IMG/VR virus record: IMGVR_UViG_3300030390_001877
Span: 62,001-126,000 of that record
Origin: a virus
DNA: 64,000 nucleotides
Direction: 5' to 3' (one strand)
Shown: piece after piece, positions 1 to 64,000 of the stretch
Layout of the letters: every line of letters starts with the position of its first letter
Position numbering within the stretch: position 1 is the stretch's first letter
Made by a program: the position numbers and the translations under genes
Notes under the pieces: model-generated
Told to the model about the DNA's origin: nothing
The model's input: the letters and a program-made list of their open reading frames with translations, nothing else
Databases searched by the model: none

Positions 1-148
1 ATAATCCCAGAAGGATCGTTTACCTTAGTCGTTACACCTTGATAAGAATTACTTCCTACCCTTGGCTCGGTATTGTCTACTTGAGAGTTCCACCGAATTC
101 ACACAATTTGTTCATGCTTATTACTAAGCAGCCAGACAATAATCGTCT
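1..148 (-). ncRNA. Group I intron in tape-measure gene (5' part, runs off left edge)
   Basis: This is the 5' part of a self-splicing intron. The exon ends in CCAGAT, which pairs with GTCTGG a few bases into the intron to form P1 with the U.G wobble expected at a group I 5' splice site. The core contains AATTCGGTGGAA, CAATACCGAGCC and AACGACTAAGG, and closely matches the second terminase intron (14872-15156), including the stretch AACGACTAAGGTAAACGATC. The helix CGGT/ACCG here becomes CAGA/TCTG there, a compensatory change. The 3' splice site and any internal endonuclease gene lie outside the window. Confidence 0.85.
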
Positions 149-1317
149 ATCTGGATCAAAGCTTTCTGACTTCGCTTCATGCTTTCGTCATCTACTTTCA
201 ATGATGTACCAAACATACTCAATCCTGTGAATATATCTTCTTGCTGATCTTGAGAAATCTTACCTTTTGCAGCAAATTTGAACTTTACCCAAGCATCAGT
301 TGTATCTTTTAAACTAAGTCCCATCTTATCAACAATACTATTGATAAAAAGCATATCTGTTGCTGCGGCATCAGCACTACCAGCAGCAGCTAGCATAGAT
401 GCATCGATCCCTTGAAATGTCTGCCCAACACGTTTAATAGCAACAGTCCCTTCAAACAAAGCAAACAAACTTGCATAAGAACGGATCATATTACGAGTAG
501 AGTCATTTAATCCTCCCTGAACAACATTCAATCCCATCATATTACGTTTTAAAGATTTAGTCTCTCTGTTAACAGATCTCATCTCAGAAGCTAGACGAGT
601 CATTGCAGCAGTGTCACCTACTCTAACAGCATCTCCAAATCTTTTATCATAAGAAGACATATCCTTTCCAGAAGATTTCATGTTCTGATAATAAGCTGTA
701 CTTTGGAAACGTGCTATCTTGTTTGCAAAAGCTTGTTGACGTTTAGTAGCAGCCTTGGCAAGCTTATCCTGCTGTGCGTAGAAGTCTTTCATCTTCTTGA
801 GTTCTTCATCTTGGGCAGTCATCTTCTTGACGTGTTGCTTCATGAAAGCATTATTAACTTCTTCACTAGAAGATTTTATTTTAGCATTATTCCTAAGTTT
901 TATTTTAAGAAGATCTTGCTCTCGTTTGTTTTCCTTTTTAAAACGTTCTTCTACATTAGCTTTTAAAGCAGCTTCCACCCTATTAAAGTCCGATACCTTA
1001 GCAGAAGCTACATCCCTCCCAGCTTGCTTACTTTGCTTGTAAACTTTTAACCTTTCTTGTAAAGATTTCCTGCCGTTAGAAATTTCCTTATCTCTCGCAG
1101 CTTTGTCTTCTTTAATACGTTTGTTGATGATGTACTTTTGGTAATTAGCCGTCCCTTTAAGATCTTTCCTTTTAGACCTCTCAATCTTACCAGACCTTTT
1201 TACAGCCCTCATCCCCATGGAATCCAGCATCTTATCGATTTCTTTAGCTTGTTTACCAACTCCTTTAGTATTCAAGTCTATATCAATAAAAAACTGTTCA
1301 ATCATATTATCTGCCAT
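149..1317 (-). CDS. Tail tape-measure protein, exon 1 (N-terminal 389 codons)
   Basis: The tape measure sets tail length and fills the tail tube. The visible part starts MADNMIEQFF. It has a long Lys/Arg/Glu-rich, coiled-coil-prone region (about residues 25-240), then a more hydrophobic Ala/Gly-rich stretch (about 280-330), as is usual for the front of these proteins. It sits directly after the tail chaperone pair, the standard order. The reading frame stops 25 nt beyond the splice site, inside the intron, so splicing is needed for the full protein. AGAGGA lies 6-7 nt before the ATG. The assignment rests on position and composition more than on motifs. Confidence 0.75.
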
Positions 1318-1359
1318 AAAATGTTCCTCTTATCAGATAATCTTTCTAAAAGAGCCTGA

Positions 1360-2042
1360 TTATTTAGGCTCATTATCTTTGTAACTTGCCATAGAATAAT
1401 CTACATCAAGATACATCTCTTCTTCAAAATATAAAAACTCCTCTACAGAATATTTCTCTAACAAAGTGTGATAAGGAATACCGTAATTCTTAAAAGTATA
1501 CTTACCAACAGCTCTCCATTTCAATTCTATAGGATTATCTTTGAGTGAGTAGCTTTCTTCCCTAGCTCTATCTACTCTTCTTCTATATCTGTCCTTCCCA
1601 TCATTTTGTGGAATCCATCCGTCACTGATTGGAAGATATCGCTTTCTGTAAAAAAACCTTTGAAGTTTACCTCCAATGCAAACATGATTAATGTCTGGTA
1701 AGAGTGAATACTTCCTGCAAAATCTCTCTCTACATCTAAAGGTTGTCCATCTACTTGAGCACCTACTAACATTTCATCAATAAGAGCCTCCATATCTGGT
1801 GTACGTAATTTGCTTGAAACAATCGTAAGTATTTCTCGGAAAGTATTTTGTTTCTCAAACATTATAGCTTCATCAACATTACGTGAATCAATAACTTCAC
1901 CAAAGATAGGACCAACCATTTCTAAAAGAAGTGTCCATCCTCTCCAACCAGCTTTTACACCTAGAGGTTTTATTGTGAAGGTTTTATTGTTGATGATTTT
2001 ATCGTGTTGTTTGAAGTATGCACCCATATCGAAATCTGACAT
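1360..2042 (-). CDS. Tail assembly chaperone, -1 frameshift fusion product (gpGT-like)
   Basis: A predicted 227-residue product is made when ribosomes slip back one base on seven U's (1650-1656). They then read an open -1 frame to a TAA at 1360, adding 96 codons (ending SYKDNEPK). The zero frame stops earlier at 1572. The -1 frame has no stop from the slip site on, and no start codon with a good ribosome site, so fusion is the likely route of expression. The layout copies lambda gpG/gpGT: between tail tube and tape measure, short and long forms. Function is known for the family; the frameshift here is inferred from sequence. Confidence 0.8.
1572..2042 (-). CDS. Tail assembly chaperone, short form
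   Basis: A 156-residue protein that should coat the tape measure during tail assembly. It begins MSDFDMGAYFKQHDKI and carries the compact mixed alpha/beta sequence typical of tail chaperones. It lies between the tail tube gene and the tape measure. An attenuator-like hairpin (2072-2096) stands just upstream, which would lower its expression relative to the tube protein. The UUUUUUU slip site lies 25 codons before its stop. Confidence 0.75.
   Translation of the reverse strand: MSDFDMGAYFKQHDKIINNKTFTIKPLGVKAGWRGWTLLLEMVGPIFGEVIDSRNVDEAIMFEKQNTFREILTIVSSKLRTPDMEALIDEMLVGAQVDGQPLDVERDFAGSIHSYQTLIMFALEVNFKGFFTESDIFQSVTDGFHKMMGRTDIEEE
1650..1656 (-). promoter_or_regulatory. Programmed -1 ribosomal frameshift site (U7)
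   Basis: Seven T's on the coding strand, read GGT TTT TTT ACA. This fits the X XXY YYZ rule exactly (T TTT TTT), so both tRNAs re-pair after slipping. The -1 frame is open for 96 codons downstream while the zero frame has 26 more codons. No strong downstream pseudoknot was recognised by eye. Confidence 0.8.
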
Positions 2043-2071
2043 TTATTTTCTCTCTCTTAAAATTCTTAAAC

Positions 2072-2096
2072 AAAAAAGGGGAGCAAAAGCTCCCCT
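2072..2096 (-). terminator. Hairpin terminator/attenuator after tail tube gene
   Basis: On the minus strand the sequence reads AGGGGAGC, a TTTT loop, GCTCCCCT, then a run of T's. It is a perfect stem with a U-tract right after the tube gene and before the chaperone gene. It probably lets the abundant tube protein be made in excess over chaperone and tape measure. Confidence 0.85.
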
Positions 2097-2108
2097 ATTA
2101 AAATGGTA

Positions 2109-2597
2109 TTATCGGTTAGCAGTGTTATTCTTCAGAGTATTAACAAACGCTAATGCCTCTGCTGCTTCTGTAGTTGCTTTACCAGTTACGTCTGGAGCAA
2201 ACTGCATATTGGTTACAAAGAATGCCCATGTACGGCTACCTGCGTCTGTAGATAAATCTTGTGAAGCTGGTACATCTAAGTAACAATTCTTTTGATACGT
2301 CAATACCCCAGAAGATTTCTCTGAGATAACAATATCAAAATAGATAACATCACCTGTGCGATCTTGCTCTGCTTGTAAAGCAGCCATTGCTCGGTTAACA
2401 GGGGCGTTTTGTTGAATAACTTCCAACTCAAGCATACCTGATTTATCTGCTGAAACTGTAATACCGTGGTAACCATCTGCAGAAGTGTTTCTTGTAGTGT
2501 TAGCCTCATTTCGGCTTAAGCTGATACTTTCCCAACCGTCTACATTAATACCTGCTAATGAGATGTCTGTATCAAGCTTACTATAACTTTTGAACAT
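2109..2597 (-). CDS. Tail tube protein (DUF3277-like)
   Basis: 162 residues. It polymerises into the inner tail tube of contractile tails. The start MFKSYSKLDTDISLAG and the motif GYHGITVSADKSG, followed by polar beta strands, resemble the DUF3277 tube family. It follows the sheath gene with an 11 nt gap and a good ribosome site (AAGGATTAAATA before ATG). It is followed by a terminator hairpin, consistent with high-level expression. Confidence 0.8.
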   Translation of the reverse strand: MFKSYSKLDTDISLAGINVDGWESISLSRNEANTTRNTSADGYHGITVSADKSGMLELEVIQQNAPVNRAMAALQAEQDRTGDVIYFDIVISEKSSGVLTYQKNCYLDVPASQDLSTDAGSRTWAFFVTNMQFAPDVTGKATTEAAEALAFVNTLKNNTANR

Positions 2598-2607
2598 TAT
2601 TTAATCC

Positions 2608-3969
2608 TTATTCGTAGCTTAATGTACCAGTGATCTCAACCATGTGGATTGCATTGGTGAGGGTGGCTTTGAAAGAAATTTGACGGAAAGTACGAGCAGC
2701 TTTATCAGCAAGAGGTACTTCTGAAACATCAGGAACAAATATTTCAAAATCATCATTGATGAAATTGTGTGTACCATCAGGTGTATAGTTTGTAAGGGTA
2801 GCTTGTAAAATACTCTTAACTTGGTTGATACCTTTGTTATTAAATGCTACTTTACCCGTCTTCTGATTGATCAGGAATGTGTTGAAATCCGCTTCAATAT
2901 CTACTTGCAGATTATCACGACCAACAATATTATCTAACCATTCACCAGAAGCTACTTTACCAACAACACCGATAATAGGATCACTACCTGCATCACTACC
3001 TACTCTTGCAAAGAAGTCTGCGTTTACAAGTTTAAGTTTATTCTGTTGAGTACTTGTGAGAGGTTTACCTACAGCATTCAATGACGCTGGTACAGCAGCT
3101 ACTCTACGATTACCATAAGTGATACTTCCTGTTACAGCAAAAGCAGCTTCTGCTAAACGTGCAACCTCTGGGAAAGACTCTTTAGCCTCTTGGTGATAGA
3201 TACCCATTGTACGGAAGAAGTTACCATCTTTTAAGTCTACTAGTGTTCCTGTTTGTACAGCATCGAAAACAGTTGTCTCATCAATAGAAGTAGCATATAC
3301 TTTAAGCTTAGCCTCAATTTCAGTTGCCATATCTGTTACGAATGTGTTAGACTTCTCTTGAGCTGTTACATAATAGAAGTCTTCTGTTTCTGCTTCGATA
3401 GCTGCTAATACGTCTGCTGCTGATTCTGTACTTGTACCAAAAGTTTCATCCATCCCAACTATGTTAGAAACAGTAAACCATTTACCAGAAGTAGATGATA
3501 AAACTAAGGTTGCATCAACACCAACACCAACTACAGTAGTAGTGATGACCGCTGCAATATCTGTATCAGCATCAATCAACACTTTCATTGCATCTAGGAT
3601 TGTTTGTGCAGTAGGAGTTGCTCCTGCTGTAACACTGAACGTTGCTGAAACTGCATCTTCTGCTGCAATAGTTACAGAATACTCTTTAGCTTCCACTGCA
3701 TCTTCAGGTGTAAGAATTGAATCAACAATTTGACGACCGATTAAAATTTCTTGTGGAGCGGGTGTTTGTGAAAAAGCACCTAGTCCCGCTTTATAAACTG
3801 GATGGGTAGTGGCGATACCATCTTCAACCATTGCTTTAGTACTACCATATGAACGAACTCTTTCTGGAAAGAAATTGTGTTGTCCAATAAATAGAATAGT
3901 ACCAAAACCTTGGCGTGATACAATTGCTGTATCTAAGGCAATATTGGCTATTGCTAAATTAACTGACAT
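2608..3969 (-). CDS. Contractile tail sheath protein (DUF3383-like)
   Basis: 453 residues. The N-terminus MSVNLAIANIALDTAIVSRQGFG, followed by GTILFIGQHNFF and a DGIATTHPVYKAG-like region, is characteristic of the DUF3383 sheath family of myoviruses. A variable, Thr/Ala-rich middle insert (about residues 85-230) looks like a surface domain. The C-terminus (RQISFKATLTNAIHMVEITG) matches the conserved sheath tail segment. It lies between the tail terminator and tube genes. This gene is the main reason for calling the phage a myovirus. Confidence 0.85.
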   Translation of the reverse strand: MSVNLAIANIALDTAIVSRQGFGTILFIGQHNFFPERVRSYGSTKAMVEDGIATTHPVYKAGLGAFSQTPAPQEILIGRQIVDSILTPEDAVEAKEYSVTIAAEDAVSATFSVTAGATPTAQTILDAMKVLIDADTDIAAVITTTVVGVGVDATLVLSSTSGKWFTVSNIVGMDETFGTSTESAADVLAAIEAETEDFYYVTAQEKSNTFVTDMATEIEAKLKVYATSIDETTVFDAVQTGTLVDLKDGNFFRTMGIYHQEAKESFPEVARLAEAAFAVTGSITYGNRRVAAVPASLNAVGKPLTSTQQNKLKLVNADFFARVGSDAGSDPIIGVVGKVASGEWLDNIVGRDNLQVDIEADFNTFLINQKTGKVAFNNKGINQVKSILQATLTNYTPDGTHNFINDDFEIFVPDVSEVPLADKAARTFRQISFKATLTNAIHMVEITGTLSYE

Positions 3970-3997
3970 TATTAGTGTCTCCTAATATTAGGGTTTA

Positions 3998-4687
3998 TTA
4001 TTGTTCGCTAGGAGCGATTACGTTAACGTGTAGATCTTGTTCTGGTGTATCTGAACCTTCTAAGAAGAGTCCTCCTTGAACACCGTTCACAGGATTTTCT
4101 GTATCCATCTCAATTTTATCGAAATATTGTGCTTTATCAGCTTTAACGTCAATAGTGTCGATTGTTGCCAAGACTAGATTAAATTCATTTGTTTCTAAGT
4201 ATTTATCATTCATTGAAAAGTTTGAAGGGATGATATCTGATTTATCCAGCACTCTTGCTGTGGTATTGACTGTTGTTCCAGTGTTAGCATTCTGTGCATA
4301 CAGAGTATCTATCATATCCCGCACTTCATCTACTACCATTAACATGTGTGTCTTGTTAACAACATAGTCACTAGAAGCACCACTTGTCCCATAAAACTTT
4401 ATTTGGAGGATAACCTTCTTATGCGCTACATAAACATAGTTACCTTCGTCATCAAAGAACCTGTCTGTGAGGTCAACTCCATCGGGGACAGTTCTGATAT
4501 AATCAACTAAACAATAAGGGTAATCTGGGATAGGAGGATTCTTACCTCCCTGAGAGTAAACTCTTGCTGGGAATATACTTGGACGAGTTGTACCACCTGC
4601 TCCTGCAGACTGAGATACTTCATCCCCAATAAACTCTTTTAAGGTGTCTATGACAGCGTTCTCAAGAGCTTTAGTATCTATACTCAT
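3998..4687 (-). CDS. Tail terminator / neck protein
   Basis: 229 residues. It starts MSIDTKALENAVIDTLKEFIG and has the pattern of tail-terminator proteins: a helix, then PDYPYCLVDYIRT, then beta strands with a KVILQIKFYGT segment. It overlaps the upstream head-closure gene by 4 nt (ATGA). Its place before the sheath gene fits a role in capping the tail and joining it to the neck. The assignment rests on position and fold pattern. Confidence 0.6.
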   Translation of the reverse strand: MSIDTKALENAVIDTLKEFIGDEVSQSAGAGGTTRPSIFPARVYSQGGKNPPIPDYPYCLVDYIRTVPDGVDLTDRFFDDEGNYVYVAHKKVILQIKFYGTSGASSDYVVNKTHMLMVVDEVRDMIDTLYAQNANTGTTVNTTARVLDKSDIIPSNFSMNDKYLETNEFNLVLATIDTIDVKADKAQYFDKIEMDTENPVNGVQGGLFLEGSDTPEQDLHVNVIAPSEQ

Positions 4688-5079
4688 GTAGTCTTATCCT
4701 TTTGGTAGAACAGCCCCAGCATATGATTCATATCAAGCATACGTCCATTTGCAGACTGTCCCGTCCAATCTTGTAAATCTATGCATTTGTAACGACTACC
4801 TCTGTATTCAATCTCATCAGCTACAATAGAAAGTCTATCATCCTCTGCACGTATCTCATCACCAGTGTTCCCTTGAATATAAACTTCTATTGCAGAGGTA
4901 GCTCTAAAACCAGCTTCTGTTAGAAAGTTATTGACACCTTCTCGATAAGGTTGTATATTTCCTTTATAAGGTATCTCTACCTCACCACCGTCTACATACT
5001 CATTAGAATCTGTCCAATACCCAGCAGTAGGTCGGAAGATAGTTATATCTTTATCGAAGAGTCTATTTCTTCTAGCCAT
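4684..5079 (-). CDS. Head-closure / neck adaptor protein
   Basis: 131 residues, basic N-terminus MARRNRLFDKDITIFRPT. It is mostly short beta strands, ending GRMLDMNHMLGLFYQ. Its size and place between the gp10-like gene and the tail terminator match SPP1 gp16-type head-closure proteins. The stop codon overlaps the next start. The homology is weak by eye. Confidence 0.5.
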   Translation of the reverse strand: MARRNRLFDKDITIFRPTAGYWTDSNEYVDGGEVEIPYKGNIQPYREGVNNFLTEAGFRATSAIEVYIQGNTGDEIRAEDDRLSIVADEIEYRGSRYKCIDLQDWTGQSANGRMLDMNHMLGLFYQKDKTT

Positions 5080-5081
5080 AT

Positions 5082-5567
5082 TTAACCCTCCGATTTAACT
5101 TTGTAATTGAATGATGTTTTGTATGCGAAGGCATCTTTAAGAAAACCTTCATCTATAAGAGGTGTCGGATTAGCAGTTGTTGTTAAGAGTGCAGTATTAC
5201 CAAAAACACTTTTACCATCTTGGCGATACTTCTTACCTATATCATCTAAAAGGTTTTCTAAAGTGTAAGAAGTTTTTATTTGTACGTAACTTTTTAAAAG
5301 ACTCTTGAAAAACTTAGCTTGAGCAGGATAACCTCCTACAACAGGTTTCATATGTTTAAATATATCTCTTGATGGGAATGGTAATCCGAACTCATGAGCA
5401 TTTGCATGAATATAAGCTAAACTTGCATAAGGCATGTCTGCTGTAGGATGTAAACCTTGTTCTTTGAAGTAACCTATTTTAGCAGATTGATTGTTGAGGG
5501 ATTTCAACTTTGCAACAAGTGCTGGAAGCTTACTCTTTTGCTTGTTCCGTCTGACAGTCATCTTCAT
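5082..5567 (-). CDS. Neck/tail completion protein (HK97 gp10-like)
   Basis: 161 residues from the ATG at 5567 (MKMTVRRNKQKS). It contains SAKIGYF, then YIHANAHEFG and FPSRDIFK. This resembles the gp10-type pattern in which a glycine-rich strand is followed by HEFG and a P-SR motif, but placement in that family is tentative. The reading frame is open 25 codons further upstream, but that part is extremely basic and overlaps a separate small gene in another frame. GAGGAG lies 10 nt before the chosen start, which decides it. Confidence 0.55.
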   Translation of the reverse strand: MKMTVRRNKQKSKLPALVAKLKSLNNQSAKIGYFKEQGLHPTADMPYASLAYIHANAHEFGLPFPSRDIFKHMKPVVGGYPAQAKFFKSLLKSYVQIKTSYTLENLLDDIGKKYRQDGKSVFGNTALLTTTANPTPLIDEGFLKDAFAYKTSFNYKVKSEG

Positions 5568-5694
5568 CTGAGAGAGTCTCCTCTTTCTTCTTTGGAGATG
5601 TTTTCTTTTTCCGAGGAGACGTTTCTTTCTTGACAGTTTCATCTTTTATGATTATGTCTCCTTCGGGAAAGTGTTTTGTAACTTTTACTTTCAT
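5530..5694 (-). CDS. Small Lys/Glu-rich protein, 54 aa
   Basis: Short reading frame MKVKVTKHFPEGDIIIKDET, then a Lys/Pro/Ser-rich run and an acidic end (SDEDDCQTEQAKE). It lies just behind a strong promoter (5721-5749). Its 3' end overlaps the start of the gp10-like gene by 38 nt, suggesting translational coupling. Function unknown. The opening KVTKHFPEGDIII resembles short head-joining peptides, but this is not secure. Confidence 0.55.
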   Translation of the reverse strand: MKVKVTKHFPEGDIIIKDETVKKETSPRKKKTSPKKKEETLSDEDDCQTEQAKE

Positions 5695-5720
5695 TAGTAA
5701 TTCCTTTATAGTATCCTTTA

Positions 5721-5749
5721 ATTATAAGGTATTTATGGGGAATTGTCAA
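5721..5749 (-). promoter_or_regulatory. Sigma70-like promoter
   Basis: TTGACA, 17 bp, TATAAT on the minus strand, a perfect consensus match. It would drive the neck and tail genes from 5694 downward. CCTT and AAGG flank the -10 box. Confidence 0.85.
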
Positions 5750-5754
5750 CTTAA

Positions 5755-7002
5755 CTACTTCTCACTTACCGCCAGATAAGAGTCTGTTTCTGCTGTTAAG
5801 TTAGAACTGTCACTATTATTAGCTATTTGAAGAAACACATAATCATTTATATTCAGTTTAGCAGAGGTTAGTATATTAAAGAAAGCTACATCCCTAGCAC
5901 CTACTAGAGAGTTTACTTGTCTTCTCTGCGATACAATATCTACAAAGGTATTAGCACTGTCATCCCATTTTACCACTTTGAGGGTTAATTGATTATTAGA
6001 AGGACCATCTACAATAGCATCCACATAAATATCAAAATCACGCGGGTTATTACCTAGATTCCTTATTTGACCATTAGAGGGTTCATCACAATGTTGAAAA
6101 TCAGATTGAGTAAATACCCCTGCTAAGTTTTCGAAAGTATTAACACTATTAATTACAGTGGTAGCCTCTGAAGTGATAGCTAATTTACCACCAACAAAGG
6201 TATTAGTTATCCCCTCGCACTTTGTAAAAGAACTCGCTAAATCTTCATTACTGATATTAGGAGTTATATTTGTATCCTCTGGATTAGATAATCCATCACG
6301 GGTTATGATCGCCCCTGAGAGTTGCAGTGTAGAAGGGTTTATAAAATTAGAACTAGAAAAATCTAATAGAGCTGCGCTAGTAGGTAAGTCTACGTTTAAG
6401 TTAGTCCTAAACCTAGAAGCCATAGTAAAACCTACCCCTGCTTTAAATAGTGGTTCTGTCATACCAGCGTCAAGGTTACGTACAATAGATATGTCGAAGA
6501 AAAACCCACCTAACCACTCTCCCGTCAAAGTTAAAGAAGGTCTACCTCCAAAACGTCCAGTACCTACTTCCAACCCTTGACGGTAATTATCTATTTCCCC
6601 TAGGCTACTGCAATCATTGTAGTTTATCTTATAGAATTCAAAAGCATCAAACCCAGTGGCACTTTTTAAGTCGTACACTTTCGAGTTTGATCCTGTAACT
6701 TCTATAGCGTAGTCCGACCCTAAAACATTCCCACTACCTTCCAGAGGTGATGTGAACATAGTATAATTACTTTCACTAGATATTAATTTAGAGGTGTCAA
6801 AAGTATAACCGAGTAGATTAAGACCTCCTGAGGGAACTTCTATACTTTGTGTTCCCATGTCTATGATACCATCTATTAAGTAACTAACTGTGCTATCTAA
6901 AGTGCCTGCTAAATCAGAAGGAGATTCTACACGTTTTAGTTTATTGAAGGATTCCCCTCCACTACCACTACTAGAAACAATATCTTTAAATGAGATGCCC
7001 AT
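5755..7002 (-). CDS. Putative virion surface or adaptor protein, beta-rich
   Basis: 415 residues, Ser/Asn/Thr-rich with repeated short beta strands and little helix after residue 30. The early region (SPSDLAGTLDSTVSYLIDG, SIEVPSGGLNLLGYTFD) resembles the head-binding segment of beta-helical tail spikes and fibres. It sits between capsid and neck genes, 1 nt from the stop of the upstream 97-residue gene. It may be a head fibre or decoration. No enzymatic motif recognised. Confidence 0.45.
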   Translation of the reverse strand: MGISFKDIVSSSGSGGESFNKLKRVESPSDLAGTLDSTVSYLIDGIIDMGTQSIEVPSGGLNLLGYTFDTSKLISSESNYTMFTSPLEGSGNVLGSDYAIEVTGSNSKVYDLKSATGFDAFEFYKINYNDCSSLGEIDNYRQGLEVGTGRFGGRPSLTLTGEWLGGFFFDISIVRNLDAGMTEPLFKAGVGFTMASRFRTNLNVDLPTSAALLDFSSSNFINPSTLQLSGAIITRDGLSNPEDTNITPNISNEDLASSFTKCEGITNTFVGGKLAITSEATTVINSVNTFENLAGVFTQSDFQHCDEPSNGQIRNLGNNPRDFDIYVDAIVDGPSNNQLTLKVVKWDDSANTFVDIVSQRRQVNSLVGARDVAFFNILTSAKLNINDYVFLQIANNSDSSNLTAETDSYLAVSEK

Positions 7003-7003
7003 A

Positions 7004-7297
7004 TTAAAAAGTTCCTATTGCTAAAGTTGATGAACTATCTTCTTTAACGCACTTAACCCAGATTTCTAAACTACCTTCAAGTATTCTTGGCGTACTATTC
7101 GATTCAGTTAGATCTGTTATCACAAAACCTGCAGTAGATGTTGCATCTGGTTTGGTAGAAGATTCTTGTATGCGAATACCTTGTACACCTTTGTTCTGTA
7201 ATTCTAGAGCTGTACCTACGGGTATTGGTGGTGTTGAGGCTGCGTTAAGAGAGATATAATCCTCCCCTGTCACCACTAAGTCATTTAATGTTGCCAT
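7004..7297 (-). CDS. Unknown virion-region protein, 97 aa
   Basis: A small beta-rich protein (MATLNDLVVTGEDYISLNA...). The order of segments (VPVGTALELQNKG, IRIQESSTKP, GSLEIWVKC) suggests a compact beta-sandwich. It sits between two other unrecognised structural genes, so it is probably a minor virion or assembly protein. No firm family. Confidence 0.5.
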   Translation of the reverse strand: MATLNDLVVTGEDYISLNAASTPPIPVGTALELQNKGVQGIRIQESSTKPDATSTAGFVITDLTESNSTPRILEGSLEIWVKCVKEDSSSTLAIGTF

Positions 7298-7323
7298 TAT
7301 GATATTTTCCTATTTTAAAGTTA

Positions 7324-7890
7324 TTACCAGTTTTTCAAATAAATACTTTGATTATAAATGTTTACGTTATCGCCTACCGCTGTTAGGTAAATCTCAACCC
7401 CGTTATCAATACTATTTTGATCAAGGTAAAAGTCTAGATTATTGACCACCCTCTGAGGGGCTGTGCCTTTTACAAGAGGTTTAGAATCTCGGTAGATAGT
7501 TAAATAGTTTGGTATAGTTAAACTAACTTCTATAGCAACACCAGTGGCGTTTGAGGTTGCTTCTGCTACAAACTGTAATCTCACAGAACAGTTGCCAAAG
7601 ATATTCTCTTTGTAAGAGTTGACACGTTGAAAAGTCGTATCCCAAATAGGATATTTTGTAGCACCTATCTGAGGTTGACGTTCAAAGTTAGCGAAGAGGA
7701 GCGGTGTATTGAAAGTTACTTTTTGAGCAACACCTTCTAAGAGAGTTAATTTATTAAGGGGTGTGTATAAACTGTCTTGAAAGTTTTCCCATCCTGCTAG
7801 TTCGAAGTTGGAGAGGGCTGTTGCGTGTACTGATCGTCCTGTTTGATTATCGATTACTTTATTATTAAGTAAATTTGTATTAGTAGACAT
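7324..7890 (-). CDS. Unknown virion-region protein, 188 aa
   Basis: Beta-rich protein beginning MSTNTNLLNNKVIDNQTG, with aromatic and Asn-rich strands and no membrane segment or catalytic motif. Placed between the 166-residue adaptor-like gene and a 97-residue gene in the head-to-tail region. Probably structural; exact role unknown. Confidence 0.5.
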   Translation of the reverse strand: MSTNTNLLNNKVIDNQTGRSVHATALSNFELAGWENFQDSLYTPLNKLTLLEGVAQKVTFNTPLLFANFERQPQIGATKYPIWDTTFQRVNSYKENIFGNCSVRLQFVAEATSNATGVAIEVSLTIPNYLTIYRDSKPLVKGTAPQRVVNNLDFYLDQNSIDNGVEIYLTAVGDNVNIYNQSIYLKNW

Positions 7891-7900
7891 AAAGATTCCT

Positions 7901-8401
7901 TTAAAATTTGAAACCTACATAAGATTTGTCTTTTCTTTCGTCTGGCGTTCTCGGACTATAAGGAGATTTATCTTTGTAAGCTGTGTTACTATCTGGATTA
8001 TTTCGGATTCTCTCTACCTCTGAAACACTTGTACCATTTATAATAAAACCTGACTTAGGTGATTTCTTTAAAACATCTCTGCAAGATGGTAACGCTGCTG
8101 TAGGGTTATCTAAGAAAATATCATAAGCATTCTCCCAATCAACACCCTTGTTATAATTATTAGCGGAGACAGTAACCCCACCTATCTTTTCACTATAACT
8201 ACCTCCACCACTACCATCTACAGCAGAGGATTTTATTAACCATTCATACAAACTTGCAATAGTATTGTATATAGCCAAACAAGTGTTATCTGGGTAAACA
8301 ATTAACCATTCTGTTAGGTAGTGGTTAATAACGTTCTCAGGAATATCCCCTGACTCTAACCCCATTGCGAATAGTATTTTTGTTATTAATTCTTCGTTCA
8401 T
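7901..8401 (-). CDS. Putative head-tail adaptor, 166 aa
   Basis: Helical N-terminal half (MNEELITKILFAMGLESGDIPE, NTIASLYEWLIKSSAVDG), then a Gly/Ser linker and a C-terminal region rich in SPYSPRTPDER. First gene after the major capsid gene, separated by a terminator hairpin. Location and helical N-terminus suggest a connector or adaptor, but no motif proves it. Confidence 0.45.
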   Translation of the reverse strand: MNEELITKILFAMGLESGDIPENVINHYLTEWLIVYPDNTCLAIYNTIASLYEWLIKSSAVDGSGGGSYSEKIGGVTVSANNYNKGVDWENAYDIFLDNPTAALPSCRDVLKKSPKSGFIINGTSVSEVERIRNNPDSNTAYKDKSPYSPRTPDERKDKSYVGFKF

Positions 8402-8428
8402 TTAGGTGTTCCTTTTTATTCAGGCAAT

Positions 8429-8460
8429 AAAAAAGCCCCACCCGAAAGTGGGTAGGGCTT
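8429..8460 (-). terminator. Terminator after major capsid gene
   Basis: The minus strand reads AAGCCCTACCC, a short loop, GGGTGGGGCTT, then T's: an 11-bp stem with one G.U pair and a U-tract. It lies 21 nt after the capsid stop and would keep capsid mRNA more abundant than the downstream structural genes. Confidence 0.9.
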
Positions 8461-8481
8461 AATATTATTACTTACACCATA

Positions 8482-9528
8482 TTAAGTAAGTTGGATAATT
8501 GCTTCTGGTTTAGTTGCAAAATATAGCTTTTTAGCTTGAATCTCAAGAGTATGAGATTCATCATCATCAGAAGTACGTTCGAAAGCAAACATCTCTTGTC
8601 CGCCTTTATTAGCGTAAGAAAGTTTTGAAGCTGGTCCGAAGTAACCGCGAAGAAGATCACGGCCACCACGAGGTAATGCGATACCTTGACCTGCACCTAG
8701 TACTGTAACCTCTGTACCATCTGCTTCTAGGAAAGTAGGGTTATACGCTAAGAAACGTACACCACGATGTTCGAAGAAGTCTGTAACACCCCAAGAGTAG
8801 TATGCACTTAGGTCGTCACGAAGAAGTTGCTTACCAGAGTTTTGGTATTGGTTGTAAACTTCACGGAATTTAGGGTTAGCAATGATTTCGTCAAATAGAG
8901 CGTAATCTAACCAGAAGTCAACACCTTGGATAGCTGCACCAGATTTAATACCACCAGAGATTTTACGTTTAACTTCTGCAATTTTAGCATCTAAGTCTAC
9001 AGAAGCATTACCAGTGTCTAAGTCTACAGTGTAATCCGCAGCTTTATTAAGGCTATATACTGAATACATATCTGTAGCACCTGCAACAGCACCTGTAGGT
9101 AGATCACCTTTCATAGCTTTGAAACGTAAGTATTCATCACGTTGGTCATGTGCTAGACGTAAGTCTTCAAGCTTAGTAGAACGTACATTAGCAAGAGTTT
9201 CAGCAGAATCTGCTTCACCAGCCATACGTTGACCTTGGATATCATATACGTCAATATAATCCATCTCTTTGTAGAACTTCAACAGCATTGCATATTGGTC
9301 TACTTCACGGTCTTTACCAACGCCGTGTACTTTAGACTGAGCACCACCTTCTGACATCATATTAATTTGATTTTTAATACGGTCAAAGATGATAGAATCT
9401 TGAGAAGTAGTAGTAGTGTTGAATAAGCCTTGTGAGCGGATAAAACCAAACTGGTTATCAATAACGTTTACGGCGTTAGTCCAGTCGATAATACCATTAA
9501 TGTTTGAAGGATCGTGAGTTAATGCCAT
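8482..9528 (-). CDS. Major capsid protein (lambda gpE-like)
   Basis: 348 residues, forms the icosahedral shell. It opens MALTHDPSNINGIIDWTNAVN and contains the EYLRFKAMKGDLPTG segment and a C-terminal LPRGGRDLLRGYFGPAS region typical of the lambda gpE family (Phage_cap_E). The order portal, S49 protease/scaffold, small decoration protein, capsid is the lambda order. A strong terminator follows. Confidence 0.85.
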   Translation of the reverse strand: MALTHDPSNINGIIDWTNAVNVIDNQFGFIRSQGLFNTTTTSQDSIIFDRIKNQINMMSEGGAQSKVHGVGKDREVDQYAMLLKFYKEMDYIDVYDIQGQRMAGEADSAETLANVRSTKLEDLRLAHDQRDEYLRFKAMKGDLPTGAVAGATDMYSVYSLNKAADYTVDLDTGNASVDLDAKIAEVKRKISGGIKSGAAIQGVDFWLDYALFDEIIANPKFREVYNQYQNSGKQLLRDDLSAYYSWGVTDFFEHRGVRFLAYNPTFLEADGTEVTVLGAGQGIALPRGGRDLLRGYFGPASKLSYANKGGQEMFAFERTSDDDESHTLEIQAKKLYFATKPEAIIQLT

Positions 9529-9544
9529 TTTTTATTATTCCTTA

Positions 9545-9949
9545 TTATACTTGAGCTAATACTTGGATACCAGCATTAGCTAGTAATGCATCGTACACTG
9601 CTTGTTTCTCTACATCTGTATCTACATCAGTAGCGAAAGATAGTGATTTATCTGCCACTTGAGAAGGACCAGCCATTAATACTGTCATTTCAAAGTCACC
9701 ACCAACAGTAGTGTCGTCGTTAGCTAGAGTGTCGATTAAAACAGCATTAGCATTAGCAGTTGTTGCAACAGCAACTAGAATGTACTTACCAGCAACAGAA
9801 GTTGATTCTAATACAGCACCAATTTCCAAACCCTCTGCAGGAACAGTTACAACCACTTTACGGCGTGTATAACCTGTTGCAGGAGCGTATTCATGTTTAA
9901 GAACGTCACCAACTTTAGTAGGACGACTTGCAATAAGACCTGTAGCCAT
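9545..9949 (-). CDS. Head decoration protein (lambda gpD-like)
   Basis: 134 residues, rich in Ala/Val/Thr. It begins MATGLIASRPTKVGDVLKHEY and contains EGLEIGAVLESTSVAGKYIL. Size, composition and place between protease/scaffold and capsid match lambda gpD-type proteins, which bind the expanded shell and stabilise it. Confidence 0.75.
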   Translation of the reverse strand: MATGLIASRPTKVGDVLKHEYAPATGYTRRKVVVTVPAEGLEIGAVLESTSVAGKYILVAVATTANANAVLIDTLANDDTTVGGDFEMTVLMAGPSQVADKSLSFATDVDTDVEKQAVYDALLANAGIQVLAQV

Positions 9950-9973
9950 TATTATTTTTCCTTATTTATTTTA

Positions 9974-10513
9974 TTAAGAGTTTTTCTTGTGACGAGCTAA
10001 TAACTTTGCCATAACAGCGTCTTGGTCTTTAGCAGTACTTGTTGGTTCAACTTCTGCTTCTGCATCAGCACCAATTTCTTCACCAAAAGAAGTTTTAAGT
10101 TCTTCTACTTTAGTGTTCATTTCTGCTTGCAATGCTTCTTTTTCTGAGTTAAACTCTTCCATCTTAGTAGATAAAGTTTTCTCTAATTCAGATACACTTG
10201 CAGATGCTTGCGAGATTAAACCGCTAACTAATTCTTTGTGAACTGTATCAACGTTAGAAGCTAGTAAGAATTCTAAAACATCTTCTTGAGAATCTTTAAG
10301 GAAAGCATGTTTCGATAATTCTTTATTAAGAGACTCTTTGTGAGCTAATGCTTCTTTCTTTTCGTACTCTGCAACTTTACTAGCTAATAGTTCTTTTTCT
10401 TCTTTCTCAGCTTGTAAACTTGCTAATACTTCTTCTTGTGCAGCTAACTTAGCTTGTAATGCGCTAAGTTCTGTCTGGTCAACTGTAGGAGTTGCCTGAG
10501 CTTCTTTAGACAT
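9974..10513 (-). CDS. Nested scaffold protein (Nu3-like) from internal start
   Basis: In-frame internal ATG (MSKEAQATPTVDQTE) preceded by AGAGGA at a 7-nt spacing, a very good ribosome site inside the protease gene. It would give a 179-residue, almost wholly coiled-coil protein (runs such as SALQAKLAAQEEVL and EKTLSTKMEEFNSEKE). This matches scaffolds nested in lambda C/Nu3 genes. Inferred from the ribosome site and domain border. Confidence 0.7.
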   Translation of the reverse strand: MSKEAQATPTVDQTELSALQAKLAAQEEVLASLQAEKEEKELLASKVAEYEKKEALAHKESLNKELSKHAFLKDSQEDVLEFLLASNVDTVHKELVSGLISQASASVSELEKTLSTKMEEFNSEKEALQAEMNTKVEELKTSFGEEIGADAEAEVEPTSTAKDQDAVMAKLLARHKKNS

Positions 10514-11431
10514 AGATTGTTCCTCTGTTGTCATATTTAAAGTTTCAACTCCTGACGGAGAATTACTATTTTTACCTTTCGGCTTTATTCCCAAGTATTC
10601 TTGGAATTCATCTTCTTCCATTATCTTATCGATAAAACCAATCGCTAAAGCCTTTTCAGCTTTCATAACCTTAGCTTGGGTATCAATAACAGTCTGAACG
10701 TCAATGTTTCTCATAGATGCAACGTGGGAAGTAAATTTTTCATAAAGTGTATCTACACTCTCTTGGATATCTGAAAGGAAACCTTCTCGGAAAGAACCAT
10801 CCTTATCATAAGGAACCTTCTCACTACCTGCTGTAATGAATGTTCTCTCAAAGCCTTCCTTTTCTAGGTGCTTACTGTCATTCATAAGAGAAACAACAAC
10901 ACCAACACTACCTACCTCTGCTTCAGGATTAACAACTATCTCGTGACAAGCACTTAATAAACCGTAACCTGCGCTGGCAGCCATACCATCCACGTATCCA
11001 ATCATCTTGATATTATTCTTATCTGCCAATTCACGGAGTTTATTAGCAGAGTACATCATACGGTAGGCTTGCCCGCCACCTGAATTGACTTTCATAAGAA
11101 CAGTAGAAACACCTTTTTCAACAAGTTCTTCCATATCTTCGATTAAACCTACGTAGCTGCAACCGCCGCACATAGCTTCCCAACCTGTTTTCTTATAAGT
11201 AGTAGGACCTTCTACACGAAGGGTTCCTATACCGTTAGATAACAAAGTAGTTTCTTCATCAGATATGAAATCATCTTGGTCATCATCAAAGAAAGCTTCT
11301 TTTGCGTATGAGTGTAGTAATTCTCTGTTATCAAGAACTTCTGCAATCTCACGAGCTTTTTCTTCGATGATGAATTGAGGTTTTTCTAGGAGTGATTTAG
11401 ATAGACGAGGAAGTTTATGTTTCTTAGACAT
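9974..11431 (-). CDS. Capsid maturation protease (S49, SppA-like) with C-terminal scaffold
   Basis: 485 residues. The N-terminal 275 residues are an S49 ClpP-like serine protease. MKVNSGGGQAYRM is the oxyanion region, GYVDGMAASAGYGLL carries the nucleophile Ser, and VGSVGVVVSLMND follows, with a Lys downstream in the KAEKALAIGFID segment. From about residue 320 it is Ala/Glu/Lys-rich coiled coil, the scaffold. The arrangement matches lambda gpC with nested Nu3. It cuts and removes scaffold during prohead maturation. A promoter (11463-11490) stands just before the gene. Confidence 0.85.
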   Translation of the reverse strand: MSKKHKLPRLSKSLLEKPQFIIEEKAREIAEVLDNRELLHSYAKEAFFDDDQDDFISDEETTLLSNGIGTLRVEGPTTYKKTGWEAMCGGCSYVGLIEDMEELVEKGVSTVLMKVNSGGGQAYRMMYSANKLRELADKNNIKMIGYVDGMAASAGYGLLSACHEIVVNPEAEVGSVGVVVSLMNDSKHLEKEGFERTFITAGSEKVPYDKDGSFREGFLSDIQESVDTLYEKFTSHVASMRNIDVQTVIDTQAKVMKAEKALAIGFIDKIMEEDEFQEYLGIKPKGKNSNSPSGVETLNMTTEEQSMSKEAQATPTVDQTELSALQAKLAAQEEVLASLQAEKEEKELLASKVAEYEKKEALAHKESLNKELSKHAFLKDSQEDVLEFLLASNVDTVHKELVSGLISQASASVSELEKTLSTKMEEFNSEKEALQAEMNTKVEELKTSFGEEIGADAEAEVEPTSTAKDQDAVMAKLLARHKKNS

Positions 11432-11462
11432 ATTCTTTCCTTCTTTCCATACTATATGTTAT

Positions 11463-11490
11463 ATTATAACACGTTTTTAAAATTATGCAA
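11463..11490 (-). promoter_or_regulatory. Promoter for protease/capsid genes
   Basis: TTGCAT, 16 bp, TATAAT on the minus strand. TGTTAT/ATAACA form an inverted repeat centred on the -10 box. The downstream ATAGTATGGAAA is shared with the promoter at 13690-13718. Confidence 0.65.
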
Positions 11491-11493
11491 CCC

Positions 11494-13035
11494 TTACGCA
11501 TTTTCTGTATTTGTTGCACTATTTGAACCGCCTTGCTGGGAATTTCCAGTTCCACTAGATCCAAGCCCCTCTCCTGATTTTGAGTCTCCTTTGTCACCCA
11601 TTTCTAAGTATTCAAGGAGTTCTTCTTGAGAAAGATCTTCCATATGTTCTGTATCGAATCCCATCATTTCGTGCATACGAATAATATTTTCTTTTGTAAG
11701 AGCAATACCTTTAACAGACTTACCACGCTGGATAAGTTTACCTGCTTCATCATAACTAATCTTATCGATATCACCAGCTACAATTCTAGGCATATCCTCT
11801 GGAGATAGGTTAAAGTCGTTCATAACGTTAATTAACTCTGGGATGAGGTCTTTGTTCAATACATCTTCGATGACTTTGATATCAGACTTAATGTAGTGCA
11901 TGTGAATAGCGTTCTTAACTTCTGCACTGTTGTAACTAACACTACCTTCACCTGTGAGTGTATGTCCTGCACCCCATATATCAAATATAGCCTTCCTACG
12001 CTTCTGTATCATCTCCATAGGGTTGAACTGCCTACCACCACCCTCTAGGCCAACTAACCTTGTAGAGTACTCAGGAACAGTACTAGAACCCTCTTGCAAG
12101 TCACTTGGACGGATGATTGAACTTTGGTCACCATTGTGGATGTTAGCTGCTTGAGATATTAATGACTGAACCATATAATACTCATCACTAGTTGGGTCAG
12201 AAGCCGCCTTATCAAGTATATCACTTGGAATAGCTAACTCTATTATACCAGCTAAATCTTTACTAGCGCCATTAACTTCTAAGTCTTCTAATAGGATCTT
12301 TTCTTTCCAAGCTTTATAGCATGCTTTAAGAAGAGGATTACCAAAAGGTGTACTGTCAGTAGCGTTCTCTCCAAACAACATAAACTTCTTACGGGGGATA
12401 CGTTTATAACCTTCACCTGTTAAGTCTGTCGGAGAGATGAAAAAGTTATTAGAGGTTTTATTTTGAAAGAATTGATTATCTTGGCGTAAAGCAATAATAC
12501 GCCTACCACCTGCATAAATTTCAAAAGGAGTAGACTTATCTAAACTTAGTTGAGGTCTGTTGGCTATATCACTAACACGATACATACCTTCCCACTCACC
12601 TCTCTCAACTTTCCTATAAACCTTCTCTGCAATACTAAAACCTTTCTCCTTAAAAGTTTCTATATTACGTATAACCTGCATGTAAGTATTACTGTCTAGA
12701 GTATTTAAACTCCATTGCAAGAACCTAGCAGCTTTTACACTATCAGGGTTGTTCTTATTATATTTAATTTTCTGATTAGCGAATGCCGACTCTATCAAAT
12801 TATAAGTTAATTTAATAACAGTAGCTATTGCATCGTCATTTTTCATAGCCTCGAAAGTTTTCATACTCTGAGGCCATTGTAGCTCGTAAGGTTGTAATCT
12901 ATTAACAATATCTTGGTAAAAAGCAATACCAGATGTACCTACACCTCTTCGTGGAGTAACAGGTTTCTTAGGAGAAGTATCACTACCTTCATTGTTATTT
13001 ACATTCCCACGAGAAGCGTTTCTTTTCTTAGCCAA
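11494..13035 (-). CDS. Portal protein (DUF935/Mu gp29-like)
   Basis: 513 residues. It forms the dodecameric DNA entry ring at one capsid vertex. The region AGHTLTGEGSVSYNSAEVKN followed by a long helix with HMHYIKSDIKVIEDVLNKDL matches the DUF935 portal signature (GQTLT, then VH, D, LN). The first 30 residues are basic and disordered; the C-terminal 40 are Gly/Ser-rich. It lies between terminase and protease, as expected. Confidence 0.8.
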   Translation of the reverse strand: MAKKRNASRGNVNNNEGSDTSPKKPVTPRRGVGTSGIAFYQDIVNRLQPYELQWPQSMKTFEAMKNDDAIATVIKLTYNLIESAFANQKIKYNKNNPDSVKAARFLQWSLNTLDSNTYMQVIRNIETFKEKGFSIAEKVYRKVERGEWEGMYRVSDIANRPQLSLDKSTPFEIYAGGRRIIALRQDNQFFQNKTSNNFFISPTDLTGEGYKRIPRKKFMLFGENATDSTPFGNPLLKACYKAWKEKILLEDLEVNGASKDLAGIIELAIPSDILDKAASDPTSDEYYMVQSLISQAANIHNGDQSSIIRPSDLQEGSSTVPEYSTRLVGLEGGGRQFNPMEMIQKRRKAIFDIWGAGHTLTGEGSVSYNSAEVKNAIHMHYIKSDIKVIEDVLNKDLIPELINVMNDFNLSPEDMPRIVAGDIDKISYDEAGKLIQRGKSVKGIALTKENIIRMHEMMGFDTEHMEDLSQEELLEYLEMGDKGDSKSGEGLGSSGTGNSQQGGSNSATNTENA

Positions 13036-13061
13036 GATAACATCTCCTTACAGTGTACGTT

Positions 13062-13619
13062 CTAAGATAAAGCTTCTTTCAACTCTTTAATCATGTTGGG
13101 GAATGACTTAGTTTTAGTAAGTTCAACACCATAGTTTTCAGAACAATAATCTTTTAAAGCAGACTTACTTCCTGACTTATCATCTTCATTATAAAGAGAG
13201 TTCAGGTAATCATAATCCACTTCTGGAACAGCATCTTCTAAAACTTCTTCTGGAGATACATCCTCTTCTAGGACTACCTCTGCTGATACTACTTCTTCAA
13301 CAAGAACCTTGACAGGTGTTTCCAATTCCAAAGGATCTTTCAGATAAAGATAATAACTTGAAAGGTTGACATGACTTTTAGAAAGATCTACACTTACACC
13401 ATATTCTTCTTCTAAGGTACTGAATAAGTTGTACCAAGCGTGATACTGCTTAAAAGATTTATCTTCGTGTTGAATAACATATTGTGGTGAGAAAAGTGTT
13501 TTATTTACATCGATTGTATTTTTTGTTTGAAGAAGTGCTAAAGTTTTGATAAACTCGTGATAAGAATAACAAGATACTTTATATAAGTCTTCATCATAAA
13601 AATAGGGTTGTTTTTCCAT
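13062..13619 (-). CDS. Unknown acidic protein between terminase and portal, 185 aa
   Basis: Aromatic N-terminal half (QPYFYDEDLYKVSCYSYHEF) and a Val/Glu-repeat linker (VLVEEVVSAEVVLEEDVS and following), then a short basic C-terminal helix (YGVELTKTKSFPNMIKELKEAL). The C-terminus looks like a small SAP- or HeH-type DNA-binding helix pair. A role in packaging is possible from position only. Confidence 0.5.
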   Translation of the reverse strand: MEKQPYFYDEDLYKVSCYSYHEFIKTLALLQTKNTIDVNKTLFSPQYVIQHEDKSFKQYHAWYNLFSTLEEEYGVSVDLSKSHVNLSSYYLYLKDPLELETPVKVLVEEVVSAEVVLEEDVSPEEVLEDAVPEVDYDYLNSLYNEDDKSGSKSALKDYCSENYGVELTKTKSFPNMIKELKEALS

Positions 13620-13689
13620 AAGGATTCCTATTATAAAAGAGAGATGCCTGAATAGACACCTCTGAATGATTTTCCATACTATAGATAGT

Positions 13690-13718
13690 ATTCTACCACA
13701 GTTTTATACTTTTGGCAA
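13690..13718 (-). promoter_or_regulatory. Promoter for portal operon
   Basis: TTGCCA, 17 bp, TAGAAT on the minus strand, between terminase and the 185-aa gene. A perfect dyad ATACTAT-CT-ATAGTAT overlaps the end of the -10 box and the expected start site. Confidence 0.65.
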
Positions 13719-13728
13719 GAGTCCTCTT

Positions 13729-15816
13729 TTAAAACAAACGTTTTGAAGATTGTTTGCCCATAGAGGATTTCATCTTAGAGTATTGTGTGTTGCCCGAGGA
13801 TAATTGTGGGATGGCTACTGCTTTGTGGATTTTGGAAGCGCTGAGGTAATTAAAAGCTGAAGCTACTGTATCTCCGAAATCATCCTTTTTAGTTGTAGTG
13901 GATCTTTCTCCATCAAAACCTTCAAGTTGTTTCATTATGTAATTATAAGTTTTCTCTGAGAAAGTATTCTTAGCTATTTTAATAAGTCCATTCTCTGCTG
14001 CTGTTGCGAAGGGGAGAAATTTAGTTAGCTTATTTTTATTGATAGGGCAAGGGTCTTTCTTGAAAATAAAACCGTGTTCATTGAAGAATTTAGCTTGTTG
14101 ATTCCAAAGAGATTTTCCTGCGGCAGCAGGGTCCTGAGGCGCTACGATGTAAACTTCATCACCGTCATACTCTGCCTGTTTAATCATTGTATTATCCCTA
14201 TCACCAGACCTCTTATATATCGCCCCTTGTATATCATCTACTTCATCGTAAAAATCTTCATGATATTCACCTGCTAAAACATAATAACCGTCATGAGTCT
14301 TATACATCTTGATACAAGTTGTTGGATCAGGGTTTTTCTGCGAAGTTGTCCTTTCGGAAGCCCCGAAATCGTAAGCCCTAACAGCAAAAGCTTTAGAAGG
14401 TATCTTATCTATTTCCTGTAACCACTCCCTCTTAAAATACTTAGTCCCGAAAGCCATTTCAGCCCAACAACCGTGTAGTAGTTGTGCCCTGTCAATATCA
14501 TTAAGACCTTCTAAGAATGCGAGGTAGGATGGATTAATTTCCATCATGATCGGATTGTCGTATATAGTACCACTAACAAAAGAAAAGGATAGTATCTTAC
14601 CTTCCCATCTTTCCTTAGGAATTTCCAATCTAGTACCTAACTCTTCTCGTGAATTACCCCATATATACTCACCTGCTTCTTGTACAAAGTATCTGACTAC
14701 TCCATCTTTTTCTGGGTCAGGAAAACCTTCATCATCTAAGTACCATGAGATCATATCCTTTATCTCGTGCGAAGGAGAAGGGTTACAACTTATTACCATT
14801 CTTGAGAAGTGTTTAGAAGGGGATCTTAGTCGGGACATGAAGTACTCTATCTGTTCCCATTCGAATTGTGTCTATTGTTGTTCAAAGAAGTTCGTTACTC
14901 TTCTTCCGTCTATAAAGACTGCCTTATATCACTATAAGAGTTCAGACTATATCATCATCTACGTGAGATGCTGTGCGCTTCCACCCACTTAGGTGTACAG
15001 GTTTCATAATCCTTTCTAAAGGATCGTTTACCTTAGTCGTTGCACCTTCAAACTGATTACTCAGTAAGCTTGGCTCAGAATTGTCTTTCGTAAAAGAGTT
15101 TCTCTGAATTCACACAGTTATCGATATGTATCGCTACATAAAGGGGCACACTGTTTACCCTCATCTATACCAACAAATGTAAACTCTTGTCCCTGAGCAT
15201 CCATCTTTGACCTAGCTACGTTCTCTGCTTGCTGGTATTTTATTTTAGCACCATTAGGAAATACTACTTCCATCTTATGATCTCTTATTGCCTTAGGTTC
15301 AGAACCTTTAGGCATCTGTTCGTAAATTGCTCTGGCGTTAGGCCAAAGTCCCCCTAATAACTGCGGGTTTGTTCTACGGTACATGATGCAGTTTGTCTTA
15401 CCGTCATCTAAAAGCATTAGAGGGAGGTGATTTAGTATGGTACTTTTCCCAGATCCTGCCAATAAATCTCTCTGGGACAGTTTCGAGTTCGTTACACTCT
15501 TCCACAGTTTCCTGTGTTGTCGGATCATATCTTCTACTTATAAAAGTAGCCCTACGTTTCGAATTCACTTGAATCCTACTCTCAAAATGAGATGACCTCT
15601 ACACCCATGAATTTAATCATTCGGCTCGGTATTGGCATATGATATAACATATCACTTAGCTTCCACCGAATTAGCAGGGGAGTTTATGGTGTGACCACAG
15701 GAATTTTAAGCCCCACCTATTACTAGTATTTGAGTATCAGAAGCTCTTTTCAACATAAGAGCTTGCTTCTTACTTGCAGGAGAGAAAAAGGGTTTCTTTC
15801 CTTTCTGTTTTGTCAT
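13729..15816 (-). CDS. terL: Terminase large subunit, three exons split by two group I introns
   Basis: ATPase and nuclease motor that packages DNA. Exon 1 is 15816-15709 (36 codons, MTKQKGKKPFFSPASKKQ to VIGGA). Exon 2 is 15459-15157 (101 codons, AGSGKST to FVGIDEG). Exon 3 is 14871-13729 (380 codons, TQFEWEQIEYFMSRLRS to the stop). Joined, they give 517 residues in one frame, normal for TerL. Walker A (GGAAGSGKS) is rebuilt only when exons 1 and 2 join; Walker B is VGIDE. The nuclease region includes RAYDFGASE and a late FGDTVASAF. Exon ends in T and intron ends in G fit the group I rule at both introns. Exon 1's ATG overlaps the stop of the HNH gene. Confidence 0.92.
14872..15156 (-). ncRNA. 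Group I intron 2 of terminase gene (285 nt)
   Basis: The exon GGGT pairs with intron GCCC (P1 with U.G at the splice site). The core has TGTGTGAATTC, GACAATTCTGAGCC, AACGACTAAGG and GATATAGTCTGAAC. GACTA can pair with TAGTC as P7. It is closely related to the tape-measure intron, with a compensatory helix change. The intron ends AACAACAATAG. No endonuclease reading frame fits inside it. Removal joins DEG to TQFEW in frame. Confidence 0.9.
15460..15708 (-). ncRNA. Group I intron 1 of terminase gene (249 nt)
   Basis: Begins TAAAATTCC after exon ...GGTGGGGCT and ends ATTTATTG before GCAGGATCT. The core has CTAATTCGGTGGAAGC and CAATACCGAGCC. GGTCAT pairs with ATGATCC with one bulge, as in P7. 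It differs in peripheral parts from the other two introns, so it is a separate insertion or has diverged. No internal gene. It interrupts the P-loop codons between GGA and AGSGKS. The P1 pairing is weaker by eye than in the other two. Confidence 0.82.
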
Positions 15817-16622
15817 TTTATAAAATCCTCGTGTTTTTCTTTAAATATTTTCAATGCTTCAGGTTGTCTACTGCCTTTGCAAAATCTGCTTATCATAGAT
15901 TCTGCTATACCTCGTTCAGATGAAATAAATTTCAAAGATTTTTTGTTTATTAATCTATCTTCTATAATATCAACAACATCATGTAGACCTAGTTTAGTTG
16001 TAGGATGTTTTCTTTTTATGAAATCTCCTTTCTTGAAACCTGTTATACTAGATAACCTTCTACCTGACAACCCATCCCATAGTGTATCTGGACTGGATAC
16101 AGTTAAGCCTAGATTTTCACATATACATTTATACTCTAATCCTGCATTAAAAAGAAATCCTACATATTTCCATTCATACTTGGTAAGGGAACTCAAGGTC
16201 TTCTCTTTTCCATAACTTTCTGCATAATATTTTATAGTATTAAACTCTGAGGTAACCCACTGTAAATTGTACCACATATTATTATCTTTTGTATTATCTA
16301 TATGGTCTATTACTAAACAAGAATTTTCATCAGGAGTGTCCACTAAAAAATGTAAAGCTACTAACCTGTGTACCCTCCTGTGTTTGTATTCCCTATTGCC
16401 ATGGGACATAGCTACCTCTTTATAACCATCCTTATCTGTTTTAGGTTTAAGTATACGTTCTCTTACTTTCTTAACACCTTCTATTCTATGGCGATTAACC
16501 CAAGGAGTCTCTCTTTTCAAACTCTTAACTCTTCCATAATTACTTATCTGATATTTACCTTCAAAGTCTTGGATATCTTTCCATTCTTCCTTAACAGGGA
16601 ATGCTATGTTATTCCAAATCAT
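15813..16622 (-). CDS. NUMOD4/HNH homing endonuclease, free-standing
   Basis: 269 residues. The N-terminus EEWKDIQDFEGKYQISNYGRVKSLKR is a NUMOD4 domain. HRRVHRLVALHFL and VIDHIDNTKDNNMWYNLQWVT form the HNH nuclease. The C-terminal part (LTKYEWKYVGFLFNAGLEYKCI..., KSLKFISSERGIAESMISRF) looks like DNA-binding helix repeats. The stop TGA overlaps the start ATG of terminase exon 1, and it has its own promoter (16789-16817). It probably cuts a site in or near terL in intronless relatives and could mobilise the adjacent introns. Confidence 0.88.
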   Translation of the reverse strand: MIWNNIAFPVKEEWKDIQDFEGKYQISNYGRVKSLKRETPWVNRHRIEGVKKVRERILKPKTDKDGYKEVAMSHGNREYKHRRVHRLVALHFLVDTPDENSCLVIDHIDNTKDNNMWYNLQWVTSEFNTIKYYAESYGKEKTLSSLTKYEWKYVGFLFNAGLEYKCICENLGLTVSSPDTLWDGLSGRRLSSITGFKKGDFIKRKHPTTKLGLHDVVDIIEDRLINKKSLKFISSERGIAESMISRFCKGSRQPEALKIFKEKHEDFIK

Positions 16623-16788
16623 ATTATAAATTCCTCACATTATAATCTCCTTCCTCAAATTAATAAAAAGGAAAAGAACCTATCTGAGGAATACTATAGA
16701 TTCTCTTTTTCCACTCTCAGAAACCCTGTGATCAGCAGATGTCTCTCTTAGAAAGCGTCCTTCTCGAATTATCACTAATTCATCACAT

Positions 16789-16817
16789 ATCTTACCACAA
16801 AGAACACCCTCTGTCAA
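16789..16817 (-). promoter_or_regulatory. Promoter of HNH/terminase transcript
   Basis: TTGACA, 17 bp, TAAGAT on the minus strand. A hairpin GAATTA-GTGA-TAATTC begins at the expected start site, and a leader of about 160 nt precedes the HNH gene. Confidence 0.8.
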
Positions 16818-17026
16818 GAATAGACTTCCTCATCAGAATGCTTCTCATAAAGAACACCAAGATCTTCCAGAAGTTCTTTCTCTAAAGGAGACATATAGTC
16901 ATCTCCAACACTGCCTCTCACTACCTCAAGACTCTCTATAAAACGTTCAACCTCCTTCCAAGTAGCCCTCTTCCCAACAGCACTATCTTCATAACGACAT
17001 TTGTTTCTCTTAAAAATTTTATTCAC
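16814..17026 (-). CDS. Unknown small protein, 70 aa
   Basis: Basic N-terminus (MNKIFKRNKCRYEDSAVGKR) and acidic helical C-terminus (SPLEKELLEDLGVLYEKHSDEE). Good ribosome site (GAGGAGAG). It is the last gene of the 17 kb operon; its 3' end overlaps the -35 box of the HNH promoter. No family recognised. Confidence 0.6.
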   Translation of the reverse strand: MNKIFKRNKCRYEDSAVGKRATWKEVERFIESLEVVRGSVGDDYMSPLEKELLEDLGVLYEKHSDEEVYS

Positions 17027-17051
17027 AGCACACTCTCCTCTCTAAAACTCT

Positions 17052-17426
17052 TCAACTCTTCAACTTTCTACGAACATTCTTCTCAGCAGTACTACTCTTT
17101 GTATGGAAATTCTTTGTAGAAAGTTCTATATCTCTAGGGACATACACCCCTTCTACCATGATCATTTTTGGAAGTGTGTTTTCGTAATGATCCTTGTAAT
17201 CTCGGAATCCTTTACCATACTCACTTTCTTGCCCAAGACCATTTACCAGAATAATGAAATCTTTATAACCGTAATCTTTTAAATAAGATTCTGCTTCCAT
17301 AAAACCTTCATACCAAGAATCCCTCATCTCCCAAATTTTAACTCTAATAAAATCTATAACCACTATTATAAGGGAAATACTCGACACAATAACAATCACA
17401 CATACTAAGATTTGCATACCTAACAT
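17052..17426 (-). CDS. Membrane-anchored unknown protein, 124 aa
   Basis: One N-terminal membrane helix (MLGMQILVCVIVIVSSISLI and on), followed by a soluble domain with WYEGFMEAESYLKDYGY and YGKGFRDYKDHYE. The paired Y/F-G-F...A-E-Y-L pattern recurs in the small protein at 23529-23753. Probably an inner-membrane early protein of unknown role. Confidence 0.6.
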   Translation of the reverse strand: MLGMQILVCVIVIVSSISLIIVVIDFIRVKIWEMRDSWYEGFMEAESYLKDYGYKDFIILVNGLGQESEYGKGFRDYKDHYENTLPKMIMVEGVYVPRDIELSTKNFHTKSSTAEKNVRRKLKS

Positions 17427-17453
17427 ATCACTCTCCTCAAATAAAACACTAAA

Positions 17454-17888
17454 TCAAACTCTCCACTTATAAAAGCAACCCTTCCATAAGCATCGCATCT
17501 TTACCCAAGAATAATACACACACTTTTTCCAGAAGTCAACCTTTGAATCAGATAATATTTTCCAATAGATTCTATGTATAGAAGGTTTATCGTATGCAAA
17601 GATTGTATGGTTCAAACGATACATCTGCCTGAGAACGTCTAACACTAACGAAGCAAGATATGTTTCGCTGTCACCAGCAGGAGTTACATTACTGCATAAA
17701 GTAAGTCCCTTATTCCAACAATACCCTTTAGAAACATATAAACTTCCATCAGGAGATAACCTTGCTAGGATCATTCTTCTTCCTTTACAGGATAAGGTAT
17801 ACTCTTTTCCAGAATACTCTGGAAGATGAAAGAACATTTCTTCTGAGGTGGTACTGTCATACTTCATAAGAGCGCTATCATATTTCAT
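17454..17888 (-). CDS. Unknown protein, 144 aa, with duplicated start region
   Basis: The first codons are repeated: MKYDSAL then MKYDSTT, with near-identical DNA, giving two possible starts. The first ATG has the ribosome site (AAGGAAAAC). Contains YTLSCKGRRMILARLSPDGSLYVS and Trp/Cys-rich C-terminal segments. No known family. Transcribed from the promoter at 17926-17953. Confidence 0.6.
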   Translation of the reverse strand: MKYDSALMKYDSTTSEEMFFHLPEYSGKEYTLSCKGRRMILARLSPDGSLYVSKGYCWNKGLTLCSNVTPAGDSETYLASLVLDVLRQMYRLNHTIFAYDKPSIHRIYWKILSDSKVDFWKKCVYYSWVKMRCLWKGCFYKWRV

Positions 17889-17925
17889 AAGAAGGTTTTC
17901 CTTTGTATCGGATTATTTATAAACT

Positions 17926-17953
17926 ATTATAAACTTGTTTAAGGGGTTGTCAA
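17926..17953 (-). promoter_or_regulatory. Promoter for 17 kb small-gene operon
   Basis: TTGACA, 16 bp, TATAAT on the minus strand. TTTATAA/TTATAAA form an inverted repeat over the -10 box and start site. Confidence 0.8.
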
Positions 17954-17965
17954 ATTTCAGGCAAG

Positions 17966-18002
17966 AAAAAAGCCCTACGGCTACAATGAGCTTTCGGGCT
18001 TT
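17966..18002 (-). terminator. Terminator upstream of 17 kb operon promoter
   Basis: The minus strand reads AAAGCCC, a 20-nt loop region with further pairing, GGGCTTTTTT. It ends the transcript of the 18-19 kb genes just before the next promoter. Confidence 0.75.
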
Positions 18003-18180
18003 GAGGAGAGAGGAATGTTCACAAGGAGGGAGAGTGTGTGAGAAAGGTATTCCTCTTATGAGAGTTGTAATTTAATAATTACTATTGTTATGAAATGTGT
18101 GTTTATTTACAAACAGTAACTAGAAATGGTTACTTTTGGGAATGTAACTCTTATTGGTTACATAAATTCTTATGTAAAAC
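18003..18180. repeat. Non-coding stretch with two 18-bp dyads
   Basis: No gene is seen here. Two similar palindromes lie at 18116-18133 (GTAACTAGAAATGGTTAC) and 18144-18161 (GTAACTCTTATTGGTTAC), 28 bp centre to centre, with a further half-site ATGTAAAAC beyond. They share GTAACT and GGTTAC arms with different 6-bp centres. They could be protein-binding operators, or hairpins in the 3' end of the minus-strand transcript. Confidence 0.7.
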
Positions 18181-18729
18181 TTAGTTTAATTGAGACGGAT
18201 CTTCTTCCCAATCTGTATCTATAAGGTCTGCTGTTGAAAAAGCTTCTTCTTCCTCAGCACCACCTCCACCTTCTGCAAGAGCTTTCTTTGCTTCACGAGC
18301 TTCTTTCTTGAGGTATTTCTCGTACTCTGCAAGTTCTCGGATACGTTGCTCATTATTTTTTAGTACAGATTGAGATACACTGATTATTGTGTTTTCTTTA
18401 TACTTGTCAGGTTGATAAGCGTGTTCATATTGTTCAATCAAGAAAGGATTGTCTTTCCCCTCTGGTTGACTGAAATCAAACTTAGGATTCTCAACCCAAA
18501 CCTTTTCAGCTTTACCTTTATTCTTAGGGTTCATAACTTTATGACAATCATGCAACAACCATTTAAGTAAGTCAACAGCCTTATCAACATCCTTAGCCAT
18601 ATTCTTCTGGCTCTTATTCCATGCATTGATATGGTTGTTTGTCGCCTCTGTTGCGGTGCTGGGACGGCCATTCTCTATAGGAATAGGATCTGGAGCTAAT
18701 TTAATCTGAGGTTTATTGCCTTGTGCCAT
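18181..18729 (-). CDS. Unknown protein, 182 aa (possible packaging or DNA-binding helper)
   Basis: The Pro-rich N-terminus (LAPDPIPIENGRPSTATEAT) precedes a helical middle (HINAWNKSQKNMAKDVDKAV) and a coiled-coil C-terminus (EQRIRELAEYEKYLKKEARE), ending acidic. It lies some 2 kb upstream of terL in the same direction, which is where a small terminase could be, but no helix-turn-helix is clear. Left as unknown. Confidence 0.5.
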   Translation of the reverse strand: MAQGNKPQIKLAPDPIPIENGRPSTATEATNNHINAWNKSQKNMAKDVDKAVDLLKWLLHDCHKVMNPKNKGKAEKVWVENPKFDFSQPEGKDNPFLIEQYEHAYQPDKYKENTIISVSQSVLKNNEQRIRELAEYEKYLKKEAREAKKALAEGGGGAEEEEAFSTADLIDTDWEEDPSQLN

Positions 18730-18740
18730 AGTGTACTTCC

Positions 18741-19031
18741 TTAATAAATATCATTTTCTAAATCAGGAATGTCCAATCCAAGATCATATATATCCAGATA
18801 TTCTTCTTGCTCATCTTCCACGTTTACAAAATATTCGTTATCGAAGTATTGCACTCCTGAAGCAGCTATACACTTTGAACAGAGGTCTTCTTCTACGATA
18901 GGATAATCTGGGTTGCTACCATCTAAGGTGATCCAAGTCTTTTTAGAAGGGTCCGATTTATGTTGAGTGAGCACTCTTTTGAACATTCTTGTTGGGGCTA
19001 ACATGCCTCCACAGTTTGAGCGACAATGCAT
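18741..19031 (-). CDS. Small zinc-binding-type protein, 96 aa
   Basis: MHCRSNCGGM and LCSKCIAASG give C-x3-C and C-x2-C pairs separated by about 45 residues, a likely zinc site. The C-terminus is strongly acidic (EDEQEEYLDIYDLGLDIPDL). It is the first gene after the leader with the long inverted repeat. No family recognised. Confidence 0.6.
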   Translation of the reverse strand: MHCRSNCGGMLAPTRMFKRVLTQHKSDPSKKTWITLDGSNPDYPIVEEDLCSKCIAASGVQYFDNEYFVNVEDEQEEYLDIYDLGLDIPDLENDIY

Positions 19032-19143
19032 ATGTCTCTCCTTAAAATTTGTTATTGTTATTATAATTGTTGCTGAAAGAAGGTGTAAAAATACCTGCTA
19101 TTAGAGGTGATAACTTTACAATGTAATCCTTCCCAGCAGTAAA

Positions 19144-19230
19144 ATCAATTAAGAAAAGGCTCTCTTATGAGAAAGAACCTTTGAGGAGAATGCCACCTTT
19201 CAGCAGCTATTATGAATTTTCTTAATTGAT
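19144..19230 (-). repeat. 14-bp perfect inverted repeat in 5' leader
   Basis: ATCAATTAAGAAAA at 19144-19157 and TTTTCTTAATTGAT at 19217-19230. On the minus strand the first arm starts a few bases after the expected start site of the 19243-19271 promoter. The RNA would therefore begin with a long stem enclosing a 59-nt loop. Confidence 0.85.
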
Positions 19231-19242
19231 CTATTTGTAATA

Positions 19243-19271
19243 ATTATACTCTCTTGAAGTGTGTTTGTCAA
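19243..19271 (-). promoter_or_regulatory. Sigma70-like promoter
   Basis: TTGACA, 17 bp, TATAAT on the minus strand, full consensus. It drives the 96-aa and 182-aa genes. Confidence 0.88.
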
Positions 19272-19318
19272 ATGTTATAACATCATCAACAATTCCTTGT
19301 GTCATTACCCTACTAAAG

Positions 19319-19347
19319 AGTATCCCCTGTAGAAGCACGTTTGTCAA
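19319..19347 (-). promoter_or_regulatory. Second, upstream promoter
   Basis: TTGACA, 17 bp, GATACT on the minus strand. It is a perfect -35 with a weaker -10, in tandem with the promoter 76 bp downstream; both share TTGACAAAC. Confidence 0.65.
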
Positions 19348-19363
19348 TGAATTCTTTTAAAAT

Positions 19364-19741
19364 TTAGTAATAACTATCTTTATCATTCATGTCTACAAAG
19401 TAAACTGCTTCTGAATACCAACCGTTGCTTTCACCATTCCATCTAATAGTGACACTACTTTTGAAAGTATCAATAACGTAGAATGTCCAAGTGCCACTCT
19501 CATCAATGCAATCTTCCATCTCACCAGACTCTTCTGAAGCACGTTCTACTTTCTGACCAACTAATTCTTGCAGATCACCACAAATATCTTCTATATAAAC
19601 TTGTTCACAACAATCTTGAGGGTGGTACATTTTATACTTACCACCACACGTTGTTTCAAAGCTAATAAAATCATCACCATCATCTTTGCTAAGCTCTACC
19701 TTGGAGATAATCTTACCTACTAAAATTTCTATTTCACTCAT
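19364..19741 (-). CDS. Unknown acidic protein, 125 aa
   Basis: Asp/Glu-rich (MSEIEILVGKIISKVELSKDD), beta-rich with GGKYKMYHPQDCCEQVYIED and a C-terminal TIRWNGESNGWYSEAV. This looks like a small phage beta protein of the DUF7448 type (strand pattern, CCE motif), but that name is tentative. Behind a promoter with a 195-nt leader (19742-19937). Confidence 0.55.
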   Translation of the reverse strand: MSEIEILVGKIISKVELSKDDGDDFISFETTCGGKYKMYHPQDCCEQVYIEDICGDLQELVGQKVERASEESGEMEDCIDESGTWTFYVIDTFKSSVTIRWNGESNGWYSEAVYFVDMNDKDSYY

Positions 19742-19943
19742 ATATTCTCTCCTCTTTTAAAAATAAATAACCCTATCCAAGCAGCGAAACTTGTGAGAGG
19801 CGGGTTAATTCTCTCATAAAGACACCTTGCTCATAAGAACAACGGTTTCCTAAGGTATTTTGTTGAAGCTTCAGGGCTGTTACGAATCTAACGTAATCCA
19901 TAAGAACCTAAGTCACCTTATGAAGCACCACTTCATATTTCAA

Positions 19944-19972
19944 AGTATATACCCTTTCTTAGAGTTTGTCAA
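19944..19972 (-). promoter_or_regulatory. Promoter with hairpin at start site
   Basis: TTGACA, 17 bp, TATACT on the minus strand. TATGAAG-TGGTG-CTTCATA forms a perfect 7-bp hairpin right at the expected RNA start. The 195-nt leader that follows holds no gene. Confidence 0.8.
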
Positions 19973-19998
19973 CCTTTTTAAAACTAACACTCCTGAGC

Positions 19999-20886
19999 TT
20001 AAACTCCCTCTCCAGAAAGTAATCCCTTCACATAAGCAAGCTCGTCAGGGTTTCTCCATTGCAAAGTATTTACTGCCCACTGTACATAACCTCTGTCAGA
20101 AACAACACTCTCTTTCCAGCTACCTCCTTTCAGCTTACCAAACCCTACCACATCAAGTTGCTCTTCTTTCAAATAAGAGTACTCTTCTAAAAGTGTTTCT
20201 AGATAAGAAAGTTCCTCTTCTGAAAGGTCTGTGTTGTTGAAAGTGTATTCTACATAATCATAATCTTCAAGGATAATATCTTTCCAAGAGGTTCCTCTTT
20301 CATACTTCTTGCCTCCTTTACAGACAGTTGGATCATATAACAAGGTGTACGCTTCGTCAATAGTTAATTCGTTTTGAATAAGCATATGTTCTAAGACGAG
20401 TCCTGTTATAAAACAATCATATAGCGCAGAGTGCCAGTTCCCTTCAAAAGACTTCACTCTTTCATCTTGATCCAATCCAAACGTGTAGAAGAGGACACCC
20501 AGTTTATGAGAAGCCACTGTTCCTTTAGGGTATAACATTCTTGCAAGTTTTAATGTGCATAAACGTTTAATCCCTTCTGGAAAATAACTCTCTGGAAGAA
20601 CAGCTTCTTCATAGGAAAGATTATGAGCAACAACATAATCACTTTCAGCAAGAGAACACTTTGGTAACACAGCCTCTAACAGAGGCTTCCCTTTCACCAT
20701 ATCTTCTGTTATGTGATGAACGTTCATTGCTTCAAAGTCAATCTTCTGTTGCGGATCAACTACCTCCGAGTAAGACTCTTCTAAAACGAGATTGCTTCCA
20801 GAAGTTGTAAACTTTGCAATACCCATTTCGCAAATATTACCTTTCATAGATGCTGTTTCTGTGTCGATTATTGATATTTTATTCAT
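19999..20886 (-). CDS. DnaQ-like (DEDDh) 3'-5' exonuclease
   Basis: 295 residues. Exo I motif SIIDTETAS near the start, HHITEDMV, Exo II-like VVAHNLSYEEAVLP and Exo III EGNWHSALYDCFITG with the catalytic His. This is the RNase T/DNA polymerase III epsilon family. In Exo II the usual acidic residue appears as Glu in YEE. A C-terminal 100 residues (YDPTVCKGGKKYERGTSWKD, then two Y-V-x-W/Y-x-x-N-T repeats) resemble the small DUF3820-type domains seen behind phage exonucleases. Overlaps the upstream gene by 8 nt. Confidence 0.82.
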   Translation of the reverse strand: MNKISIIDTETASMKGNICEMGIAKFTTSGSNLVLEESYSEVVDPQQKIDFEAMNVHHITEDMVKGKPLLEAVLPKCSLAESDYVVAHNLSYEEAVLPESYFPEGIKRLCTLKLARMLYPKGTVASHKLGVLFYTFGLDQDERVKSFEGNWHSALYDCFITGLVLEHMLIQNELTIDEAYTLLYDPTVCKGGKKYERGTSWKDIILEDYDYVEYTFNNTDLSEEELSYLETLLEEYSYLKEEQLDVVGFGKLKGGSWKESVVSDRGYVQWAVNTLQWRNPDELAYVKGLLSGEGV

Positions 20887-21292
20887 TTAAAAGTTCCTTC
20901 TTCAAATCATCAGTTAACTCAACAATTAATTCCTCTACTTCACCTACTTCAAAGAATTTAGGTTCAATATTGTGCAGCTTAGCCCAATCGCAAATAACCC
21001 TTTCTAGATCATCCTTCTGTTCCTCAGTAACATCATCAAGATAACCTTCTGCAAATTCATGATCATCATAAGCCCATTCTGAAATACTGTCAAGGATACT
21101 GCTAACATTAACATATCTACTAAAATCTACTTTGTTAACAACACCTTTGTATAAAGTGAGACTACTTGAATCTAATATTTCCGACACTTCCATATCACTT
21201 ACAAGTTGTAATAACACTTCTTCAAGAGATTCTTCTGCATGAGTCCAATCATCTTCCGAGGTGTTGTATATAATAGTTTTATCTTTAATCAT
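20879..21292 (-). CDS. Unknown acidic protein, 137 aa
   Basis: Asp/Glu-rich and helical (SEDDWTHAEESLEEVLLQLV; DDVTEEQKDDLERVICDWA). No signal, membrane segment or catalytic motif. Joined by overlaps to both neighbours, so part of one translationally coupled early operon. Confidence 0.6.
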   Translation of the reverse strand: MIKDKTIIYNTSEDDWTHAEESLEEVLLQLVSDMEVSEILDSSSLTLYKGVVNKVDFSRYVNVSSILDSISEWAYDDHEFAEGYLDDVTEEQKDDLERVICDWAKLHNIEPKFFEVGEVEELIVELTDDLKKELLNE

Positions 21293-21696
21293 AGCTTACT
21301 CTCCTCAATATCAGCCATCTTGTCAGTAAGATTACCTAGTAGCTGCTGCACCTTCTTGCGATCCTTTAAAGATTCGTTCCTGTATTCGAAATAATCATCT
21401 ATCTGATTAACAAAATTTCTATATGCCCAACGGTAACGTTCTTCTTTACGTGTACTTTCTAGAAGCTCGTCATATGTAGGACAGACTGCATACTTGTTAC
21501 AAGAGTCACCTTTCTCGCCATGAGTATATCTCACAGGTAATCCACAATTACATTTTAATTCTTTAAAAGAAACAACCCCTTCTCTAACCAATTCCTCTAA
21601 CAGATTCTCACTATCTTTTAAGTTGAATTCTTCTGTTGTACATAACACGTTGGAAATATTATTATGTATTAGTTTAATGCAATCTTGTTTATTCAT
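21289..21696 (-). CDS. Unknown zinc-finger-like protein, 135 aa
   Basis: The middle holds KCNCGLPVRY and GDSCNKYAVCPTYDE, four cysteines that could bind zinc. Helices lie before and after (DYFEYRNESLKDRKKVQQLL). Stop overlaps the next start (ATGA). No family recognised. Confidence 0.6.
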   Translation of the reverse strand: MNKQDCIKLIHNNISNVLCTTEEFNLKDSENLLEELVREGVVSFKELKCNCGLPVRYTHGEKGDSCNKYAVCPTYDELLESTRKEERYRWAYRNFVNQIDDYFEYRNESLKDRKKVQQLLGNLTDKMADIEESKL

Positions 21697-21706
21697 CCGT
21701 TTTCTC

Positions 21707-22117
21707 CTAATAATTAAACACTTTTACATGCTTATCTAATTTTGTCATATAGTCTATCATATCTTTAGTTCCTTTAGAAACACTATTCCAAAATGCTATA
21801 AGATGTGTCCCTGTACCACCCATTTCATGATTCCGATCTATACCTGCTTTAGCGTTGTATTCTTTTCCAAACTTATTGACTTTTATGACAGCATCTGGTT
21901 TTGAAATGTCATCCCAGTCGGGTATAAAGTATTCTATCTTAACCCCTTCGTGTTTGTGTAACTCATACCACTTCTCTCCACAAGTATCTCCTCCTAAAGC
22001 TTTACCACATATGATAGTGATATTTTCTTTAGGGGTGTTTCTTGTCATGTGGTCTATACACTTAAAACCATACTCGAAGTTTTTAAAGTCTCTACCTCCT
22101 GCTACTATCAGTCTCAT
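21707..22117 (-). CDS. SLOG-domain protein (DUF2493/YspA-like)
   Basis: 136 residues. MRLIVAGGRDFKNFEYG and TIICGKALGGDTCGEKWYELH are the two glycine motifs of the DUF2493 family, a Rossmann-like fold of the SLOG superfamily that binds nucleotides or nucleic acid. The conserved RNHEM segment near residue 95 also fits. It overlaps the Pif1-like helicase by 1 nt (TAATG type), hinting at joint use. Precise substrate unknown. Confidence 0.8.
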   Translation of the reverse strand: MRLIVAGGRDFKNFEYGFKCIDHMTRNTPKENITIICGKALGGDTCGEKWYELHKHEGVKIEYFIPDWDDISKPDAVIKVNKFGKEYNAKAGIDRNHEMGGTGTHLIAFWNSVSKGTKDMIDYMTKLDKHVKVFNY

Positions 22118-23532
22118 TATAGTATCCCTTTCTCAGATAACCACTCTATTGCCTTCGTATGAGGTTTAATATGCGATTTAATATTTGTATGTTGTAAAGG
22201 GTATTTCAGGTGTATGAGGTCAACACTTGTAAAACGACTTAAAGCTACATAAGCACTATTAACACCCCAATCATTATCTTCATCTGTCATATCAAAACCC
22301 TTATAACTAATGTCTACAACAGCAGGAACATCAAGAGTACGACCTTGCATACGATGTATGCTAAAAGCTGCGGCTACTTTAACAGGGAGACAAACTGCCC
22401 TACCAATAACCTTACTATCTAATATAGCTTTCTCTACACCATCTTCTCCCTTTTCTGTAGATAAGAAAGATTCTCTTTGTTCAAACTCGAACATATCTAC
22501 GAAGTGTGTTTCACCTACAGAAGGAAAATGTATAAAAACCCCATCACTTAAACATTCCTCTACATAACCAAAACTTCCGTTACTGTAATCATCTGTATTA
22601 ACCAAGGTGATTACAGGAAGACCTTTCTTCAAAATAAGATTCTCATCAACAGGACAATCTTTCATATTAAATTCTCCTGTAATCTTAGCTTTATATGAGA
22701 AAGGGGGCTCTGGGTTACTACGTACTGCCATAGCGTTTGCTTCATCCACACGTTTATTAGTTGTAGTTACTAAAGGTAACCCCTCTGGTAATGCCCAAGA
22801 GTGACGTCTATTAATCCACTTAATACAGTTAGGGTAACGCTCTTCTTGTCCATAACGCATTACATTCAAGCACTCTTGGAATGTCTTTTCCGAAGTACGT
22901 AAAGGTTTAGTAAAATTATGGACTATGAAATCTAACTTCTTAAAAGGTTTACTTTCAAAAAGAAGATGGCTTCCATATTTACTGTTCAAATAATTCTTAT
23001 CTTGTTGATTTAAAACAGGGAGTAATTGAAGAAAATCTCCCTGCAAGATAAGTTTTATATTACGTTTCTTACGTTTACCTTTGATAGGTTTATTAAATCT
23101 TTCTAATCGCAACCTGATTAATTCAAGCTGATCTGGATTTAACATACCACACTCTTCAACTACAACATACTCGACAAGATCTGTTGGTGCGAATAATCCT
23201 GTACAATAAGGTTTAACTTTAGAAACATCCTTATCTTTAAACATACCTAAGCTTAAAGAGAAAACCCTGTGAGCTGTTCCATCCCCTCCTTTATTATTAA
23301 ATAGTATAGAGTTAGCGATACCTGTTGTCGCACAGATGATTAACTTATCTTTTAAATATGCTTTCAAAGCTTCTAAGGTTACACTCTTACCAAAACCAGC
23401 AGGGGAAAGATTGATTACATGTCCTTTATCCTTATCAACACAATCTCTCACATAATCTTTCTGCTCTTCTGTGAGGGGATATTTACCGTCATGTAAATAC
23501 CCTTCTAAGAACTCTTCTAAACCTTCACTCAA
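22117..23532 (-). CDS. Pif1-like SF1B DNA helicase
   Basis: About 471 residues from a TTG start that overlaps the previous stop (TTGA) behind GGAGGAG. The frame is open further up, but that part overlaps another gene. Walker A is LSPAGFGKSVT, Walker B VVVEECGML, motif III LILQGDFLQLLPV, motif IV FTKPLRT, motif V AAFSIHRMQGRTLD, motif VI VNSAYVALSRFTS. It unwinds DNA 5' to 3' using ATP and probably helps replication or recombination. Confidence 0.88.
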   Translation of the reverse strand: MSEGLEEFLEGYLHDGKYPLTEEQKDYVRDCVDKDKGHVINLSPAGFGKSVTLEALKAYLKDKLIICATTGIANSILFNNKGGDGTAHRVFSLSLGMFKDKDVSKVKPYCTGLFAPTDLVEYVVVEECGMLNPDQLELIRLRLERFNKPIKGKRKKRNIKLILQGDFLQLLPVLNQQDKNYLNSKYGSHLLFESKPFKKLDFIVHNFTKPLRTSEKTFQECLNVMRYGQEERYPNCIKWINRRHSWALPEGLPLVTTTNKRVDEANAMAVRSNPEPPFSYKAKITGEFNMKDCPVDENLILKKGLPVITLVNTDDYSNGSFGYVEECLSDGVFIHFPSVGETHFVDMFEFEQRESFLSTEKGEDGVEKAILDSKVIGRAVCLPVKVAAAFSIHRMQGRTLDVPAVVDISYKGFDMTDEDNDWGVNSAYVALSRFTSVDLIHLKYPLQHTNIKSHIKPHTKAIEWLSEKGIL

Positions 23533-23753
23533 ATCTTCTCCTCCAAACGTTTCAAATGTTCTAAATAACTCTCTGCTCCAGAAAACCACTCTCTATCAAA
23601 AGTATATTCATCAGAAAACTCTCCTGAATAATATAACTCCCACTCAAGGGTTTTTATTCCAGAAGGATCATCTTCAAAGAATGTACCTTTTTCAATATAT
23701 TCTTCTGCCCATAATAATCCTTCCATCCAAGGTGATTTTCTCATCAATCCCAT
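23529..23753 (-). CDS. Unknown small acidic protein, 74 aa
   Basis: Two similar halves: SPWMEGLLWAEEYIEKG and REWFSGAESYLEHLKRL. This W/F-x-x-G-x-x-x-A-E-x-Y repeat is also seen in the protein at 17052-17426. It overlaps both neighbours, 10 nt upstream and 4 nt downstream. Function unknown. Confidence 0.6.
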   Translation of the reverse strand: MGLMRKSPWMEGLLWAEEYIEKGTFFEDDPSGIKTLEWELYYSGEFSDEYTFDREWFSGAESYLEHLKRLEEKI

Positions 23754-24304
23754 CCTCTTAAACGTTTAATCTCACTCAAACTAATAGGTTTGTAATCAAT
23801 GTTCTCACACGATACACAGAAGTAACGTTGATCAATAAGAGAAGTTACAATATTACCTTTTCGATCTTCTATATCATCGCTAACCTGTTTATCATGTAAA
23901 TGCCCATGAATGCAATTCCCTCGGTAGAGTTCGTAATCTGGAACAGGTACATGTGTTAACCACAGTCCAAACTTCTTCAATACTCCGAATACATTTACAT
24001 TCTTAAATTGTAATGCATATCGTGGGAGTCCTGAATGACAATGGTTACCTAAAACTAGGTTAACTTGCTGATATTTAAGTCGATACTCTTCTAATCTCCA
24101 AAATTCCCTTGTCTTAAAGAAACTATCCCCTAGTATCCACAATGTTTTCTGACGGTTACCTTCTTCTAAAATGTTGTTGTGAATATAGTTATTGTGATCC
24201 TCGTCTGAACTAAACTGTTCTCTGAATTTATCAGAAATACCGTTGTGTCCGAAATGAGTATCCGCAATAAATGCATGCCTTTCTTCTGAAATTAAATCAC
24301 TCAT
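23744..24304 (-). CDS. Calcineurin-like metallophosphoesterase
   Basis: 186 residues from the ATG with GGAGG 4-5 nt upstream (MSDLISEERHAFIADTHFGH). Metal-binding motifs DTHFGH, ILGDSF, LVLGNHC, WLTHVP and CIHGHLHD appear in family order. GNHC replaces the usual GNHD/E. It could act on nucleic acids or nucleotides, as do phage phosphoesterases of this size. A small overlap with the neighbouring genes suggests one operon. Confidence 0.85.
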   Translation of the reverse strand: MSDLISEERHAFIADTHFGHNGISDKFREQFSSDEDHNNYIHNNILEEGNRQKTLWILGDSFFKTREFWRLEEYRLKYQQVNLVLGNHCHSGLPRYALQFKNVNVFGVLKKFGLWLTHVPVPDYELYRGNCIHGHLHDKQVSDDIEDRKGNIVTSLIDQRYFCVSCENIDYKPISLSEIKRLRGWD

Positions 24305-24843
24305 AAATCCTCCCTCCAAACTAATTCACCTTTCGCAATAGATTCTAACAATCCACGGAATTCATAACTTCTACATAGGCTATCTACATAAACACGGCAA
24401 TTCTCTCCACGAATATATTTCCCATCAATATACTTGTTAGCATCATCCATTGTCAAGAAAATATTATGTGTTTCCCAGCGAGGGTTCCCGTGTAGGTAGC
24501 TCCATCCTCCGTGAGGATCTATTTGTTCAAGGGTTTGGTACGCATCGTATAAATTCGTATGACACTCTAAGAAATCTTTCTTAGAAAGGCAGTATGTATT
24601 TTTAAACAAATATCTCCACTCTTCTTCATCATAATCATCTACAAATTCTTCTACGCTATCATAACCACTTTCATCACAAGAATTGTAAAGCTGATGTAAC
24701 TCTGCATATTCTTCTTCGTAACCCCAATCAACCTTCTTAGCTTGAACTAAGTATATAGGAGCTGCTGTACAAAGATTATCTTCGTGAAGAATATGATGTT
24801 TGTGTAAGCGTGTTTGTAACTTTTCATAAGACTCTTTATTCAT
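24301..24843 (-). CDS. Unknown protein, 180 aa
   Basis: Tyr/Glu/His-rich, starting MNKESYEKLQTRLHKHHILHE, with an acidic centre (YDSVEEFVDDYDEEEWRYLF). A C-terminal region reads NIFLTMDDANKYIDGKYIRGENCRVYVDS. No motif recognised. Overlaps the phosphoesterase start by 4 nt. Confidence 0.6.
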   Translation of the reverse strand: MNKESYEKLQTRLHKHHILHEDNLCTAAPIYLVQAKKVDWGYEEEYAELHQLYNSCDESGYDSVEEFVDDYDEEEWRYLFKNTYCLSKKDFLECHTNLYDAYQTLEQIDPHGGWSYLHGNPRWETHNIFLTMDDANKYIDGKYIRGENCRVYVDSLCRSYEFRGLLESIAKGELVWREDL

Positions 24844-24846
24844 AAT

Positions 24847-25095
24847 CTACTCTCCTGTAAATAACCATTTCAAATCCAACCATTCAAAGGTTAACTCTCC
24901 GAATATAAAACTTGATAACAAAGCTGTTACCATAAATAGCACCCAACCTGCAATAAGATATACAGATTCTAAGCCGCCTCTATCTTTGTGTATACTGTAA
25001 ACACCAACCCCATATAAAGCAACAATACCCCACCAAGGAGCATGTACTCCAACTAGCCAACCTATTAAAATTATGAATATAGAAGGTAAAATCAT
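24847..25095 (-). CDS. Small membrane protein, 82 aa, about three helices
   Basis: Hydrophobic stretches at MILPSIFIILIGWLVGV, WGIVALYGVGVYSI and LIAGWVLFMVTALLSSFIFG suggest three membrane segments in the inner membrane. Start overlaps the previous stop (ATGA). Unknown role; could alter host membrane or exclude other phages. Confidence 0.6.
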   Translation of the reverse strand: MILPSIFIILIGWLVGVHAPWWGIVALYGVGVYSIHKDRGGLESVYLIAGWVLFMVTALLSSFIFGELTFEWLDLKWLFTGE

Positions 25096-25349
25096 TCTTC
25101 TATCCCCTCTTTAATAGATTCATCTATATTATTCCAAAATTTCTGTCCTTGGGGTGTGTATACCCATACAAAAGCATTAACTAAACAATCATCCCAATCC
25201 CAAGACCACCCTTTATCTACCTCATACCCCCTATAAGCCTTTGTAAGCTCTTCTAAAGCAGCTACCTTCCCTATCACACTAGATACTTCTTTAAATAGTG
25301 CTGTGTTGTTTATAAGTGCCTTATTTTCGATATTTGATTCTTGTTTCAT
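25092..25349 (-). CDS. Unknown protein, 85 aa
   Basis: Chosen start MKQESNIENKAL with GGAG 6 nt upstream. The frame opens five codons earlier. Helical, with an aromatic centre (GWSWDWDDCLVNAFVWVYTP). No family recognised. Confidence 0.55.
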   Translation of the reverse strand: MKQESNIENKALINNTALFKEVSSVIGKVAALEELTKAYRGYEVDKGWSWDWDDCLVNAFVWVYTPQGQKFWNNIDESIKEGIEE

Positions 25350-25657
25350 GTTAGCTCCTTCCAAACAGTAGACACCACTTCAACAGATTCACATTTCACC
25401 CAACCATAATTATCTTCTAAACGACATTTATAACTATCGTAAGAATTATCTCCTTCAAACTCTTGCATCCAATAACCTACTAAATCTTCATCTACTTCAC
25501 AGATGTCTTCTTTTTCAAGATTGTAATACTTTGCGTTAGGTGAAACCTTTATAATATATCTTGTTTGCGCTATACCTTTTCGTAAGTTTACAAAAGTTGC
25601 TTCAACGTACTCTGCACACTCTAACATTTGGTGTAATTGTTGTTTATTAAAAATCAT
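25346..25657 (-). CDS. Unknown protein, 103 aa
   Basis: Starts MIFNKQQLHQMLECAEYVEA, then beta strands (QTRYIIKVSPNAKYYNLEKE) and an acidic end. Overlaps both neighbours by a few bases in a coupled operon. Function unknown. Confidence 0.58.
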   Translation of the reverse strand: MIFNKQQLHQMLECAEYVEATFVNLRKGIAQTRYIIKVSPNAKYYNLEKEDICEVDEDLVGYWMQEFEGDNSYDSYKCRLEDNYGWVKCESVEVVSTVWKELT

Positions 25658-25829
25658 TCAATTTCTCCTCGTATAATTCAATAAAATCTTTCCAGCACAT
25701 AACACCTTTCCCACCAAACTCGTTTAAGTAAGTGACAACTCCTGCTACACGATTACCTTCCTTGTCAACAGAATCTTCTTTTAAAGAGAGAACTGTTACT
25801 TGTTGGAGAATTTTTCTTTTGTAAATCAT
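25647..25829 (-). CDS. Unknown protein, 60 aa
   Basis: Basic start (MIYKRKILQQVTVLSLKED) followed by KEGNRVAGVVTYLNEFGGKG. Overlaps its neighbours by 4 and 11 nt. Could be a small beta protein; not recognised. Confidence 0.5.
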   Translation of the reverse strand: MIYKRKILQQVTVLSLKEDSVDKEGNRVAGVVTYLNEFGGKGVMCWKDFIELYEEKLNDF

Positions 25830-26173
25830 AATTCGTTCTCCATTAAAAGTTTCATTGCTAAAGGTATTAATCTCTCTTCATCTTGAGGTAAGAAACCTTT
25901 CAAATCATAATCACCTGCATAAACAATCCACGTTGATAAAAGTTTTTCTTCGTTTTCCCAAGATTTTATTTCTGCAGTGTTTCCTTTGAAGAAGAATCTA
26001 ACTGTTGGGTTCATGTGATCATTTTCTTCATCGTTGTCTAACATTTCACATAAAACTAACTCATCTTCTTTACGAACACCTAATTTATACAGACTGCACT
26101 CTTTCTTACAACCCCACACTTCTGCAAAGAACTTGTGACCATTAGGTAGGTGTCTAAGATTTGCGTCAAACAT
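25826..26173 (-). CDS. Unknown protein, 115 aa
   Basis: Start MFDANLRHLPNGHKFFAEVW chosen because AGGAG lies 7 nt before this ATG; an ATG 6 nt earlier is too close to the ribosome site. Mixed sequence with a WENEEKLLSTWIVYAGDYD segment. First gene behind the 26246-26274 promoter. Unknown. Confidence 0.58.
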   Translation of the reverse strand: MFDANLRHLPNGHKFFAEVWGCKKECSLYKLGVRKEDELVLCEMLDNDEENDHMNPTVRFFFKGNTAEIKSWENEEKLLSTWIVYAGDYDLKGFLPQDEERLIPLAMKLLMENEL

Positions 26174-26245
26174 ATTCATTCTCCTCAAAATATTAACTCA
26201 ACAAAAAGAACCTTTCAGAAACGAAAAATCCCTCCAATAGATATG

Positions 26246-26274
26246 AGTCTACGGGAAGGATTATTTGTTGTCAA
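26246..26274 (-). promoter_or_regulatory. Promoter with 9-bp flanking dyad
   Basis: TTGACA, 17 bp, TAGACT on the minus strand. AATCCTTCC before and GGAGGGATT after the -10 box pair over 9 bp (one G.T), with the expected start site in the loop. Confidence 0.8.
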
Positions 26275-26303
26275 GGGTAACTTAAATAAATTAATTAATT
26301 TGT

Positions 26304-26765
26304 TTAATCTCTAAAACCTATCAGGTCAGTACCATCATAAATATTACTATCATTGAAACGTTGAGCTTCCGAGATAAACTCTCTATCCTCAAAAGCTTCT
26401 CTCATTTTTCTAACAATAATACGTTTAACATCTCTGTGAAGATTTATAATCTTATCCCCCTCCTTGATTGAGTTGTCAGAGTAGTCCTCTGCATAAAGAG
26501 ATACTTTATCCATGTGTATATTCTTATATTTTGCTTCAAGAGAACCATCTTTTTCTATAAAGTTACCTATCACACCTTTGATAAGTGTTTCAATTGCACT
26601 TACTAGTATATTAACTTGAACTGAACCGTCATCAAGATACTCTATTGTTGATGCTGGAAACATATCGTACCAATCCCCTTTTAAGAAGTGATCTGGGTCT
26701 TGTCTTACTAGGCATTCTAAAATGTAAGTGCTTTCTTTACAAAACACTTCATTACGTATTTTCAT
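26304..26765 (-). CDS. Unknown protein, 153 aa
   Basis: Begins MKIRNEVFCKESTYILECLV and includes GSVQVNILVSAIETLIKGVI and a charged C-terminal helix (VKRIIVRKMREAFEDREFIS). It follows the polymerase-like gene in the same direction. No family recognised. Confidence 0.58.
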   Translation of the reverse strand: MKIRNEVFCKESTYILECLVRQDPDHFLKGDWYDMFPASTIEYLDDGSVQVNILVSAIETLIKGVIGNFIEKDGSLEAKYKNIHMDKVSLYAEDYSDNSIKEGDKIINLHRDVKRIIVRKMREAFEDREFISEAQRFNDSNIYDGTDLIGFRD

Positions 26766-26813
26766 ATAATTATCCTTAGTGTTAAATTGTTACTTGTAAA
26801 TAAAACCATATTC

Positions 26814-28106
26814 CTAAAATTCAATCTTGTAGTGAAAGTTATCTGTGTTACCAAAAGTTTCTACCCAAGATTTCCTCATTATGCTTATTAACTCTGCTTG
26901 ATTACTCTTTTCCACAATAAAACTGTCGTGGTAACCTAGCGCAACAAAACCTTTATTCATAGAATGAACTAAAACTTTCTCACAAATATCAGAATCTAGG
27001 TTTTGAAGTATTTTGTAATTGTAACTTCCTTTACCAAAAAACTTAAGCTCCTTATTGTACTCTAAGAGTTTATCCACTACATGTTCACAGTTCATTTTTG
27101 TAATCCCTAAACCTTCTAGGAAATCTTCATCACCACTTTTAACTATATTATACAAAGCTAGTTTGGCGTTCCTATTACTAACACAATTTATAATACACAT
27201 CAAAGCTAGTTTACAGAAACCTCTTAGATTTTTCTTACCTTTAAGTAATTCGCTTAGTTCAGAATCATACATAGAGTAGGGGTCTTTGCCGCCTAAGTCC
27301 ACTCCTTGTAGCGTGCCTATGATATTAGTGTGTAAAGCTACTAAATCAACTTCTGTAACCTTATTACCGCTTATTTCTATAGTCTTTCTTAATTCTTTTC
27401 TGGCTGTCTGGAAAGATCCCACTTCATACCATCTACCACAACCAAACAAATCATCCATATAAACTCTTTTATAGAATAATTTATGCTCTTTTCCGTCTAT
27501 AGTGATTACAAACTTGTCTATAAAGTTGTTATACCTTTTAACCACCTCCCTTCTAAGCTTAACCATCTTAAACTTAGTAAGCTTTTCGTATTTATGTCTA
27601 ACTTTGTTTACTTTATAACAAACCTCTATCTCTGGTGAATCTGATCTTGGGTCTTTTGTGAGGTTTAAGATTTTATCGTCTACTAAAGATAGTAAACTTT
27701 CAGAAAATATGACTCTAGAAGATATATTAACATCCTCTTTCATATCTTTATAACCTAGGTATGTTGTAAGGAATCCATCTTCGTCTAATGTATCTACCAA
27801 TTCGCACATTCTATCTTTGTTTAACTTAAGTTTACTCTTATTAATCTTGTTAAACTTAGTGTAAGATTCCCATCTCCTAGGAAACCAAACACCTTGTTTA
27901 TTAATCTTTTTGGCTTTAGCAATACATATAGCCAACATATACATCTCATTTTCAAACTTTTTCAATGGTAGTTGTGACAGATCAGCTATAGCTCCTACAA
28001 CTTTGTTAAGGTAGTTAGCTTTGTAGGGTGTGTAATATAAATTACCTACCGTGTTTATCAGTACCCAAGACCTCTCTTCTTTCTTTAATTCCTTTAGTGT
28101 TAACAT
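26814..28106 (-). CDS. Candidate TV-Pol-type polymerase (family A/T7 RNAP-related)
   Basis: 430 residues from the ATG (MLTLKELKKEERSW). Three blocks look like polymerase palm motifs in order. VTEVDLVALHTNIIGTL (about 250-266) is like motif A. RGFCKLALMCIINCVSNRNA (about 295-314) is like motif B with R...K. VALGYHDSFIVEKS (about 388-401) is like motif C with HDS. This order and spacing fits the TV-Pol family described from transposons and viruses. It has no exonuclease domain. It could be a repair, priming or dedicated replication polymerase. Identified by eye, so moderate confidence. An upstream 72-aa frame overlaps its start. Confidence 0.55.
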   Translation of the reverse strand: MLTLKELKKEERSWVLINTVGNLYYTPYKANYLNKVVGAIADLSQLPLKKFENEMYMLAICIAKAKKINKQGVWFPRRWESYTKFNKINKSKLKLNKDRMCELVDTLDEDGFLTTYLGYKDMKEDVNISSRVIFSESLLSLVDDKILNLTKDPRSDSPEIEVCYKVNKVRHKYEKLTKFKMVKLRREVVKRYNNFIDKFVITIDGKEHKLFYKRVYMDDLFGCGRWYEVGSFQTARKELRKTIEISGNKVTEVDLVALHTNIIGTLQGVDLGGKDPYSMYDSELSELLKGKKNLRGFCKLALMCIINCVSNRNAKLALYNIVKSGDEDFLEGLGITKMNCEHVVDKLLEYNKELKFFGKGSYNYKILQNLDSDICEKVLVHSMNKGFVALGYHDSFIVEKSNQAELISIMRKSWVETFGNTDNFHYKIEF

Positions 28107-28260
28107 TGTTTTGTTGATCTCCGTAGTAATAACTGTAAATATCAATGTCGTTTATTTTGATGTAGTCTATACACTTTATAACATATAAAGCTACACTTAA
28201 TTTACCTCGTACCTTAGATATATGATTTAATAAAGGTTGGGGTATATGTAAATTTATCAT
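28042..28260 (-). CDS. Unknown small protein, 72 aa, overlapping polymerase-like gene
   Basis: Good ribosome site (AAGGAA, then TCCTATG) and start MINLHIPQPLLNHISKVRGK. The C-terminal 20 residues overlap the start of the polymerase-like gene in another frame. It may be a coupled leader protein. Alternatively the two frames may form one protein by frameshift, with the N-terminal part (LNHISKVRGKLSVALYVIKC) as a DNA-contact helix. Confidence 0.45.
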   Translation of the reverse strand: MINLHIPQPLLNHISKVRGKLSVALYVIKCIDYIKINDIDIYSYYYGDQQNNVNTKGIKERREVLGTDKHGR

Positions 28261-28376
28261 AGGATTCCTTAGTAATAATATAATACTTATAAGAAGTAAG
28301 TAACCAACTCGGAAGAAATAGGTTAGACAAACCCTTACACCTCGGGACTTACAAGAGATATGACCCCCCTAATTTA

Positions 28377-28616
28377 CTATTCTGGAAAATCATCAAAATT
28401 GCTTGTTATTTCCCCTACAATAAGACCTACTTTAACTCCGAATACGTGAAGCAAAACCTCCTCTATCTTCTCTATAGAGACACCATGATCTCCTTTCAGT
28501 ATTATAGATAATTGTTTTCTGGTTATTCCTCCTGCAGAGCATATATCATTATAACTAAAACCTGACTCATCTTTCTGATCTTTCATAATTTGGGACAAAT
28601 GCTTTCTTAAGCTCAA
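28377..28616 (-). CDS. Cro/C1-like helix-turn-helix regulator, 79 aa
   Basis: TTG start behind AGGAGG. FSYNDICSAGGITRKQLSIILKG is a helix-turn-helix of the lambda repressor type, followed by a short helix and IEKIEEVLLHVFGVKVGLIV. The single-domain size suits a Cro-like switch. Its own promoter (28640-28668) overlaps one of two direct repeats (28653-28664, 28688-28699) that could be its operators. The phage need not be temperate; no integrase is seen. Confidence 0.8.
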   Translation of the reverse strand: MSLRKHLSQIMKDQKDESGFSYNDICSAGGITRKQLSIILKGDHGVSIEKIEEVLLHVFGVKVGLIVGEITSNFDDFPE

Positions 28617-28639
28617 ATTTAATCCTCCTGTAAAACTAT

Positions 28640-28668
28640 ATTATATCACATAGTATACTTATTGTAAA
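28640..28668 (-). promoter_or_regulatory. Promoter of the HTH regulator
   Basis: TTTACA, 17 bp, TATAAT on the minus strand; the start site would be about 17 nt before the TTG. ACTAT/ATAGT flank the -10 box. Confidence 0.8.
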
Positions 28669-28699
28669 CCACTTCACCCTACATTACGTATACTTGTTG
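28653..28699. promoter_or_regulatory. Two direct repeats, likely operators
   Basis: GTATACTTATTG at 28653-28664 and GTATACTTGTTG at 28688-28699 differ at one base and lie 35 bp apart. The first sits in the promoter spacer and -35 edge. This fits autoregulation by the adjacent HTH protein. Confidence 0.6.
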
Positions 28700-28729
28700 C
28701 ATCTTCCTGTAGTATAAATATATCACTCC

Positions 28730-29128
28730 TCACAACCTAAAACACTTATCAACAACAGCATCCAATGCAGTAGTAGCCTTCCACTCAGAGTACCACCAAT
28801 AATAAAAGCTATGTCCTTCAGAGTTCTTCCCTCCAACATAATTGTACGCACCTCTTACTTCCTTGTGAATATTAGCTCTCACTTCTTCTGCAAGGAATTT
28901 CCTATTCTCCTCACCAACCATATTCAATGTTAAAAGATTCCACCCATTACAAGGTATTTTCTGAGAGTAACCTTCCACAACAACAGATGCCACCTCCAAA
29001 GCAGATTGCTTCTCCTCTTTAGAAAGAGATACAGCGTTCAAGCCAAACCCTAAAGCAACAATCACCCCTAAAGATAACACCCCTTTAAAATGTTTCTTGT
29101 TAAGCTTAAAATTCGATAAATTCATCAC
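28730..29128 (-). CDS. Exported or membrane-anchored protein, 132 aa
   Basis: The basic start followed by GVLSLGVIVALGFGLNAVS is a signal peptide or anchor. The mature part has KIPCNGWNLLTLNMVGEE and a C-terminal KATTALDAVVDKCF; two cysteines could pair in the periplasm. Overlaps the previous gene by 23 nt. Unknown; perhaps superinfection exclusion or envelope function. Confidence 0.6.
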   Translation of the reverse strand: MMNLSNFKLNKKHFKGVLSLGVIVALGFGLNAVSLSKEEKQSALEVASVVVEGYSQKIPCNGWNLLTLNMVGEENRKFLAEEVRANIHKEVRGAYNYVGGKNSEGHSFYYWWYSEWKATTALDAVVDKCFRL

Positions 29129-29528
29129 ATGACACTCCTCTTCGTTGTAACACTTCTACTAAAGGGGTTATTTCCCGCTTGTAGTCCTCTGTGTGACGTT
29201 TTCTAATCTCTTTGATACGAGATATCACCTTCTCAGAAACAACGTCTTGTAGCTCTGCTACGGAAGGATTCTCCTGTTGATACAAGTATTCTTTACAAGC
29301 AAGGAATTCTTCTTTGGGGTAACATTTACCCAGATACTCTAATCCCTCAGCAGGTAAGAAGTTCTCGGGAATATACCCGTTCTCATGGTCAAACAACCCC
29401 TCTGGGTAAAAATCAAAATAACTGTCTTTAAAAACAATCTCGCCGTCAGCATCATAAGAAACCCCAGTTACTCCCTCAGGCCATTCCTCAACATGCTTAC
29501 AAATATAAATCAAATCTTTATTAAACAT
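29106..29528 (-). CDS. Unknown protein, 140 aa
   Basis: Begins MFNKDLIYICKHVEEWPEGV. Aromatic/acidic (DSYFDFYPEGLFDHENGYIP), with a C-terminal charged helix (KVISRIKEIRKRHTEDYKRE). No motif recognised. Overlaps both neighbours. Confidence 0.58.
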   Translation of the reverse strand: MFNKDLIYICKHVEEWPEGVTGVSYDADGEIVFKDSYFDFYPEGLFDHENGYIPENFLPAEGLEYLGKCYPKEEFLACKEYLYQQENPSVAELQDVVSEKVISRIKEIRKRHTEDYKREITPLVEVLQRRGVSCDEFIEF

Positions 29529-29946
29529 TCACCATCTCCTTAATCTGTTTCTTTAAATCTGCACACATTGTAATCAACTGTTTCTCTTTGTCAAGAAGTA
29601 TTTCACGAACATTATTATTTTCTTCAGGTGTTGTCACTCTAAAAGACCTCACTTCCAGCCAGTAACCCTCTTCCTCTCGATTACTCTTATGAACAACATC
29701 ATACCACATATCTTCTTTTATGAAGGTGTTGTAGTTAACCATAGGGTGTATACCTTCCACTAACTGGACAAGGTGTTTGTTAAGCTCGAATATATCTATC
29801 CCAAGATGTATTTCCACTACAAGAACAGAACTACCGTCTGAATAGTCTCCCTCAGATATAATCAATAATTCCCGTTGTACCTTTTCTAGTTCATATTCCT
29901 GATCCTTGAGGGATCTTGTTAAGTCATATAACTTTTGAGTGTTCAT
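29521..29946 (-). CDS. Unknown coiled-coil protein, 141 aa
   Basis: Coiled coils at both ends (SLKDQEYELEKVQRELLI and ILLDKEKQLITMCADLKKQI) with a beta middle. First gene of the minus-strand early run behind the divergent promoter. Function unknown. Confidence 0.58.
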   Translation of the reverse strand: MNTQKLYDLTRSLKDQEYELEKVQRELLIISEGDYSDGSSVLVVEIHLGIDIFELNKHLVQLVEGIHPMVNYNTFIKEDMWYDVVHKSNREEEGYWLEVRSFRVTTPEENNNVREILLDKEKQLITMCADLKKQIKEMVNV

Positions 29947-29976
29947 ATTATTCTCCTAAATAATTAACGTTCAATA

Positions 29977-30005
29977 AGAATACATCTTCTAAATTACAGT
30001 GTCAA
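29977..30005 (-). promoter_or_regulatory. Divergent early promoter, leftward
   Basis: TTGACA, 17 bp, TATTCT on the minus strand; AGAA/TTCT bracket the -10 box. It drives the run from 29946 downward. Confidence 0.8.
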
Positions 30006-30014
30006 CCTCTAATA

Positions 30015-30043
30015 TTGATTATTTTTAGGTAAGGTGTTATAAT
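30015..30043 (+). promoter_or_regulatory. Divergent promoter, rightward
   Basis: TTGATT, 17 bp, TATAAT. AGGTAA/TTACTT pair around the -10 box with one G.T. It drives the membrane and tail-fibre genes. The two -35 boxes are only 9 bp apart. Confidence 0.82.
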
Positions 30044-30110
30044 ATTTACTTGCAGAGGGTTATCTATAACTTCTGTTATACCCACAAACTTTTATAAGGA
30101 ATATTTATAA

Positions 30111-30467
30111 ATGTCTCCTGAAGTGTTGGTGGTTTTGTTCAAGTATGGATGGATACCTGTCTCAGGGTGGTTTCTTTGGTTAAAGCAACAAGATAAGATC
30201 AAACTAGACAACACATACACTAAAGAAGAAACTAAAGAACAGATCAAGTCACATATAGATCCTCTTAAGACTTCTCATGAACTAAAACACCAAAATCTAG
30301 AAGAAAAACTAAACTCTATTCAAAGTATGTTGACTATATTAAACAGTCAACGTCAAGAAGATAAAGAAAAGAGTGATGCAAAAGACGCAGCTTTATTAGA
30401 AGTGTTATCTAAGATGCAAACTAGTATAGCTGTAATAGAATCTAAAATCGACAAAAAGGAAAAATGA
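30111..30467 (+). CDS. Membrane-anchored coiled-coil protein, 118 aa (XhlA-like)
   Basis: Short N-terminal hydrophobic segment (VLVVLFKYGWIPVSGWFLWL) followed by a long Lys/Glu/Gln-rich coiled coil. This layout is found in holin-associated XhlA-like or spanin-like proteins. It heads a set of membrane genes next to tail fibres, which fits a lysis cassette, though no endolysin is nearby. Confidence 0.55.
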   Translation: MSPEVLVVLFKYGWIPVSGWFLWLKQQDKIKLDNTYTKEETKEQIKSHIDPLKTSHELKHQNLEEKLNSIQSMLTILNSQRQEDKEKSDAKDAALLEVLSKMQTSIAVIESKIDKKEK

Positions 30468-30469
30468 TA

Positions 30470-30538
30470 ATGCCTAACGACCTAACTCCTCCAGATAAAA
30501 AAGATAAACCAAAAACACCGCCAGATAAACAAGAGTAA
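30470..30538 (+). CDS. Tiny Pro/Lys/Asp-rich peptide, 22 aa
   Basis: MPNDLTPPDKKDKPKTPPDK and two more residues, with a repeated TPPDK unit. AAAAGGAAAA lies upstream. It fills the gap between two membrane genes and could be a coupling peptide. It may be non-functional. Confidence 0.35.
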   Translation: MPNDLTPPDKKDKPKTPPDKQE

Positions 30539-30543
30539 GCTTC

Positions 30544-31026
30544 GTGACCATCAGTTACATGCTGCAGGTGGTAGATTATTATGATGTTGTGTTCTTTGCA
30601 GTTATATTTCTACAAGAACACATAAAAGATTTTATCTCTACTGTAGTATGTTTCCTGATGAGTTATACAAGCATGTTACTGATACCTTTCATAATGATAA
30701 ACTACGGGTATGACTTCTACTCCTCTGCAATGTTCTATGAAGCGATATTCTTCTTCCTGTCTGTATTCTTAATAGGAAGTAAAGTTGGAGTGATTCTTTG
30801 CATAACAACTTTTACGGGATTTTTTATAAACTTTGTGGGTTATATGACCCCTACTGGAGATTTCTATATCTGGTACAGAGACTCTTATGGGTTATTGAAC
30901 GTTATTATGTTCGAAATATTAGTTTGGTCATGTATAGTAAACTCAAGATTAAAACCTTTTATAGATAAAATAAACCTGAAAATAACAAACTATTTAGAAA
31001 ATAAATCGAGGAGAAAAGAATGTTAA
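30544..31026 (+). CDS. Multi-spanning membrane protein, 160 aa
   Basis: About four membrane helices (for example FISTVVCFLMSYTSMLLIPF; AIFFFLSVFLIGSKVGVIL). The tail is basic (KINLKITNYLENKSRRK). Starts GTG, or an ATG five codons later. It overlaps the holin-like gene by 7 nt. Likely part of the lysis set; could be a holin or antiholin. Confidence 0.55.
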   Translation: MTISYMLQVVDYYDVVFFAVIFLQEHIKDFISTVVCFLMSYTSMLLIPFIMINYGYDFYSSAMFYEAIFFFLSVFLIGSKVGVILCITTFTGFFINFVGYMTPTGDFYIWYRDSYGLLNVIMFEILVWSCIVNSRLKPFIDKINLKITNYLENKSRRKEC

Positions 31027-31484
31027 CCCTTTTACAAGGTGTCCTTACAGCAGGAATACCTTTTTTGAAACAATGGTGGGTTGGTAAGCAAGAAGAAGCT
31101 AAAAGGAAGCTGGAGATTAAGCAGCAAGTTGTTGCTACCAAACAACAAATACTTCTAGAAACAGCTAAATCTTCTATCACAAACACCTCCGAAAGAATTA
31201 AACAAATGGCAAATAGTTTTAAAGATGAGTTTACAATGATCGTAATCTTCTGGCCTTTTGTGACATCAATTATATCCCCTTATATAGATTTATACTTCGC
31301 TTTGAAAACAAGCTCTTATCAACAAGGTATGTTGGCAGAGGCATCTTTAGCAGCAATACAATCTTTAAATCAGTTCCCTTTGTGGTACACATTGATCGTA
31401 ATCCTGATGATATTATATTCTTGGGGAGCTTCTAAGGAAGTAATTGAGAAGTTTTTTGATATGTTTAATTTTAGGAAGAAATAA
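31020..31484 (+). CDS. Holin-like protein (3TM type), 154 aa
   Basis: N-terminal amphipathic helix and coiled coil (KQEEAKRKLEIKQQVVATKQ), then hydrophobic segments at IVIFWPFVTSIISPYIDLYF and LWYTLIVILMILYSWGAS. The pattern resembles the GTA-type 3TM holins, where a WRPF-like turn precedes the membrane part (here FWPF). Good ribosome site (GAGGAGAAAAGA). Confidence 0.6.
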   Translation: MLTLLQGVLTAGIPFLKQWWVGKQEEAKRKLEIKQQVVATKQQILLETAKSSITNTSERIKQMANSFKDEFTMIVIFWPFVTSIISPYIDLYFALKTSSYQQGMLAEASLAAIQSLNQFPLWYTLIVILMILYSWGASKEVIEKFFDMFNFRKK

Positions 31485-31493
31485 GGAACAGTA

Positions 31494-32357
31494 ATGGCAT
31501 CGTCCGAAGAATTAGAGAGTATCGAGTGGGCTTCTACACTTGAATACGATAACACAGTAGATGAAGCAAATAGAACAAATATAATACCTGAAATAAAAAC
31601 AAGCGGATTAAAAGATAACCAACCTCTCCCCCGACAATGGCTTAATCAGCAATTCTATAATATTTGGCAAGTATGTCTATCCTTTCAATCAGACTTTGAT
31701 GCTTTGGAGATTGATTTATCTGACTTACAATCGCAAATAGATGCTAACAAAGATTCTATTACTACGAACAAATCCGAACAAAATGTTGTTAATAATGATT
31801 TACAATCTCAGATAGACGCTTTGGAATTAATTATTCTTGAGAAGATTTTCTCTGTCGGTAGTACTTGGAATACTAAAACAGAAGAAGACCCTGCCGTTAG
31901 GTTTGGTTTCGGGACTTGGGTGAAGCTGGATGGAAGATTTATAGCAGGTAGTAGTGAAACTGACGCTGCATTCCAACCTCTAGGAGCTTTAGGTGGTAAT
32001 AAGAATCACACCCATACAGACAATTTCTCTGTAGCCTCTCATACATTGACAGAAGCAGAAGTACCTACTTATGTCCATAATCATGAATTCAGAGATAGAT
32101 ATCATGCAGAAGATAGTACATCCTCTGATATGGTACAAGCTACTAATAAAGAAAATATGCCAGCAGGTTACAACGGTAACGCAGGTAGTGGGGTTAGTGA
32201 TTTAGACAATAACCAATGGTTATATTATGATACTAACACAGAAAATGCTACTTTTGGCGGGGGTGGTGGTCACTCGCACGTGTTAAATGGTAATATCGAT
32301 TCTGCAAGTAACCTACCTCCTTATGCAGTTTTCCACGTTTGGGAGCGTATATCTTAA
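31494..32357 (+). CDS. Tail fibre protein with collar-like C-terminal tip
   Basis: 287 residues. The N-terminal part has LPRQWLNQQFYNIWQ (a virion-attachment motif seen in many fibres) and two DLQSQIDA coiled-coil repeats. From about residue 120, FSVGSTWNTKTEEDPAVRFG leads into a tip with GGNKNHTHTDNF, a second His-rich GGGHSHV, and ends PPYAVFHVWERIS. These GxHxH and PPY(A)xxxxW motifs are those of short tail fibre receptor-binding tips where His residues hold metal. It probably binds the host surface. Confidence 0.8.
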   Translation: MASSEELESIEWASTLEYDNTVDEANRTNIIPEIKTSGLKDNQPLPRQWLNQQFYNIWQVCLSFQSDFDALEIDLSDLQSQIDANKDSITTNKSEQNVVNNDLQSQIDALELIILEKIFSVGSTWNTKTEEDPAVRFGFGTWVKLDGRFIAGSSETDAAFQPLGALGGNKNHTHTDNFSVASHTLTEAEVPTYVHNHEFRDRYHAEDSTSSDMVQATNKENMPAGYNGNAGSGVSDLDNNQWLYYDTNTENATFGGGGGHSHVLNGNIDSASNLPPYAVFHVWERIS

Positions 32358-32406
32358 TGGGTAAAATTATTAGAAGAATTTATAACAACAACAAAGGAAT
32401 TTTAAG

Positions 32407-34413
32407 ATGTCAATAATTTTAAGTGATGTTTATACAGGAAGGGTTGATACGACAGACCCTAATTATCCAAACGGTAAACCTCGTAACAAAGTGGGTGCTG
32501 TAGATGGGACAGGTACTCCTTATGAAGAGAAATACTTTCAGGATATAAGTGGTGCTTTCCAAGCTTTACTTGTCGAAGGAGGTATTACTGCATCAGGTAA
32601 CCCTGATAACGCTAATGTTTCTGATATACGTGATGCTATCCTGAAGATGATCCGAAAACCCTTAGTTTTGAAGGTGTTTCAATCCCCTACAGATGGTTTG
32701 ACGGAGATTAACACGCGCACCTTGCTTGGTGGTGAGGTGTATGAAATACGAAAAGTTAGTGATAACAGCTTTGCTACTATTTACAGTGATAAAGAGGGTT
32801 TAAACCCAATCACACAAGACGGCACGAGTAATGTTTCAGGTAGTGATGGGGTTGTTGAGTTTTATATTGCCGATGGGGATTATTACGTTGACGTTGGAGT
32901 TGTTTCAAAATCTTTTAGTGTTGGTCACGCTTCGGACTTGTCCTCTATTTATATATTTAATACTGTTGAAGGTTTTAAATCCAGCAAGATTGAATTTCCA
33001 GACGGTAAAACTATTCACATAAAAGAGCGTGATTCTGATTTCATCAAGATAACAGGAACCTCTACAGCTAACAATTTTAGCGTAATTGCTAGTAACGAAA
33101 TAGACCAGAGTGTAGAGTATGTACCAAATTTAGGGGTAGCTAGTGTTTACGGTTTAGGCGCTACAGCAGCGGCAGCTAATTTTGCTCAATCTAATTACAG
33201 CGCCATAGATTTTGGTAATTACGAGTACACTACAACCGAAAAAATATCAATATCGAATGGGGTAGCTATCCACTCTCAGGGCGCTAAGATTTTGAAAAAT
33301 TATGACGGTATAGGCATTGAGTTTACCAATCAATCTGCAACAGTAGATGTATTTGGTCGATTGGATGTCATAGGTTTTGGTGATTTTGCGGGTAATGGTT
33401 TGGTTGAGTCAGTATCTCCACTAGCTCACGGCATAAGCATAAAAAGTAGTCGCGTAAGAGTTCATGGGGCACTTTGGTCGTATAATCATGTGGGTGATGC
33501 TGTTAACTTTGACTCTGATAACCACGGCAACTCAAACAAGTCTGACTTTAATGAGTTGAGAGGGAACTCATCAAACGGGTATGGTATACGGTGTACAGGA
33601 ACGAGTGATGATACGTCCGTTTGGCGTATTGGTTTTTACGCACAGGGAAACTTTAAATCGGGCTTTTCCACATCATCTGATTTTATGGGGCGCAACTGGA
33701 ATGGTTTAATTTATAGTGAAAGCAATTGCAACGACACAACATCTACAGAGGTGGACATTGAAAAGTTGCGCGAGTCTGACTTGGTGATATATGCAGAAGC
33801 AGGTGTTGGTTCTTTGGAGGTTATGCTGGGTGAAAACACCAGTAACTTAGAGATTACAAGTCTGCGGTCTAATCTTGATAGTGACAACTCTCTGGCTCAA
33901 AATAACAGATGGAAAAGAGGCTCGCTAGCTGTTAACCCAGGGGTTTCTGGTGGTTCTAGAGTTGGTGAGGTGGGTGGTTTTAAGTTCGGAAGAGCTAGGG
34001 GTGGGAATGGTGGCGAGGGGGTGAAGGTTCCCATGAAGGGTTCGGACTCAACATTTGGACATTTTGTGGCAGTAAACAGCCAATCATCCCCATTTACCCC
34101 CTATCTAGGATTTGAGACAGAGAATCTATCATCGTTTATCAGGGTGGGGGACCAAGATTTTAGAGTTAATTCTAACGGTGATGACTTTATACACAAGACA
34201 GAGACGGACTTCGAGATAGGGACAACTAATACGGCTTACAAAACCAAAGTCAATATGTTTGGTAATGTAGCTATCTTTGTAAGGTCATCAAGTCCAGAGG
34301 GGCAGCAACCCGCTTCAACTGGGTCTATATGCTTGGTAAATGGTGGTGGGGCTGGCACGTCATTCTATGTCAAAGAATCTGGAACAGGGAGCACGGGGTG
34401 GGTTGGTAAATAA
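32407..34413 (+). CDS. Tail spike/fibre with beta-helix, mosaic composition
   Basis: 668 residues. The N-terminal 190 (MSIILSDVYTGRVDTTDPNY) look phage-native and include a fibre attachment region. The rest has the periodic short strands of a right-handed beta-helix (SISNGVAIHSQGAKIL, IGIEFTNQSATVDVFGRLDV, GYGIRCTGTSDDTSVWRIG), with a C-terminal GTSFYVKESGTGSTGWVG cap typical of many spikes. It may recognise or cleave surface glycan; no catalytic residues assigned. GC content and G-rich runs rise sharply after about 33.0 kb, a sign of recent exchange. Confidence 0.75.
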   Translation: MSIILSDVYTGRVDTTDPNYPNGKPRNKVGAVDGTGTPYEEKYFQDISGAFQALLVEGGITASGNPDNANVSDIRDAILKMIRKPLVLKVFQSPTDGLTEINTRTLLGGEVYEIRKVSDNSFATIYSDKEGLNPITQDGTSNVSGSDGVVEFYIADGDYYVDVGVVSKSFSVGHASDLSSIYIFNTVEGFKSSKIEFPDGKTIHIKERDSDFIKITGTSTANNFSVIASNEIDQSVEYVPNLGVASVYGLGATAAAANFAQSNYSAIDFGNYEYTTTEKISISNGVAIHSQGAKILKNYDGIGIEFTNQSATVDVFGRLDVIGFGDFAGNGLVESVSPLAHGISIKSSRVRVHGALWSYNHVGDAVNFDSDNHGNSNKSDFNELRGNSSNGYGIRCTGTSDDTSVWRIGFYAQGNFKSGFSTSSDFMGRNWNGLIYSESNCNDTTSTEVDIEKLRESDLVIYAEAGVGSLEVMLGENTSNLEITSLRSNLDSDNSLAQNNRWKRGSLAVNPGVSGGSRVGEVGGFKFGRARGGNGGEGVKVPMKGSDSTFGHFVAVNSQSSPFTPYLGFETENLSSFIRVGDQDFRVNSNGDDFIHKTETDFEIGTTNTAYKTKVNMFGNVAIFVRSSSPEGQQPASTGSICLVNGGGAGTSFYVKESGTGSTGWVGK

Positions 34414-34505
34414 ACAGCTAAAGCCCCTCAACTTGGCTACTTCCCCTTCTTTACATTGTAAAAGTTAACACCGATTGGGTGCTCCTATAACTGACAATAG
34501 CGGCA

Positions 34506-34537
34506 ACATTTACACAGGGAGGTGGCGGTGTAAATGT
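34506..34537. repeat. 10-bp inverted repeat after tail spike
   Basis: ACATTTACAC and GTGTAAATGT around a 12-base GC-rich loop. It has no T-run, so it is not a classical terminator. It may stabilise the 3' end of fibre mRNA. Confidence 0.7.
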
Positions 34538-34605
34538 GATCTGGATGGTAACAAGGGGTTATTGCTTGCGCTACGCTAGATTTACATTTAGATTAATGAT
34601 TAAAA

Positions 34606-34633
34606 TTGAACCTATGTTATTATTTACTAATAC
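34606..34633 (+). promoter_or_regulatory. Candidate promoter upstream of 34.8 kb operon
   Basis: TTGAAC, 16 bp, TAATAC. CCTATG and CATAGG flank the whole -10/start region. Confidence 0.45.
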
Positions 34634-34732
34634 AAGTAACTCATAGGCTCTAATTATGGCAATACCTAATTTCATAAGTGGTTTGATCAAATAGAATCAG
34701 ATCCGTTCATAGATTACAACCTACTAAAACCC

Positions 34733-34761
34733 TTGACACAACCGCAAAAACAAACTAAGCT
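34733..34761 (+). promoter_or_regulatory. Candidate promoter overlapping hairpin
   Basis: TTGACA, 17 bp, TAAGCT. The -35 is perfect and the -10 weak. The left hairpin arm starts at the second base of the -10 box, and the expected start falls in the hairpin loop. Confidence 0.5.
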
Positions 34762-34793
34762 CTCCCATATTAATTTATGAGGAGAGCTTTTTT
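34757..34793 (+). terminator. Terminator-like hairpin that contains the next gene's ribosome site
   Basis: AAGCTCTCC, a 15-nt loop, GGAGAGCTT, then six T's directly before ATG. It is a perfect 9-bp stem. The right arm holds GGAGAG, the ribosome site of the gene at 34794. RNA read through from the spike gene would fold and stop or hide the ribosome site; RNA started in the loop would not. Confidence 0.8.
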
Positions 34794-35138
34794 ATGCCTA
34801 AAATTCCTATGTTCACAACAGATAACCTTCATATAGACGAACGTATTCAAGTGGAACAACTTTCCGAGACTCTCGGAGAGGATGTCATTCAATATATAGA
34901 TTACTCTATTATCAAACAGAGAGCCTTTCTCGTAGCGTCTCTGGAACAATTTGAGGGAATGTATCACTATGATTCAGGAAAGCCCCTCAGGTATGGTGAC
35001 GGCTCTCTGTTAGCAAGTTTTGACTGTCAGCATAAAGAATATTTATTAAAAGTGACAATTAATGCTTTACAGAAGGATTTAGATGAACTAGACTCTTCTC
35101 TAATGTATGATTTACAACAAAGAGGAATTTTATTATGA
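34794..35138 (+). CDS. Unknown protein, 114 aa
   Basis: Starts MPKIPMFTTDNLHIDERIQV. Helical, acidic, with a C-terminal ALQKDLDELDSSLMYDLQQR. First gene of the rightward early operon; stop overlaps the next ATG. No family recognised. Confidence 0.6.
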   Translation: MPKIPMFTTDNLHIDERIQVEQLSETLGEDVIQYIDYSIIKQRAFLVASLEQFEGMYHYDSGKPLRYGDGSLLASFDCQHKEYLLKVTINALQKDLDELDSSLMYDLQQRGILL

Positions 35139-35656
35139 ATGATGTAAGTGTTCTAAGTGTGTTTTTAACAATAGTAGTTGGGGTTCTAATAGTAGGAACA
35201 CTACGTATAGGAAGTTTCCGTTTGAAAGCAAATAAATATGTAGAGGAAGGTGTCCCTAAACTAATCACCTTGAAAAAATGGTGGCATCTTATTTATGAAG
35301 TTTACCCTTATGAAATAGAAAAGGATTACAATTGGACGAAGATTAAATCTGATATTCAAAAAGGTGTCCCTCCTGAATTAGCAACTCTTAGAGAAAAAGC
35401 CGTTGCTTTGGAAATGTTGCAACATGAATTTAGTGAACACTACGTATCTTATATAACCCTTCGAGATGAGGAAGGAATTTTCTTTGAAAGTTTAGATGCT
35501 TACACAGAATACACTTTATCAGAATTACAACATCTGGAAAATGATTTCTTTCTTTCACAGATGTTATCTTCTTGGGAGGATGACGAGTTAGCAGAACTGA
35601 AACGTGCTCTAGAAGATCCTGACAGCTTTAACGAGGAGAACACTGATGGAAAGTAA
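35135..35656 (+). CDS. Membrane-anchored unknown protein, 173 aa
   Basis: One N-terminal membrane helix (LSVFLTIVVGVLIVGTLRIG) and a soluble acidic helical domain (LREKAVALEMLQHEFSEHYV; WEDDELAELKRALEDPDSF). Overlaps both neighbours. Function unknown. Confidence 0.6.
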   Translation: MNDVSVLSVFLTIVVGVLIVGTLRIGSFRLKANKYVEEGVPKLITLKKWWHLIYEVYPYEIEKDYNWTKIKSDIQKGVPPELATLREKAVALEMLQHEFSEHYVSYITLRDEEGIFFESLDAYTEYTLSELQHLENDFFLSQMLSSWEDDELAELKRALEDPDSFNEENTDGK

Positions 35657-35885
35657 TTATTTCTACAAAACATTGTTCATCTTCACAACAAATAATCCTT
35701 TAGATGAAAATACTTTTGAATTAAAGGTTGACTTCTCTAGAGAACAAATGTTATCTTATGAAGATATTAAACGTGAAGCTTATTATCTTGCTTCAAAGGA
35801 AGTATTTCCTAAAGAGTATTCCCATTTTAGTAAGATAAAATCTTTCGAGGTGTTATCAAAAAGTATTATTACAGAGGAGAATTGA
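35646..35885 (+). CDS. Unknown protein, 79 aa
   Basis: MESNYFYKTLFIFTTNNPLD, then FELKVDFSREQMLSYEDIKR. Looks like a small alpha/beta domain. Coupled to the upstream gene by an 11-nt overlap. Not recognised. Confidence 0.55.
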   Translation: MESNYFYKTLFIFTTNNPLDENTFELKVDFSREQMLSYEDIKREAYYLASKEVFPKEYSHFSKIKSFEVLSKSIITEEN

Positions 35886-35886
35886 T

Positions 35887-36336
35887 ATGTTAAATAAATT
35901 AGATCCATGTTACCCGAACAATTTCACCAAGAAGAGTGTACGTTGCAGAAAACCCTGTAAGGATAAAGGAACGATTGGTATCCTTGAATATGGTAACACT
36001 GCAATAGGTTTTCGTTTTAAATGTGATGAATCTTTGTGGGAAGAGTTATGTATTTGGTGGGAAAAAGAGGACTCTGAGAAAGGGAAAGATTTTAATGTAG
36101 AGTTGTTTCCTTATAAAGGAGAGGTAGATCTTATCTTCTTCGAACCATTGCCTTATTACAAACCTAAGAAGCCTGTAGAGAACTCTTATGATGCAAGTGA
36201 TGTGTTAGCTGCCAAGTATATAGAACACCTCCCAGAATGCGTTACAAGTGGTTTAAAAGAGGAAGATATCTTTGCATACATCACTGATTGGGATTATATT
36301 CCTGATGATAGGTTTGTCTGTGAAAAAGGACGTTAA
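35887..36336 (+). CDS. Unknown protein, 149 aa
   Basis: Cys/Trp/Lys-rich (KKSVRCRKPCKDKG; LWEELCIWWEKEDSEKG) with a C-terminal ITDWDYIPDDRFVC. No motif assigned. Ribosome site GAGGAG 6 nt upstream. Confidence 0.57.
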   Translation: MLNKLDPCYPNNFTKKSVRCRKPCKDKGTIGILEYGNTAIGFRFKCDESLWEELCIWWEKEDSEKGKDFNVELFPYKGEVDLIFFEPLPYYKPKKPVENSYDASDVLAAKYIEHLPECVTSGLKEEDIFAYITDWDYIPDDRFVCEKGR

Positions 36337-36338
36337 CT

Positions 36339-36692
36339 ATGCAGAAGTATGAAACTTTTCGGGAGGAGGGTTGGAAATGCTATTCTAATGAACCTTGTTT
36401 TGAAGGAGATTCTCCCTCTGCAAAAGTGATATCCTATTTCGTGAAACGGACACGTTTAGATGACAACGGAGGAAGTGCTGTTCCAAAAGAAGTAGTCTTT
36501 TCGCACAAGTGTAATGTCGATTGGATAGAAGAACGTCTTAATCACGTAATTCGTTATGGAAAGAAGAGTAATGATTACACAACGTATATTTTAGCAGGAT
36601 TGCAACTTTATGTTGACGAGATTCGAAAAGGAGGTTACACTGCGGGAATATTATCTGGACAAGAAATGGGAATGTTGATCCCTAAGAAATAA
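36339..36692 (+). CDS. Unknown protein, 117 aa
   Basis: Starts MQKYETFREEGWKCYSNEPC and contains VKRTRLDDNGGSAVPKEVVF and LNHVIRYGKKSNDYTTYILA. Mixed fold, no membrane segment. Function unknown. Confidence 0.57.
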   Translation: MQKYETFREEGWKCYSNEPCFEGDSPSAKVISYFVKRTRLDDNGGSAVPKEVVFSHKCNVDWIEERLNHVIRYGKKSNDYTTYILAGLQLYVDEIRKGGYTAGILSGQEMGMLIPKK

Positions 36693-36713
36693 TTTTAATT
36701 TGAGGAGAGTTTT

Positions 36714-37952
36714 ATGAAAGAGTTATTAGAAGAGTTACAATTGAAAGCTAAAATAGCAGAGCAGAAAAAACACCTAAGGCAAGCTAAGCAAGTAGAAAAC
36801 CTTACAAGCGATGTTAGTGACTTATATAGTAACCTAGAACAATTAGGTGTTTACTTGGCAGGAGGTGCTATTACAAGTGTATTCACTAATAAAGAAGTTA
36901 ATGACTTAGATTTATATTTTAGAGATATTGATTCTTTAAAAGTGTTTATTTTATCTGCATTTGGAGTTTTAGAAGATAGTGTATATCTTAATGATGAACG
37001 CTTTGAAAATGTTGTTGATTTAGATAGTCACGCTTTAATCTGCAATGGATATACGAAGAAGAGTATTATGTTTCAAACAAAAGCTACTGCACAACAGATT
37101 CAACTTATACATTGTGGTTTCTTTGAAAAACCAGAGGATATCTTTGACACGTTTGACTACACTATTAATATGGGGGTGTATGATTATAAAGAAAAGATGT
37201 TTGTGCTACACGAAGATTTCTTAACAGACAATTCTTGTCGTAAATTAACAGTTAACCCAAAAACAGCTTTTCCTATTATAAGTCAACTCCGTATAGACAA
37301 ATATAAGCAACGAGGGTATTCTATTAATCGTAAGGAGTTTTTAAAATTAAGCTTGGCTGTTGCAAATTTAAACCTCTCTAGCTGGAAAGAGACTAAAGAA
37401 GCGATGGGGGGTATGTATGGTTACACTATGGAAGAGTTATTTGATGAAGAAAAAGAGTTCTCCTTTGAGGAATTATTCTCTCAAATCGAAGATTTAGAGT
37501 ATAAACTTTCAAATCATAAACCTTTTGAAGCAGTTTATGACTACGAAACACTTATTGAACATATTAATGATTTACACGGAAGGGCTTCTTCTGGTGAAAG
37601 GTATTACTACTACAAGGTGGTTAACCCTACAAATGACCCCGATGTTTTCGAAAGTCATTATAAGAGTAGTTTTAAATACAAAGTGGGTGAGAAAGTTAAG
37701 TGTGATCAAAAAGGTATTTATTTATACAAAACTCTTGAGAAAGCAAAGAAGCACTATGATGGAAAGGTTGTGATCAAATTACAAACTACCTCTGGTGAAC
37801 GTGCTAACCTTACATCTGATTTTGGGGGTGGGAAACATAGGACTAATGATGAGTTGTTAGTTGTAGGTAAAGTGGAAGGGATGTTACCAGTAGCAACTAC
37901 CCCTGTACCATCTTTCGCAGCAGCACCTTTCCCAACTACACCAAACTTTTAA
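36714..37952 (+). CDS. Nucleotidyltransferase-fold protein with extra C-terminal domains
   Basis: 412 residues. A coiled-coil N-terminus is followed by LGVYLAGGAITSVFTNKEVNDLDLYF (about residues 43-68). This is the G-G-x12-16-D-x-D signature of nucleotidyltransferases related to tRNA CCA-adding and poly(A) enzymes. TFDYTINMGVYD and a later QLRIDKYKQRGY fit the family's substrate side. From about residue 290 a separate unit reads YYYYKVVNPT..., VGEKVKCDQKGIYLYKTLEKAKKHY. The tail is Ala/Pro/Thr-rich. It may modify RNA ends or a protein; substrate unknown. Confidence 0.7.
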   Translation: MKELLEELQLKAKIAEQKKHLRQAKQVENLTSDVSDLYSNLEQLGVYLAGGAITSVFTNKEVNDLDLYFRDIDSLKVFILSAFGVLEDSVYLNDERFENVVDLDSHALICNGYTKKSIMFQTKATAQQIQLIHCGFFEKPEDIFDTFDYTINMGVYDYKEKMFVLHEDFLTDNSCRKLTVNPKTAFPIISQLRIDKYKQRGYSINRKEFLKLSLAVANLNLSSWKETKEAMGGMYGYTMEELFDEEKEFSFEELFSQIEDLEYKLSNHKPFEAVYDYETLIEHINDLHGRASSGERYYYYKVVNPTNDPDVFESHYKSSFKYKVGEKVKCDQKGIYLYKTLEKAKKHYDGKVVIKLQTTSGERANLTSDFGGGKHRTNDELLVVGKVEGMLPVATTPVPSFAAAPFPTTPNF

Positions 37953-37965
37953 GGAAAACAATTTT

Positions 37966-38172
37966 ATGCAAATGAATGATTTAGAAAAAGAATACATCCA
38001 GACGAGAGAACACTTTTACAGAAGCACCTCTATGAAAACGTATCGGGATGGAAGAGATACACTTAACCAAGGGTGTAACCTTTCAGAAGAGTTGTTTGCC
38101 TCTGAGAATGACTCTGTGAGGAAGGGGTTCTATGGAGAGAGTTGTGATTATGTTTACGAGGAGTGGAACTGA
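37966..38172 (+). CDS. Unknown protein, 68 aa
   Basis: Charged, Tyr-rich (MQMNDLEKEYIQTREHFYRS; GFYGESCDYVYEEWN). Follows the nucleotidyltransferase by 13 nt. Not recognised. Confidence 0.5.
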   Translation: MQMNDLEKEYIQTREHFYRSTSMKTYRDGRDTLNQGCNLSEELFASENDSVRKGFYGESCDYVYEEWN

Positions 38173-38173
38173 T

Positions 38174-38797
38174 ATGAAAGTAACTAAGTCTTTAGTGGAA
38201 AGTATTCTTGTAGAAGATATCCCCAGATTAGATCCTGTAACCATCTTAGTAAATAATCTCGGAGAAGGGCGAGCTGAAGTAACAATTAAGTGTTATGATA
38301 AAAGTTGGACAGCTTATTGGGGTAGTATGGGTGGCAGTGTTGAGGAATTCTTCTCCAGAGTAAATGTTGGTTATCTGGTTAATTGCTTTGATAGGGGTAT
38401 TCGTTCTGAAAGTGATGAGAAGGATACTGATGCTATGCGAGAAGTTTTTGTTAAGAAGATACGGAAGTTTATCTTAGAGAAGCGTAGAGAGTCTTACATT
38501 TTAAAAGAAGAATCTCGTAACGCTTGGGACGAAGTTGACATTATTAACATGTATTGTGTTGCACCAGAACACGACCATGAATGTTTTAATTGGGATGTAG
38601 GTCATTGTTCTGTAGATCCTAATATTTGGAAACCTATCTTCGGAGGTTATTGTATGGACGATGAATACTATAAGGAAGAATTCCAACAATGGTTATGGGA
38701 TAATGTCCCTTTTGAGTACGAACCTAATTATGAATATAAATACCTTTGCAGAATAGTTGAGGTTGTTAAGAAAGTTTTGGAGGAGAAAAGTTTATGA
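38174..38797 (+). CDS. Unknown protein, 207 aa
   Basis: Start MKVTKSLVESILVEDIPRLD chosen for GAGGAG upstream; the frame opens earlier but overlaps the previous gene. It has EVTIKCYDKSWTAYWGSMGG and FFSRVNVGYLVNCFD, then a Cys/Trp/acidic region (HECFNWDVGHCSVDPNIW). The SWTAYWG...NYLVNC pattern recurs in other phages as an unknown family. Confidence 0.58.
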   Translation: MKVTKSLVESILVEDIPRLDPVTILVNNLGEGRAEVTIKCYDKSWTAYWGSMGGSVEEFFSRVNVGYLVNCFDRGIRSESDEKDTDAMREVFVKKIRKFILEKRRESYILKEESRNAWDEVDIINMYCVAPEHDHECFNWDVGHCSVDPNIWKPIFGGYCMDDEYYKEEFQQWLWDNVPFEYEPNYEYKYLCRIVEVVKKVLEEKSL

Positions 38798-39009
38798 CTA
38801 TTAAATATGAAGATGCAAGTATGTTGAAGTATTATTGGAAAGAAAAAGGTGATATGGCAAGGTATTCAGGTTATGAAAAGTTATTACCTTTGCTGGAAGA
38901 AGAATACCCTTTACTGTTAGAAGGTCTTAACAAGACTAAACAAGGAGAGGATTTAGTAGAGATTATGTTAGATAAGATTATTTCTGAGAGTGATTACGAT
39001 GAAGACTAA
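38794..39009 (+). CDS. Unknown protein, 71 aa
   Basis: MTIKYEDASMLKYYWKEKGD with helical LLPLLEEEYPLLLEGLNKTK. Start overlaps the previous stop (ATGA). Unknown. Confidence 0.52.
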   Translation: MTIKYEDASMLKYYWKEKGDMARYSGYEKLLPLLEEEYPLLLEGLNKTKQGEDLVEIMLDKIISESDYDED

Positions 39010-39232
39010 AGTACACCTTAGTAGGTTAGGTATTATCTCAGGAGATAGTAAACGTTTATTAGAGGATTACGTTTACACAGGGGCATTCTCTCAAAGGAAG
39101 TCTTATGATGAGTGGGTTGTTGATTGGAGCGACATTGAATTAGATCTGGATATGAGAGATTTGTTTATCCTTTCTCATAAGTTTGAGATACGTGTTGGAG
39201 ATGGTTGGATTGAGTTGGAGGAGATTTTATGA
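38999..39232 (+). CDS. Unknown protein, 77 aa
   Basis: MKTKVHLSRLGIISGDSKRL, then DWSDIELDLDMRDLFILSHK. Starts inside the end of the previous gene (ATGAAGACTAA overlap). Unknown. Confidence 0.52.
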   Translation: MKTKVHLSRLGIISGDSKRLLEDYVYTGAFSQRKSYDEWVVDWSDIELDLDMRDLFILSHKFEIRVGDGWIELEEIL

Positions 39233-39417
39233 GTGAACCTGCTTATGTATTAGTTTGTAGTAAAACTAAGTTGATAAAGAATGATGGTAAAACAGGAATG
39301 CTTTGTATCTTTGATACAGAGGAACAAGCTGAAGGGGTTAGATCTACTTATAAAGGCACAGAAGAAACATACATTATGAAATGTAATCTTAAATTTACAG
39401 ACAAGGAAATGTTATGA
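39229..39417 (+). CDS. Unknown protein, 62 aa
   Basis: MSEPAYVLVCSKTKLIKNDG, a small beta/alpha protein (CIFDTEEQAEGVRS). Coupled by ATGA overlaps at both ends. Confidence 0.52.
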   Translation: MSEPAYVLVCSKTKLIKNDGKTGMLCIFDTEEQAEGVRSTYKGTEETYIMKCNLKFTDKEML

Positions 39418-39794
39418 GTGATATAGAAAGACGTAAAGCGACTTTAACTTTAGTGAAGAATGTTGAAAACAAACCTGTCAATATTTTCAATTATATTTAC
39501 ATGGAGTGTGACATAGATATTGTGGATATTGTCACAGAAGAGCAAGCCTATTACGTGTTGTGTGATTATTTAGAATATGAAAACATTGATGAAAAGTATT
39601 ATTGGTTTGAGGGTAAACTTTATAAAGAGTATTCTTCTAAGGATATAGATCCTTCCTTTCACAAAGAAGCACACTTATTGAATAGTAATTGCATCTCATT
39701 AGATTGTACTTGGTATAATGGAGGTGGGAGTTTCCAAGAGGTTGCCTGTGAAGCGTTGAAAGAATTAGAGGAGAGATTGAAGAGTTATGTTTAA
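39414..39794 (+). CDS. Unknown protein, 126 aa
   Basis: MSDIERRKATLTLVKNVENK, then FNYIYMECDIDIVDIVTEEQ and CTWYNGGGSFQEVACEALKE. The tyrosine/acidic pattern and GGGSF loop are not placed in a family. Confidence 0.55.
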   Translation: MSDIERRKATLTLVKNVENKPVNIFNYIYMECDIDIVDIVTEEQAYYVLCDYLEYENIDEKYYWFEGKLYKEYSSKDIDPSFHKEAHLLNSNCISLDCTWYNGGGSFQEVACEALKELEERLKSYV

Positions 39795-40140
39795 ATGGTT
39801 TGGAAATAAAAAAGTAATGACTGTTAACGGGGTTGAATGGAACCCTATGACAAAATCTTATGACGATATACGTGAGTTTCACAATTCTTTAGATGGAAAT
39901 TACACAGTAAGGACAACTGGTAGAAAGGGTTTAATGATGGATGATGGATCTACTGCTTACGGTAGATATTTTGTAGTGTTCATCTCTGGGCATTGGGGTT
40001 TAGATTTAGGTGAATATTACTATAAAGACCTACCTGAGTGGTGTAGTAAAGGAGTTTATTTAGATGTGCCGAACCCTATAAGAGTAAGAAGATATAAAGG
40101 TTCTGACCGTAAATCATACAAATCTTTACGTAAAAGATAG
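39787..40140 (+). CDS. Unknown protein, 117 aa
   Basis: Basic ends (MFKWFGNKKVMT; YKGSDRKSYKSLRKR), beta-rich centre (YGRYFVVFISGHWGLDLGEY). Could contact nucleic acid. Just upstream of the ligase gene. Confidence 0.55.
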   Translation: MFKWFGNKKVMTVNGVEWNPMTKSYDDIREFHNSLDGNYTVRTTGRKGLMMDDGSTAYGRYFVVFISGHWGLDLGEYYYKDLPEWCSKGVYLDVPNPIRVRRYKGSDRKSYKSLRKR

Positions 40141-40168
40141 ATTTAAAATAAGTAAGAGAGGAGATGTT

Positions 40169-41518
40169 ATGGATAATATTTTAAACATTTTAAAAGAGTT
40201 GGAAAACACTCCGAGTAGTAATGATAAACTTGCAATATTAAAACGTGAGGAAGGTAATACTGTTTTAAAAGAGGTGTTTCGTCTAGCATACAATACTACT
40301 ATCCAATTTGGGGTTAAGAAGATTCCTGACTATAAACAGGATAGTATTTACAACGTACAAATGAATAACTTTGAATATATGTGTAACCTTTTAAAACAAT
40401 TATCTTCACGAGAGTTAACAGGTGACAAGGCAAAATTTTCTATAAGCTACTTCTTATCTAGTGTAAGTGAAGCTACTGCAGAAGTGTTTATACGTATTCT
40501 TAAAAAGGATCTACGTTGTAATACAGGTAAATCTTTAGCGAATAAAGTTTGGAAAGGTTTGATTCCTGTGACACCTAGACAAGGTGCTTGTTCTATGAAC
40601 GAAAAGTCTCTAGAACGTATGAAGAATATTAAACATTTAGCAGTGGAGTTGAAATCAGACGGTTCTTATGCTGCGAGTGTTTGTAACGATAATTCAACAA
40701 TGCTATCTAGAAATGGTAACCCACTTGTAATAGAAAGTCTTTCTGAACACTTATCTTGTGGAGCATTCCACGGATTTGCTCTGGAAGGGGAGTTGGTGTA
40801 TTCTTTAGAAAAAGCAGAACGTGAAGCAGGTAATGGTGTTATCACAAAGATTGTGAAGGGTACTGCTTCTGAGGAAGAAAAAGGAGATGCTTTATACCAA
40901 GTGTGGGATTGTGTTGATCAGGAGCATTACTGTGCAAAAGGAGAATATCCTGTATCAAATACACAACGTAGATCGTTACTTGAAGGGATGATTTCTCAAT
41001 ACAACAAATGGTGTGATAGTAATAATGTCTCACCTAGAATACACCTTATTGAACGAAAAGAAAATGTAACTGTGGATGAGGCTTTTGAAATCTTCGAGCA
41101 GTATGTTAGAGAAGGCTTTGAAGGTGCGATCGCTAAAGATATGTCATCTACTTGGAAAGATGTAGGAAAACCTTCTTGGAACATAAAGATCAAAAGAAAA
41201 GAGACTGCCGACCTAAAAGTAGTTGGTTGGTATAAAGGTGAAATTGGTACAAAGTATGAGAACTTTTTGGGAGGATTTCATTGCGAATCAAGTTGTGGGA
41301 AGATAAAGGTCAATGTTGGAAGTGGATTTTCTGATGAAGAACGTTTTACTTTACCAGAGAATCTGCCAGAAGTTATTGAAGTTGAGTATGACTCTGTTAC
41401 GGAAGATAAGAAAACTAAACAGAAAAGTTTATTCCTACCTATTTACAAACGTCCACGTTATGATAAGATAGAGTCAGATTCGTATGAAGATATTTTAGAT
41501 AAACAACGTATTAAATGA
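40169..41518 (+). CDS. ATP-dependent DNA ligase
   Basis: 449 residues. Motif I is LAVELKSDGSY, with the AMP-accepting Lys in K-S-D-G. Motif III region FHGFALEGELVY, motif IV GFEGAIAKD, motif V WNIKIKRKETADLKVVGWYKG. The C-terminal OB-fold includes GKIKVNVGSGFSDEER. An N-terminal helical region precedes catalysis, like T4-type ligases. It seals nicks after replication and recombination. Good ribosome site (GAGAGGAG). Confidence 0.92.
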   Translation: MDNILNILKELENTPSSNDKLAILKREEGNTVLKEVFRLAYNTTIQFGVKKIPDYKQDSIYNVQMNNFEYMCNLLKQLSSRELTGDKAKFSISYFLSSVSEATAEVFIRILKKDLRCNTGKSLANKVWKGLIPVTPRQGACSMNEKSLERMKNIKHLAVELKSDGSYAASVCNDNSTMLSRNGNPLVIESLSEHLSCGAFHGFALEGELVYSLEKAEREAGNGVITKIVKGTASEEEKGDALYQVWDCVDQEHYCAKGEYPVSNTQRRSLLEGMISQYNKWCDSNNVSPRIHLIERKENVTVDEAFEIFEQYVREGFEGAIAKDMSSTWKDVGKPSWNIKIKRKETADLKVVGWYKGEIGTKYENFLGGFHCESSCGKIKVNVGSGFSDEERFTLPENLPEVIEVEYDSVTEDKKTKQKSLFLPIYKRPRYDKIESDSYEDILDKQRIK

Positions 41519-41527
41519 GGAGAAAAT

Positions 41528-42652
41528 ATGACTGCAATGATTACACCTAAACAAGATTTATATATGGACGGCACAGAAGATTGTTTTGCAAAGAAAGGTA
41601 AGTGGTATGTGAGCAAAGGACAAGATAAGTTTGGTGATTTTATGTTTATTGATGAGATGAAGCAAGATCATTATTACGAAGAAGATAATTTAAACAAAGA
41701 CTTCCACACAATTGATTTTGAGAAAGGGTTTTCTTATAAATTTAAAGATCAAGAATATTCTATTAAGGATTATAAGTGGGGATGTGAAACTAAAGTTCCT
41801 GTAGAGACTTGTGTTATCTGTATTGAAAGAGGTTATTGGGAAATCACACGTTACTCAAATGAAAAGGAGAAATCTATTTTATCAAGTTTCCCTGTTCCAG
41901 AAAATAATAGCCCAAAATACAACCCTGTGAAGAATATCTCTCGGGAAAAGTATTATCGTTGTGCAAAACGTAATCCTAATCTCTGTGATCAGTTTAATTC
42001 TGATAAAGGTATTCTTTTTATGAGTGAGTCTTCTTGTGGAAAGTATTACTATTGGGAAGGGTATAATTCTGATAATAGTATCATCTATCTCCGAGGAGAG
42101 AAATCTTGGGTGGAGGGTAAGTATGTGAAGGCAGTAGCTGCTAAAAGTAAGAAACCCAGAGAGGTAAGTAGTGATGTGAAGAGGGTTATTGATAAGATTA
42201 AGGATAATTTGAAAGAGGAGGTGGTTTCAGGAGAAAGTAAAACCTCCCGCTTTGAGGTTAATGAAAATGGAAGTTTAGCTATACCTAAGGGTATGACTGC
42301 TAATGAAGTAATGGAGTATATTTGTGATTATGTAGATTACTTAGATGAGTGTGAAAAAGATGTCCTTAAAAGTAAAGAAGACGAGGAAAATCTATCTACT
42401 TGGACAGATAAACATTATGATTTCAATTATACTTTGACAGAAGAAGATATTGAGAAGGGTATTCTTAAGATCGATCCTTACTTTGTTAACCGAATGTGGA
42501 GAATTAATTCTTGGGATGATACAGGGGCTGCTTTCCATAGCCTGAAGAACTATGCTAGAATCTGTAACGGGAAGAATCCTTTAGAACGGGATTTGAAAAG
42601 CTTATATAAACAGGTTAAAAGATTATGTGAATTACATAAGGTTGAGTTATGA
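41528..42652 (+). CDS. Unknown protein, 374 aa
   Basis: Repeated short Tyr/Lys/Asp-rich strands (CFAKKGKWYVSKGQDKFGDF, SYKFKDQEYSIKDYKWG, GKYYYWEGYNSDNSIIYLRG) suggest several SH3-like units in the first 200 residues. A separate helical C-terminus reads KIDPYFVNRMWRINSWDDTG, then NPLERDLKSLYKQVKRLCEL. No enzyme motif recognised. Confidence 0.55.
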   Translation: MTAMITPKQDLYMDGTEDCFAKKGKWYVSKGQDKFGDFMFIDEMKQDHYYEEDNLNKDFHTIDFEKGFSYKFKDQEYSIKDYKWGCETKVPVETCVICIERGYWEITRYSNEKEKSILSSFPVPENNSPKYNPVKNISREKYYRCAKRNPNLCDQFNSDKGILFMSESSCGKYYYWEGYNSDNSIIYLRGEKSWVEGKYVKAVAAKSKKPREVSSDVKRVIDKIKDNLKEEVVSGESKTSRFEVNENGSLAIPKGMTANEVMEYICDYVDYLDECEKDVLKSKEDEENLSTWTDKHYDFNYTLTEEDIEKGILKIDPYFVNRMWRINSWDDTGAAFHSLKNYARICNGKNPLERDLKSLYKQVKRLCELHKVEL

Positions 42653-42912
42653 TACTTTTATTTTTCACACAAATGTTAGCTTCTGCAGGATATGTTCTTT
42701 TCAGGTGCTTGCAACAACTTAACAGTGTTTATCTGAGATGGTTGTGGATACTTCCTACAAGCTTGTGTATAGCTCTGTGCGAGGTGTTTGTTATCCAGAT
42801 GATTGCTACCTCAGATTTATCTAAGATGTGGCTGGTGTTGAGTACAGGACTTGGTGGGACGATTGGTTGCTTTGGTGCAATGTATATTTCGAATAAGTGG
42901 GGTAAGAAATGA
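42649..42912 (+). CDS. Small membrane protein, 87 aa
   Basis: Three to four hydrophobic segments (LLFFTQMLASAGYVLFRCL, WILPTSLCIALCEVFVIQM, VLSTGLGGTIGCFGAMYI). Ends in NKWGKK, cytoplasmic by the positive-inside rule. Function unknown. Confidence 0.58.
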   Translation: MILLFFTQMLASAGYVLFRCLQQLNSVYLRWLWILPTSLCIALCEVFVIQMIATSDLSKMWLVLSTGLGGTIGCFGAMYISNKWGKK

Positions 42913-43097
42913 ATGAGACTTTAGATAAACAGTTAATAAAATCTGTCATAAAAGAGATGATTGAGAAAGGAGAAATTACTCTGAGACTAGATACCACTAT
43001 GTACCAGTTTGATTATGGTAACAATGTCACTAATGCAGAAGATGTTAAAAATATTATGGACGATGTAGATATTATCATGGAGGTATCAGATGACTAA
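42909..43097 (+). CDS. Unknown protein, 62 aa
   Basis: MNETLDKQLIKSVIKEMIEK, helical N-terminus and acidic C-terminus (VKNIMDDVDIIMEVSDD). ATGA-coupled to its neighbour. Confidence 0.52.
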   Translation: MNETLDKQLIKSVIKEMIEKGEITLRLDTTMYQFDYGNNVTNAEDVKNIMDDVDIIMEVSDD

Positions 43098-43326
43098 GAA
43101 AGATTTATCTGAAATGCGTAATACTTTTGATATGGGAGAACTTGATGAATGGTTTGAAAATAATCAACATCATTACGTCCTTGTGAAGAAAGATGAACTT
43201 AAATCTTTAGAAGAGTCTCTAGATGAAGCTAATGACCTTTTATGTAGAGTATGGGATTCAGGTATCAAACTGGATGAACTTGAGACACCTATTCACGAAT
43301 ATTTAGTGGGAGCGAGTAATGAGTAG
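43090..43326 (+). CDS. Unknown protein, 78 aa
   Basis: MTKKDLSEMRNTFDMGELDE, then a heptad-like YVLVKKDELKSLEESLDEAN segment. Overlaps both neighbours. Unknown. Confidence 0.52.
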   Translation: MTKKDLSEMRNTFDMGELDEWFENNQHHYVLVKKDELKSLEESLDEANDLLCRVWDSGIKLDELETPIHEYLVGASNE

Positions 43327-43519
43327 ACCTTTATATGTTGATGGAAAGGATTTGGAAAGTTTACAACAAGAATCTTTCTTAGACTCTGATAGGGTGGTAT
43401 ATAACCTTGTAGAAGATATTATCTGTTTAAAAGAAGAACTTTCTCAAGCAATAGATATTATTGAAGAGTGCGGTATTGATTACGAAGAAATGTTATCTTA
43501 CAGAGAGGATTACAAATGA
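43319..43519 (+). CDS. Unknown protein, 66 aa
   Basis: MSRPLYVDGKDLESLQQESF, coiled-coil-like CLKEELSQAIDIIEECGID. It resembles the preceding protein in layout, suggesting duplication. Unknown. Confidence 0.52.
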   Translation: MSRPLYVDGKDLESLQQESFLDSDRVVYNLVEDIICLKEELSQAIDIIEECGIDYEEMLSYREDYK

Positions 43520-43713
43520 AAAGAAAGAATGCTTTACACGAAGGTCTCTACGAAGAGGTCTCTATTGAAGAACAGAGAATCTTGTTTGAAGAGTTAGAAA
43601 CTTCCTTGCGAGAGGCAAGAGAGGATTTTGAGAAGAGTAAACGTAACCTTAAGGCGTGTGAAGCTGCGAAAGAGTGGTTTTTAGAAGAGAGTGATTTGGA
43701 GGGAGAGGAATGA
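43516..43713 (+). CDS. Unknown coiled-coil protein, 65 aa
   Basis: MKRKNALHEGLYEEVSIEEQ, then a long Glu/Arg/Lys coil (ETSLREAREDFEKSKRNLKA). Coupled overlaps. Unknown. Confidence 0.52.
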   Translation: MKRKNALHEGLYEEVSIEEQRILFEELETSLREAREDFEKSKRNLKACEAAKEWFLEESDLEGEE

Positions 43714-43928
43714 TGTCTGAGTGGAAAGTACTTTTAAAGAGAGATGTTGTTGAAGAGAAGGTTATTACTTTGAGTAAGGAGGAATTCTCTTCTCAAAAAG
43801 AAGCTAACAAATACGTTGCTGAAGCTATGCAGAACTTTAGTTTCGGAGAGATAAACTTCCCTATAACTTTTAATGAAGAAGTTATAACAGTGGAAGGTGA
43901 GTATTCGGATTATTGGTTGGAGGAATAA
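43710..43928 (+). CDS. Unknown protein, 72 aa
   Basis: Starts at tandem ATGs (MMSEWKVLLKRDVVEEKVIT). Small alpha/beta protein with NKYVAEAMQNFSFGEINFP. Unknown. Confidence 0.52.
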   Translation: MMSEWKVLLKRDVVEEKVITLSKEEFSSQKEANKYVAEAMQNFSFGEINFPITFNEEVITVEGEYSDYWLEE

Positions 43929-43930
43929 TA

Positions 43931-44122
43931 ATGACTAGTGAAGTGGAAAACATTTGTGAAGCATATAATTCTGCAATAGAGTTTGCTTTGGAAGAGAGAT
44001 CTGATACAGCGCAATATTTTCTTCAACTTTGGATGGAAGGTTGTTGGCCTGAGATTAAAGAAGAGTTTCCAAAGTTTAATTTGAGTACGGCTGTTTCCTG
44101 TGGGTATGTTGAGGAAGATTGA
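43931..44122 (+). CDS. Unknown protein, 63 aa
   Basis: MTSEVENICEAYNSAIEFAL. Acidic helix followed by YFLQLWMEGCWPEIKEEFPK. The ATG is preceded by GGAGGAATAATA, deciding the start. Unknown. Confidence 0.52.
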   Translation: MTSEVENICEAYNSAIEFALEERSDTAQYFLQLWMEGCWPEIKEEFPKFNLSTAVSCGYVEED

Positions 44123-44403
44123 TGAAAAAGTATTTTCTAAAGTATGAGATTGGAGCGGGTATGTTTGGTACAGAATTGTACGAAGCGTCCACCCTTGAAA
44201 AGGCAGAAGAATATGCGAGGGATGCTTGTATTGATTTGGCAAGTAGTTATGGCTATTATCAAGATATGGATTATTTCGGGGAGATGGACTCTGTTGCAAA
44301 CGAAAATTCTTGGGATGAAGATGATCAGGAATATACTGATATTGGATTCTTAGAGTATTTTGCAGAAGAGTACGACCCTGAAGAACATGATGATTTATTG
44401 TAG
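44122..44403 (+). CDS. Unknown acidic protein, 93 aa
   Basis: MKKYFLKYEIGAGMFGTELY. The segment EASTLEKAEEYARDACIDLA matches the small family of phage proteins with an A-x-x-Y-A helix. The C-terminus is very acidic. Start overlaps the previous stop (TGATG). Confidence 0.52.
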   Translation: MKKYFLKYEIGAGMFGTELYEASTLEKAEEYARDACIDLASSYGYYQDMDYFGEMDSVANENSWDEDDQEYTDIGFLEYFAEEYDPEEHDDLL

Positions 44404-44415
44404 AGGAGAAGATTG

Positions 44416-44613
44416 ATGAAATTCGAATCACTATTAGAAGAAGGTAAGTATAAGGTTTTATACGACGAAGGTAATATCGAGATACTTCGGTACGGTGAAC
44501 CTTGGAGGAATGAGACAGGTGATGGATTTCTTCATGCGTTGTTGATGTCACACATAGATTTAGAGATGGAATTATTTGAAATGAAAAAGGTATTTAGAGG
44601 AGAAGGAAATTGA
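44416..44613 (+). CDS. Unknown protein, 65 aa
   Basis: MKFESLLEEGKYKVLYDEGN, then RYGEPWRNETGDGFLHALLM. GAGGAGAA precedes the ATG. Unknown. Confidence 0.52.
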   Translation: MKFESLLEEGKYKVLYDEGNIEILRYGEPWRNETGDGFLHALLMSHIDLEMELFEMKKVFRGEGN

Positions 44614-45041
44614 GTAAATTAACACCACAAGATTATATTTATAAAAGTATTATTGAAGATGTGTTGGGTTGTCAGGACGATATCACTTTAAACTGTACAT
44701 TAACGTTATTTAATGCTTCTGAAATTTATAATAATCCTGAAGAGTACTTTACAGGGACGGATTACCCAAGAGATTATATTTATGAAGCTACTTATGAATA
44801 TCGTCATACTGGGGAGGCGTGTAATCTTTACTCTAATAAAAGTAGCCGTCATTATGATGACACTTTCGTTGTGAAACAGATAGAAGATGTTTGGGTTGGG
44901 TGGACTTACTGGACAGGAGGAGGAAAACATGGAGAACCTGAAGCAATTGATTGGATTAGTGACGCTGAGTTTGTAAAGGTACAATCTGAGGAAGTGGTTA
45001 CTGTTGTGAAGAGGACTTTTAAGAGAGGAGAGGAAATTTGA
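44610..45041 (+). CDS. Unknown protein, 143 aa, TTG start
   Basis: TTG start overlapping the previous stop (TTGA). Contains YEATYEYRHTGEACNLYSNK and VWVGWTYWTGGGKHGEPEAI. The YWTGGGKHGEPE-x-I segment is conserved-looking and recurs in small phage proteins of unknown role. Confidence 0.57.
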   Translation: MSKLTPQDYIYKSIIEDVLGCQDDITLNCTLTLFNASEIYNNPEEYFTGTDYPRDYIYEATYEYRHTGEACNLYSNKSSRHYDDTFVVKQIEDVWVGWTYWTGGGKHGEPEAIDWISDAEFVKVQSEEVVTVVKRTFKRGEEI

Positions 45042-45238
45042 GTAAGCTAGTTATTTACCGAGAAGGGACTAAATCTGAGATGAAAGATAAATACCCTTCA
45101 GCAGATGTTTATCTTAACGTGAAACGTAGAAGTTTTGATGATATACAAGGAATGCGTTTTACAGAGATAGTTGTTTGTGAAGGGTGTACTACTTTAGACG
45201 AGTTGAGTGCTAAGAAATTTTTAATTGAAGGAGAGTGA
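45038..45238 (+). CDS. Unknown protein, 66 aa, TTG start
   Basis: Starts TTG in a TTGA overlap behind GAGAGGAGAGG. MSKLVIYREGTKSEMKDKYP, a small alpha/beta protein. Unknown. Confidence 0.5.
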   Translation: MSKLVIYREGTKSEMKDKYPSADVYLNVKRRSFDDIQGMRFTEIVVCEGCTTLDELSAKKFLIEGE

Positions 45239-46221
45239 ATTTGAGTAATATTAAGTTGAAGAATAACCCTGAGTTAGTGGAAGCTATTGAGAAAGTGTTA
45301 AATTCTGGGGAGAGTATCCGTTCTGCTGCGAGGGAAGTGCTGGGGTCAGAGACCCGAGAGAGTTCAATTCGTGCAGCGATTAAACGTGGGGATGTGGTTG
45401 TGGGAGGAGGGACCGTCAATGATTTACGTAACATCCCTAAACCTAAAGTCCTAATCTTGGACATAGAAAGTTCTCCTTTAAAATCATACACTTGGAGTCT
45501 CTTTAACAATTTCGTAGCTTTGAACCAAGTTAACGCAGAGTGGTTTTTATTATCTTACTCTGCAAAGTGGTTAGGGGAAGATGAAATATTCTATGACGAC
45601 ATGCGTGGGAAGGTTGATTCTGAGGACGATACCCATTTGTTAGCACAGTTGTGGCAACTACTCAATGATGCCGATATAGTGGTAGGGCAAAATAGTAAAC
45701 GTTTTGATACTAAGAAGATTAATGCACGATTCATTATGAATGGTTATAAGCCACCTTCTAGTTATAAACAGATTGACACGTTGGAAATTGCTAAACGTCA
45801 TTTTGCTTTTACATCCAATAAACTTGAGTGGCTTAGTGATAAATTAAATCAGAATTACAAGAAACTTAGTCATAGTAACTTCGCAGGGTTTGAGTTGTGG
45901 AAAGGTATGTTAGAGGATAATATTGATGCTTGGGAAGAGTGTGAAGATTACAATAAGCATGATGTGTTAGCTACAGAAGAGCTATATCTGACATTAGCAC
46001 CTTGGGACAGTAAGCACCCTAACTTTAACCTTTATCACCACGAAAGTGAGCATATTTGTCGATGTGGTAGTAAGAATGTAGTACGTCACGGTTATGCTTA
46101 TACAGGTAAGAGTAAATTCCAAAGATGGCGTTGTGAAGATTGTGGTGCTGAATCTCGGGACAGTATTAATCTATTTGATAAAGAAAAACGTAAATCTTTA
46201 CATCTAAATATAATTAACTAG
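45235..46221 (+). CDS. DEDD 3'-5' exonuclease with N-terminal helices and C-terminal zinc ribbon
   Basis: 328 residues. KVLILDIESSPLKSY is Exo I, VVGQNSKRFDTKKINARF Exo II, ECEDYNKHDVLATEELY Exo III: an RNase H-like DEDDy exonuclease akin to the proofreading domain of family B polymerases, but with no polymerase attached. The first 65 residues form a small helical domain (SIRSAAREVLGSETRESSIR), possibly DNA-binding. The C-terminus C-R-C-G-S-K-N...W-R-C-E-D-C-G is a zinc ribbon. Start GTG, or TTG two codons later. Confidence 0.82.
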   Translation: MNLSNIKLKNNPELVEAIEKVLNSGESIRSAAREVLGSETRESSIRAAIKRGDVVVGGGTVNDLRNIPKPKVLILDIESSPLKSYTWSLFNNFVALNQVNAEWFLLSYSAKWLGEDEIFYDDMRGKVDSEDDTHLLAQLWQLLNDADIVVGQNSKRFDTKKINARFIMNGYKPPSSYKQIDTLEIAKRHFAFTSNKLEWLSDKLNQNYKKLSHSNFAGFELWKGMLEDNIDAWEECEDYNKHDVLATEELYLTLAPWDSKHPNFNLYHHESEHICRCGSKNVVRHGYAYTGKSKFQRWRCEDCGAESRDSINLFDKEKRKSLHLNIIN

Positions 46222-46250
46222 TTGACAAACAATCCACCTCTCTGTAATAT
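46222..46250 (+). promoter_or_regulatory. Promoter with 8-bp dyad around -10
   Basis: TTGACA, 17 bp, TAATAT. CCTCTCTG (end of spacer) and CAGAGAGG (after the expected start) form a perfect 8-bp inverted repeat; the -10 box and start site are in its loop. It drives the membrane genes and rdgC. Confidence 0.85.
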
Positions 46251-46344
46251 ACATCTTATCGCAGAGAGGATACCCTTAAAGGATAACACTTTCCCAAAAG
46301 GAATACGCTTGTCAGAAGATTAACATTTTAACAGGAGAATATTT

Positions 46345-46530
46345 ATGAATCGTTTAGCAAAAGATTTCTTTATAAACACACTACTCGCCTTAGCAGGTAT
46401 ACATTTGTTTGGGGAGGGTCTAGACTTTATAGAACATGTAATTATCGGATTATGTACTATACTTTTCGTAAGAGGTGGGTACTATTTTATTAAAGAAGGT
46501 TTCAAACACTTATTTGGAGAAGATAAATGA
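46345..46530 (+). CDS. Small membrane protein, 61 aa
   Basis: Two hydrophobic segments (FFINTLLALAGIHLFG; HVIIGLCTILFVRGGYYFI). ATGA-coupled to the next gene. Good ribosome site (ACAGGAGAA). Unknown. Confidence 0.58.
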   Translation: MNRLAKDFFINTLLALAGIHLFGEGLDFIEHVIIGLCTILFVRGGYYFIKEGFKHLFGEDK

Positions 46531-46745
46531 AAACTATAGCAGCAATTTTAGGAATAATTTTTATGTTCGTAGGTATAGTAGGACTTTGGTCAGCATCCTT
46601 TTTATGGGTAGGTCACGCTATCTATGAACTGATTAAAACTGACCAAGGGTTCTTTACGGTATTCTTTAGCAATTTAGGTTTATGGGTAGTACAGATGTTA
46701 CTAAGCTGGTTACTACTAATAGTTGGTCGTGTTGCAGTAGATTAA
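46527..46745 (+). CDS. Small membrane protein, 72 aa
   Basis: MKTIAAILGIIFMFVGIVGL and a second hydrophobic half (LGLWVVQMLLSWLLLIVGRV). Likely two or three membrane helices. Unknown. Confidence 0.58.
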   Translation: MKTIAAILGIIFMFVGIVGLWSASFLWVGHAIYELIKTDQGFFTVFFSNLGLWVVQMLLSWLLLIVGRVAVD

Positions 46746-46783
46746 TATTTAACAAACAATCACAATCTAGGAGAAACAATTTT

Positions 46784-47668
46784 ATGAAACAATTTTCAGC
46801 ATACACATTCACAGGTAACTTGACTCTTTCAGAAGAAACAATCCTTGGTAAAGTATATCGTCCTTTATCAAAATTAGAGCATCAACAGGTAAGCTTCACA
46901 CCTTTGTTCGATGAAACTTATTTACAAGAGGTTTCTACCAAAAATACATCTTTTCAAGTAGCTAAAGTTTTACTTGAAACACGTAAAGAACCTGATAAGA
47001 ATGTACTCCGTGATAAAGTGGTGGAACGTTTACAAGAGAACCCTTCCCACGATCCAGAAGTTGTTGAAGAGGAAACCTATCAAGAGTTAAAACTTCTAGC
47101 AGGAACTAAACTCCAATCAACAATGGTGTTCGTGGATAATACTTCTGGTAAGATGTTACTATCTTGTACACGTAAACTTGCTGATGAGGTGATGGAAGAC
47201 TTATTAGAAGTTTTTGGTGGTGATTATGAGGAACTCACTCTTATCAAAAGTGAACCTGTAATCGGAGAGAAACTTCTTACAAAATGGGTGGCTTCTGATG
47301 AATTACCAGAACCTTTCTGTTTAGGAGAAACTACTCATCTAGGTAAACGTTCTGAATTAGATAAATCTCCGAAGAATGCTAATATCAAGATTGATAAGGT
47401 TTATGCTAATGATGAGGAAGTGTTGCAGCATATTTCTAATGGTAATGTGGTTAAATTAGTCCAGCTAGAATTTGACGGTTTGGTAGACCTGCTTTTAACA
47501 AGTGATATGTTTATCAAAGGTGTTAAATTTAAAGAGAGTGCTGCTTTCAAAGAAGATGTAGGTACTTCGGATAGTGTTAACTTTATGACACAACATCAGT
47601 TGCAACTACCATTAATTTTTGATATAGTTAATTCTTTAGAGAAAGAGTTCTCTGAAACAACAATTTAA
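46784..47668 (+). CDS. rdgC: RdgC-like recombination-associated protein
   Basis: 294 residues from the ATG behind GGAG. The order of blocks matches E. coli RdgC. LQSTMVFVDNTSGKMLLSCT aligns with the TMMWIDTVNGLIMVDC region. EKLLTKWVASDELPEPFCLG aligns with LTEWVRSGSAAQGFQLLD. EVLQHISNGNVVKLVQLEFD aligns with EITNHIEAGKVVTKLALDW. RdgC forms a ring around DNA and restrains RecA; a phage copy could shield or steer phage DNA recombination. Rare in phages as far as I know; likely from a proteobacterial host. Confidence 0.82.
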   Translation: MKQFSAYTFTGNLTLSEETILGKVYRPLSKLEHQQVSFTPLFDETYLQEVSTKNTSFQVAKVLLETRKEPDKNVLRDKVVERLQENPSHDPEVVEEETYQELKLLAGTKLQSTMVFVDNTSGKMLLSCTRKLADEVMEDLLEVFGGDYEELTLIKSEPVIGEKLLTKWVASDELPEPFCLGETTHLGKRSELDKSPKNANIKIDKVYANDEEVLQHISNGNVVKLVQLEFDGLVDLLLTSDMFIKGVKFKESAAFKEDVGTSDSVNFMTQHQLQLPLIFDIVNSLEKEFSETTI

Positions 47669-47681
47669 TCTTAAATAATCG

Positions 47682-47710
47682 TTGACAAACAGATGAGACT
47701 CTTGTAATAT
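47682..47710 (+). promoter_or_regulatory. Promoter for YccA-like gene
   Basis: TTGACA, 17 bp, TAATAT. GAGACTC and GGGTCTC pair (one T.G) around a 10-nt loop that contains the -10 box. Confidence 0.85.
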
Positions 47711-47745
47711 AGGGTCTCTTATTAAAAGTAAAAGGAAAATATTTA

Positions 47746-48306
47746 ATGTTAGAAGAAGTTTATAAAACACTGTCGATAGGTATCATAGTGACATTCTTAA
47801 GTTGTATGGCGTTCTTAGGTAATCAAATAAGTCCTGTACTAAATGTAGTAGGTTTTATCATAGCAGCCTTACTTGCTATGTGGAAACCTAATAAATATAC
47901 ATTTTACACATTCACTTTTGCAACTGGTATGTTATTATCCTTAAGTATACTACTAGTCAGTGTCAGTACTGTTATTGCAGCTATGGCAGGTACGGTGTTA
48001 ATCTTTGTAGGTTTAACTACCTATGTACTTAAGAGTGGGAAGGATTTCTCTGAATGGTTGAAGCCTTTGCTGTATGCTTTGATCGGATTAATAGTATTAC
48101 AACTTGCAAATTTATTCTTTTTAGGTAATGAAACTCTAGAATCAGTGACCAGTGTATTAGGTGTTATGATTTTCTCAGGGTTAATTCTTGCAGATACATC
48201 TCAAATCGTAAATGGCACTTTTAAAAATAAATATGAAGCTGCCTTATCAATGCATTTGAATATAGTAAACCTATTCTTACATATGCTAGGTGTGTTAGAA
48301 GACTAA
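47746..48306 (+). CDS. Bax-inhibitor-1/YccA-like membrane protein
   Basis: 186 residues with six or seven membrane helices. The C-terminal signature GLILADTSQIVNGTFKNKYE, then LSMHLNIVNLFLHMLGVLED, matches YccA/BI-1 (D-T-S-x-I, Y-x-x-A-x-x-x-H/Y-L-x-I-x-N-L-F). In E. coli, YccA binds and inhibits the membrane protease FtsH. A phage copy could protect phage membrane or secreted proteins or hold off cell death; that is inference. Own promoter before, terminator after. Confidence 0.82.
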   Translation: MLEEVYKTLSIGIIVTFLSCMAFLGNQISPVLNVVGFIIAALLAMWKPNKYTFYTFTFATGMLLSLSILLVSVSTVIAAMAGTVLIFVGLTTYVLKSGKDFSEWLKPLLYALIGLIVLQLANLFFLGNETLESVTSVLGVMIFSGLILADTSQIVNGTFKNKYEAALSMHLNIVNLFLHMLGVLED

Positions 48307-48319
48307 CCAATAAACATAG

Positions 48320-48346
48320 AAGCCTCTCTTCGGAGGGGTTTCCTTT
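48320..48346 (+). terminator. Terminator with UUCG loop after YccA-like gene
   Basis: AAGCCTCTC, TTCG, GAGGGGTTT, then TCCTTT: a 9-bp stem with two G.U pairs and a stable tetraloop. Confidence 0.82.
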
Positions 48347-48404
48347 AAGGAGAAATTATGACCCTAATTATAGATTTACTTTCAGAAGAAGTGAGGTCAT
48401 CTTT

Positions 48405-48662
48405 ATGAAACAAACTTTCGAATCAATATGGGAAGAACTCTTCCCTGATAACGAAACACATGACCCAGAAGGTTATATGACTTTAGAATAAGAATGTTCT
48501 AAGGAAGTCTACCAACATCAGATTGAATCTTTTAAACAGGTGATATCTCGTTTAGAAAATTACCCTTCTTGCATGAGTTGTTATCTTACCCAAGAAGAAA
48601 TGGTAATAGGTAATAGTATGAAAGAGAATCTGATACGTATTTTGAAGGAGGAGGTGTTGTGA
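48405..48662 (+). pseudogene. Small gene with in-frame TAA (broken, readthrough, or two peptides)
   Basis: MKQTFESIWEELFPDNETHD... reads 28 codons to TAA (48489-48491). The same frame then continues for 56 sense codons (ECSKEVYQHQIESFKQVISR to KEEVL) to TGA. Composition is typical of the neighbouring small genes throughout. GAAGTGAGG precedes the start. Either a nonsense mutation, a sequencing error, or stop readthrough. A 16-codon frame (48358-48408) lies just upstream and overlaps it. Confidence 0.6.
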
Positions 48663-48725
48663 AAAATAATTTTTAAAGTTTATCTTATTAACAAACAATT
48701 TTAATTTTAGAAGGAAAATCAATTT

Positions 48726-49319
48726 ATGAAAAATATCTTAATCGCAACAGTACTACTTGCAGCAACAGCTTTTAACGTACAGGCAATCTCTTACACAAAA
48801 GGTTACTCTGATACAGTAGGTAGTAGTCATTCATCTACAACTGTAGATAACGTAACTCAACGTATCATCAAAGAGCGTGCTGTTATCACAGATACTACTA
48901 TTGGTGGTGGTAGTGATGATAATCGTTGTACAGGTTTGAATTGTGGTTCTGCTGATAACATCACAACTTCTCGTGAGGTGGTCTCTCGTAACACTAACTT
49001 ACGTGTTACAGAAACAGGTTTGAATCAAACAACAGGTAATACTAAAAATTGTACTAGCTTTGGTAACGTTAATGGTTTAAACTTCTCAGAAGGTACTGGT
49101 ACAAGCGTAGCATCTACTGCGGGTAGTTCTGTATTAGCTGCAACTGGTGATGTCAACAGTGTAACTCGTACCACAACACATACAACAAATGGTGGTGCAG
49201 AAGTAGGTAAGAGTCATAAAGTTGACAAATCTTTCACAAGTATTTCTGAATTAACTAAGTCTTCTTCAGCATCTGCTACGAACACATCAACCTTTACTAG
49301 CAGTACTGGGTACAACTAA
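48726..49319 (+). CDS. Secreted Thr/Ser/Gly-rich protein, 197 aa
   Basis: Signal peptide MKNILIATVLLAATAFNVQA with an AxA-type cut site. The mature part is low in charge and rich in Thr/Ser/Asn/Gly (TTTHTTNGGAEVGKSHKVDK; SSSASATNTSTFTSSTGYN), with two cysteine-containing spots (NRCTGLNCGS). Probably exported to the periplasm or surface in beta form. The following gene is also exported. A terminator follows. Unknown; possibly superinfection exclusion or receptor masking. Confidence 0.7.
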   Translation: MKNILIATVLLAATAFNVQAISYTKGYSDTVGSSHSSTTVDNVTQRIIKERAVITDTTIGGGSDDNRCTGLNCGSADNITTSREVVSRNTNLRVTETGLNQTTGNTKNCTSFGNVNGLNFSEGTGTSVASTAGSSVLAATGDVNSVTRTTTHTTNGGAEVGKSHKVDKSFTSISELTKSSSASATNTSTFTSSTGYN

Positions 49320-49333
49320 AATACTTTAAAGAG

Positions 49334-49359
49334 CCTCATCCATTGTGGGTGGGGTTTTT
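49334..49359 (+). terminator. Terminator after secreted-protein gene
   Basis: CCTCATCCA, TTG, TGGGTGGGG, then TTTTT. A 9-bp stem with two G.U pairs and a U-tract. Confidence 0.85.
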
Positions 49360-49373
49360 CTTTTATAAAAAGC

Positions 49374-49402
49374 TTGTATATTACGATAAGTAGTGTTATC
49401 AT
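49374..49402 (+). promoter_or_regulatory. Promoter for second secreted-protein gene
   Basis: TTGTAT, 17 bp, TATCAT. GATAA-GTAGTG-TTATC forms a dyad that ends in the -10 box. Confidence 0.6.
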
Positions 49403-49432
49403 AAAAGCTAATTTAAAGATAGGAGAATATTT

Positions 49433-50362
49433 ATGATAAAATTATCACTGGCGATTGCAGTAGCATCTGTAACCCTTGTAACAACATTACCAACTTACGC
49501 AAAAGAACCAGCTAGTGTAAATGGAATTACCTCTAATGATGTTGCTAATATGACTAACGCCCCTGTAATAAATTCTGTTGGACAAAACACTACTGTTCAG
49601 GTAAATCAGAATGATCACGAACAAGTGGAAGATTTGAAATGCCCTTTACCAACATTATCAGCTACAGCAGGGTATAACGTTCAGCAAGCAGATAACAATT
49701 ACAACAACTACCGAACAGAAGGACAAGGGGTTAATGCTGTTATAGGGTTCTCTATGCCAGTAGGTGCTGAAGTTAAGTGTGGTGACTTGTTCAAAGCAAA
49801 GATGGTTATTGTTCAGAATAATATCCTTGATGCAAAAGTAGGTCAGTGTTTGAAATGGGATAAGATGGGTTACACTCTTAATAGAGATAAACTTTTCCAG
49901 AATAATCTTATTACAAAAGAGCAGAATAAAAGTTTAATGTTTTGTGAATATGTATCTAAAGTGGAAGAGCGTAACCCAGAACAATTCAAACAGGATATCA
50001 AGTACCTTACTCAAGAGAATAATCAATTGAAGAATGAACTTGCCTCTTCTAAGGAAGTGACACCTCCTAAAGTGAAAGGTTACAGAGAGTATCGTATTCG
50101 TTTTAAAGATTGGGTATCCAGTTGTAACACAGGTTGTAATGGCGAGTATAAGTTCATCAAAGAATACCTAAGTGCAGTACAAAGTAATTCTTCTAAAGGT
50201 GTAAAACTATTTGCAGAACCATACGGAAATGATAAAGTATCTGTTTATGTAAGAGGAAGTTGGAACACTTGGACAGAGGCTGAGATGGAGAGACAACGTT
50301 ATGTTGTGGCGGGACTTCCTGCGAAGATTGTTGGTGTTAGAGGGAGTGAGATTTATGAGTGA
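49433..50362 (+). CDS. Secreted protein with coiled coil and SPOR-like C-terminus, 309 aa
   Basis: Signal peptide MIKLSLAIAVASVTLVTTLPTYA. Mature region: polar N-terminus, LPTLSATAGYNVQQADNNYN and GVNAVIGFSMPVGAEVKCGD (porin-like strands), then a coiled coil (DIKYLTQENNQLKNELASSK). The C-terminal 90 residues (YREYRIRFKDWVSSCNTGCN; AEMERQRYVVAGLPAKIVGV) resemble a SPOR-type fold, which binds denuded peptidoglycan. Likely periplasmic. Role unknown. Confidence 0.65.
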   Translation: MIKLSLAIAVASVTLVTTLPTYAKEPASVNGITSNDVANMTNAPVINSVGQNTTVQVNQNDHEQVEDLKCPLPTLSATAGYNVQQADNNYNNYRTEGQGVNAVIGFSMPVGAEVKCGDLFKAKMVIVQNNILDAKVGQCLKWDKMGYTLNRDKLFQNNLITKEQNKSLMFCEYVSKVEERNPEQFKQDIKYLTQENNQLKNELASSKEVTPPKVKGYREYRIRFKDWVSSCNTGCNGEYKFIKEYLSAVQSNSSKGVKLFAEPYGNDKVSVYVRGSWNTWTEAEMERQRYVVAGLPAKIVGVRGSEIYE

Positions 50363-50401
50363 GTTTTATTTTAAAGATGTTATATTTGGATAGGAGAAAT
50401 T

Positions 50402-51805
50402 ATGACAAATAAGTTTAGTAAGAAAGCGTTCAACCCTTCTCAGGGAGGTAGTTTTGTAGAGGAAGAAAACAAAGAACATAAACGTTTTAAGATGTGTTAC
50501 TCTGATCACGACACGCATGTAGTACGTTGTGCAAAGATGATGCAAGAAGATTATATTGAAGCTAGGCACATATCCTCTGGTAGAGTAAAAGAGTTTCCAA
50601 ACAAGACTTGCTTTGGGGTGAACAAGAAGGGTATCCTAGAGCTGACAGAAGATGATTTATCAAGTAATAAACGTACTGATGACAAAGGTCGTCCATATAA
50701 GTGGTTGGCTTGGACAAACAAGGATCGTCAAGAAAAAGGTCAATCTGTTTTTAGAGCAGAAGATTTTGAAGTTTTATCTAAGGCGCGTCTTAATCCAGAA
50801 TTTGACACCTTTGAAGAAGCTTTGGATGCTGCCGAGAAGATCTTTGCCTCTCATATTAAAGCTTTGAAGCGTAACATGGATTCAGAAGATTATACACTCC
50901 TTATCAGTGGTAAAGGTAATTACAGGGATTACGAATCAAAGACTGTAGGTTATAAATCTTCTCGTGGTGAAAAACCAATATATTTCCAAGAGTTCAAAGA
51001 TAAAATTTCCGAGGTTTATAAAAATAAGATTTGGTGGGCTAAAGATAACGAAGCAGAGGATCTTATCCAATACATAGCTAAACAACAAACAGCTTTGTAT
51101 GGATATGATCAAACTAAATGGGACTCTTGTGCTGCATATATTGACAAGGATGTAACTCAGTGTTATATTCCAGCTAAATCTTACGATAATTATGAAGATG
51201 GCTGGTTTGGGGGTGACCTATTTTATTGCGAGAAAACTCTGGTAGCTCAAACTATATCAGGAGATCCTACTGATACAATAGAGGGATTACCTTCTCTTAC
51301 AGAGTCTGTAACTAAACATTTTGGATTACGTAAATCGAGTGGTGTAAGTAAATCAACAGCAGAGAAACTACTAGATGGTAGTGAAACCTTCCAAGAAATG
51401 TGGAAGCGTGCAGTATACTGTTACCAACAATATTATGGTTTTGATAAAGAGTATAACTTTAAAGATGTTCACGGAGAAGACCAGTGTTGGACGTGGATTG
51501 ACTATATGCAACAATGTTATGTTTTAGTTAAGATGCAGGAATACGAAGGTCAAATTCCATGTGTACGTGAATATCTTTCTGAGATAGGTGTTCCTTGGAA
51601 AGACGAGATTAAGTATGGAGAGATTGAGATTGATACGGAAGGTTTGGTAAACAATCTTAAAATATGTAAATCTACTTTAGCGGAACTAGAGTCAATATTG
51701 AAATCTTATAAGAGTCTTCCCAAACCTAAACTTATCGATAAGTTAGATGAAGCTGTTAAACTCAAAGATGAATTGAAAGGTAATATAAGTTTATTGGAGG
51801 TGTGA
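50402..51805 (+). CDS. FEN/T5-type 5'-3' exonuclease (flap endonuclease)
   Basis: 467 residues. TLLISGKGNYRDYESKTVGY with KSSRGEKPIYFQEFKDK is the arch region of FEN-like nucleases. AKDNEAEDLIQYIAKQQ and AAYIDKDVTQCYI supply acidic metal ligands, and ISGDPTDTIEGLPSL with GVSKSTAEKLLDG is the helix-hairpin-helix part. It is longer than T7 gp6 and has an extra N-terminal segment and C-terminal coil. It would remove RNA primers and flaps, working with the ligase. Confidence 0.85.
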   Translation: MTNKFSKKAFNPSQGGSFVEEENKEHKRFKMCYSDHDTHVVRCAKMMQEDYIEARHISSGRVKEFPNKTCFGVNKKGILELTEDDLSSNKRTDDKGRPYKWLAWTNKDRQEKGQSVFRAEDFEVLSKARLNPEFDTFEEALDAAEKIFASHIKALKRNMDSEDYTLLISGKGNYRDYESKTVGYKSSRGEKPIYFQEFKDKISEVYKNKIWWAKDNEAEDLIQYIAKQQTALYGYDQTKWDSCAAYIDKDVTQCYIPAKSYDNYEDGWFGGDLFYCEKTLVAQTISGDPTDTIEGLPSLTESVTKHFGLRKSSGVSKSTAEKLLDGSETFQEMWKRAVYCYQQYYGFDKEYNFKDVHGEDQCWTWIDYMQQCYVLVKMQEYEGQIPCVREYLSEIGVPWKDEIKYGEIEIDTEGLVNNLKICKSTLAELESILKSYKSLPKPKLIDKLDEAVKLKDELKGNISLLEV

Positions 51806-51834
51806 AATCATTAATTATGTAGAAGGAGAATAAT

Positions 51835-52155
51835 ATGAAAAGTTTAAAACAATATGTGGGAGAATATTCTATTGAAAAAGGTTACTCTTTAGAAGAGGAA
51901 TTCCTTTACGAAACGTTTATAGAATGCCTGTCAGAAGGTGTTGTTCAAGAAGAAACTGTAGACGAACGCCGCTGGTATAAGGTACGTTATGTTGTTCACA
52001 AAGTAACTATTGAAGGGCAAGAAAGATTTTTCCAAACATACGATTACCATATTACAGGAGATAATTGTGCTAGGGATATGGGCTTGGATATGCCAACATT
52101 AGATTCAGTAGTAGAAGTTTTCCCAGAAGAAATTACAACAACAATTTACCGATAA
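51835..52155 (+). CDS. Unknown protein, 106 aa
   Basis: MKSLKQYVGEYSIEKGYSLE, then RRWYKVRYVVHKVTIEGQER and FFQTYDYHITGDNCARDMGL. Mixed helix then beta. Unknown. Confidence 0.57.
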   Translation: MKSLKQYVGEYSIEKGYSLEEEFLYETFIECLSEGVVQEETVDERRWYKVRYVVHKVTIEGQERFFQTYDYHITGDNCARDMGLDMPTLDSVVEVFPEEITTTIYR

Positions 52156-52165
52156 GGAGAGTAGT

Positions 52166-52834
52166 ATGTCACGAGTAAATAAAGAAGAATTAGGTAACGC
52201 ATTAACATATCTTTACGAAAGCACCCTAGATTTCAATCGTATTGGTGGGAAAAGTATTCACCCAGACTACACAGAATCTCAAAAAGGGGTTATCCTTGAG
52301 GAAGGTAAGGAAACTATTAAAGCATTGATTGAAAAGGATTTGAAAGAACTTATTGACGGGTGTCTGGATGTCTGTGTAACGGCTTCTTTCATGGTGATGA
52401 TCCTTGATGGTAATGATTCTCTTACAAAAGGTCACACAAACCTTTTCAATGTAGATGGACGTTCTCAAGAAGTTATCGCTGGGAGTTTATTAACTTGCTT
52501 GCTTAAAGAGGATTGGATTGGAGTATTAGAGTGTGCAGAAGATTTACTCTACCTCTCTGAAGGAGACACTATTCATAACGTATACGAGGTTGCGAACAGT
52601 AATTTATCAAAATACGTACCTGTTACTTTATTAGACGACCCTGAGGAAATGTGTGAGACTATTGAATCAGAAGATCGTTATACGGGAGTAGAATACTCTA
52701 TTAATAAGAAGTCTAATGGGGAGGAAGTTTATGTTTTCACAGCAACTTACGATTTGAAAGAGAAGCATGCTTTTGACAAACCTAAAATTGTCAAACCAAA
52801 AGGATTCTTCAAAGAACCTAATTTAATTGTATAA
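52166..52834 (+). CDS. MazG-like NTP pyrophosphohydrolase
   Basis: 222 residues. VILEEGKETIKALIEKDLKE followed by LIDGCLDVCVTASFMVMIL carries the E-E-x-x-E...D metal-binding pattern of all-alpha NTP-PPases (here E-E-x-x-E then D-G-C-L-D). These enzymes hydrolyse (d)NTPs or (p)ppGpp-like compounds. The C-terminal 80 residues (EVYVFTATYDLKEKHAFDKP) are specific to this protein. Same direction as the dNTP synthesis genes. Confidence 0.7.
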   Translation: MSRVNKEELGNALTYLYESTLDFNRIGGKSIHPDYTESQKGVILEEGKETIKALIEKDLKELIDGCLDVCVTASFMVMILDGNDSLTKGHTNLFNVDGRSQEVIAGSLLTCLLKEDWIGVLECAEDLLYLSEGDTIHNVYEVANSNLSKYVPVTLLDDPEEMCETIESEDRYTGVEYSINKKSNGEEVYVFTATYDLKEKHAFDKPKIVKPKGFFKEPNLIV

Positions 52835-52845
52835 GAGGATTTCTT

Positions 52846-53040
52846 ATGAAAAACCTATCAGAAGACCCTCTCACACAAGAACTTATTCTTCTCAATGTTG
52901 CCATTGAAAAAGGTAACTTTATTCTAATGGATAACTCTTGTGTGATACCAATCTCCCTAGAAGATGATACTCTTCTTTACGTGGAGGATGGTCAGTACAG
53001 TGTTTGTAATATTAATAATCATGTTTTTGGAGAGTGTTAA
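52846..53040 (+). CDS. Unknown protein, 64 aa
   Basis: MKNLSEDPLTQELILLNVAI, beta-rich second half (CVIPISLEDDTLLYVEDGQY). Unknown. Confidence 0.52.
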   Translation: MKNLSEDPLTQELILLNVAIEKGNFILMDNSCVIPISLEDDTLLYVEDGQYSVCNINNHVFGEC

Positions 53041-53042
53041 TA

Positions 53043-53333
53043 ATGAAAGAAAGTTTATTTGAGAAGATTAAGTCTGTCCTTGAAGAGATAGATGTTTGCT
53101 ATCCTTATATGGAATGTTGTGAAGGAGAGTTCTTTGCAAATAATCATGAGTTTTATTATGTTTCAAGAGGAGATGTTTACTCAGGAGAAGTTAAGGAAGG
53201 TGTTGCGACTAAAGATGACTGCACTTTCATAAATTATGACACGGGTTGCGGTGAGACTATTACAAAAGTGTTACTTACTAAAAACAGAATATCACCTGAT
53301 CTATTCTACGAGAAATATGAGGATTGTATGTAA
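53043..53333 (+). CDS. Unknown protein, 96 aa
   Basis: MKESLFEKIKSVLEEIDVCY, with several Cys (YMECCEGEFFANNH; DTGCGETIT). ATG lies 2 nt after the previous stop. Unknown. Confidence 0.52.
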   Translation: MKESLFEKIKSVLEEIDVCYPYMECCEGEFFANNHEFYYVSRGDVYSGEVKEGVATKDDCTFINYDTGCGETITKVLLTKNRISPDLFYEKYEDCM

Positions 53334-53560
53334 TGCGTGATATGAGAGGTGTTATTATTGAAGAAAAAGATACTATTGCTTACGGTAAATCTTCTAGACA
53401 TGATCCTATTGCAATCGGAGAAGTAGTAAGCATTTCTGATGACGGTGTAATCCTTGTGAAAGGGGTGAACAACTCTAAAGGAGGTTATATAAGTAAACCT
53501 GAAAGGATTATTGTTTTGCCGAGTCATTATAAGGAGAAGGGTGTTGACAGTACCGAGTAA
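53333..53560 (+). CDS. Small SH3/KOW-like protein, 75 aa
   Basis: MRDMRGVIIEEKDTIAYGKS, then IGEVVSISDDGVILVKGVNN and ERIIVLP. The alternating strands and glycine turns look like a short SH3-like barrel found in many small phage proteins. Overlaps the HNH start. Confidence 0.5.
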   Translation: MRDMRGVIIEEKDTIAYGKSSRHDPIAIGEVVSISDDGVILVKGVNNSKGGYISKPERIIVLPSHYKEKGVDSTE

Positions 53561-54128
53561 GAGTGATATTGCTAAACGTAAGAAGAAGTTAGATACTTGG
53601 TTGAAAGGGTTGGAAGAAGATGGTAGTATGTCTGAGAAGAAGTTATGTACTCTTCTGAGGAGTTCTGTTAGGAACGTTTGGATGCGACACGCAGTTAAGC
53701 TTTCCTACCTATATAGTAAAACATACCCTGATATGGACAATTCTACTAGAACTAAGTGGCTTATAGATTGTGAACATTGCGGAGAAGCGTTTAAAACTAG
53801 TGACGTACAGGTTGACCATATTGTAGGTGAACATAGTCTATTAACTCTAGAGGATGTTGTTCCTTTCGCAAGAAGTATTCTCGGAGTAAGTCATAGTGAT
53901 CTAAGAATTCTCTGTGTTCCCTGTCACGAAGCGATCACCTATGCCGAACGTTATGGTTTATCTATAGAAGAGGCTTTTGCTGAGAAGAAGGTTATTGCTA
54001 AAATAAAGCAAACCGTTGCAAAACAAAAAGCTGAGTTGAAAAAGTTTGGATATAAGCCTGCAGAGTGCTCTAATGAAGATAAACGTAGAGCTTTGTATAG
54101 ATTACTTTTGAAAGATGGGAAAATTTAA
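53544..54128 (+). CDS. HNH endonuclease, free-standing
   Basis: 194 residues from TTG (a GTG lies one codon earlier), with GGAG 7 nt upstream. LIDCEHCGEAFKTSDVQVDHI and LRILCVPCHEAITYAER make a zinc-bound HNH: C-x2-C, then VDHI, then C-x2-C-H. The N-terminal 75 residues are helical and basic. Probably a homing or nicking endonuclease. It overlaps the previous gene and sits in an ordinary gene run, so it may be a recent insertion. Confidence 0.85.
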   Translation: MTVPSKSDIAKRKKKLDTWLKGLEEDGSMSEKKLCTLLRSSVRNVWMRHAVKLSYLYSKTYPDMDNSTRTKWLIDCEHCGEAFKTSDVQVDHIVGEHSLLTLEDVVPFARSILGVSHSDLRILCVPCHEAITYAERYGLSIEEAFAEKKVIAKIKQTVAKQKAELKKFGYKPAECSNEDKRRALYRLLLKDGKI

Positions 54129-54138
54129 AATATAAGGT

Positions 54139-54167
54139 TGACAATCACAAAGAGGCTTGCTAGTGTA
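54139..54167 (+). promoter_or_regulatory. Promoter after HNH gene
   Basis: TTGACA, 17 bp, TAGTGT. AAGAGGCTT and GAGTCTCTT pair over 9 bp (two G.U) around a 10-nt loop holding the -10 box. Confidence 0.7.
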
Positions 54168-54195
54168 GGAGTCTCTTATCAAACAGGAGAATAAT

Positions 54196-54522
54196 ATGAG
54201 TAAAGTTAAAAAGTTGACAGGTAAAGAAGTGATGGATTTATTTTCATCAGGGGAGAGAGCAGGGGCTTACGTTAGAGTAAGTTTTCTGAAAGACTTTTTA
54301 GGTAATATCTACCTAGCGGAGGAGGATGCTCTTGAAGGTAAAAATATATTACCAGAGGGCCATTGGTTAGGGATGGATTATACAGACTATGGTATGGGCT
54401 TACCCACGTTGTATTCCAGTCACGGGTGTGATGACCAACCTGATCAAGTGACTATAGGTATTCATGAGGATACAATCCAAGGTGAGCTTTCTGAGGGTGA
54501 ACTTTGGGTGTGGGAGGCGTAA
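54196..54522 (+). CDS. Unknown protein, 108 aa
   Basis: MSKVKKLTGKEVMDLFSSGE, then AYVRVSFLKDFLGNIYLAEE. C-terminal part acidic with DGELWVWEA-like ending (GELSEGELWVWEA). First gene behind the 54139 promoter. Unknown. Confidence 0.55.
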   Translation: MSKVKKLTGKEVMDLFSSGERAGAYVRVSFLKDFLGNIYLAEEDALEGKNILPEGHWLGMDYTDYGMGLPTLYSSHGCDDQPDQVTIGIHEDTIQGELSEGELWVWEA

Positions 54523-54543
54523 ATTTTTAATTAAGAGGTGGTT

Positions 54544-54718
54544 ATGAAAACAGCAATCCCAGCTCAGATAATATCTTGAGAAAGGGTGTCTTTGCATCAG
54601 GGATGGTGTAATCAAGAAACAACCCCCTGAAATAAAAGATTTTGATGCAGTATATTATTACGAAAATAATTGTATTTGTTCTAGAAATTATGTACACTTG
54701 GAAGAGGATGATCGATGA
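54544..54718 (+). pseudogene. Frameshifted small gene, about 57 aa
   Basis: MKTAIPAQIIS runs into TGA after 11 codons. From the overlapping frame, LEKGCLCIRDGVIKKQPPEI to NYVHLEEDDR continues without a start and ends in TGA that overlaps the next ATG (ATGA), as intact neighbours do. One lost or gained base near 54575 would join them. Either a recent frameshift, a sequencing error, or programmed frameshifting. Confidence 0.6.
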
Positions 54719-54957
54719 GTAAAGATAACAATTTAACAGAAGTAGATTTCGGATTAGGGGTTGATAAACCTATTGCAATTATTAATTATGAAAATAAAGA
54801 AATTATCCAAGAGTTTAATGATGCATTAGATGCTGCTCAATGGTTAGCTGTTGCAGGAGATGTGTATACCTTGGTAAATAGAGAAGTTAATTACGAAGAT
54901 GATGAAGATTTCGATAAATGGCTTGAAGAAAGTAGTGTTGGTAAGGAGAATATTTAA
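54715..54957 (+). CDS. Unknown protein, 80 aa
   Basis: MSKDNNLTEVDFGLGVDKPI, acidic with a helix DALDAAQWLAVAGDVYTLV. Coupled to the broken gene upstream. Unknown. Confidence 0.53.
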   Translation: MSKDNNLTEVDFGLGVDKPIAIINYENKEIIQEFNDALDAAQWLAVAGDVYTLVNREVNYEDDEDFDKWLEESSVGKENI

Positions 54958-54958
54958 T

Positions 54959-55150
54959 ATGAAAAGTATGTTTGATAAAGGTAGAGAAGACTTCCTAAAA
55001 GGTGTATCTTATAAAGGAAACACTTCTGCAGAGTGGATTCGTGGATGGGATTATGAGAATCGTCTAACACGTTGTAACTTTTCTAATTATGATTGGAACT
55101 TATCTGGGAGAGTAGCTACTTCTTCTGATATGAGAACTTTATTTCGATAG
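54959..55150 (+). CDS. Small RMF-like protein, 63 aa
   Basis: MKSMFDKGREDFLKGVSYKG, then AEWIRGWDYENRL. The G-x-x-x-x-G...N...W-x-x-G-W spacing resembles ribosome modulation factor and its many phage relatives. Could act on host ribosomes; tentative. Confidence 0.5.
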   Translation: MKSMFDKGREDFLKGVSYKGNTSAEWIRGWDYENRLTRCNFSNYDWNLSGRVATSSDMRTLFR

Positions 55151-55158
55151 GAGAGGAT

Positions 55159-55359
55159 ATGTTTAAATTTAAAGATTTTACAGAAGACGATATTGTATGT
55201 ACGAGTGAACCTTTGTATGATATTTTTGAGGGAGGTTATATCTGTCCTTTTAAATTACTGGAAAATGATTGGGAAGCGAAGAAAGTACAAGAAGCTATTA
55301 ATCTAGTGCATAATTTTCTTGCTTGTGCTGAAAATGTTGGTGTAGTAGAAGTTGTTTGA
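55159..55359 (+). CDS. Unknown protein, 66 aa
   Basis: MFKFKDFTEDDIVCTSEPLY, with a C-terminal helix (AINLVHNFLACAENVGVVEV). GGAGAGG upstream. Unknown. Confidence 0.52.
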   Translation: MFKFKDFTEDDIVCTSEPLYDIFEGGYICPFKLLENDWEAKKVQEAINLVHNFLACAENVGVVEVV

Positions 55360-55368
55360 GGAGAGAAT

Positions 55369-55851
55369 ATGTTTGATTGGATATTAAGATTATTTAAGAA
55401 GAAACCTAAGAAAGCCTCTTATAAGAAAACAGACTTTACAAAGTATCGGTACTATAAAGGTGAACGTCAATACTATTGTTCTGAAACAAATGAGTGGTTA
55501 TATTGGTATCTTCTTTTAGATATTGTTACAGATGACTCTGGTGAAAGTGTGAACCTAGACTCAATGAGTGAACGACAAGAATTGGACTTTGCTAACACAG
55601 GTTACACTACCCAAGAAGTGGTTGAGTCAGCACAAAGATATACTTCTTCAGAAGGTTATCAATCTGCAAGGGAGAGTATTATTGAAGAGTGTTATTCTAA
55701 TAGAGGTAGTTATTCTTCTCCAAGCTACTCTAGTGGAGGTAGTTATTCTTCAGATAATAGTTATTCTTCTGGAAGTAGTAGTAGTAGTTCTTACGATAGT
55801 AGTTCTAGTGGAAGTTGTTCTAGCTCAAGCAGTGGTGGAGGTTGTGATTGA
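55369..55851 (+). CDS. Protein with low-complexity Ser-rich tail, 160 aa
   Basis: Basic amphipathic start (MFDWILRLFKKKPKKASYKK) and a Tyr-rich domain (YYKGERQYYCSETNEWLYWY). The last 50 residues are almost only Ser/Tyr/Gly, built from repeats of GSYSS and S-runs, ending SGGGCD. The tail resembles that of small membrane-proximal proteins. The stop overlaps the thyA start. Confidence 0.6.
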   Translation: MFDWILRLFKKKPKKASYKKTDFTKYRYYKGERQYYCSETNEWLYWYLLLDIVTDDSGESVNLDSMSERQELDFANTGYTTQEVVESAQRYTSSEGYQSARESIIEECYSNRGSYSSPSYSSGGSYSSDNSYSSGSSSSSSYDSSSSGSCSSSSSGGGCD

Positions 55852-56696
55852 ATAGTGTAGATAAACAGTATAACTCTTTAGGTAAGTCTCTTTTAGAAGA
55901 AGGTGTTTGGGTAACAAATGAACGTACAGGTAAGAGATGCCTTACTGGAGAGACAGTTATTTTCACATACGATTTACGGACAGAACCTTTCTCGATTATC
56001 ACCTCTAGACAAGCACCTTTCAAATTAGGTGTTGCGGAAGTTATTGGTTATTGGCAAGGTAAGACCAGTGCTGCAGATTTCCGTAAGCTTGGTACGAAAA
56101 GTTGGGATGCTAATGCTAATCTGAACAAAGCTTGGTTAGAAAACCCTAATCGTAAAGGTGAGGATCAGATGGGCAAGGTTTATGGCTACTTTGGTCACAA
56201 CTTTGGAGGAGTGAATCAATTTGAGAAAGTTTATAACAATCTTCGTAAAGGTATAGATGATCGAGGGGAAATTATTACTTACTGGAAGCCTGATCAATTT
56301 GAGGAAGGTTGCCTGCGCCCCTGCTTGCACTCTGTTCAATTCAATCTTCTTGGCGATGTGTTACATATGACGGCAACCCAAAGATCGTGTGACGTCCCCT
56401 TAGGGTTAGTTGCGAATACACAAGAGTGCTGGTTTATGTTAGAGTTGATGGCACAGATCACAGGTAATAAGGTTGGAAAGGTCACACACGTGATTAATCA
56501 ACCTCATATTTACGAAGACCAAATAGGTAACTTCATAATGCAAATGGAACGTGGTGCTGTAGACTGCTCTCCTAAATTAACTATCTGCGAGAGTGTTAAA
56601 ACTTGGGAAGATGTTATGTCTTTGGAAGATACTAGTAAATTTACCTTGACAAACTATGAACACCTTGGTAAGATTAGTTTTCCATTTAGTGAATAG
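55848..56696 (+). CDS. thyA: Thymidylate synthase (ThyA type)
   Basis: 282 residues, TTG start overlapping the previous stop. The active site Cys is in EGCLRPCLHSVQF. TATQRSCDVPLGLVANTQE holds the phosphate-binding Arg and the Asn that prefers dUMP; dCMP hydroxymethylases have Asp there. INQPHIYEDQI gives the His/Tyr pair. It makes dTMP from dUMP with methylene-THF. DHFR, which regenerates the folate, is 200 bp downstream. More divergent than bacterial ThyA. Confidence 0.9.
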   Translation: MNSVDKQYNSLGKSLLEEGVWVTNERTGKRCLTGETVIFTYDLRTEPFSIITSRQAPFKLGVAEVIGYWQGKTSAADFRKLGTKSWDANANLNKAWLENPNRKGEDQMGKVYGYFGHNFGGVNQFEKVYNNLRKGIDDRGEIITYWKPDQFEEGCLRPCLHSVQFNLLGDVLHMTATQRSCDVPLGLVANTQECWFMLELMAQITGNKVGKVTHVINQPHIYEDQIGNFIMQMERGAVDCSPKLTICESVKTWEDVMSLEDTSKFTLTNYEHLGKISFPFSE

Positions 56697-56705
56697 GAGA
56701 ATATT

Positions 56706-56912
56706 ATGAATCAAGATATTATTGAATATTTAGAAGGTTATTGGGAAGAGTATAAATTAAAGAGTGTATACTTTTTCGAAAAGACCTCTAACTCAGGGAT
56801 TATAACTTTCTTCCCTGAAAGTAATAGTCTTTATATCGGAGAGGAGGGATATGGTTACGAAGTACAGATACAAGACCTTCAACACTTAATTCAATTGGAG
56901 GCGTTATTATGA
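56706..56912 (+). CDS. Unknown protein, 68 aa
   Basis: MNQDIIEYLEGYWEEYKLKS with beta strands after (SGIITFFPESNSLYIGEEGY). Lies between thyA and DHFR and overlaps the latter by 4 nt. Unknown. Confidence 0.53.
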   Translation: MNQDIIEYLEGYWEEYKLKSVYFFEKTSNSGIITFFPESNSLYIGEEGYGYEVQIQDLQHLIQLEALL

Positions 56913-57418
56913 TCAAAGGTATTATTTGCATCGACAAGAATGGTGGTATTGGGAAGGGTAACTCTCTCCTAACACACCTCCCGAAAGATTTACAACATTT
57001 CAAAGATGTCACTTCTGGCAAGAGTGTTGTTATGGGCAGTAAGACGTTTTACAGCTTACCCTTTAAATTAGGATTACCAGATAGAGAAAATTATGTACTT
57101 TCTTCTAAACTTAACGGTGTTGTATGGAGTAATGAGGGGTATCTAGATTTTATAACAGAAGGTGGTTTAGAAGAGTTAAAGCATAATATGAGTGGTGATA
57201 CTGGTTGCGATCTGTTCATCATAGGAGGAGCGTCAATCTATTCTCAACTAGAACACTTTGTAGAAGAATGGATTATTACAGAGATTGATCACGTTTTCGA
57301 AGAAGCAGATGTTTTCTTCAAGCCAGACTTGACAAACTTTTATGATACGTTACAATTCAAAGATGTTTCCAGCGAGGAATATTCTGCAACAGTGAGTGTT
57401 TGGAGGAAGAAACAATAG
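56909..57418 (+). CDS. folA: Dihydrofolate reductase
   Basis: 169 residues. MIKGIICIDKNGGIGKGNSL (the G-x-I-G loop), LPKDLQHFKDVTSGKSVVMG and SKTFYSLP match DHFR. LFIIGGASIYSQLEHFVEEW is the NADPH-binding GG motif. WIITEIDHVFEEADVFFKPD closes the fold. It recycles dihydrofolate produced by ThyA. Confidence 0.93.
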   Translation: MIKGIICIDKNGGIGKGNSLLTHLPKDLQHFKDVTSGKSVVMGSKTFYSLPFKLGLPDRENYVLSSKLNGVVWSNEGYLDFITEGGLEELKHNMSGDTGCDLFIIGGASIYSQLEHFVEEWIITEIDHVFEEADVFFKPDLTNFYDTLQFKDVSSEEYSATVSVWRKKQ

Positions 57419-57454
57419 CTTTTAAAGTAAGTATCTCCTTACAACAAAAACCTA

Positions 57455-57483
57455 TTGACAAAAGTATTATACTATGAAATAAT
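57455..57483 (+). promoter_or_regulatory. Promoter for nrd operon
   Basis: TTGACA, 17 bp, AATAAT. GTATTAT-ACTATGAA-ATAATAC is a perfect 7-bp dyad whose right arm includes the -10 box. It drives the small genes and nrdA-nrdB. Confidence 0.7.
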
Positions 57484-57523
57484 ACATGTCCTTTGAAACA
57501 CCTTCCTAATTAGGAGAAGTATA

Positions 57524-57727
57524 TTGAAACAAAAGAATTTTAAATGGAAAGCATTGGGGTTTGCAACCCTGCAAGAATATGAAGGATGGAAGTTTATGAA
57601 TAATGAGGCAACTGTTTTCGATGAAATCGAGATGAGTAATCCTGAATTAGGTCATGATATCACCACAGGGAAAGAAACTTTAGAACATTTACGCAACACA
57701 GGAGAAGTAGTATATGAAGCAGTCTGA
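57524..57727 (+). CDS. Unknown protein, 67 aa, TTG start
   Basis: MKQKNFKWKALGFATLQEYE. TTG start behind TAGGAGAAG. Helical and acidic (FDEIEMSNPELGHDITTGKE). First gene of the nrd transcript. Unknown. Confidence 0.52.
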   Translation: MKQKNFKWKALGFATLQEYEGWKFMNNEATVFDEIEMSNPELGHDITTGKETLEHLRNTGEVVYEAV

Positions 57728-57953
57728 TGAAGAACGTACATTTGTTATTGAAGGTAAGCATGATCTAAACAACGTATATAATCTTGCACAAATGGTTATT
57801 GATACAGAAAGTTATGTCACTTCTTCTGGAAAGGAGGTTTCTACTCCGAAGATACAAGATGCTAAGAATATTCAAGCTATGATAGAGAGTGCTACTGAGG
57901 ACAAGGTTATTTTTAAAGAGAGTGAAGTTCTTTGCTTAGAAGGGGTTGTTTGA
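57714..57953 (+). CDS. Unknown protein, 79 aa
   Basis: MKQSDEERTFVIEGKHDLNN, then VYNLAQMVIDTESYVTSSGK. Overlaps the previous gene by 14 nt and ends 3 nt before nrdA. Unknown. Confidence 0.52.
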   Translation: MKQSDEERTFVIEGKHDLNNVYNLAQMVIDTESYVTSSGKEVSTPKIQDAKNIQAMIESATEDKVIFKESEVLCLEGVV

Positions 57954-57956
57954 TTA

Positions 57957-60900
57957 ATGAATATTACTACAATAATAAAAAGTAACGGAGATGAAGTACC
58001 TTTTGACCCTAGTAAACTTAACCGCATGGCTGAGTGGGGTAATACTGTAGGTGTATGTTGGTCTGAGTTAGTGTTTGATGCCCTTAAAAAGGTAACTGAC
58101 AAATGTAAAACTAAAGACTTGCAACAAGCACTAATTGACGCTTGTGCCGAAAAACAAACTAAAGAACATATGGATATGGCAGGTAGGCTTTACTTAGGGT
58201 CTCTTTATAAAACTGTTCACGGAGGTTTTGAAACACGTCCTAATTTAACAGATTTCTACTATGATATGCTATCCAAAGGAGTATGGGAAAAGTTAAACTA
58301 TGACGACACTGAGTTAGAGTACTTAAACGATGTTTTAGATAATGATAAAGATTTGAATTACAAATTATCTACTATTAAACAGATCAGCATGAAGTATTCT
58401 AAGAAGTTTCAAGGTGAAGTTTGTGAGACACCTCAATATACTTTTATGGGTATAGCTATGAAAGCTATGGAAGCTCAACCTGAGGAACGTAGATTAGAAG
58501 ATGTAACCAAACTTTATACATATTTAAGCGATCTAAAGATTAATATGCCAACACCTTTCCTAGCAGGTTTACGGACTTCCTTTAAAGGTTTTGCTAGTTG
58601 TTGTGTTATTAAATCTGAGGATACAGCAGATTCTATAGAGAATTTAGTTCACGCAGCTTATAGATTCACTACTGCCTCAAGTGGAATTGGCTGTACATTA
58701 ACAACTAGGTCTGTAAAAGATTCTATCCGTATGCAGCCAAGTAAACATACAGGTAAGATACCTTATTATAGATATTTACAAGGAGCAGTTAAATCTACCA
58801 AACAAGAGGTTAGAGGTGGAGGTGGTACAGTTCACTTTACGGTATTAGACCCTGAAGTTGAAACTTTACTTAGATTGAAACACCCTACGACAGTAGAAGA
58901 CAGACGTATACGAGGTTTAGATTATTCTCTAGGGGCTACTAAGCTTTTAGCTGAGAAAGCTGCTTTAAAGAAAGAGTGGATGTTAGTTTCATACTACGAT
59001 TCACCTGAACTTTATGAAGCTCATTTTAAAGGTTATGATGAATTTAAAAAAGCTTATCAAGAGTATGAGAAAAGTAATTCTCCTAGGAAGTACGTAAATG
59101 CTTTTGACGTATTGAAATTATTCTTAACTCAACGTGGTGATACAGGAAGAGTTTACCACACTTGGTTAGATGAAATGAACACGCATACTTCTTTTAAAGA
59201 TCCTATTTATAGTAGTAATCTGTGTGTTGCACCTGAGACGCAGATTCTGACAGATAAAGGTTATCTAACAATTGCAGAATTGGAAGGTGAAACTGTTAAT
59301 GTGTGGAATGGTGAAGAATTCTCCGAAACTATTGTTCTTAAAACAGGTAAGGATCAAGAACTTGTAAAAGTTCTTACAGACAATGGAGAAGAATTAGAAT
59401 GCACCAAGTATCATAAATTTTACGTAAAAACTGGATACCACAAAGCAGGAATAAAGGAAGTGAAAGCTTTTGAATTACAACCAGAGGATAAGTTAATAAA
59501 GTGGGAGTTGCCAACCATCGAAGGAAATAAGGTGTTGCAATTCCCTTACGATAACGGTATTTTTTCCGCAGATGGTACGGAAGTTTTAAAAGCAGGAGAG
59601 AACCATAACCACCAACAAGTTATCCTGATGGATCAGAAATTGCAAACTGAAAGTAGATTATCTTGTAGGTATAGTAAAAGGTTAGATCAAAAGGCTACAC
59701 AGGGACGGATAGTACTTACTACAAACCTCTTACAAACTAAATACTTTGTCCCTAATGAAGAATATACTGTTGCTTCCCGTATGGACTGGTTGGCTGGGTA
59801 TTTAGACGGGGATGGTTGCTATACTAAAAGTGGTACAATACAAGCTGCAAGTGTAGAGAAGGATTTCCTGTTACGGATTAAGCGTATGTTGGATTGTAGT
59901 GGAGTATTTTCGTCAGTTAGATTCGGTAGAGAGGAAAAAGAAAGTACTATGCCACCTCGACACAATGGTACTGGAAAAGGACGAGTATGTTCTTGTAAAA
60001 CTCTCTGGGTACTTACCATTGCAAGTAAGGAGGTGGATAAGCTATTAGATTTAGGTTTGGTTACCGAAAGATTACCTCTTGTTCGGAGCATTACTGACAG
60101 AAGCTGTAACCATTTCGTGAAGGTACTAGATGTTATAGGCCAAGGCCGCAAAGCTGACACATTCTGTTTTACAGAAAAACAACGTGGAATGGGTATGTTC
60201 AACGGTATACTAACAGGCCAATGCCAAGAAATTTTCTTACCCACTAAAGGGTTTGAAAACATTGTAGATATGTACGATGCAACAAAAGGGGTAGAAGCAG
60301 GAGAAATAGCTTTATGTTTCCTAAGCTGTCTTGTTGCGGGACGTGTATCCGAAGAAGAGTACGAAGATGTAGCATATTATAGTCTACTTGCGGTTGATAA
60401 TGTTATAGATTTGATGGAATACCCTTTCCCTCAGGTAGAGAACACTGCTAAGGGTAGACGAAGTGTTGGTATAGGTATTACTAATCTGGCACACGACTTG
60501 GCTGTAAAAGGTTTAAGTTATTCTAGCTTAGAAGGTAAAAATTATATGCATAGGTTAGCTGAGATGCATAGTTATTATCTTCACAAGGCAAGTTTACGTT
60601 TAGCTAAAGAAAAAGGTAATTGTTCTCTGATAAATAGAACTAAATACCCTGATGGTTGGTTACCTATTGACACATACAACAAAAATGTTGATGGTGTTCA
60701 TACACAAGGTTTGCAGTTTGATTGGGAAGGTTTACGTAAAGGTATTATCGAGAACGGAGGAATTCGTAACTCTGTATTAGAAGCTACACCACCTGCAGAA
60801 AGTTCTTCTCAGGCTAGTGAAACTACTAATAGTTTATATCCTATACGAGAGTATTACACAACTAAGCGTTCTGGTAGTATAGTCAATATCTTTGCAGCAC

Positions 60901-61241
60901 CAGATATTGACAACCCAGTAATTAAAAGTAATTATGAACTAGCCTATGATGTTCCGTCTAAGGACATAATAGATTGTTATGCTATTTTCCAAAAATTCCA
61001 CGGACAAGGTATCAGTGGAGATCTTTACACGGATTATAGTAAGTACCCTAACGAGAAAGTTCCTCTGTCTGTTATGGTGGATTTATACTTTTATTGTGTT
61101 AAGATGGGTTTGAAAAGTTTGTATTACCAAAACAGTAAAGGTGGTATTAAAGAAGGGAGTAACGTACTGGATGATGTAACCTCTACTAAAATAGACAGTT
61201 TACCAGATGAAGAAGATGACTGTGAAAGTTGTAAAATGTAG
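57957..61241 (+). CDS. nrdA: Ribonucleotide reductase class I large subunit with intein
   Basis: 1094 residues; 761 after splicing, the usual size. The N-terminal ATP-cone starts NITTIIKSNGDEVPFDPSKL. FLAGLRTSFKGFASCCVIKS holds a redox Cys. SSNLC joined to QEIFLPTKG rebuilds the conserved N-x-C-x-E core (catalytic Cys) across the intein. TPPAESSSQASETTNSLYPI and the final DDCESCKM (C-x2-C tail) fit class Ia. It reduces NDPs to dNDPs with NrdB. The intein sits exactly at the catalytic cysteine. Confidence 0.93.
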   Translation: MNITTIIKSNGDEVPFDPSKLNRMAEWGNTVGVCWSELVFDALKKVTDKCKTKDLQQALIDACAEKQTKEHMDMAGRLYLGSLYKTVHGGFETRPNLTDFYYDMLSKGVWEKLNYDDTELEYLNDVLDNDKDLNYKLSTIKQISMKYSKKFQGEVCETPQYTFMGIAMKAMEAQPEERRLEDVTKLYTYLSDLKINMPTPFLAGLRTSFKGFASCCVIKSEDTADSIENLVHAAYRFTTASSGIGCTLTTRSVKDSIRMQPSKHTGKIPYYRYLQGAVKSTKQEVRGGGGTVHFTVLDPEVETLLRLKHPTTVEDRRIRGLDYSLGATKLLAEKAALKKEWMLVSYYDSPELYEAHFKGYDEFKKAYQEYEKSNSPRKYVNAFDVLKLFLTQRGDTGRVYHTWLDEMNTHTSFKDPIYSSNLCVAPETQILTDKGYLTIAELEGETVNVWNGEEFSETIVLKTGKDQELVKVLTDNGEELECTKYHKFYVKTGYHKAGIKEVKAFELQPEDKLIKWELPTIEGNKVLQFPYDNGIFSADGTEVLKAGENHNHQQVILMDQKLQTESRLSCRYSKRLDQKATQGRIVLTTNLLQTKYFVPNEEYTVASRMDWLAGYLDGDGCYTKSGTIQAASVEKDFLLRIKRMLDCSGVFSSVRFGREEKESTMPPRHNGTGKGRVCSCKTLWVLTIASKEVDKLLDLGLVTERLPLVRSITDRSCNHFVKVLDVIGQGRKADTFCFTEKQRGMGMFNGILTGQCQEIFLPTKGFENIVDMYDATKGVEAGEIALCFLSCLVAGRVSEEEYEDVAYYSLLAVDNVIDLMEYPFPQVENTAKGRRSVGIGITNLAHDLAVKGLSYSSLEGKNYMHRLAEMHSYYLHKASLRLAKEKGNCSLINRTKYPDGWLPIDTYNKNVDGVHTQGLQFDWEGLRKGIIENGGIRNSVLEATPPAESSSQASETTNSLYPIREYYTTKRSGSIVNIFAAPDIDNPVIKSNYELAYDVPSKDIIDCYAIFQKFHGQGISGDLYTDYSKYPNEKVPLSVMVDLYFYCVKMGLKSLYYQNSKGGIKEGSNVLDDVTSTKIDSLPDEEDDCESCKM
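59223..60221 (+). mobile_element. NrdA intein, 333 aa, with LAGLIDADG endonuclease
   Basis: Residues 423-755. It starts CVAPETQILTDKGYLTIAEL (block A), with a TKYHKFYVKTG block B-like TxxH. DWLAGYLDGDGCYTKSG is a LAGLIDADG motif. It ends ADTFCFTEKQRGMGMFNGIL then TGQ before Cys+1. The last intein residue is Gln rather than Asn, a variant known from some viral reductase inteins. Removal restores SSNL-CQEIF in NrdA. It probably homes into intein-free nrdA alleles. Confidence 0.92.
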
Positions 61242-61269
61242 TGTTGGTGTAGAATAGGAGTATAAATTT

Positions 61270-62607
61270 TTGGATACAAGTAATGTATTAAATATAGATA
61301 ACACAGGTTGGAAAACAGGTAAGTACGATTTGTTTCTAGGAGAAGAGTTAGGGTTACACGACTCTATCAACAGACCTTATCCACAACTTTTTGAATTATT
61401 CAAAAGATTGAAAAGTTTAGATTGGGCAGAGGATGAGATCGAATTAGAGAAATCAAGATTAGATTTTTTAAGTTGTGATAAGAATAGTTATGATGTTATG
61501 ATTAAGACCTTATCTTTCCAGTACGAAGCAGATAGTTTAGCATCACGTTCTATTATATCTCTTTTTGCACCTTTTATATCTAACAGCGACCTAAGTCAGA
61601 TGATGCTTAAGTGGAGTGAAAATGAAGCTCTCCACGCATTAACTTATTCAGAGATTATAAGGCAATGTATACCCAATCCTGACGACATTTTTGAAGAGAT
61701 AGTCGCAGATAAGAATATTACTGACAGATCACGTATAATTGCAGAGAACTTCTCTAAGCTGAAGACATTAGGGGCTAAGTATACTCTTGATAAAAGCTCG
61801 GTTGATAGGCGTGAAGTACAAAGGACTATTTTATTAAGTTTATCTGCTTTGTATTGTCTAGAAGCTTTAGAGTTTATGGCATCATTCAGTTGTACTTTCT
61901 CTTTAGCTGAAAGAGATTTATTCGAAGGGGTTGCTAGTCTTGTACAAAAGATTATGATAGATGAGTCCATTCATACTAAAATGGATGAAGCAATACTTGA
62001 TATACTTTTAGCTGATGAAGAGTGGTTATCAGTTTACGAAGAGATCAAACCTGAAGTACAAGAGTTAGTAGACAGTGTGTACGAACAAGAACTATCTTGG
62101 TCAGAGTATATTTTCGAAGATGGGAGAAGTATACTTGGCCTGACAACACCTTTACTAAAAGATTGGGTCACTTACAAAGCTAATGTTATTTATAATAAGT
62201 TGGATTTGATTAAACCTTTCACAGAAGTTAAGGCTAACCCTCTTAAGTGGATGGATAAATGGGAAGATATAGATTCTAACCAACAAGCTGCTCAGGAAGC
62301 CTCTTTGAATAATTACAGGCTAAACTCTGTAGTAGATGATACGAAAGATGAGATTATCTTTGATTTTGGAGACAGAGAAAAAGCACTACCTAGTAGAGTT
62401 GTTGTTTACTCTAAAGAATCTTGCCCTTTCTGTGATAAATTGAAAGATTTCCTGAAAAGTAAAAACGTGTTCATAGAAGAGGTGAATATACTAGAGAGGG
62501 GTAAAGATTATCTTTTATCTAAAGGATTCACTACTGTACCTCAAGTGTTTTCAGAGGAAGGTAATTATCTAGGTGATTGTACTTCACTAATGAAAACTTA
62601 TAAATGA
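61270..62607 (+). CDS. nrdB: Ribonucleotide reductase small subunit fused to glutaredoxin
   Basis: 445 residues, TTG start behind TAGGAG. Metal/radical motifs: YEADSLASRSI (Asp), WSENEALHALTYSEII (Glu, His and the radical-site Tyr in family order), YCLEALEFMASFS and MIDESIHTKM (Glu, His). The last 75 residues are a glutaredoxin: VVVYSKESCPFCDKLKDFLK (CPFC), FTTVPQVF (cis-Pro) and YLGDCTSL. The fused domain would feed electrons directly to NrdA, whose C-terminus carries a C-x2-C. The reductase therefore does not need a separate Grx gene. Confidence 0.92.
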   Translation: MDTSNVLNIDNTGWKTGKYDLFLGEELGLHDSINRPYPQLFELFKRLKSLDWAEDEIELEKSRLDFLSCDKNSYDVMIKTLSFQYEADSLASRSIISLFAPFISNSDLSQMMLKWSENEALHALTYSEIIRQCIPNPDDIFEEIVADKNITDRSRIIAENFSKLKTLGAKYTLDKSSVDRREVQRTILLSLSALYCLEALEFMASFSCTFSLAERDLFEGVASLVQKIMIDESIHTKMDEAILDILLADEEWLSVYEEIKPEVQELVDSVYEQELSWSEYIFEDGRSILGLTTPLLKDWVTYKANVIYNKLDLIKPFTEVKANPLKWMDKWEDIDSNQQAAQEASLNNYRLNSVVDDTKDEIIFDFGDREKALPSRVVVYSKESCPFCDKLKDFLKSKNVFIEEVNILERGKDYLLSKGFTTVPQVFSEEGNYLGDCTSLMKTYK

Positions 62608-62789
62608 CACTTGACAAGAAAGGAAACTTTGTGGTAAAACAACCCAAATCAGAAGATGAATGTTACGAAGAGGATAATCTCAAGGAGAATACCCATTCTA
62701 AAAAGAAATATTCTCCTAAGAAACGTACATTAGATGATAAGAAGCGTAGAAAAGCTAAACGTGCTTTGAAGCGTAGTTTTGAAGATTAA
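62604..62789 (+). CDS. Small very basic protein, 61 aa
   Basis: MTLDKKGNFVVKQPKSEDEC, then Lys/Arg-dense SKKKYSPKKRTLDDKKRRKA. Likely to bind nucleic acid non-specifically. ATGA-coupled to nrdB. Confidence 0.55.
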   Translation: MTLDKKGNFVVKQPKSEDECYEEDNLKENTHSKKKYSPKKRTLDDKKRRKAKRALKRSFED

Positions 62790-62830
62790 AATATTTTGAA
62801 CAGGGATGTTCTTTTCAATAGGAGAAAAAT

Positions 62831-63130
62831 ATGTCAGAAGAATACGTAAATGTTGGAACAGAGGGTCACATTGATTATGGTAATCCCCCTCAAAAACTAA
62901 CACAATCACAAGTAGATGAAGCTTGTGGAAAGGCTAAAGCCCTTTGGGAAGATAAACTTTCTGAAAGTGGATTATCTCAAGAAGATTTTATTATCAAAGA
63001 TGAAACAGGTTGGGTCACAGAATTCCTTGCCTACATGGAACTTGCAAAAAGGAATGTTGAGGGAGAAGGCTTAGTTATGCGAGAGATTGTTTCTGGAGTG
63101 GATATTGATTTAGGGGATAATGATGGTTAA
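62831..63130 (+). CDS. Unknown protein, 99 aa
   Basis: MSEEYVNVGTEGHIDYGNPP, then a helical QSQVDEACGKAKALWEDKLS. Acidic C-terminus. Behind AGGAGAAAA. Unknown. Confidence 0.55.
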   Translation: MSEEYVNVGTEGHIDYGNPPQKLTQSQVDEACGKAKALWEDKLSESGLSQEDFIIKDETGWVTEFLAYMELAKRNVEGEGLVMREIVSGVDIDLGDNDG

Positions 63131-63326
63131 GGGTATGTTAAAACTAGTTACTGGATTCTTAGATCGTTTCATGTGGCCTATGGTCATGATATTGTCTTGG
63201 GGAGGTACTCTCTTAGAAGATGGTGTTGGTTATTATGATGTAATCTTCTGGTTAAGTGTTGCTGTTATGAGTATACTAAATAAATTAAGTGGAGTTACTC
63301 TTGTAAAGGTTGTAGAAGATGAATAA
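63120..63326 (+). CDS. Small membrane protein, 68 aa
   Basis: Tandem ATG start in the end of the previous gene. Two membrane segments (LDRFMWPMVMILSWGGTLL; GYYDVIFWLSVAVMSILNK). Size and topology resemble small holins or antiholins. The next gene is a DUF5675-like protein. Unknown. Confidence 0.55.
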   Translation: MMVKGMLKLVTGFLDRFMWPMVMILSWGGTLLEDGVGYYDVIFWLSVAVMSILNKLSGVTLVKVVEDE

Positions 63327-63795
63327 AACTTTCGTATACCAAAGGCTTGCTCACGGAGAGGATTCTTCTTACGGAGTGTTGTATGACCCAGAAGGTGTTC
63401 AACAATGCTTTATTGTAGAGGATGAACCTCGTGAAGTGAAGGTTGATGGTGAAACACGTATCCATAAAGGTAAATACCTACTTAAACAAAGAAAAGTATT
63501 ATCTGGTATGACAAAACGTTACCGTGAAAAGTATGATTGGTTTAAATGGCATCTTGAGTTACAAGACGTTCCTGATTTTGAGTATGTTTACTTACATATC
63601 GGAAATTTTGAACGTAATTCTGAAGGTTGCTTGCTTTGTAATTACAATATTGTAACTTCTGGGAAAGAATACTACGGAGGGAACTCTACTCAAGCATTCA
63701 AAGACTTCTACGAGAAAGTAAATAAACTCTTAGAAGAGGGTTATGAAGTGTATGTGGATATTCGTGATGAGAGTTTTGTTTTAGAACCTTTCTAA
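63319..63795 (+). CDS. DUF5675-like protein, 158 aa
   Basis: QRLAHGEDSSYGVLYDPEGV, FIVEDEPREVKVDGETRIHK with KGKYLLKQRKVLSG, then YVYLHIGNFERNSEGCLLCN. This is the DUF5675 pattern (G-x-L, E-D/E, I-x-x-G-x-Y, H-x-G-N...GC). Family members are common in phages and may act on cell wall or serve as structural enzymes; function is not established. Adjacent membrane gene suggests an envelope-related pair. Confidence 0.7.
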   Translation: MNKTFVYQRLAHGEDSSYGVLYDPEGVQQCFIVEDEPREVKVDGETRIHKGKYLLKQRKVLSGMTKRYREKYDWFKWHLELQDVPDFEYVYLHIGNFERNSEGCLLCNYNIVTSGKEYYGGNSTQAFKDFYEKVNKLLEEGYEVYVDIRDESFVLEPF

Positions 63796-63804
63796 GGAGA
63801 AATA

Positions 63805-63858
63805 ATGTTCGCAAAACTAAATGGTATGGAAAGTTCTTTTATTGAAATGAGATTATAA
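63805..63858 (+). CDS. Tiny peptide, 17 aa
   Basis: MFAKLNGMESSFIEMRL, with AAGGAGAAATA before the ATG. The strong ribosome site argues for translation. Could be a leader for the next gene or a remnant. Confidence 0.35.
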   Translation: MFAKLNGMESSFIEMRL

Positions 63859-63868
63859 GGGGAAGTGT

Positions 63869-64000
63869 ATGGGCAAAAGTGATGTACGTTTACTAAAAGA
63901 TATTGGAGTTCCTGTAGAAGAAATCCCAGCGTGTAAGAAAAGAAATCGGCACACTGTCCAAGATTGTAAAGAAGCTAAGAAAAAGCATTTAGGGAGAGAT
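63869..64000 (+). CDS. Partial unknown gene at right edge
   Basis: MGKSDVRLLKDIGVPVEEIP, then a basic helical run (CKKRNRHTVQDCKEAKKKHL). Open to the window's end. AGGGGAAG precedes the ATG. Too short to place. Confidence 0.5.
   Translation, partial: MGKSDVRLLKDIGVPVEEIPACKKRNRHTVQDCKEAKKKHLGRD

What the first reader, a model, noticed from the sequence alone, without database searches (positions are those of the whole stretch)
13729..15816. Terminase split by two group I introns at its two ATP-site motifs
Exon joining recreates Walker A (GGAAGSGKS) and continues directly after Walker B (VGIDE-G) in one frame of 517 codons. The two introns therefore interrupt the codons of the two ATP-site motifs. 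Both are under 300 nt and have no internal endonuclease. Seen directly: frames, splice-site T/G rule, P1 pairing for intron 2, P7 complementarity. Known: selfish introns favour conserved codons.
Basis: partly seen in the sequence, partly recalled or inferred. Interest (0 to 1): 0.8.

Follow-up and report, generated by a model that had tools for sequence, protein, structure and literature searches.

The report
Phage terminase gene with two introns
The DNA-packaging motor gene of this marine myovirus is cut into three pieces by two self-splicing RNA introns at its ATP-binding codons, next to a homing-endonuclease gene; a related cholera phage has a proven spliced intron at the very same place, so this is a good new example of a known arrangement.

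Summary
On the minus strand terL has three exons (15816-15709, 15459-15157, 14871-13729) and two phase-0 introns of 249 and 285 nt. Spliced, it reads 517 aa with GGA|AGSGKS (Walker A) and GIDEG|TQFEWE (Walker B), as uninterrupted relatives read. Intron 2 passes Rfam's group I threshold (90.5 bits). Intron 1 falls below it (40.1 against 50), but covariation across relatives, including P1, P7 and P10, supports both. Intron 1 matches, in sequence (75% nt) and insertion site, the terL intron of Vibrio phage ICP1, whose splicing was shown by RNA-seq and RT-PCR. Splicing in the window's own phage is inferred.

Intron and TerL trees conflict, so these introns move horizontally. Collaborative homing by the adjacent nuclease is plausible but unproven. 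terL introns, and this arrangement in ICP1, are published: a new member of a known kind.

The parts
15709..15816 (-). terL exon 1 (codons 1-36, ends ...VIGGA)
   Evidence: joined frame; homologous exon 1 in relatives
15460..15708 (-). Group I intron 1 (249 nt, ORF-less, insertion after codon 36, inside Walker A)
   Evidence: Rfam 40.1 bits, E 4.8e-8; covariation; 75% nt identical to the ICP1 terL intron, E 6e-29
15688..15696 (-). Internal guide sequence of intron 1 (GGTCACACC): P1 with exon 15717-15709 (GGTGGGGCT)
   Evidence: sequence; P1 covaries with the silent base of codon 35
15697..15702 (-). P10 strand of intron 1 (TCCTGT), pairs with exon 2 start 15459-15454 (GCAGGA)
15157..15459 (-). 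terL exon 2 (codons 37-137, AGSGKS...VGIDEG)
   Evidence: empty sites in relatives
14872..15156 (-). Group I intron 2 (285 nt, ORF-less, insertion after codon 137, two codons past the Walker B aspartate)
   Evidence: Rfam 90.5 bits, E 7.2e-22; covariation
15144..15147 (-). Internal guide sequence of intron 2 (GCCC): P1 with exon GGGT 15160-15157; P10 GTGT (15151-15148) with exon 3 ACAC (14871-14868)
   Evidence: P1 of the family
13729..14871 (-). terL exon 3 (codons 138-517 and stop, TQFEWE...)
   Evidence: Terminase_6N/6C
15813..16622 (-). Free-standing NUMOD4-HNH homing-endonuclease gene (269 aa) whose stop overlaps the terL start (ATGA)
   Evidence: Pfam NUMOD4 E 2.1e-17, HNH_3 E 3.2e-6; same slot in relatives

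Best explanation
terL of this myovirus is interrupted by two ORF-less, self-splicing group I introns. In the transcript each intron pairs its guide sequence with the end of the 5' exon (P1, U-G at the splice site) and with the start of the 3' exon (P10), uses the P7 guanosine site and joins the exons into one mRNA for a 517-aa Terminase_6-type motor with intact Walker A and B motifs. At DNA level the introns are mobile parasites of very conserved codons: intron 1 belongs to a lineage that moved horizontally between divergent terL genes at exactly the same codon. The overlapping upstream HNH gene may supply the nuclease that cuts intronless terL, so that nuclease gene and intron 1 (perhaps intron 2) are copied together (collaborative homing). 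Shown here: anatomy, RNA fold, homology to a published spliced intron, horizontal movement. Inferred: splicing in this phage (about 0.95), cleavage of terL by the HNH protein and co-homing (about 0.5). The confidence given is for the spliced group I intron claim.
For: Joined 517-codon frame and motifs; Rfam hits; covariation far above shuffled and slid controls, P1, P7 and P10 included; empty sites in intronless relatives; intron 1 homologous in sequence and site to the ICP1 terL intron, spliced in RNA-seq and RT-PCR (PMC10448857). Mobility: intron and TerL trees reject each other's clades; ICP1 and L024 introns 93% identical with exon 2 protein 29% identical. Nuclease: NUMOD4-HNH gene overlapping the terL start; such a gene in 16 of 18 loci with a Walker A intron against 7 of 26 without.
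Against: No RNA data for this phage. Intron 1 scores below Rfam's cut-off. Co-homing: RYC and eugene 12A10 have the nuclease gene without the intron, L065 and the Barba phages the intron without the gene; loci in the count are related to each other; no cleavage site is known.
Confidence: 0.94

Rival explanations
1. The introns are ordinary group I introns that lost their own endonuclease genes; the upstream HNH gene is an unrelated free-standing homing gene that arrived later at a nuclease hot spot (nuclease turnover, not collaboration). Splicing is the same; only the mobility part differs.
For: Large introns with an HNH gene inside occur in terL of phiTE and Shewanella phage 1/4; nuclease families are swapped beside nearly identical introns (L019 against L020); Barth et al. 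suggest turnover for ICP1.
Against: Association of the slot with Walker A introns, confounded by relatedness; F-CphI/psbA shows that collaboration exists (PMC6083498).
Confidence: 0.4
2. The gene is truly split: the fragments are translated separately (or it is decaying) and no splicing occurs.
For: Public records annotate the pieces as separate 'terminase' genes, and a start codon inside intron 1 opens a frame into exon 2.
Against: Conserved, covarying ribozyme with P1 and P10 to the exons; Walker A whole only after joining; proven splicing of the homologous ICP1 intron.
Confidence: 0.03
3. The introns are regulatory switches that delay TerL until late infection or until enough GTP is present, and are kept for that.
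For: Proposed for Bastillevirinae introns from splicing timing (PMC11878797).
Against: Presence, number and site vary freely among relatives, which suits parasites better; nothing here tests timing.
Confidence: 0.07

Closest known systems
terL intron and adjacent T5orf172 nuclease gene of Vibrio phage ICP1 (Barth et al. 2023, PMC10448857)
   Same: ORF-less group I intron at the same codon of terL, homologous in sequence (75% nt), with a homing-type nuclease gene against the first exon
   Different: ICP1 has one terL intron, a terminase only 30% identical and a T5orf172 nuclease where the window has NUMOD4-HNH; splicing proven in ICP1 only
terL introns of rV5 (PMC3606486), Moonbeam (PMC4299906), Bastillevirinae such as SIOphi (PMC11878797) and LL-H (1995, as cited there)
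   Same: one or more group I introns in terL; SIOphi terL self-splices in vitro
   Different: those of rV5 and Moonbeam carry endonuclease genes; their sites were not compared here with the window's
psbA intron and F-CphI of cyanophage S-PM2 (collaborative homing, PMC6083498)
   Same: ORF-less group I intron next to a free-standing nuclease gene
   Different: cleavage, and protection by the intron, were shown there and are untested here; other gene and other nuclease family

Membership tests
Group I intron (RF00028) | Covariance-model match at the curated cut-off | tested here: inconclusive
   Intron 2 90.5 bits, met; intron 1 40.1 bits, below 50, E 4.8e-8
Group I intron (RF00028) | Catalytic core P3-P8 with pseudoknotted P7, supported by compensatory changes | tested here: met
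   both introns' families
Group I intron (RF00028) | U-G pair at the 5' splice site in P1, G as last intron base, P10 | tested here: met
Group I intron (RF00028) | Self-splicing with guanosine | not testable with these tools
   only the homologous ICP1 intron is shown to be spliced, in vivo
Terminase large subunit (Terminase_6) | ATPase and nuclease domains with Walker A and B after joining | tested here: met
   Pfam Terminase_6N and 6C
Collaborative homing locus | ORF-less intron beside a free-standing homing-nuclease gene | tested here: met
Collaborative homing locus | Nuclease cuts the intronless allele at the insertion site and the intron blocks cutting | not testable with these tools
   needs a cleavage assay; only an association with related loci

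The most novel reading that the evidence does not exclude
terL in these marine myoviruses is a modular homing locus: nucleases of unrelated families take turns in one slot at the terL start and each mobilises the resident ORF-less intron at the P-loop codons, while a second intron lineage spreads to further conserved codons of the same gene, possibly by jumping between sites with the same 5'-exon pairing sequence (GGGU at sites 137 and 386).
Probability: 0.3. Interest if true: 0.6.

Novelty: new member of a known kind. Interest (0 to 1): 0.42.

Why it matters
It shows that a core packaging-motor gene is a dense target for self-splicing elements in one phage lineage: up to four introns per gene, ten positions, all in strongly conserved codons. 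It gives a clean natural series (same intron beside different nucleases, nuclease without intron, intron without nuclease, same intron in terminases about 30% identical) in which collaborative homing can be tested. It also warns annotators that terL in such phages appears as several short 'terminase' genes.

Tried and rejected
Split or decaying gene without splicing: rejected on the ribozyme fold, empty sites and ICP1. Alternative intron 1 splice giving GGASGSGKS: rejected by P1/P10 and by intronless relatives, which read GGAAGSGKS. Jump of intron 2 between sites: intron 2 groups with the site-386 introns of VnaP and R16F (support 86/85), but one clade for site 137 is not rejected (p-AU 0.058), so this is left open. 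The clades tested were named after the trees were seen. The genome-contig scan found no relative, but its query had mistyped residues at the start and it is not relied on. No paper was found describing the multi-intron terL of R16F, VnaP or qdvp001; that is absence from one open-access library only. Automatic splice calls were wrong for L001, L002, L003 and L072 (and L066, the same phage as L003); the first set was corrected by hand.

Full report
Observation. The window lies in a 132,129-base IMG/VR virus record, a myovirus whose TerL relatives are Vibrio, Shewanella and Pseudoalteromonas phages and, further away, Vequintavirinae. Reading terL on the minus strand, exon 1 (15816-15709, 108 nt), exon 2 (15459-15157, 303 nt) and exon 3 (14871-13729, 1143 nt) join to 517 codons plus stop. 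The joined protein matches Terminase_6N (E 2.1e-19) and Terminase_6C (E 7.2e-10) in Pfam. The joins read VIGGA|AGSGK and GIDEG|TQFEW. Both introns are phase 0, so no codon is split.

Group I identity. At Rfam's gathering threshold only intron 2 is found (90.5 bits, E 7.2e-22). A permissive scan also finds intron 1 (40.1 bits, below the 50-bit cut-off, E 4.8e-8). To decide, I collected relatives and aligned 10 introns at the intron 1 site and 18 of the intron 2 lineage. On a 60-pair group I structure including P1, P7 and P10, 96.6% of cells in the first set pair, 28 pairs show changes on both sides, and none of 500 shuffles reaches these values; sliding the partners by one to three columns destroys the signal. 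P1 follows the silent third base of codon 35 (A-U, G-C or U-A in different phages), P7 switches between GAUCA/UGAUC and GACUA/UAGUC, and P10 switches A-U to U-A. The second set gives 95.9% paired cells and 29 compensated pairs of 39.

Splice sites. Of 78 in-frame, stop-free site pairs obeying the U/G rule, the proposed pair for intron 1 scores best for P1 plus P10, and 2 of 2000 shuffled introns do as well. For intron 2 this test alone is weak (28 of 2000, and other pairs score higher); its sites rest on the covariance-model P1 and on homology. Intronless relatives such as RYC, eugene 12A10 and CR3 read GGAAGSGKS without a break.

Experimental precedent. Intron 1 is 75% identical over 218 nt (E 6e-29) to the terL intron of Vibrio phage ICP1, which lies at the same codon (GGA|AGGGKS) in a terminase only 30% identical. 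Barth and colleagues showed splicing of ICP1 terL by RNA-seq, RT-PCR and Sanger sequencing and noted a T5orf172 nuclease gene beside its first exon; they discuss collaborative homing and, as an alternative, nuclease turnover (PMC10448857). Splicing in the window's phage is therefore a strong inference, not a measurement.

The wider pattern. Relatives carry terL introns after residues 35 (Barba phages, L014, L047), 36, 37 (VnaP, R16F), 135, 137, 166, 169, 242, 271 and 386 in window numbering. R16F has four, with Rfam scores of 72-94 bits. These positions sit at the 79th to 100th percentile of local conservation, and none of 20,000 random draws matches six separate clusters, as reported in general for group I introns and inteins (PMC2814812). 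In L055-L057 the P-loop codons carry instead an in-frame LAGLIDADG insertion that looks like an intein.

Mobility. Intron and TerL trees of 13 phages conflict. Intron data reject the TerL clade {PH357, L024, L065, L072} (p-AU 7e-28), and TerL data reject the intron pairs {L002, L072} and {PH357, L012} (p-AU 1e-5 and 5e-32; the clades were named after the trees were seen). ICP1 and L024 introns are 93% identical over aligned bases while exon 2 is 29% identical in protein. These introns have moved horizontally into the same codon.

The nuclease slot. In the window a 269-aa NUMOD4-HNH gene (16622-15813) overlaps the terL start. In most relatives with a Walker A intron a homing-nuclease-type gene sits in the same place, of HNH, GIY-YIG or MUG113/T5orf172 type with zinc fingers (in PH357 only DNA-binding domains are recognised, and the HNH match of L024 is below the curated cut-off). 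L019 and L020 have nearly identical introns (97%) but an HNH and a GIY-YIG gene respectively. By hand count of distinct loci, 16 of 18 with a Walker A intron have such a gene and 7 of 26 without (Fisher p 6e-5); the loci are related, so this p value overstates the evidence. RYC and eugene 12A10 have the gene without introns; L065 and the Barba phages have introns without the gene. Collaborative homing, as shown for F-CphI and psbA (PMC6083498), is my preferred mechanism for mobility at about 0.5; nuclease turnover beside older introns is the main rival at about 0.4.

What is known. terL introns are published for LL-H, rV5, Moonbeam, Bastillevirinae and ICP1. The window's locus is therefore a new member of a known kind. 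What I did not find described, in the open-access library available here, is the concentration of up to four mostly ORF-less introns on conserved ATPase and nuclease codons of one gene in this lineage.

Noticed in passing
window 1-158, extending beyond the left edge (L079 7908-8159; HNH frame L079 7082-7642): A further group I intron (70 bits) in the tail tape measure gene, with a second partial intron match and an HNH frame downstream, like the ICP1 tape measure introns.
   Followed up: partly
G000:C1:44646-44934 (L082), outside the window: Another group I intron (53.7 bits) in the same genome, after a long frame that looks like a family A DNA polymerase.
   Followed up: partly
window 57957-61241 (+): The ribonucleotide reductase large-subunit gene carries an in-frame insert with intein-splicing and LAGLIDADG domain matches.
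   Followed up: no
L055, L056, L057 terL, about 3157-4224 (L057 3069-4136): At the Walker A P-loop of these terminases sits an in-frame insert of about 1 kb with a LAGLIDADG domain, probably an intein.
   Followed up: partly
L001 2573-2830, L002 2587-2839, L072 2747-3000: Site 36 introns whose proposed last base is A instead of the usual G, with an intact P10 to the exon; unusual for group I introns or a sign of a shifted splice site.
   Followed up: no
L048 6379-6630 and L017 4820-4981: Introns of the intron 2 lineage also lie downstream of terL, in other genes not identified here.
   Followed up: no
window 53511-54128 (+): A 205-aa frame with cysteine and histidine spacing that looks HNH-like by eye, but no Pfam match.
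   Followed up: no

Follow-up and report, generated by a model that had tools for sequence, protein, structure and literature searches.

A predicted promoter nested within a predicted terminator hairpin that covers a ribosome site in a marine relative of Pseudoalteromonas phages H101 and J2-1

Background

The locus considered here raises the question of whether one short stretch of phage DNA could both end one transcription unit and begin the next, while keeping RNA that leaks across the boundary from being translated. It lies in a window of 64,000 nucleotides (the whole stretch of DNA analysed, bases 62001-126000 of a viral record of 132,129 bp) belonging to a relative of Pseudoalteromonas phages H101 and J2-1. 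A preliminary description, made from the letters of this window, drew attention to the element at 34733-34793, which comes after a tail-fibre-like gene that ends at 34413 and before a run of rightward genes beginning at 34794 (Table 1). The tail genes upstream are the presumed source of read-through RNA.

The first gene of the downstream run, here called gene 34794, has homologues in H101 (54% identity) and J2-1 (35%), and as the alignments begin at the same start, from the first residue, the start codon at 34794 is supported. Both homologues are unannotated in their records, at L002 5001-5333 (H101 102976-103308) and L003 7793-8215 (J2-1 14885-15307) respectively. No further relatives were found by a protein search of viral contigs or by a profile search of host genomes, a profile search of viral contigs returned H101 itself only, and a search with the ligase for further orthologous loci yielded J2-1 again and a short contig that falls short of the hairpin. 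Elsewhere in the window the large subunit of ribonucleotide reductase (57957-61241, + strand) seems to contain an intein that includes a LAGLIDADG endonuclease domain (in Pfam, LAGLIDADG_3 scored above its cut-off and Intein_splicing below its own), and an ORF near the terminase genes (15813-16622, - strand) resembles, by eye, a homing endonuclease of the HNH/NUMOD type.

Table 1. Coordinates of the element, its neighbours and a second nested module, numbered along the window
Feature	Position	Strand	Basis or remark
Upstream tail genes	31494..34413	+	31494-32357 with Gp10_C domain; 32407-34413 tail-fibre-like
-35 element TTGACA (6/6 consensus)	34733..34738	+	Sequence; J2-1 and G001 have TAAGCT at exactly the same 17-nt distance, with differing spacers
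-10 element TAAGCT, overlapping the left arm	34756..34761	+	Sequence; identical hexamer in the same place in J2-1 and G001
Left arm AAGCTCTCC, outer stem of terminator hairpin	34757..34765	+	Sequence and folding
Inner stem CATA/TATG, loop TTAATT, bulged A34780	34766..34780	+	Folding
Predicted transcription start, within inner stem/loop part	~34767-34769	+	Placed 6-8 nt past the -10
Shine-Dalgarno AGGAG of gene 34794	34780..34784	+	Sequence; opening energies
Right arm GGAGAGCTT, pairing the Shine-Dalgarno in read-through RNA	34781..34789	+	Folding
T6 tract, at once terminator U-tract and spacer from Shine-Dalgarno to ATG	34788..34793	+	Sequence
Gene 34794, first of downstream run, 114 aa	34794..35138	+	No Pfam or PHROGs match
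Second module of the window, TTGACA-17-TAGACT, hairpin AATCCTTCC..GGAGGGATT and TTT	26227..26274	-	Genome scan

Anatomy of the element

The whole layout reads AAGCTCTCC CATA ttaatt TATG a GGAGAGCTT, then TTTT ATG. The hairpin (34757-34789) begins one base into the -10 box and has a stem of 9 outer and 4 inner base pairs interrupted by one bulged A; it folds at -18.0 kcal/mol with a z-score of -6.2 (-5.4 with flanks included), a value that 0 of 200 shuffles equalled, and it is followed directly by six T, the arrangement of an intrinsic terminator. Sequence and fold thus bear out the preliminary description of a 9-bp hairpin with a T-run that begins inside a -10 box. The promoter hexamers are separated by 17 bp, within the 16-18 bp of sigma-70 promoters, and the -10 element matches TATAAT at three of its six positions (T-12, A-11 and T-7) and is without a TG extension. 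That the right arm would hold the ribosome site of gene 34794 was also correct: AGGAG stands 9 nt from the ATG and is the only Shine-Dalgarno (SD), inspection of the sequence ahead of the ATG finding no second such stretch. A search of Rfam gave no match above the gathering threshold, the single sub-threshold match being ES173 (23.3 bits against 90). A simple terminator scan did not pick up the hairpin because the gap between the outer arms, at 15 bases, exceeds the limit of 8 set by the scan, which was not relied on.

Accessibility of the ribosome site

An RNA arriving from upstream is predicted to fold the hairpin and hide the SD, as had been proposed, the calculated cost of opening it being 19.3 kcal/mol, compared with 3.8 kcal/mol in RNAs starting at 34767-34770. 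A ranking of the 147 SD-bearing starts that were scored across the 132-kb genome, using 60 nt on each side of the start, placed the SD of gene 34794 first as the most buried (12.9, against 8.5 for the runner-up and a median of 2.0). The proposal that RNA started at about 34768 would leave translation open holds in part. Such RNA does lack the left arm, but its SD is predicted to pair weakly with a UUCCU inside gene 34794, so that 'open' is to be understood in a relative rather than a full sense.

Conservation at the locus

The locus was compared in J2-1 (MF370964), H101 (KR534323) and a contig of 129,542 bp, G001 (locus L105). J2-1 has TTGACA-17-TAAGCT with the hairpin AAGCTCTTACCT..GGGTAAGAGCTTTTTT (14806-14837), and G001 has the same arrangement with a third promoter spacer, so the promoter layout is common to J2-1, G001 and the window phage although their spacers have diverged. 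The T6 tract and a perfect outer stem are present in J2-1, G001 and H101, and two pairs of that stem show compensatory change: at pair 8 the U-A of J2-1 and G001 stands against C-G in the window and H101, and at pair 9 the window has C-G and the other three have A-U. H101 has the hairpin without a nested promoter, a separate TTGACT/TATAAT-like promoter lying downstream of it.

The ribosome-site layer has a different distribution. In J2-1 and G001 the SD of the gene lies at least 30 bases downstream of the hairpin and outside it, so hiding of the ribosome site at this locus is particular to the window phage; in J2-1 the calculated opening costs are about equal, 4.5 kcal/mol in read-through and 3.6 kcal/mol in promoter RNA. 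Comparison of these sequences thus favours a terminator with a nested promoter more strongly than it does concealment of the ribosome site. For the same reasons the preliminary suggestion that the hairpin silences only read-through RNA, which agrees with the geometry and logic of the element, would have to rest first on termination, with concealment of the SD as a second layer. The sharp separation of late fibre mRNA from early mRNA that was also suggested would be a hypothetical further consequence.

A possible origin for this layer may be read from the sequence past the hairpin. All three relatives have a tail of the form TTTTTT-NTT-RCCTAAAATTT, the start and first codons in the window (ATGCCTAAAATT) resemble it with one base missing, and in J2-1 the tail and a start ATGCCAAAAGT are both present. 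We infer from these repeats that a deletion between short repeats may have removed the old ribosome site, the terminator arm becoming the new one. Terminators of this phage group share a common tail past the T-tract, TTTTTT[AC]TT[AG]CCT[GA]AAAT or near it (for example window 17969-18002 and 8433-8460, - strand; L002 4862-4893; L003 7714-7745), and this sometimes runs straight into the TTGACA of the next promoter, with a start some 80 nt past that of the hairpin, as also at H101 121319 and J2-1 1124.

Recurrence of candidate promoters within T-tailed hairpins

Whole genomes were scanned for T-tract hairpins, initially those of H101, J2-1 and the record containing the window, and later G001. In the first three, the predicted start of a perfect TTGACA-17-TAnnnT promoter falls within 7 of 53 hairpins; the adjoining 40 nt have no such start on either side, and the flanks taken to their full 200 nt have 8. 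G001, which is independent of the origin of the idea, gave 5 of 25, with none in 40 nt either side and 3 in the flanks. Pooled over the four genomes, promoter starts are by our own estimate, allowing about 36 nt per hairpin, roughly 12-fold denser inside hairpins than in flanks. TTGACA and TAnnnT are spaced by 16, 17 and 18 nt in 36, 109 and 16 cases respectively, an excess at 17 indicating that most of the 17-spaced sites are probably real promoters. Of these 109 sites, 17 are nested in a T-tailed hairpin at least as stable as -15 kcal/mol, against 2 of 285 TTGACA sites without that -10; the 17 include several orthologues and represent about 10 or more distinct loci. The second module of the window (Table 1) is of this kind: the left arm occupies the spacer and the -10 the loop, and the gene that probably starts at 26172 has an SD of its own downstream, outside the hairpin. 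Two further sites of the window (46222-46290 and 47682-47730, + strand) have the -10 of TTGACA-17-TAATAT between inverted repeats (CCTCTCTG/CAGAGAGG and GAGAC/GTCTC) and no strong T-tract, and these promoter hairpins may perhaps not be terminators.

No nested case was found in T5, T4, lambda, N4 or HTVC008M, some of which have few TTGACA promoters to test, and a set of mixed viral loci showed little enrichment (a promoter inside 7 of 238 hairpins, compared with 9 and 7 for the neighbouring bins of 40 nt); nesting therefore belongs to certain groups of phages. Given that the hairpin and TTGACA-17-TAAGCT are kept at the locus despite diverged spacers and that nesting is strongly enriched in this phage group, the overlap of hairpin and promoter at 34733-34793 is confirmed as real and more than chance.

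The form with all three layers, in which the SD is also in the arm, recurs. H101 49344-49417 is an independent case, with TTGACA-17-TACAAT, the hairpin AATCCTCTTAG..CTGAGAGGATT (49370-49410), TTTATT and ATG, and SD opening costs of 13.9 and 2.8 kcal/mol in the longer and shorter RNA. Scanning viral contigs for TTGACA-17-TAnnnT with TTTTTTATG after it gave at least 116 distinct sites besides that of the window. Among the matches listed, 23 of 116 have arms around the start that pair with an energy of -12 kcal/mol or lower, whereas a control in which left and right halves were swapped between sites gave a mean of 2.0 and a maximum of 5; for listed sites with an SD before the T-tract the figures are 15 of 32 and, in the control, a mean of 2.3 and a maximum of 5. 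The three-layer form is thus present in at least about 15 unrelated viral contigs and, as some of these loci are flanked by sequence matching T4-like marine phages or T5-like phages, it seems to have arisen more than once. A second compact form was seen among the matches listed, in contigs L228, L230, L248, L300 and L302: a short G-rich/C-rich hairpin immediately adjoins TTGACA-17-TAnnnT and leads into T6-7 and ATG, without an SD ahead of the start codon and with the predicted RNA start inside the hairpin.

Comparison with known systems

The closest precedent is that of T4 genes e, soc, 49 and I-TevI, in which a long RNA hides the ribosome site and RNA from an internal late promoter frees it and is well translated (PMC3014915). 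As in those genes, upstream RNA would fold a hairpin over the SD and a promoter in or near the 5' strand would give RNA lacking that strand: the SD of gene 34794 lies in a helix in the long RNA, and the geometry fits an RNA without the 5' strand, from a start site that is predicted. The T4 genes differ in having a late promoter, with the long early RNA being the silenced one, and no terminator is described for them in the review (PMC3014915). Here the promoter is TTGACA-17-TAAGCT rather than TATAAATA, the hairpin is predicted to act as an intrinsic terminator as well, and it is RNA from the fibre genes that would be silenced. The element would therefore work like a T4 gene e-type ribosome site without being a member of that class, and the idea first proposed for it amounts to the T4 logic with another type of promoter and a terminator added.

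In the frd-ampC region of Escherichia coli the ampC attenuator is the frd terminator (Grundstrom and Jaurin 1982, cited in PMC6045580), so that there too, as far as the citing account describes it, the terminator of one unit shares sequence with the promoter region of the next. By that account the ampC promoter lies upstream of the entire terminator, and ampC RNA itself is therefore attenuated, whereas in the window the predicted start is within the hairpin and RNA begun there would be exempt. In the annotation of phage T5 (AY543070), terminators at the junctions between units stand immediately ahead of promoter boxes of 75 bases or overlap them slightly, but hairpin and promoter hexamers are side by side and none of 25 T5 hairpins has a nested promoter of the type searched for. 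H101 and J2-1 have a homologous hairpin before a homologous gene, and nested modules of their own elsewhere, differing in that J2-1 combines the nested promoter with a separate ribosome-binding site and in H101 both promoter and ribosome-binding site are separate at this locus. A literature search, of partial coverage, turned up no account of such nesting of promoters in terminators, and an earlier one may exist. Control of translation would follow T4 e, soc, 49 and I-TevI, and its fusion with a terminator is new as far as could be found.

Proposed mechanism and alternatives

The element is probably a self-sparing insulator and relay, which stops incoming RNA, restarts transcription and silences what leaks through. 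Polymerase arriving from the tail-fibre genes would transcribe the whole hairpin and, at whatever efficiency such a stem and U-tract confer, undergo intrinsic termination near 34790-34793. The nested sigma-70-type promoter, if active as its hexamers suggest, would start RNA near 34768, in the loop, and that RNA, being without the left arm, would be unable to terminate at the same U-tract. At the 34794 locus of the window phage, leak-through RNA would stay folded and be poorly translated, because the right arm doubles as the ribosome site, and promoter RNA would be translated. This reading draws together the anatomy, the thermodynamics, the conservation of hairpin and promoter spacing, and the recurrence of the nested design. 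Against it stand the 3/6 match of TAAGCT without TG, the absence of the nested promoter in H101, the lack of conservation of the ribosome-site layer at the locus and the predicted partial pairing of the SD of promoter RNA with the coding region; moreover, pressure for short intergenic regions could have laid a hairpin on a promoter without regulatory benefit.

It is unlikely that this is a plain intrinsic terminator between the fibre genes and the next unit, with TTGACA-17-TAAGCT an inactive look-alike and another promoter serving the downstream genes. H101 conforms to such a scheme, with its hairpin and separate downstream promoter, and TAAGCT is a poor -10, but the exact spacing has been retained in three phages whose spacers otherwise diverged, nesting is strongly enriched in the four genomes and the window phage has no room for another promoter between hairpin and ATG. 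It is very unlikely that the element serves chiefly to control translation, in the manner of T4 gene e, with termination weak or incidental. The extreme burial of this SD, the second such gene in H101, the many SD-in-arm modules among the viral contig matches listed and the T4 precedent (PMC3014915) all speak for it; however, J2-1, G001 and H101 keep T6 and outer stem where the SD lies outside the hairpin (and, in J2-1, is unhidden), so the conserved feature is the terminator.

Inverted repeats across a -10 are typical of operators, and the repeat might be a repressor or activator site rather than an RNA element, but no result points to a binding protein, and this highly improbable reading was rejected since the arms vary in sequence from locus to locus yet still pair and are followed by T-tracts, with compensatory changes within the locus. 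Another candidate, the N4-type virion-polymerase hairpin promoter, was set aside as the present hairpins are longer, lie on TTGACA promoters and end in T.

As to why a relay of this kind might be nested at all, RNA polymerase often stays on the DNA after intrinsic termination, diffuses and is able to begin again at a promoter close by (PMC6978380). A near-consensus promoter placed on the terminator might have been selected to capture enzyme released from the putative late genes, although we regard this as rather unlikely; restart would then be free of the upstream message, and two units would be coupled with their RNAs kept apart.

Significance

The arrangement gives a rule that can be searched in any phage genome: TTGACA-17-TAnnnT together with a hairpin whose left arm falls in the spacer or -10 and whose right arm comes after the start. 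If the proposed mechanism is true, it would show why annotation that calls promoters and terminators separately overlooks such sites, and the element would offer a compact natural insulator-promoter for circuit design. For the phages themselves, a single device of 50-60 bp, repeated at several unit boundaries, would stop, restart and translationally gate genes, and this would explain how phages that depend on host polymerase and have short intergenic gaps separate neighbouring programmes.
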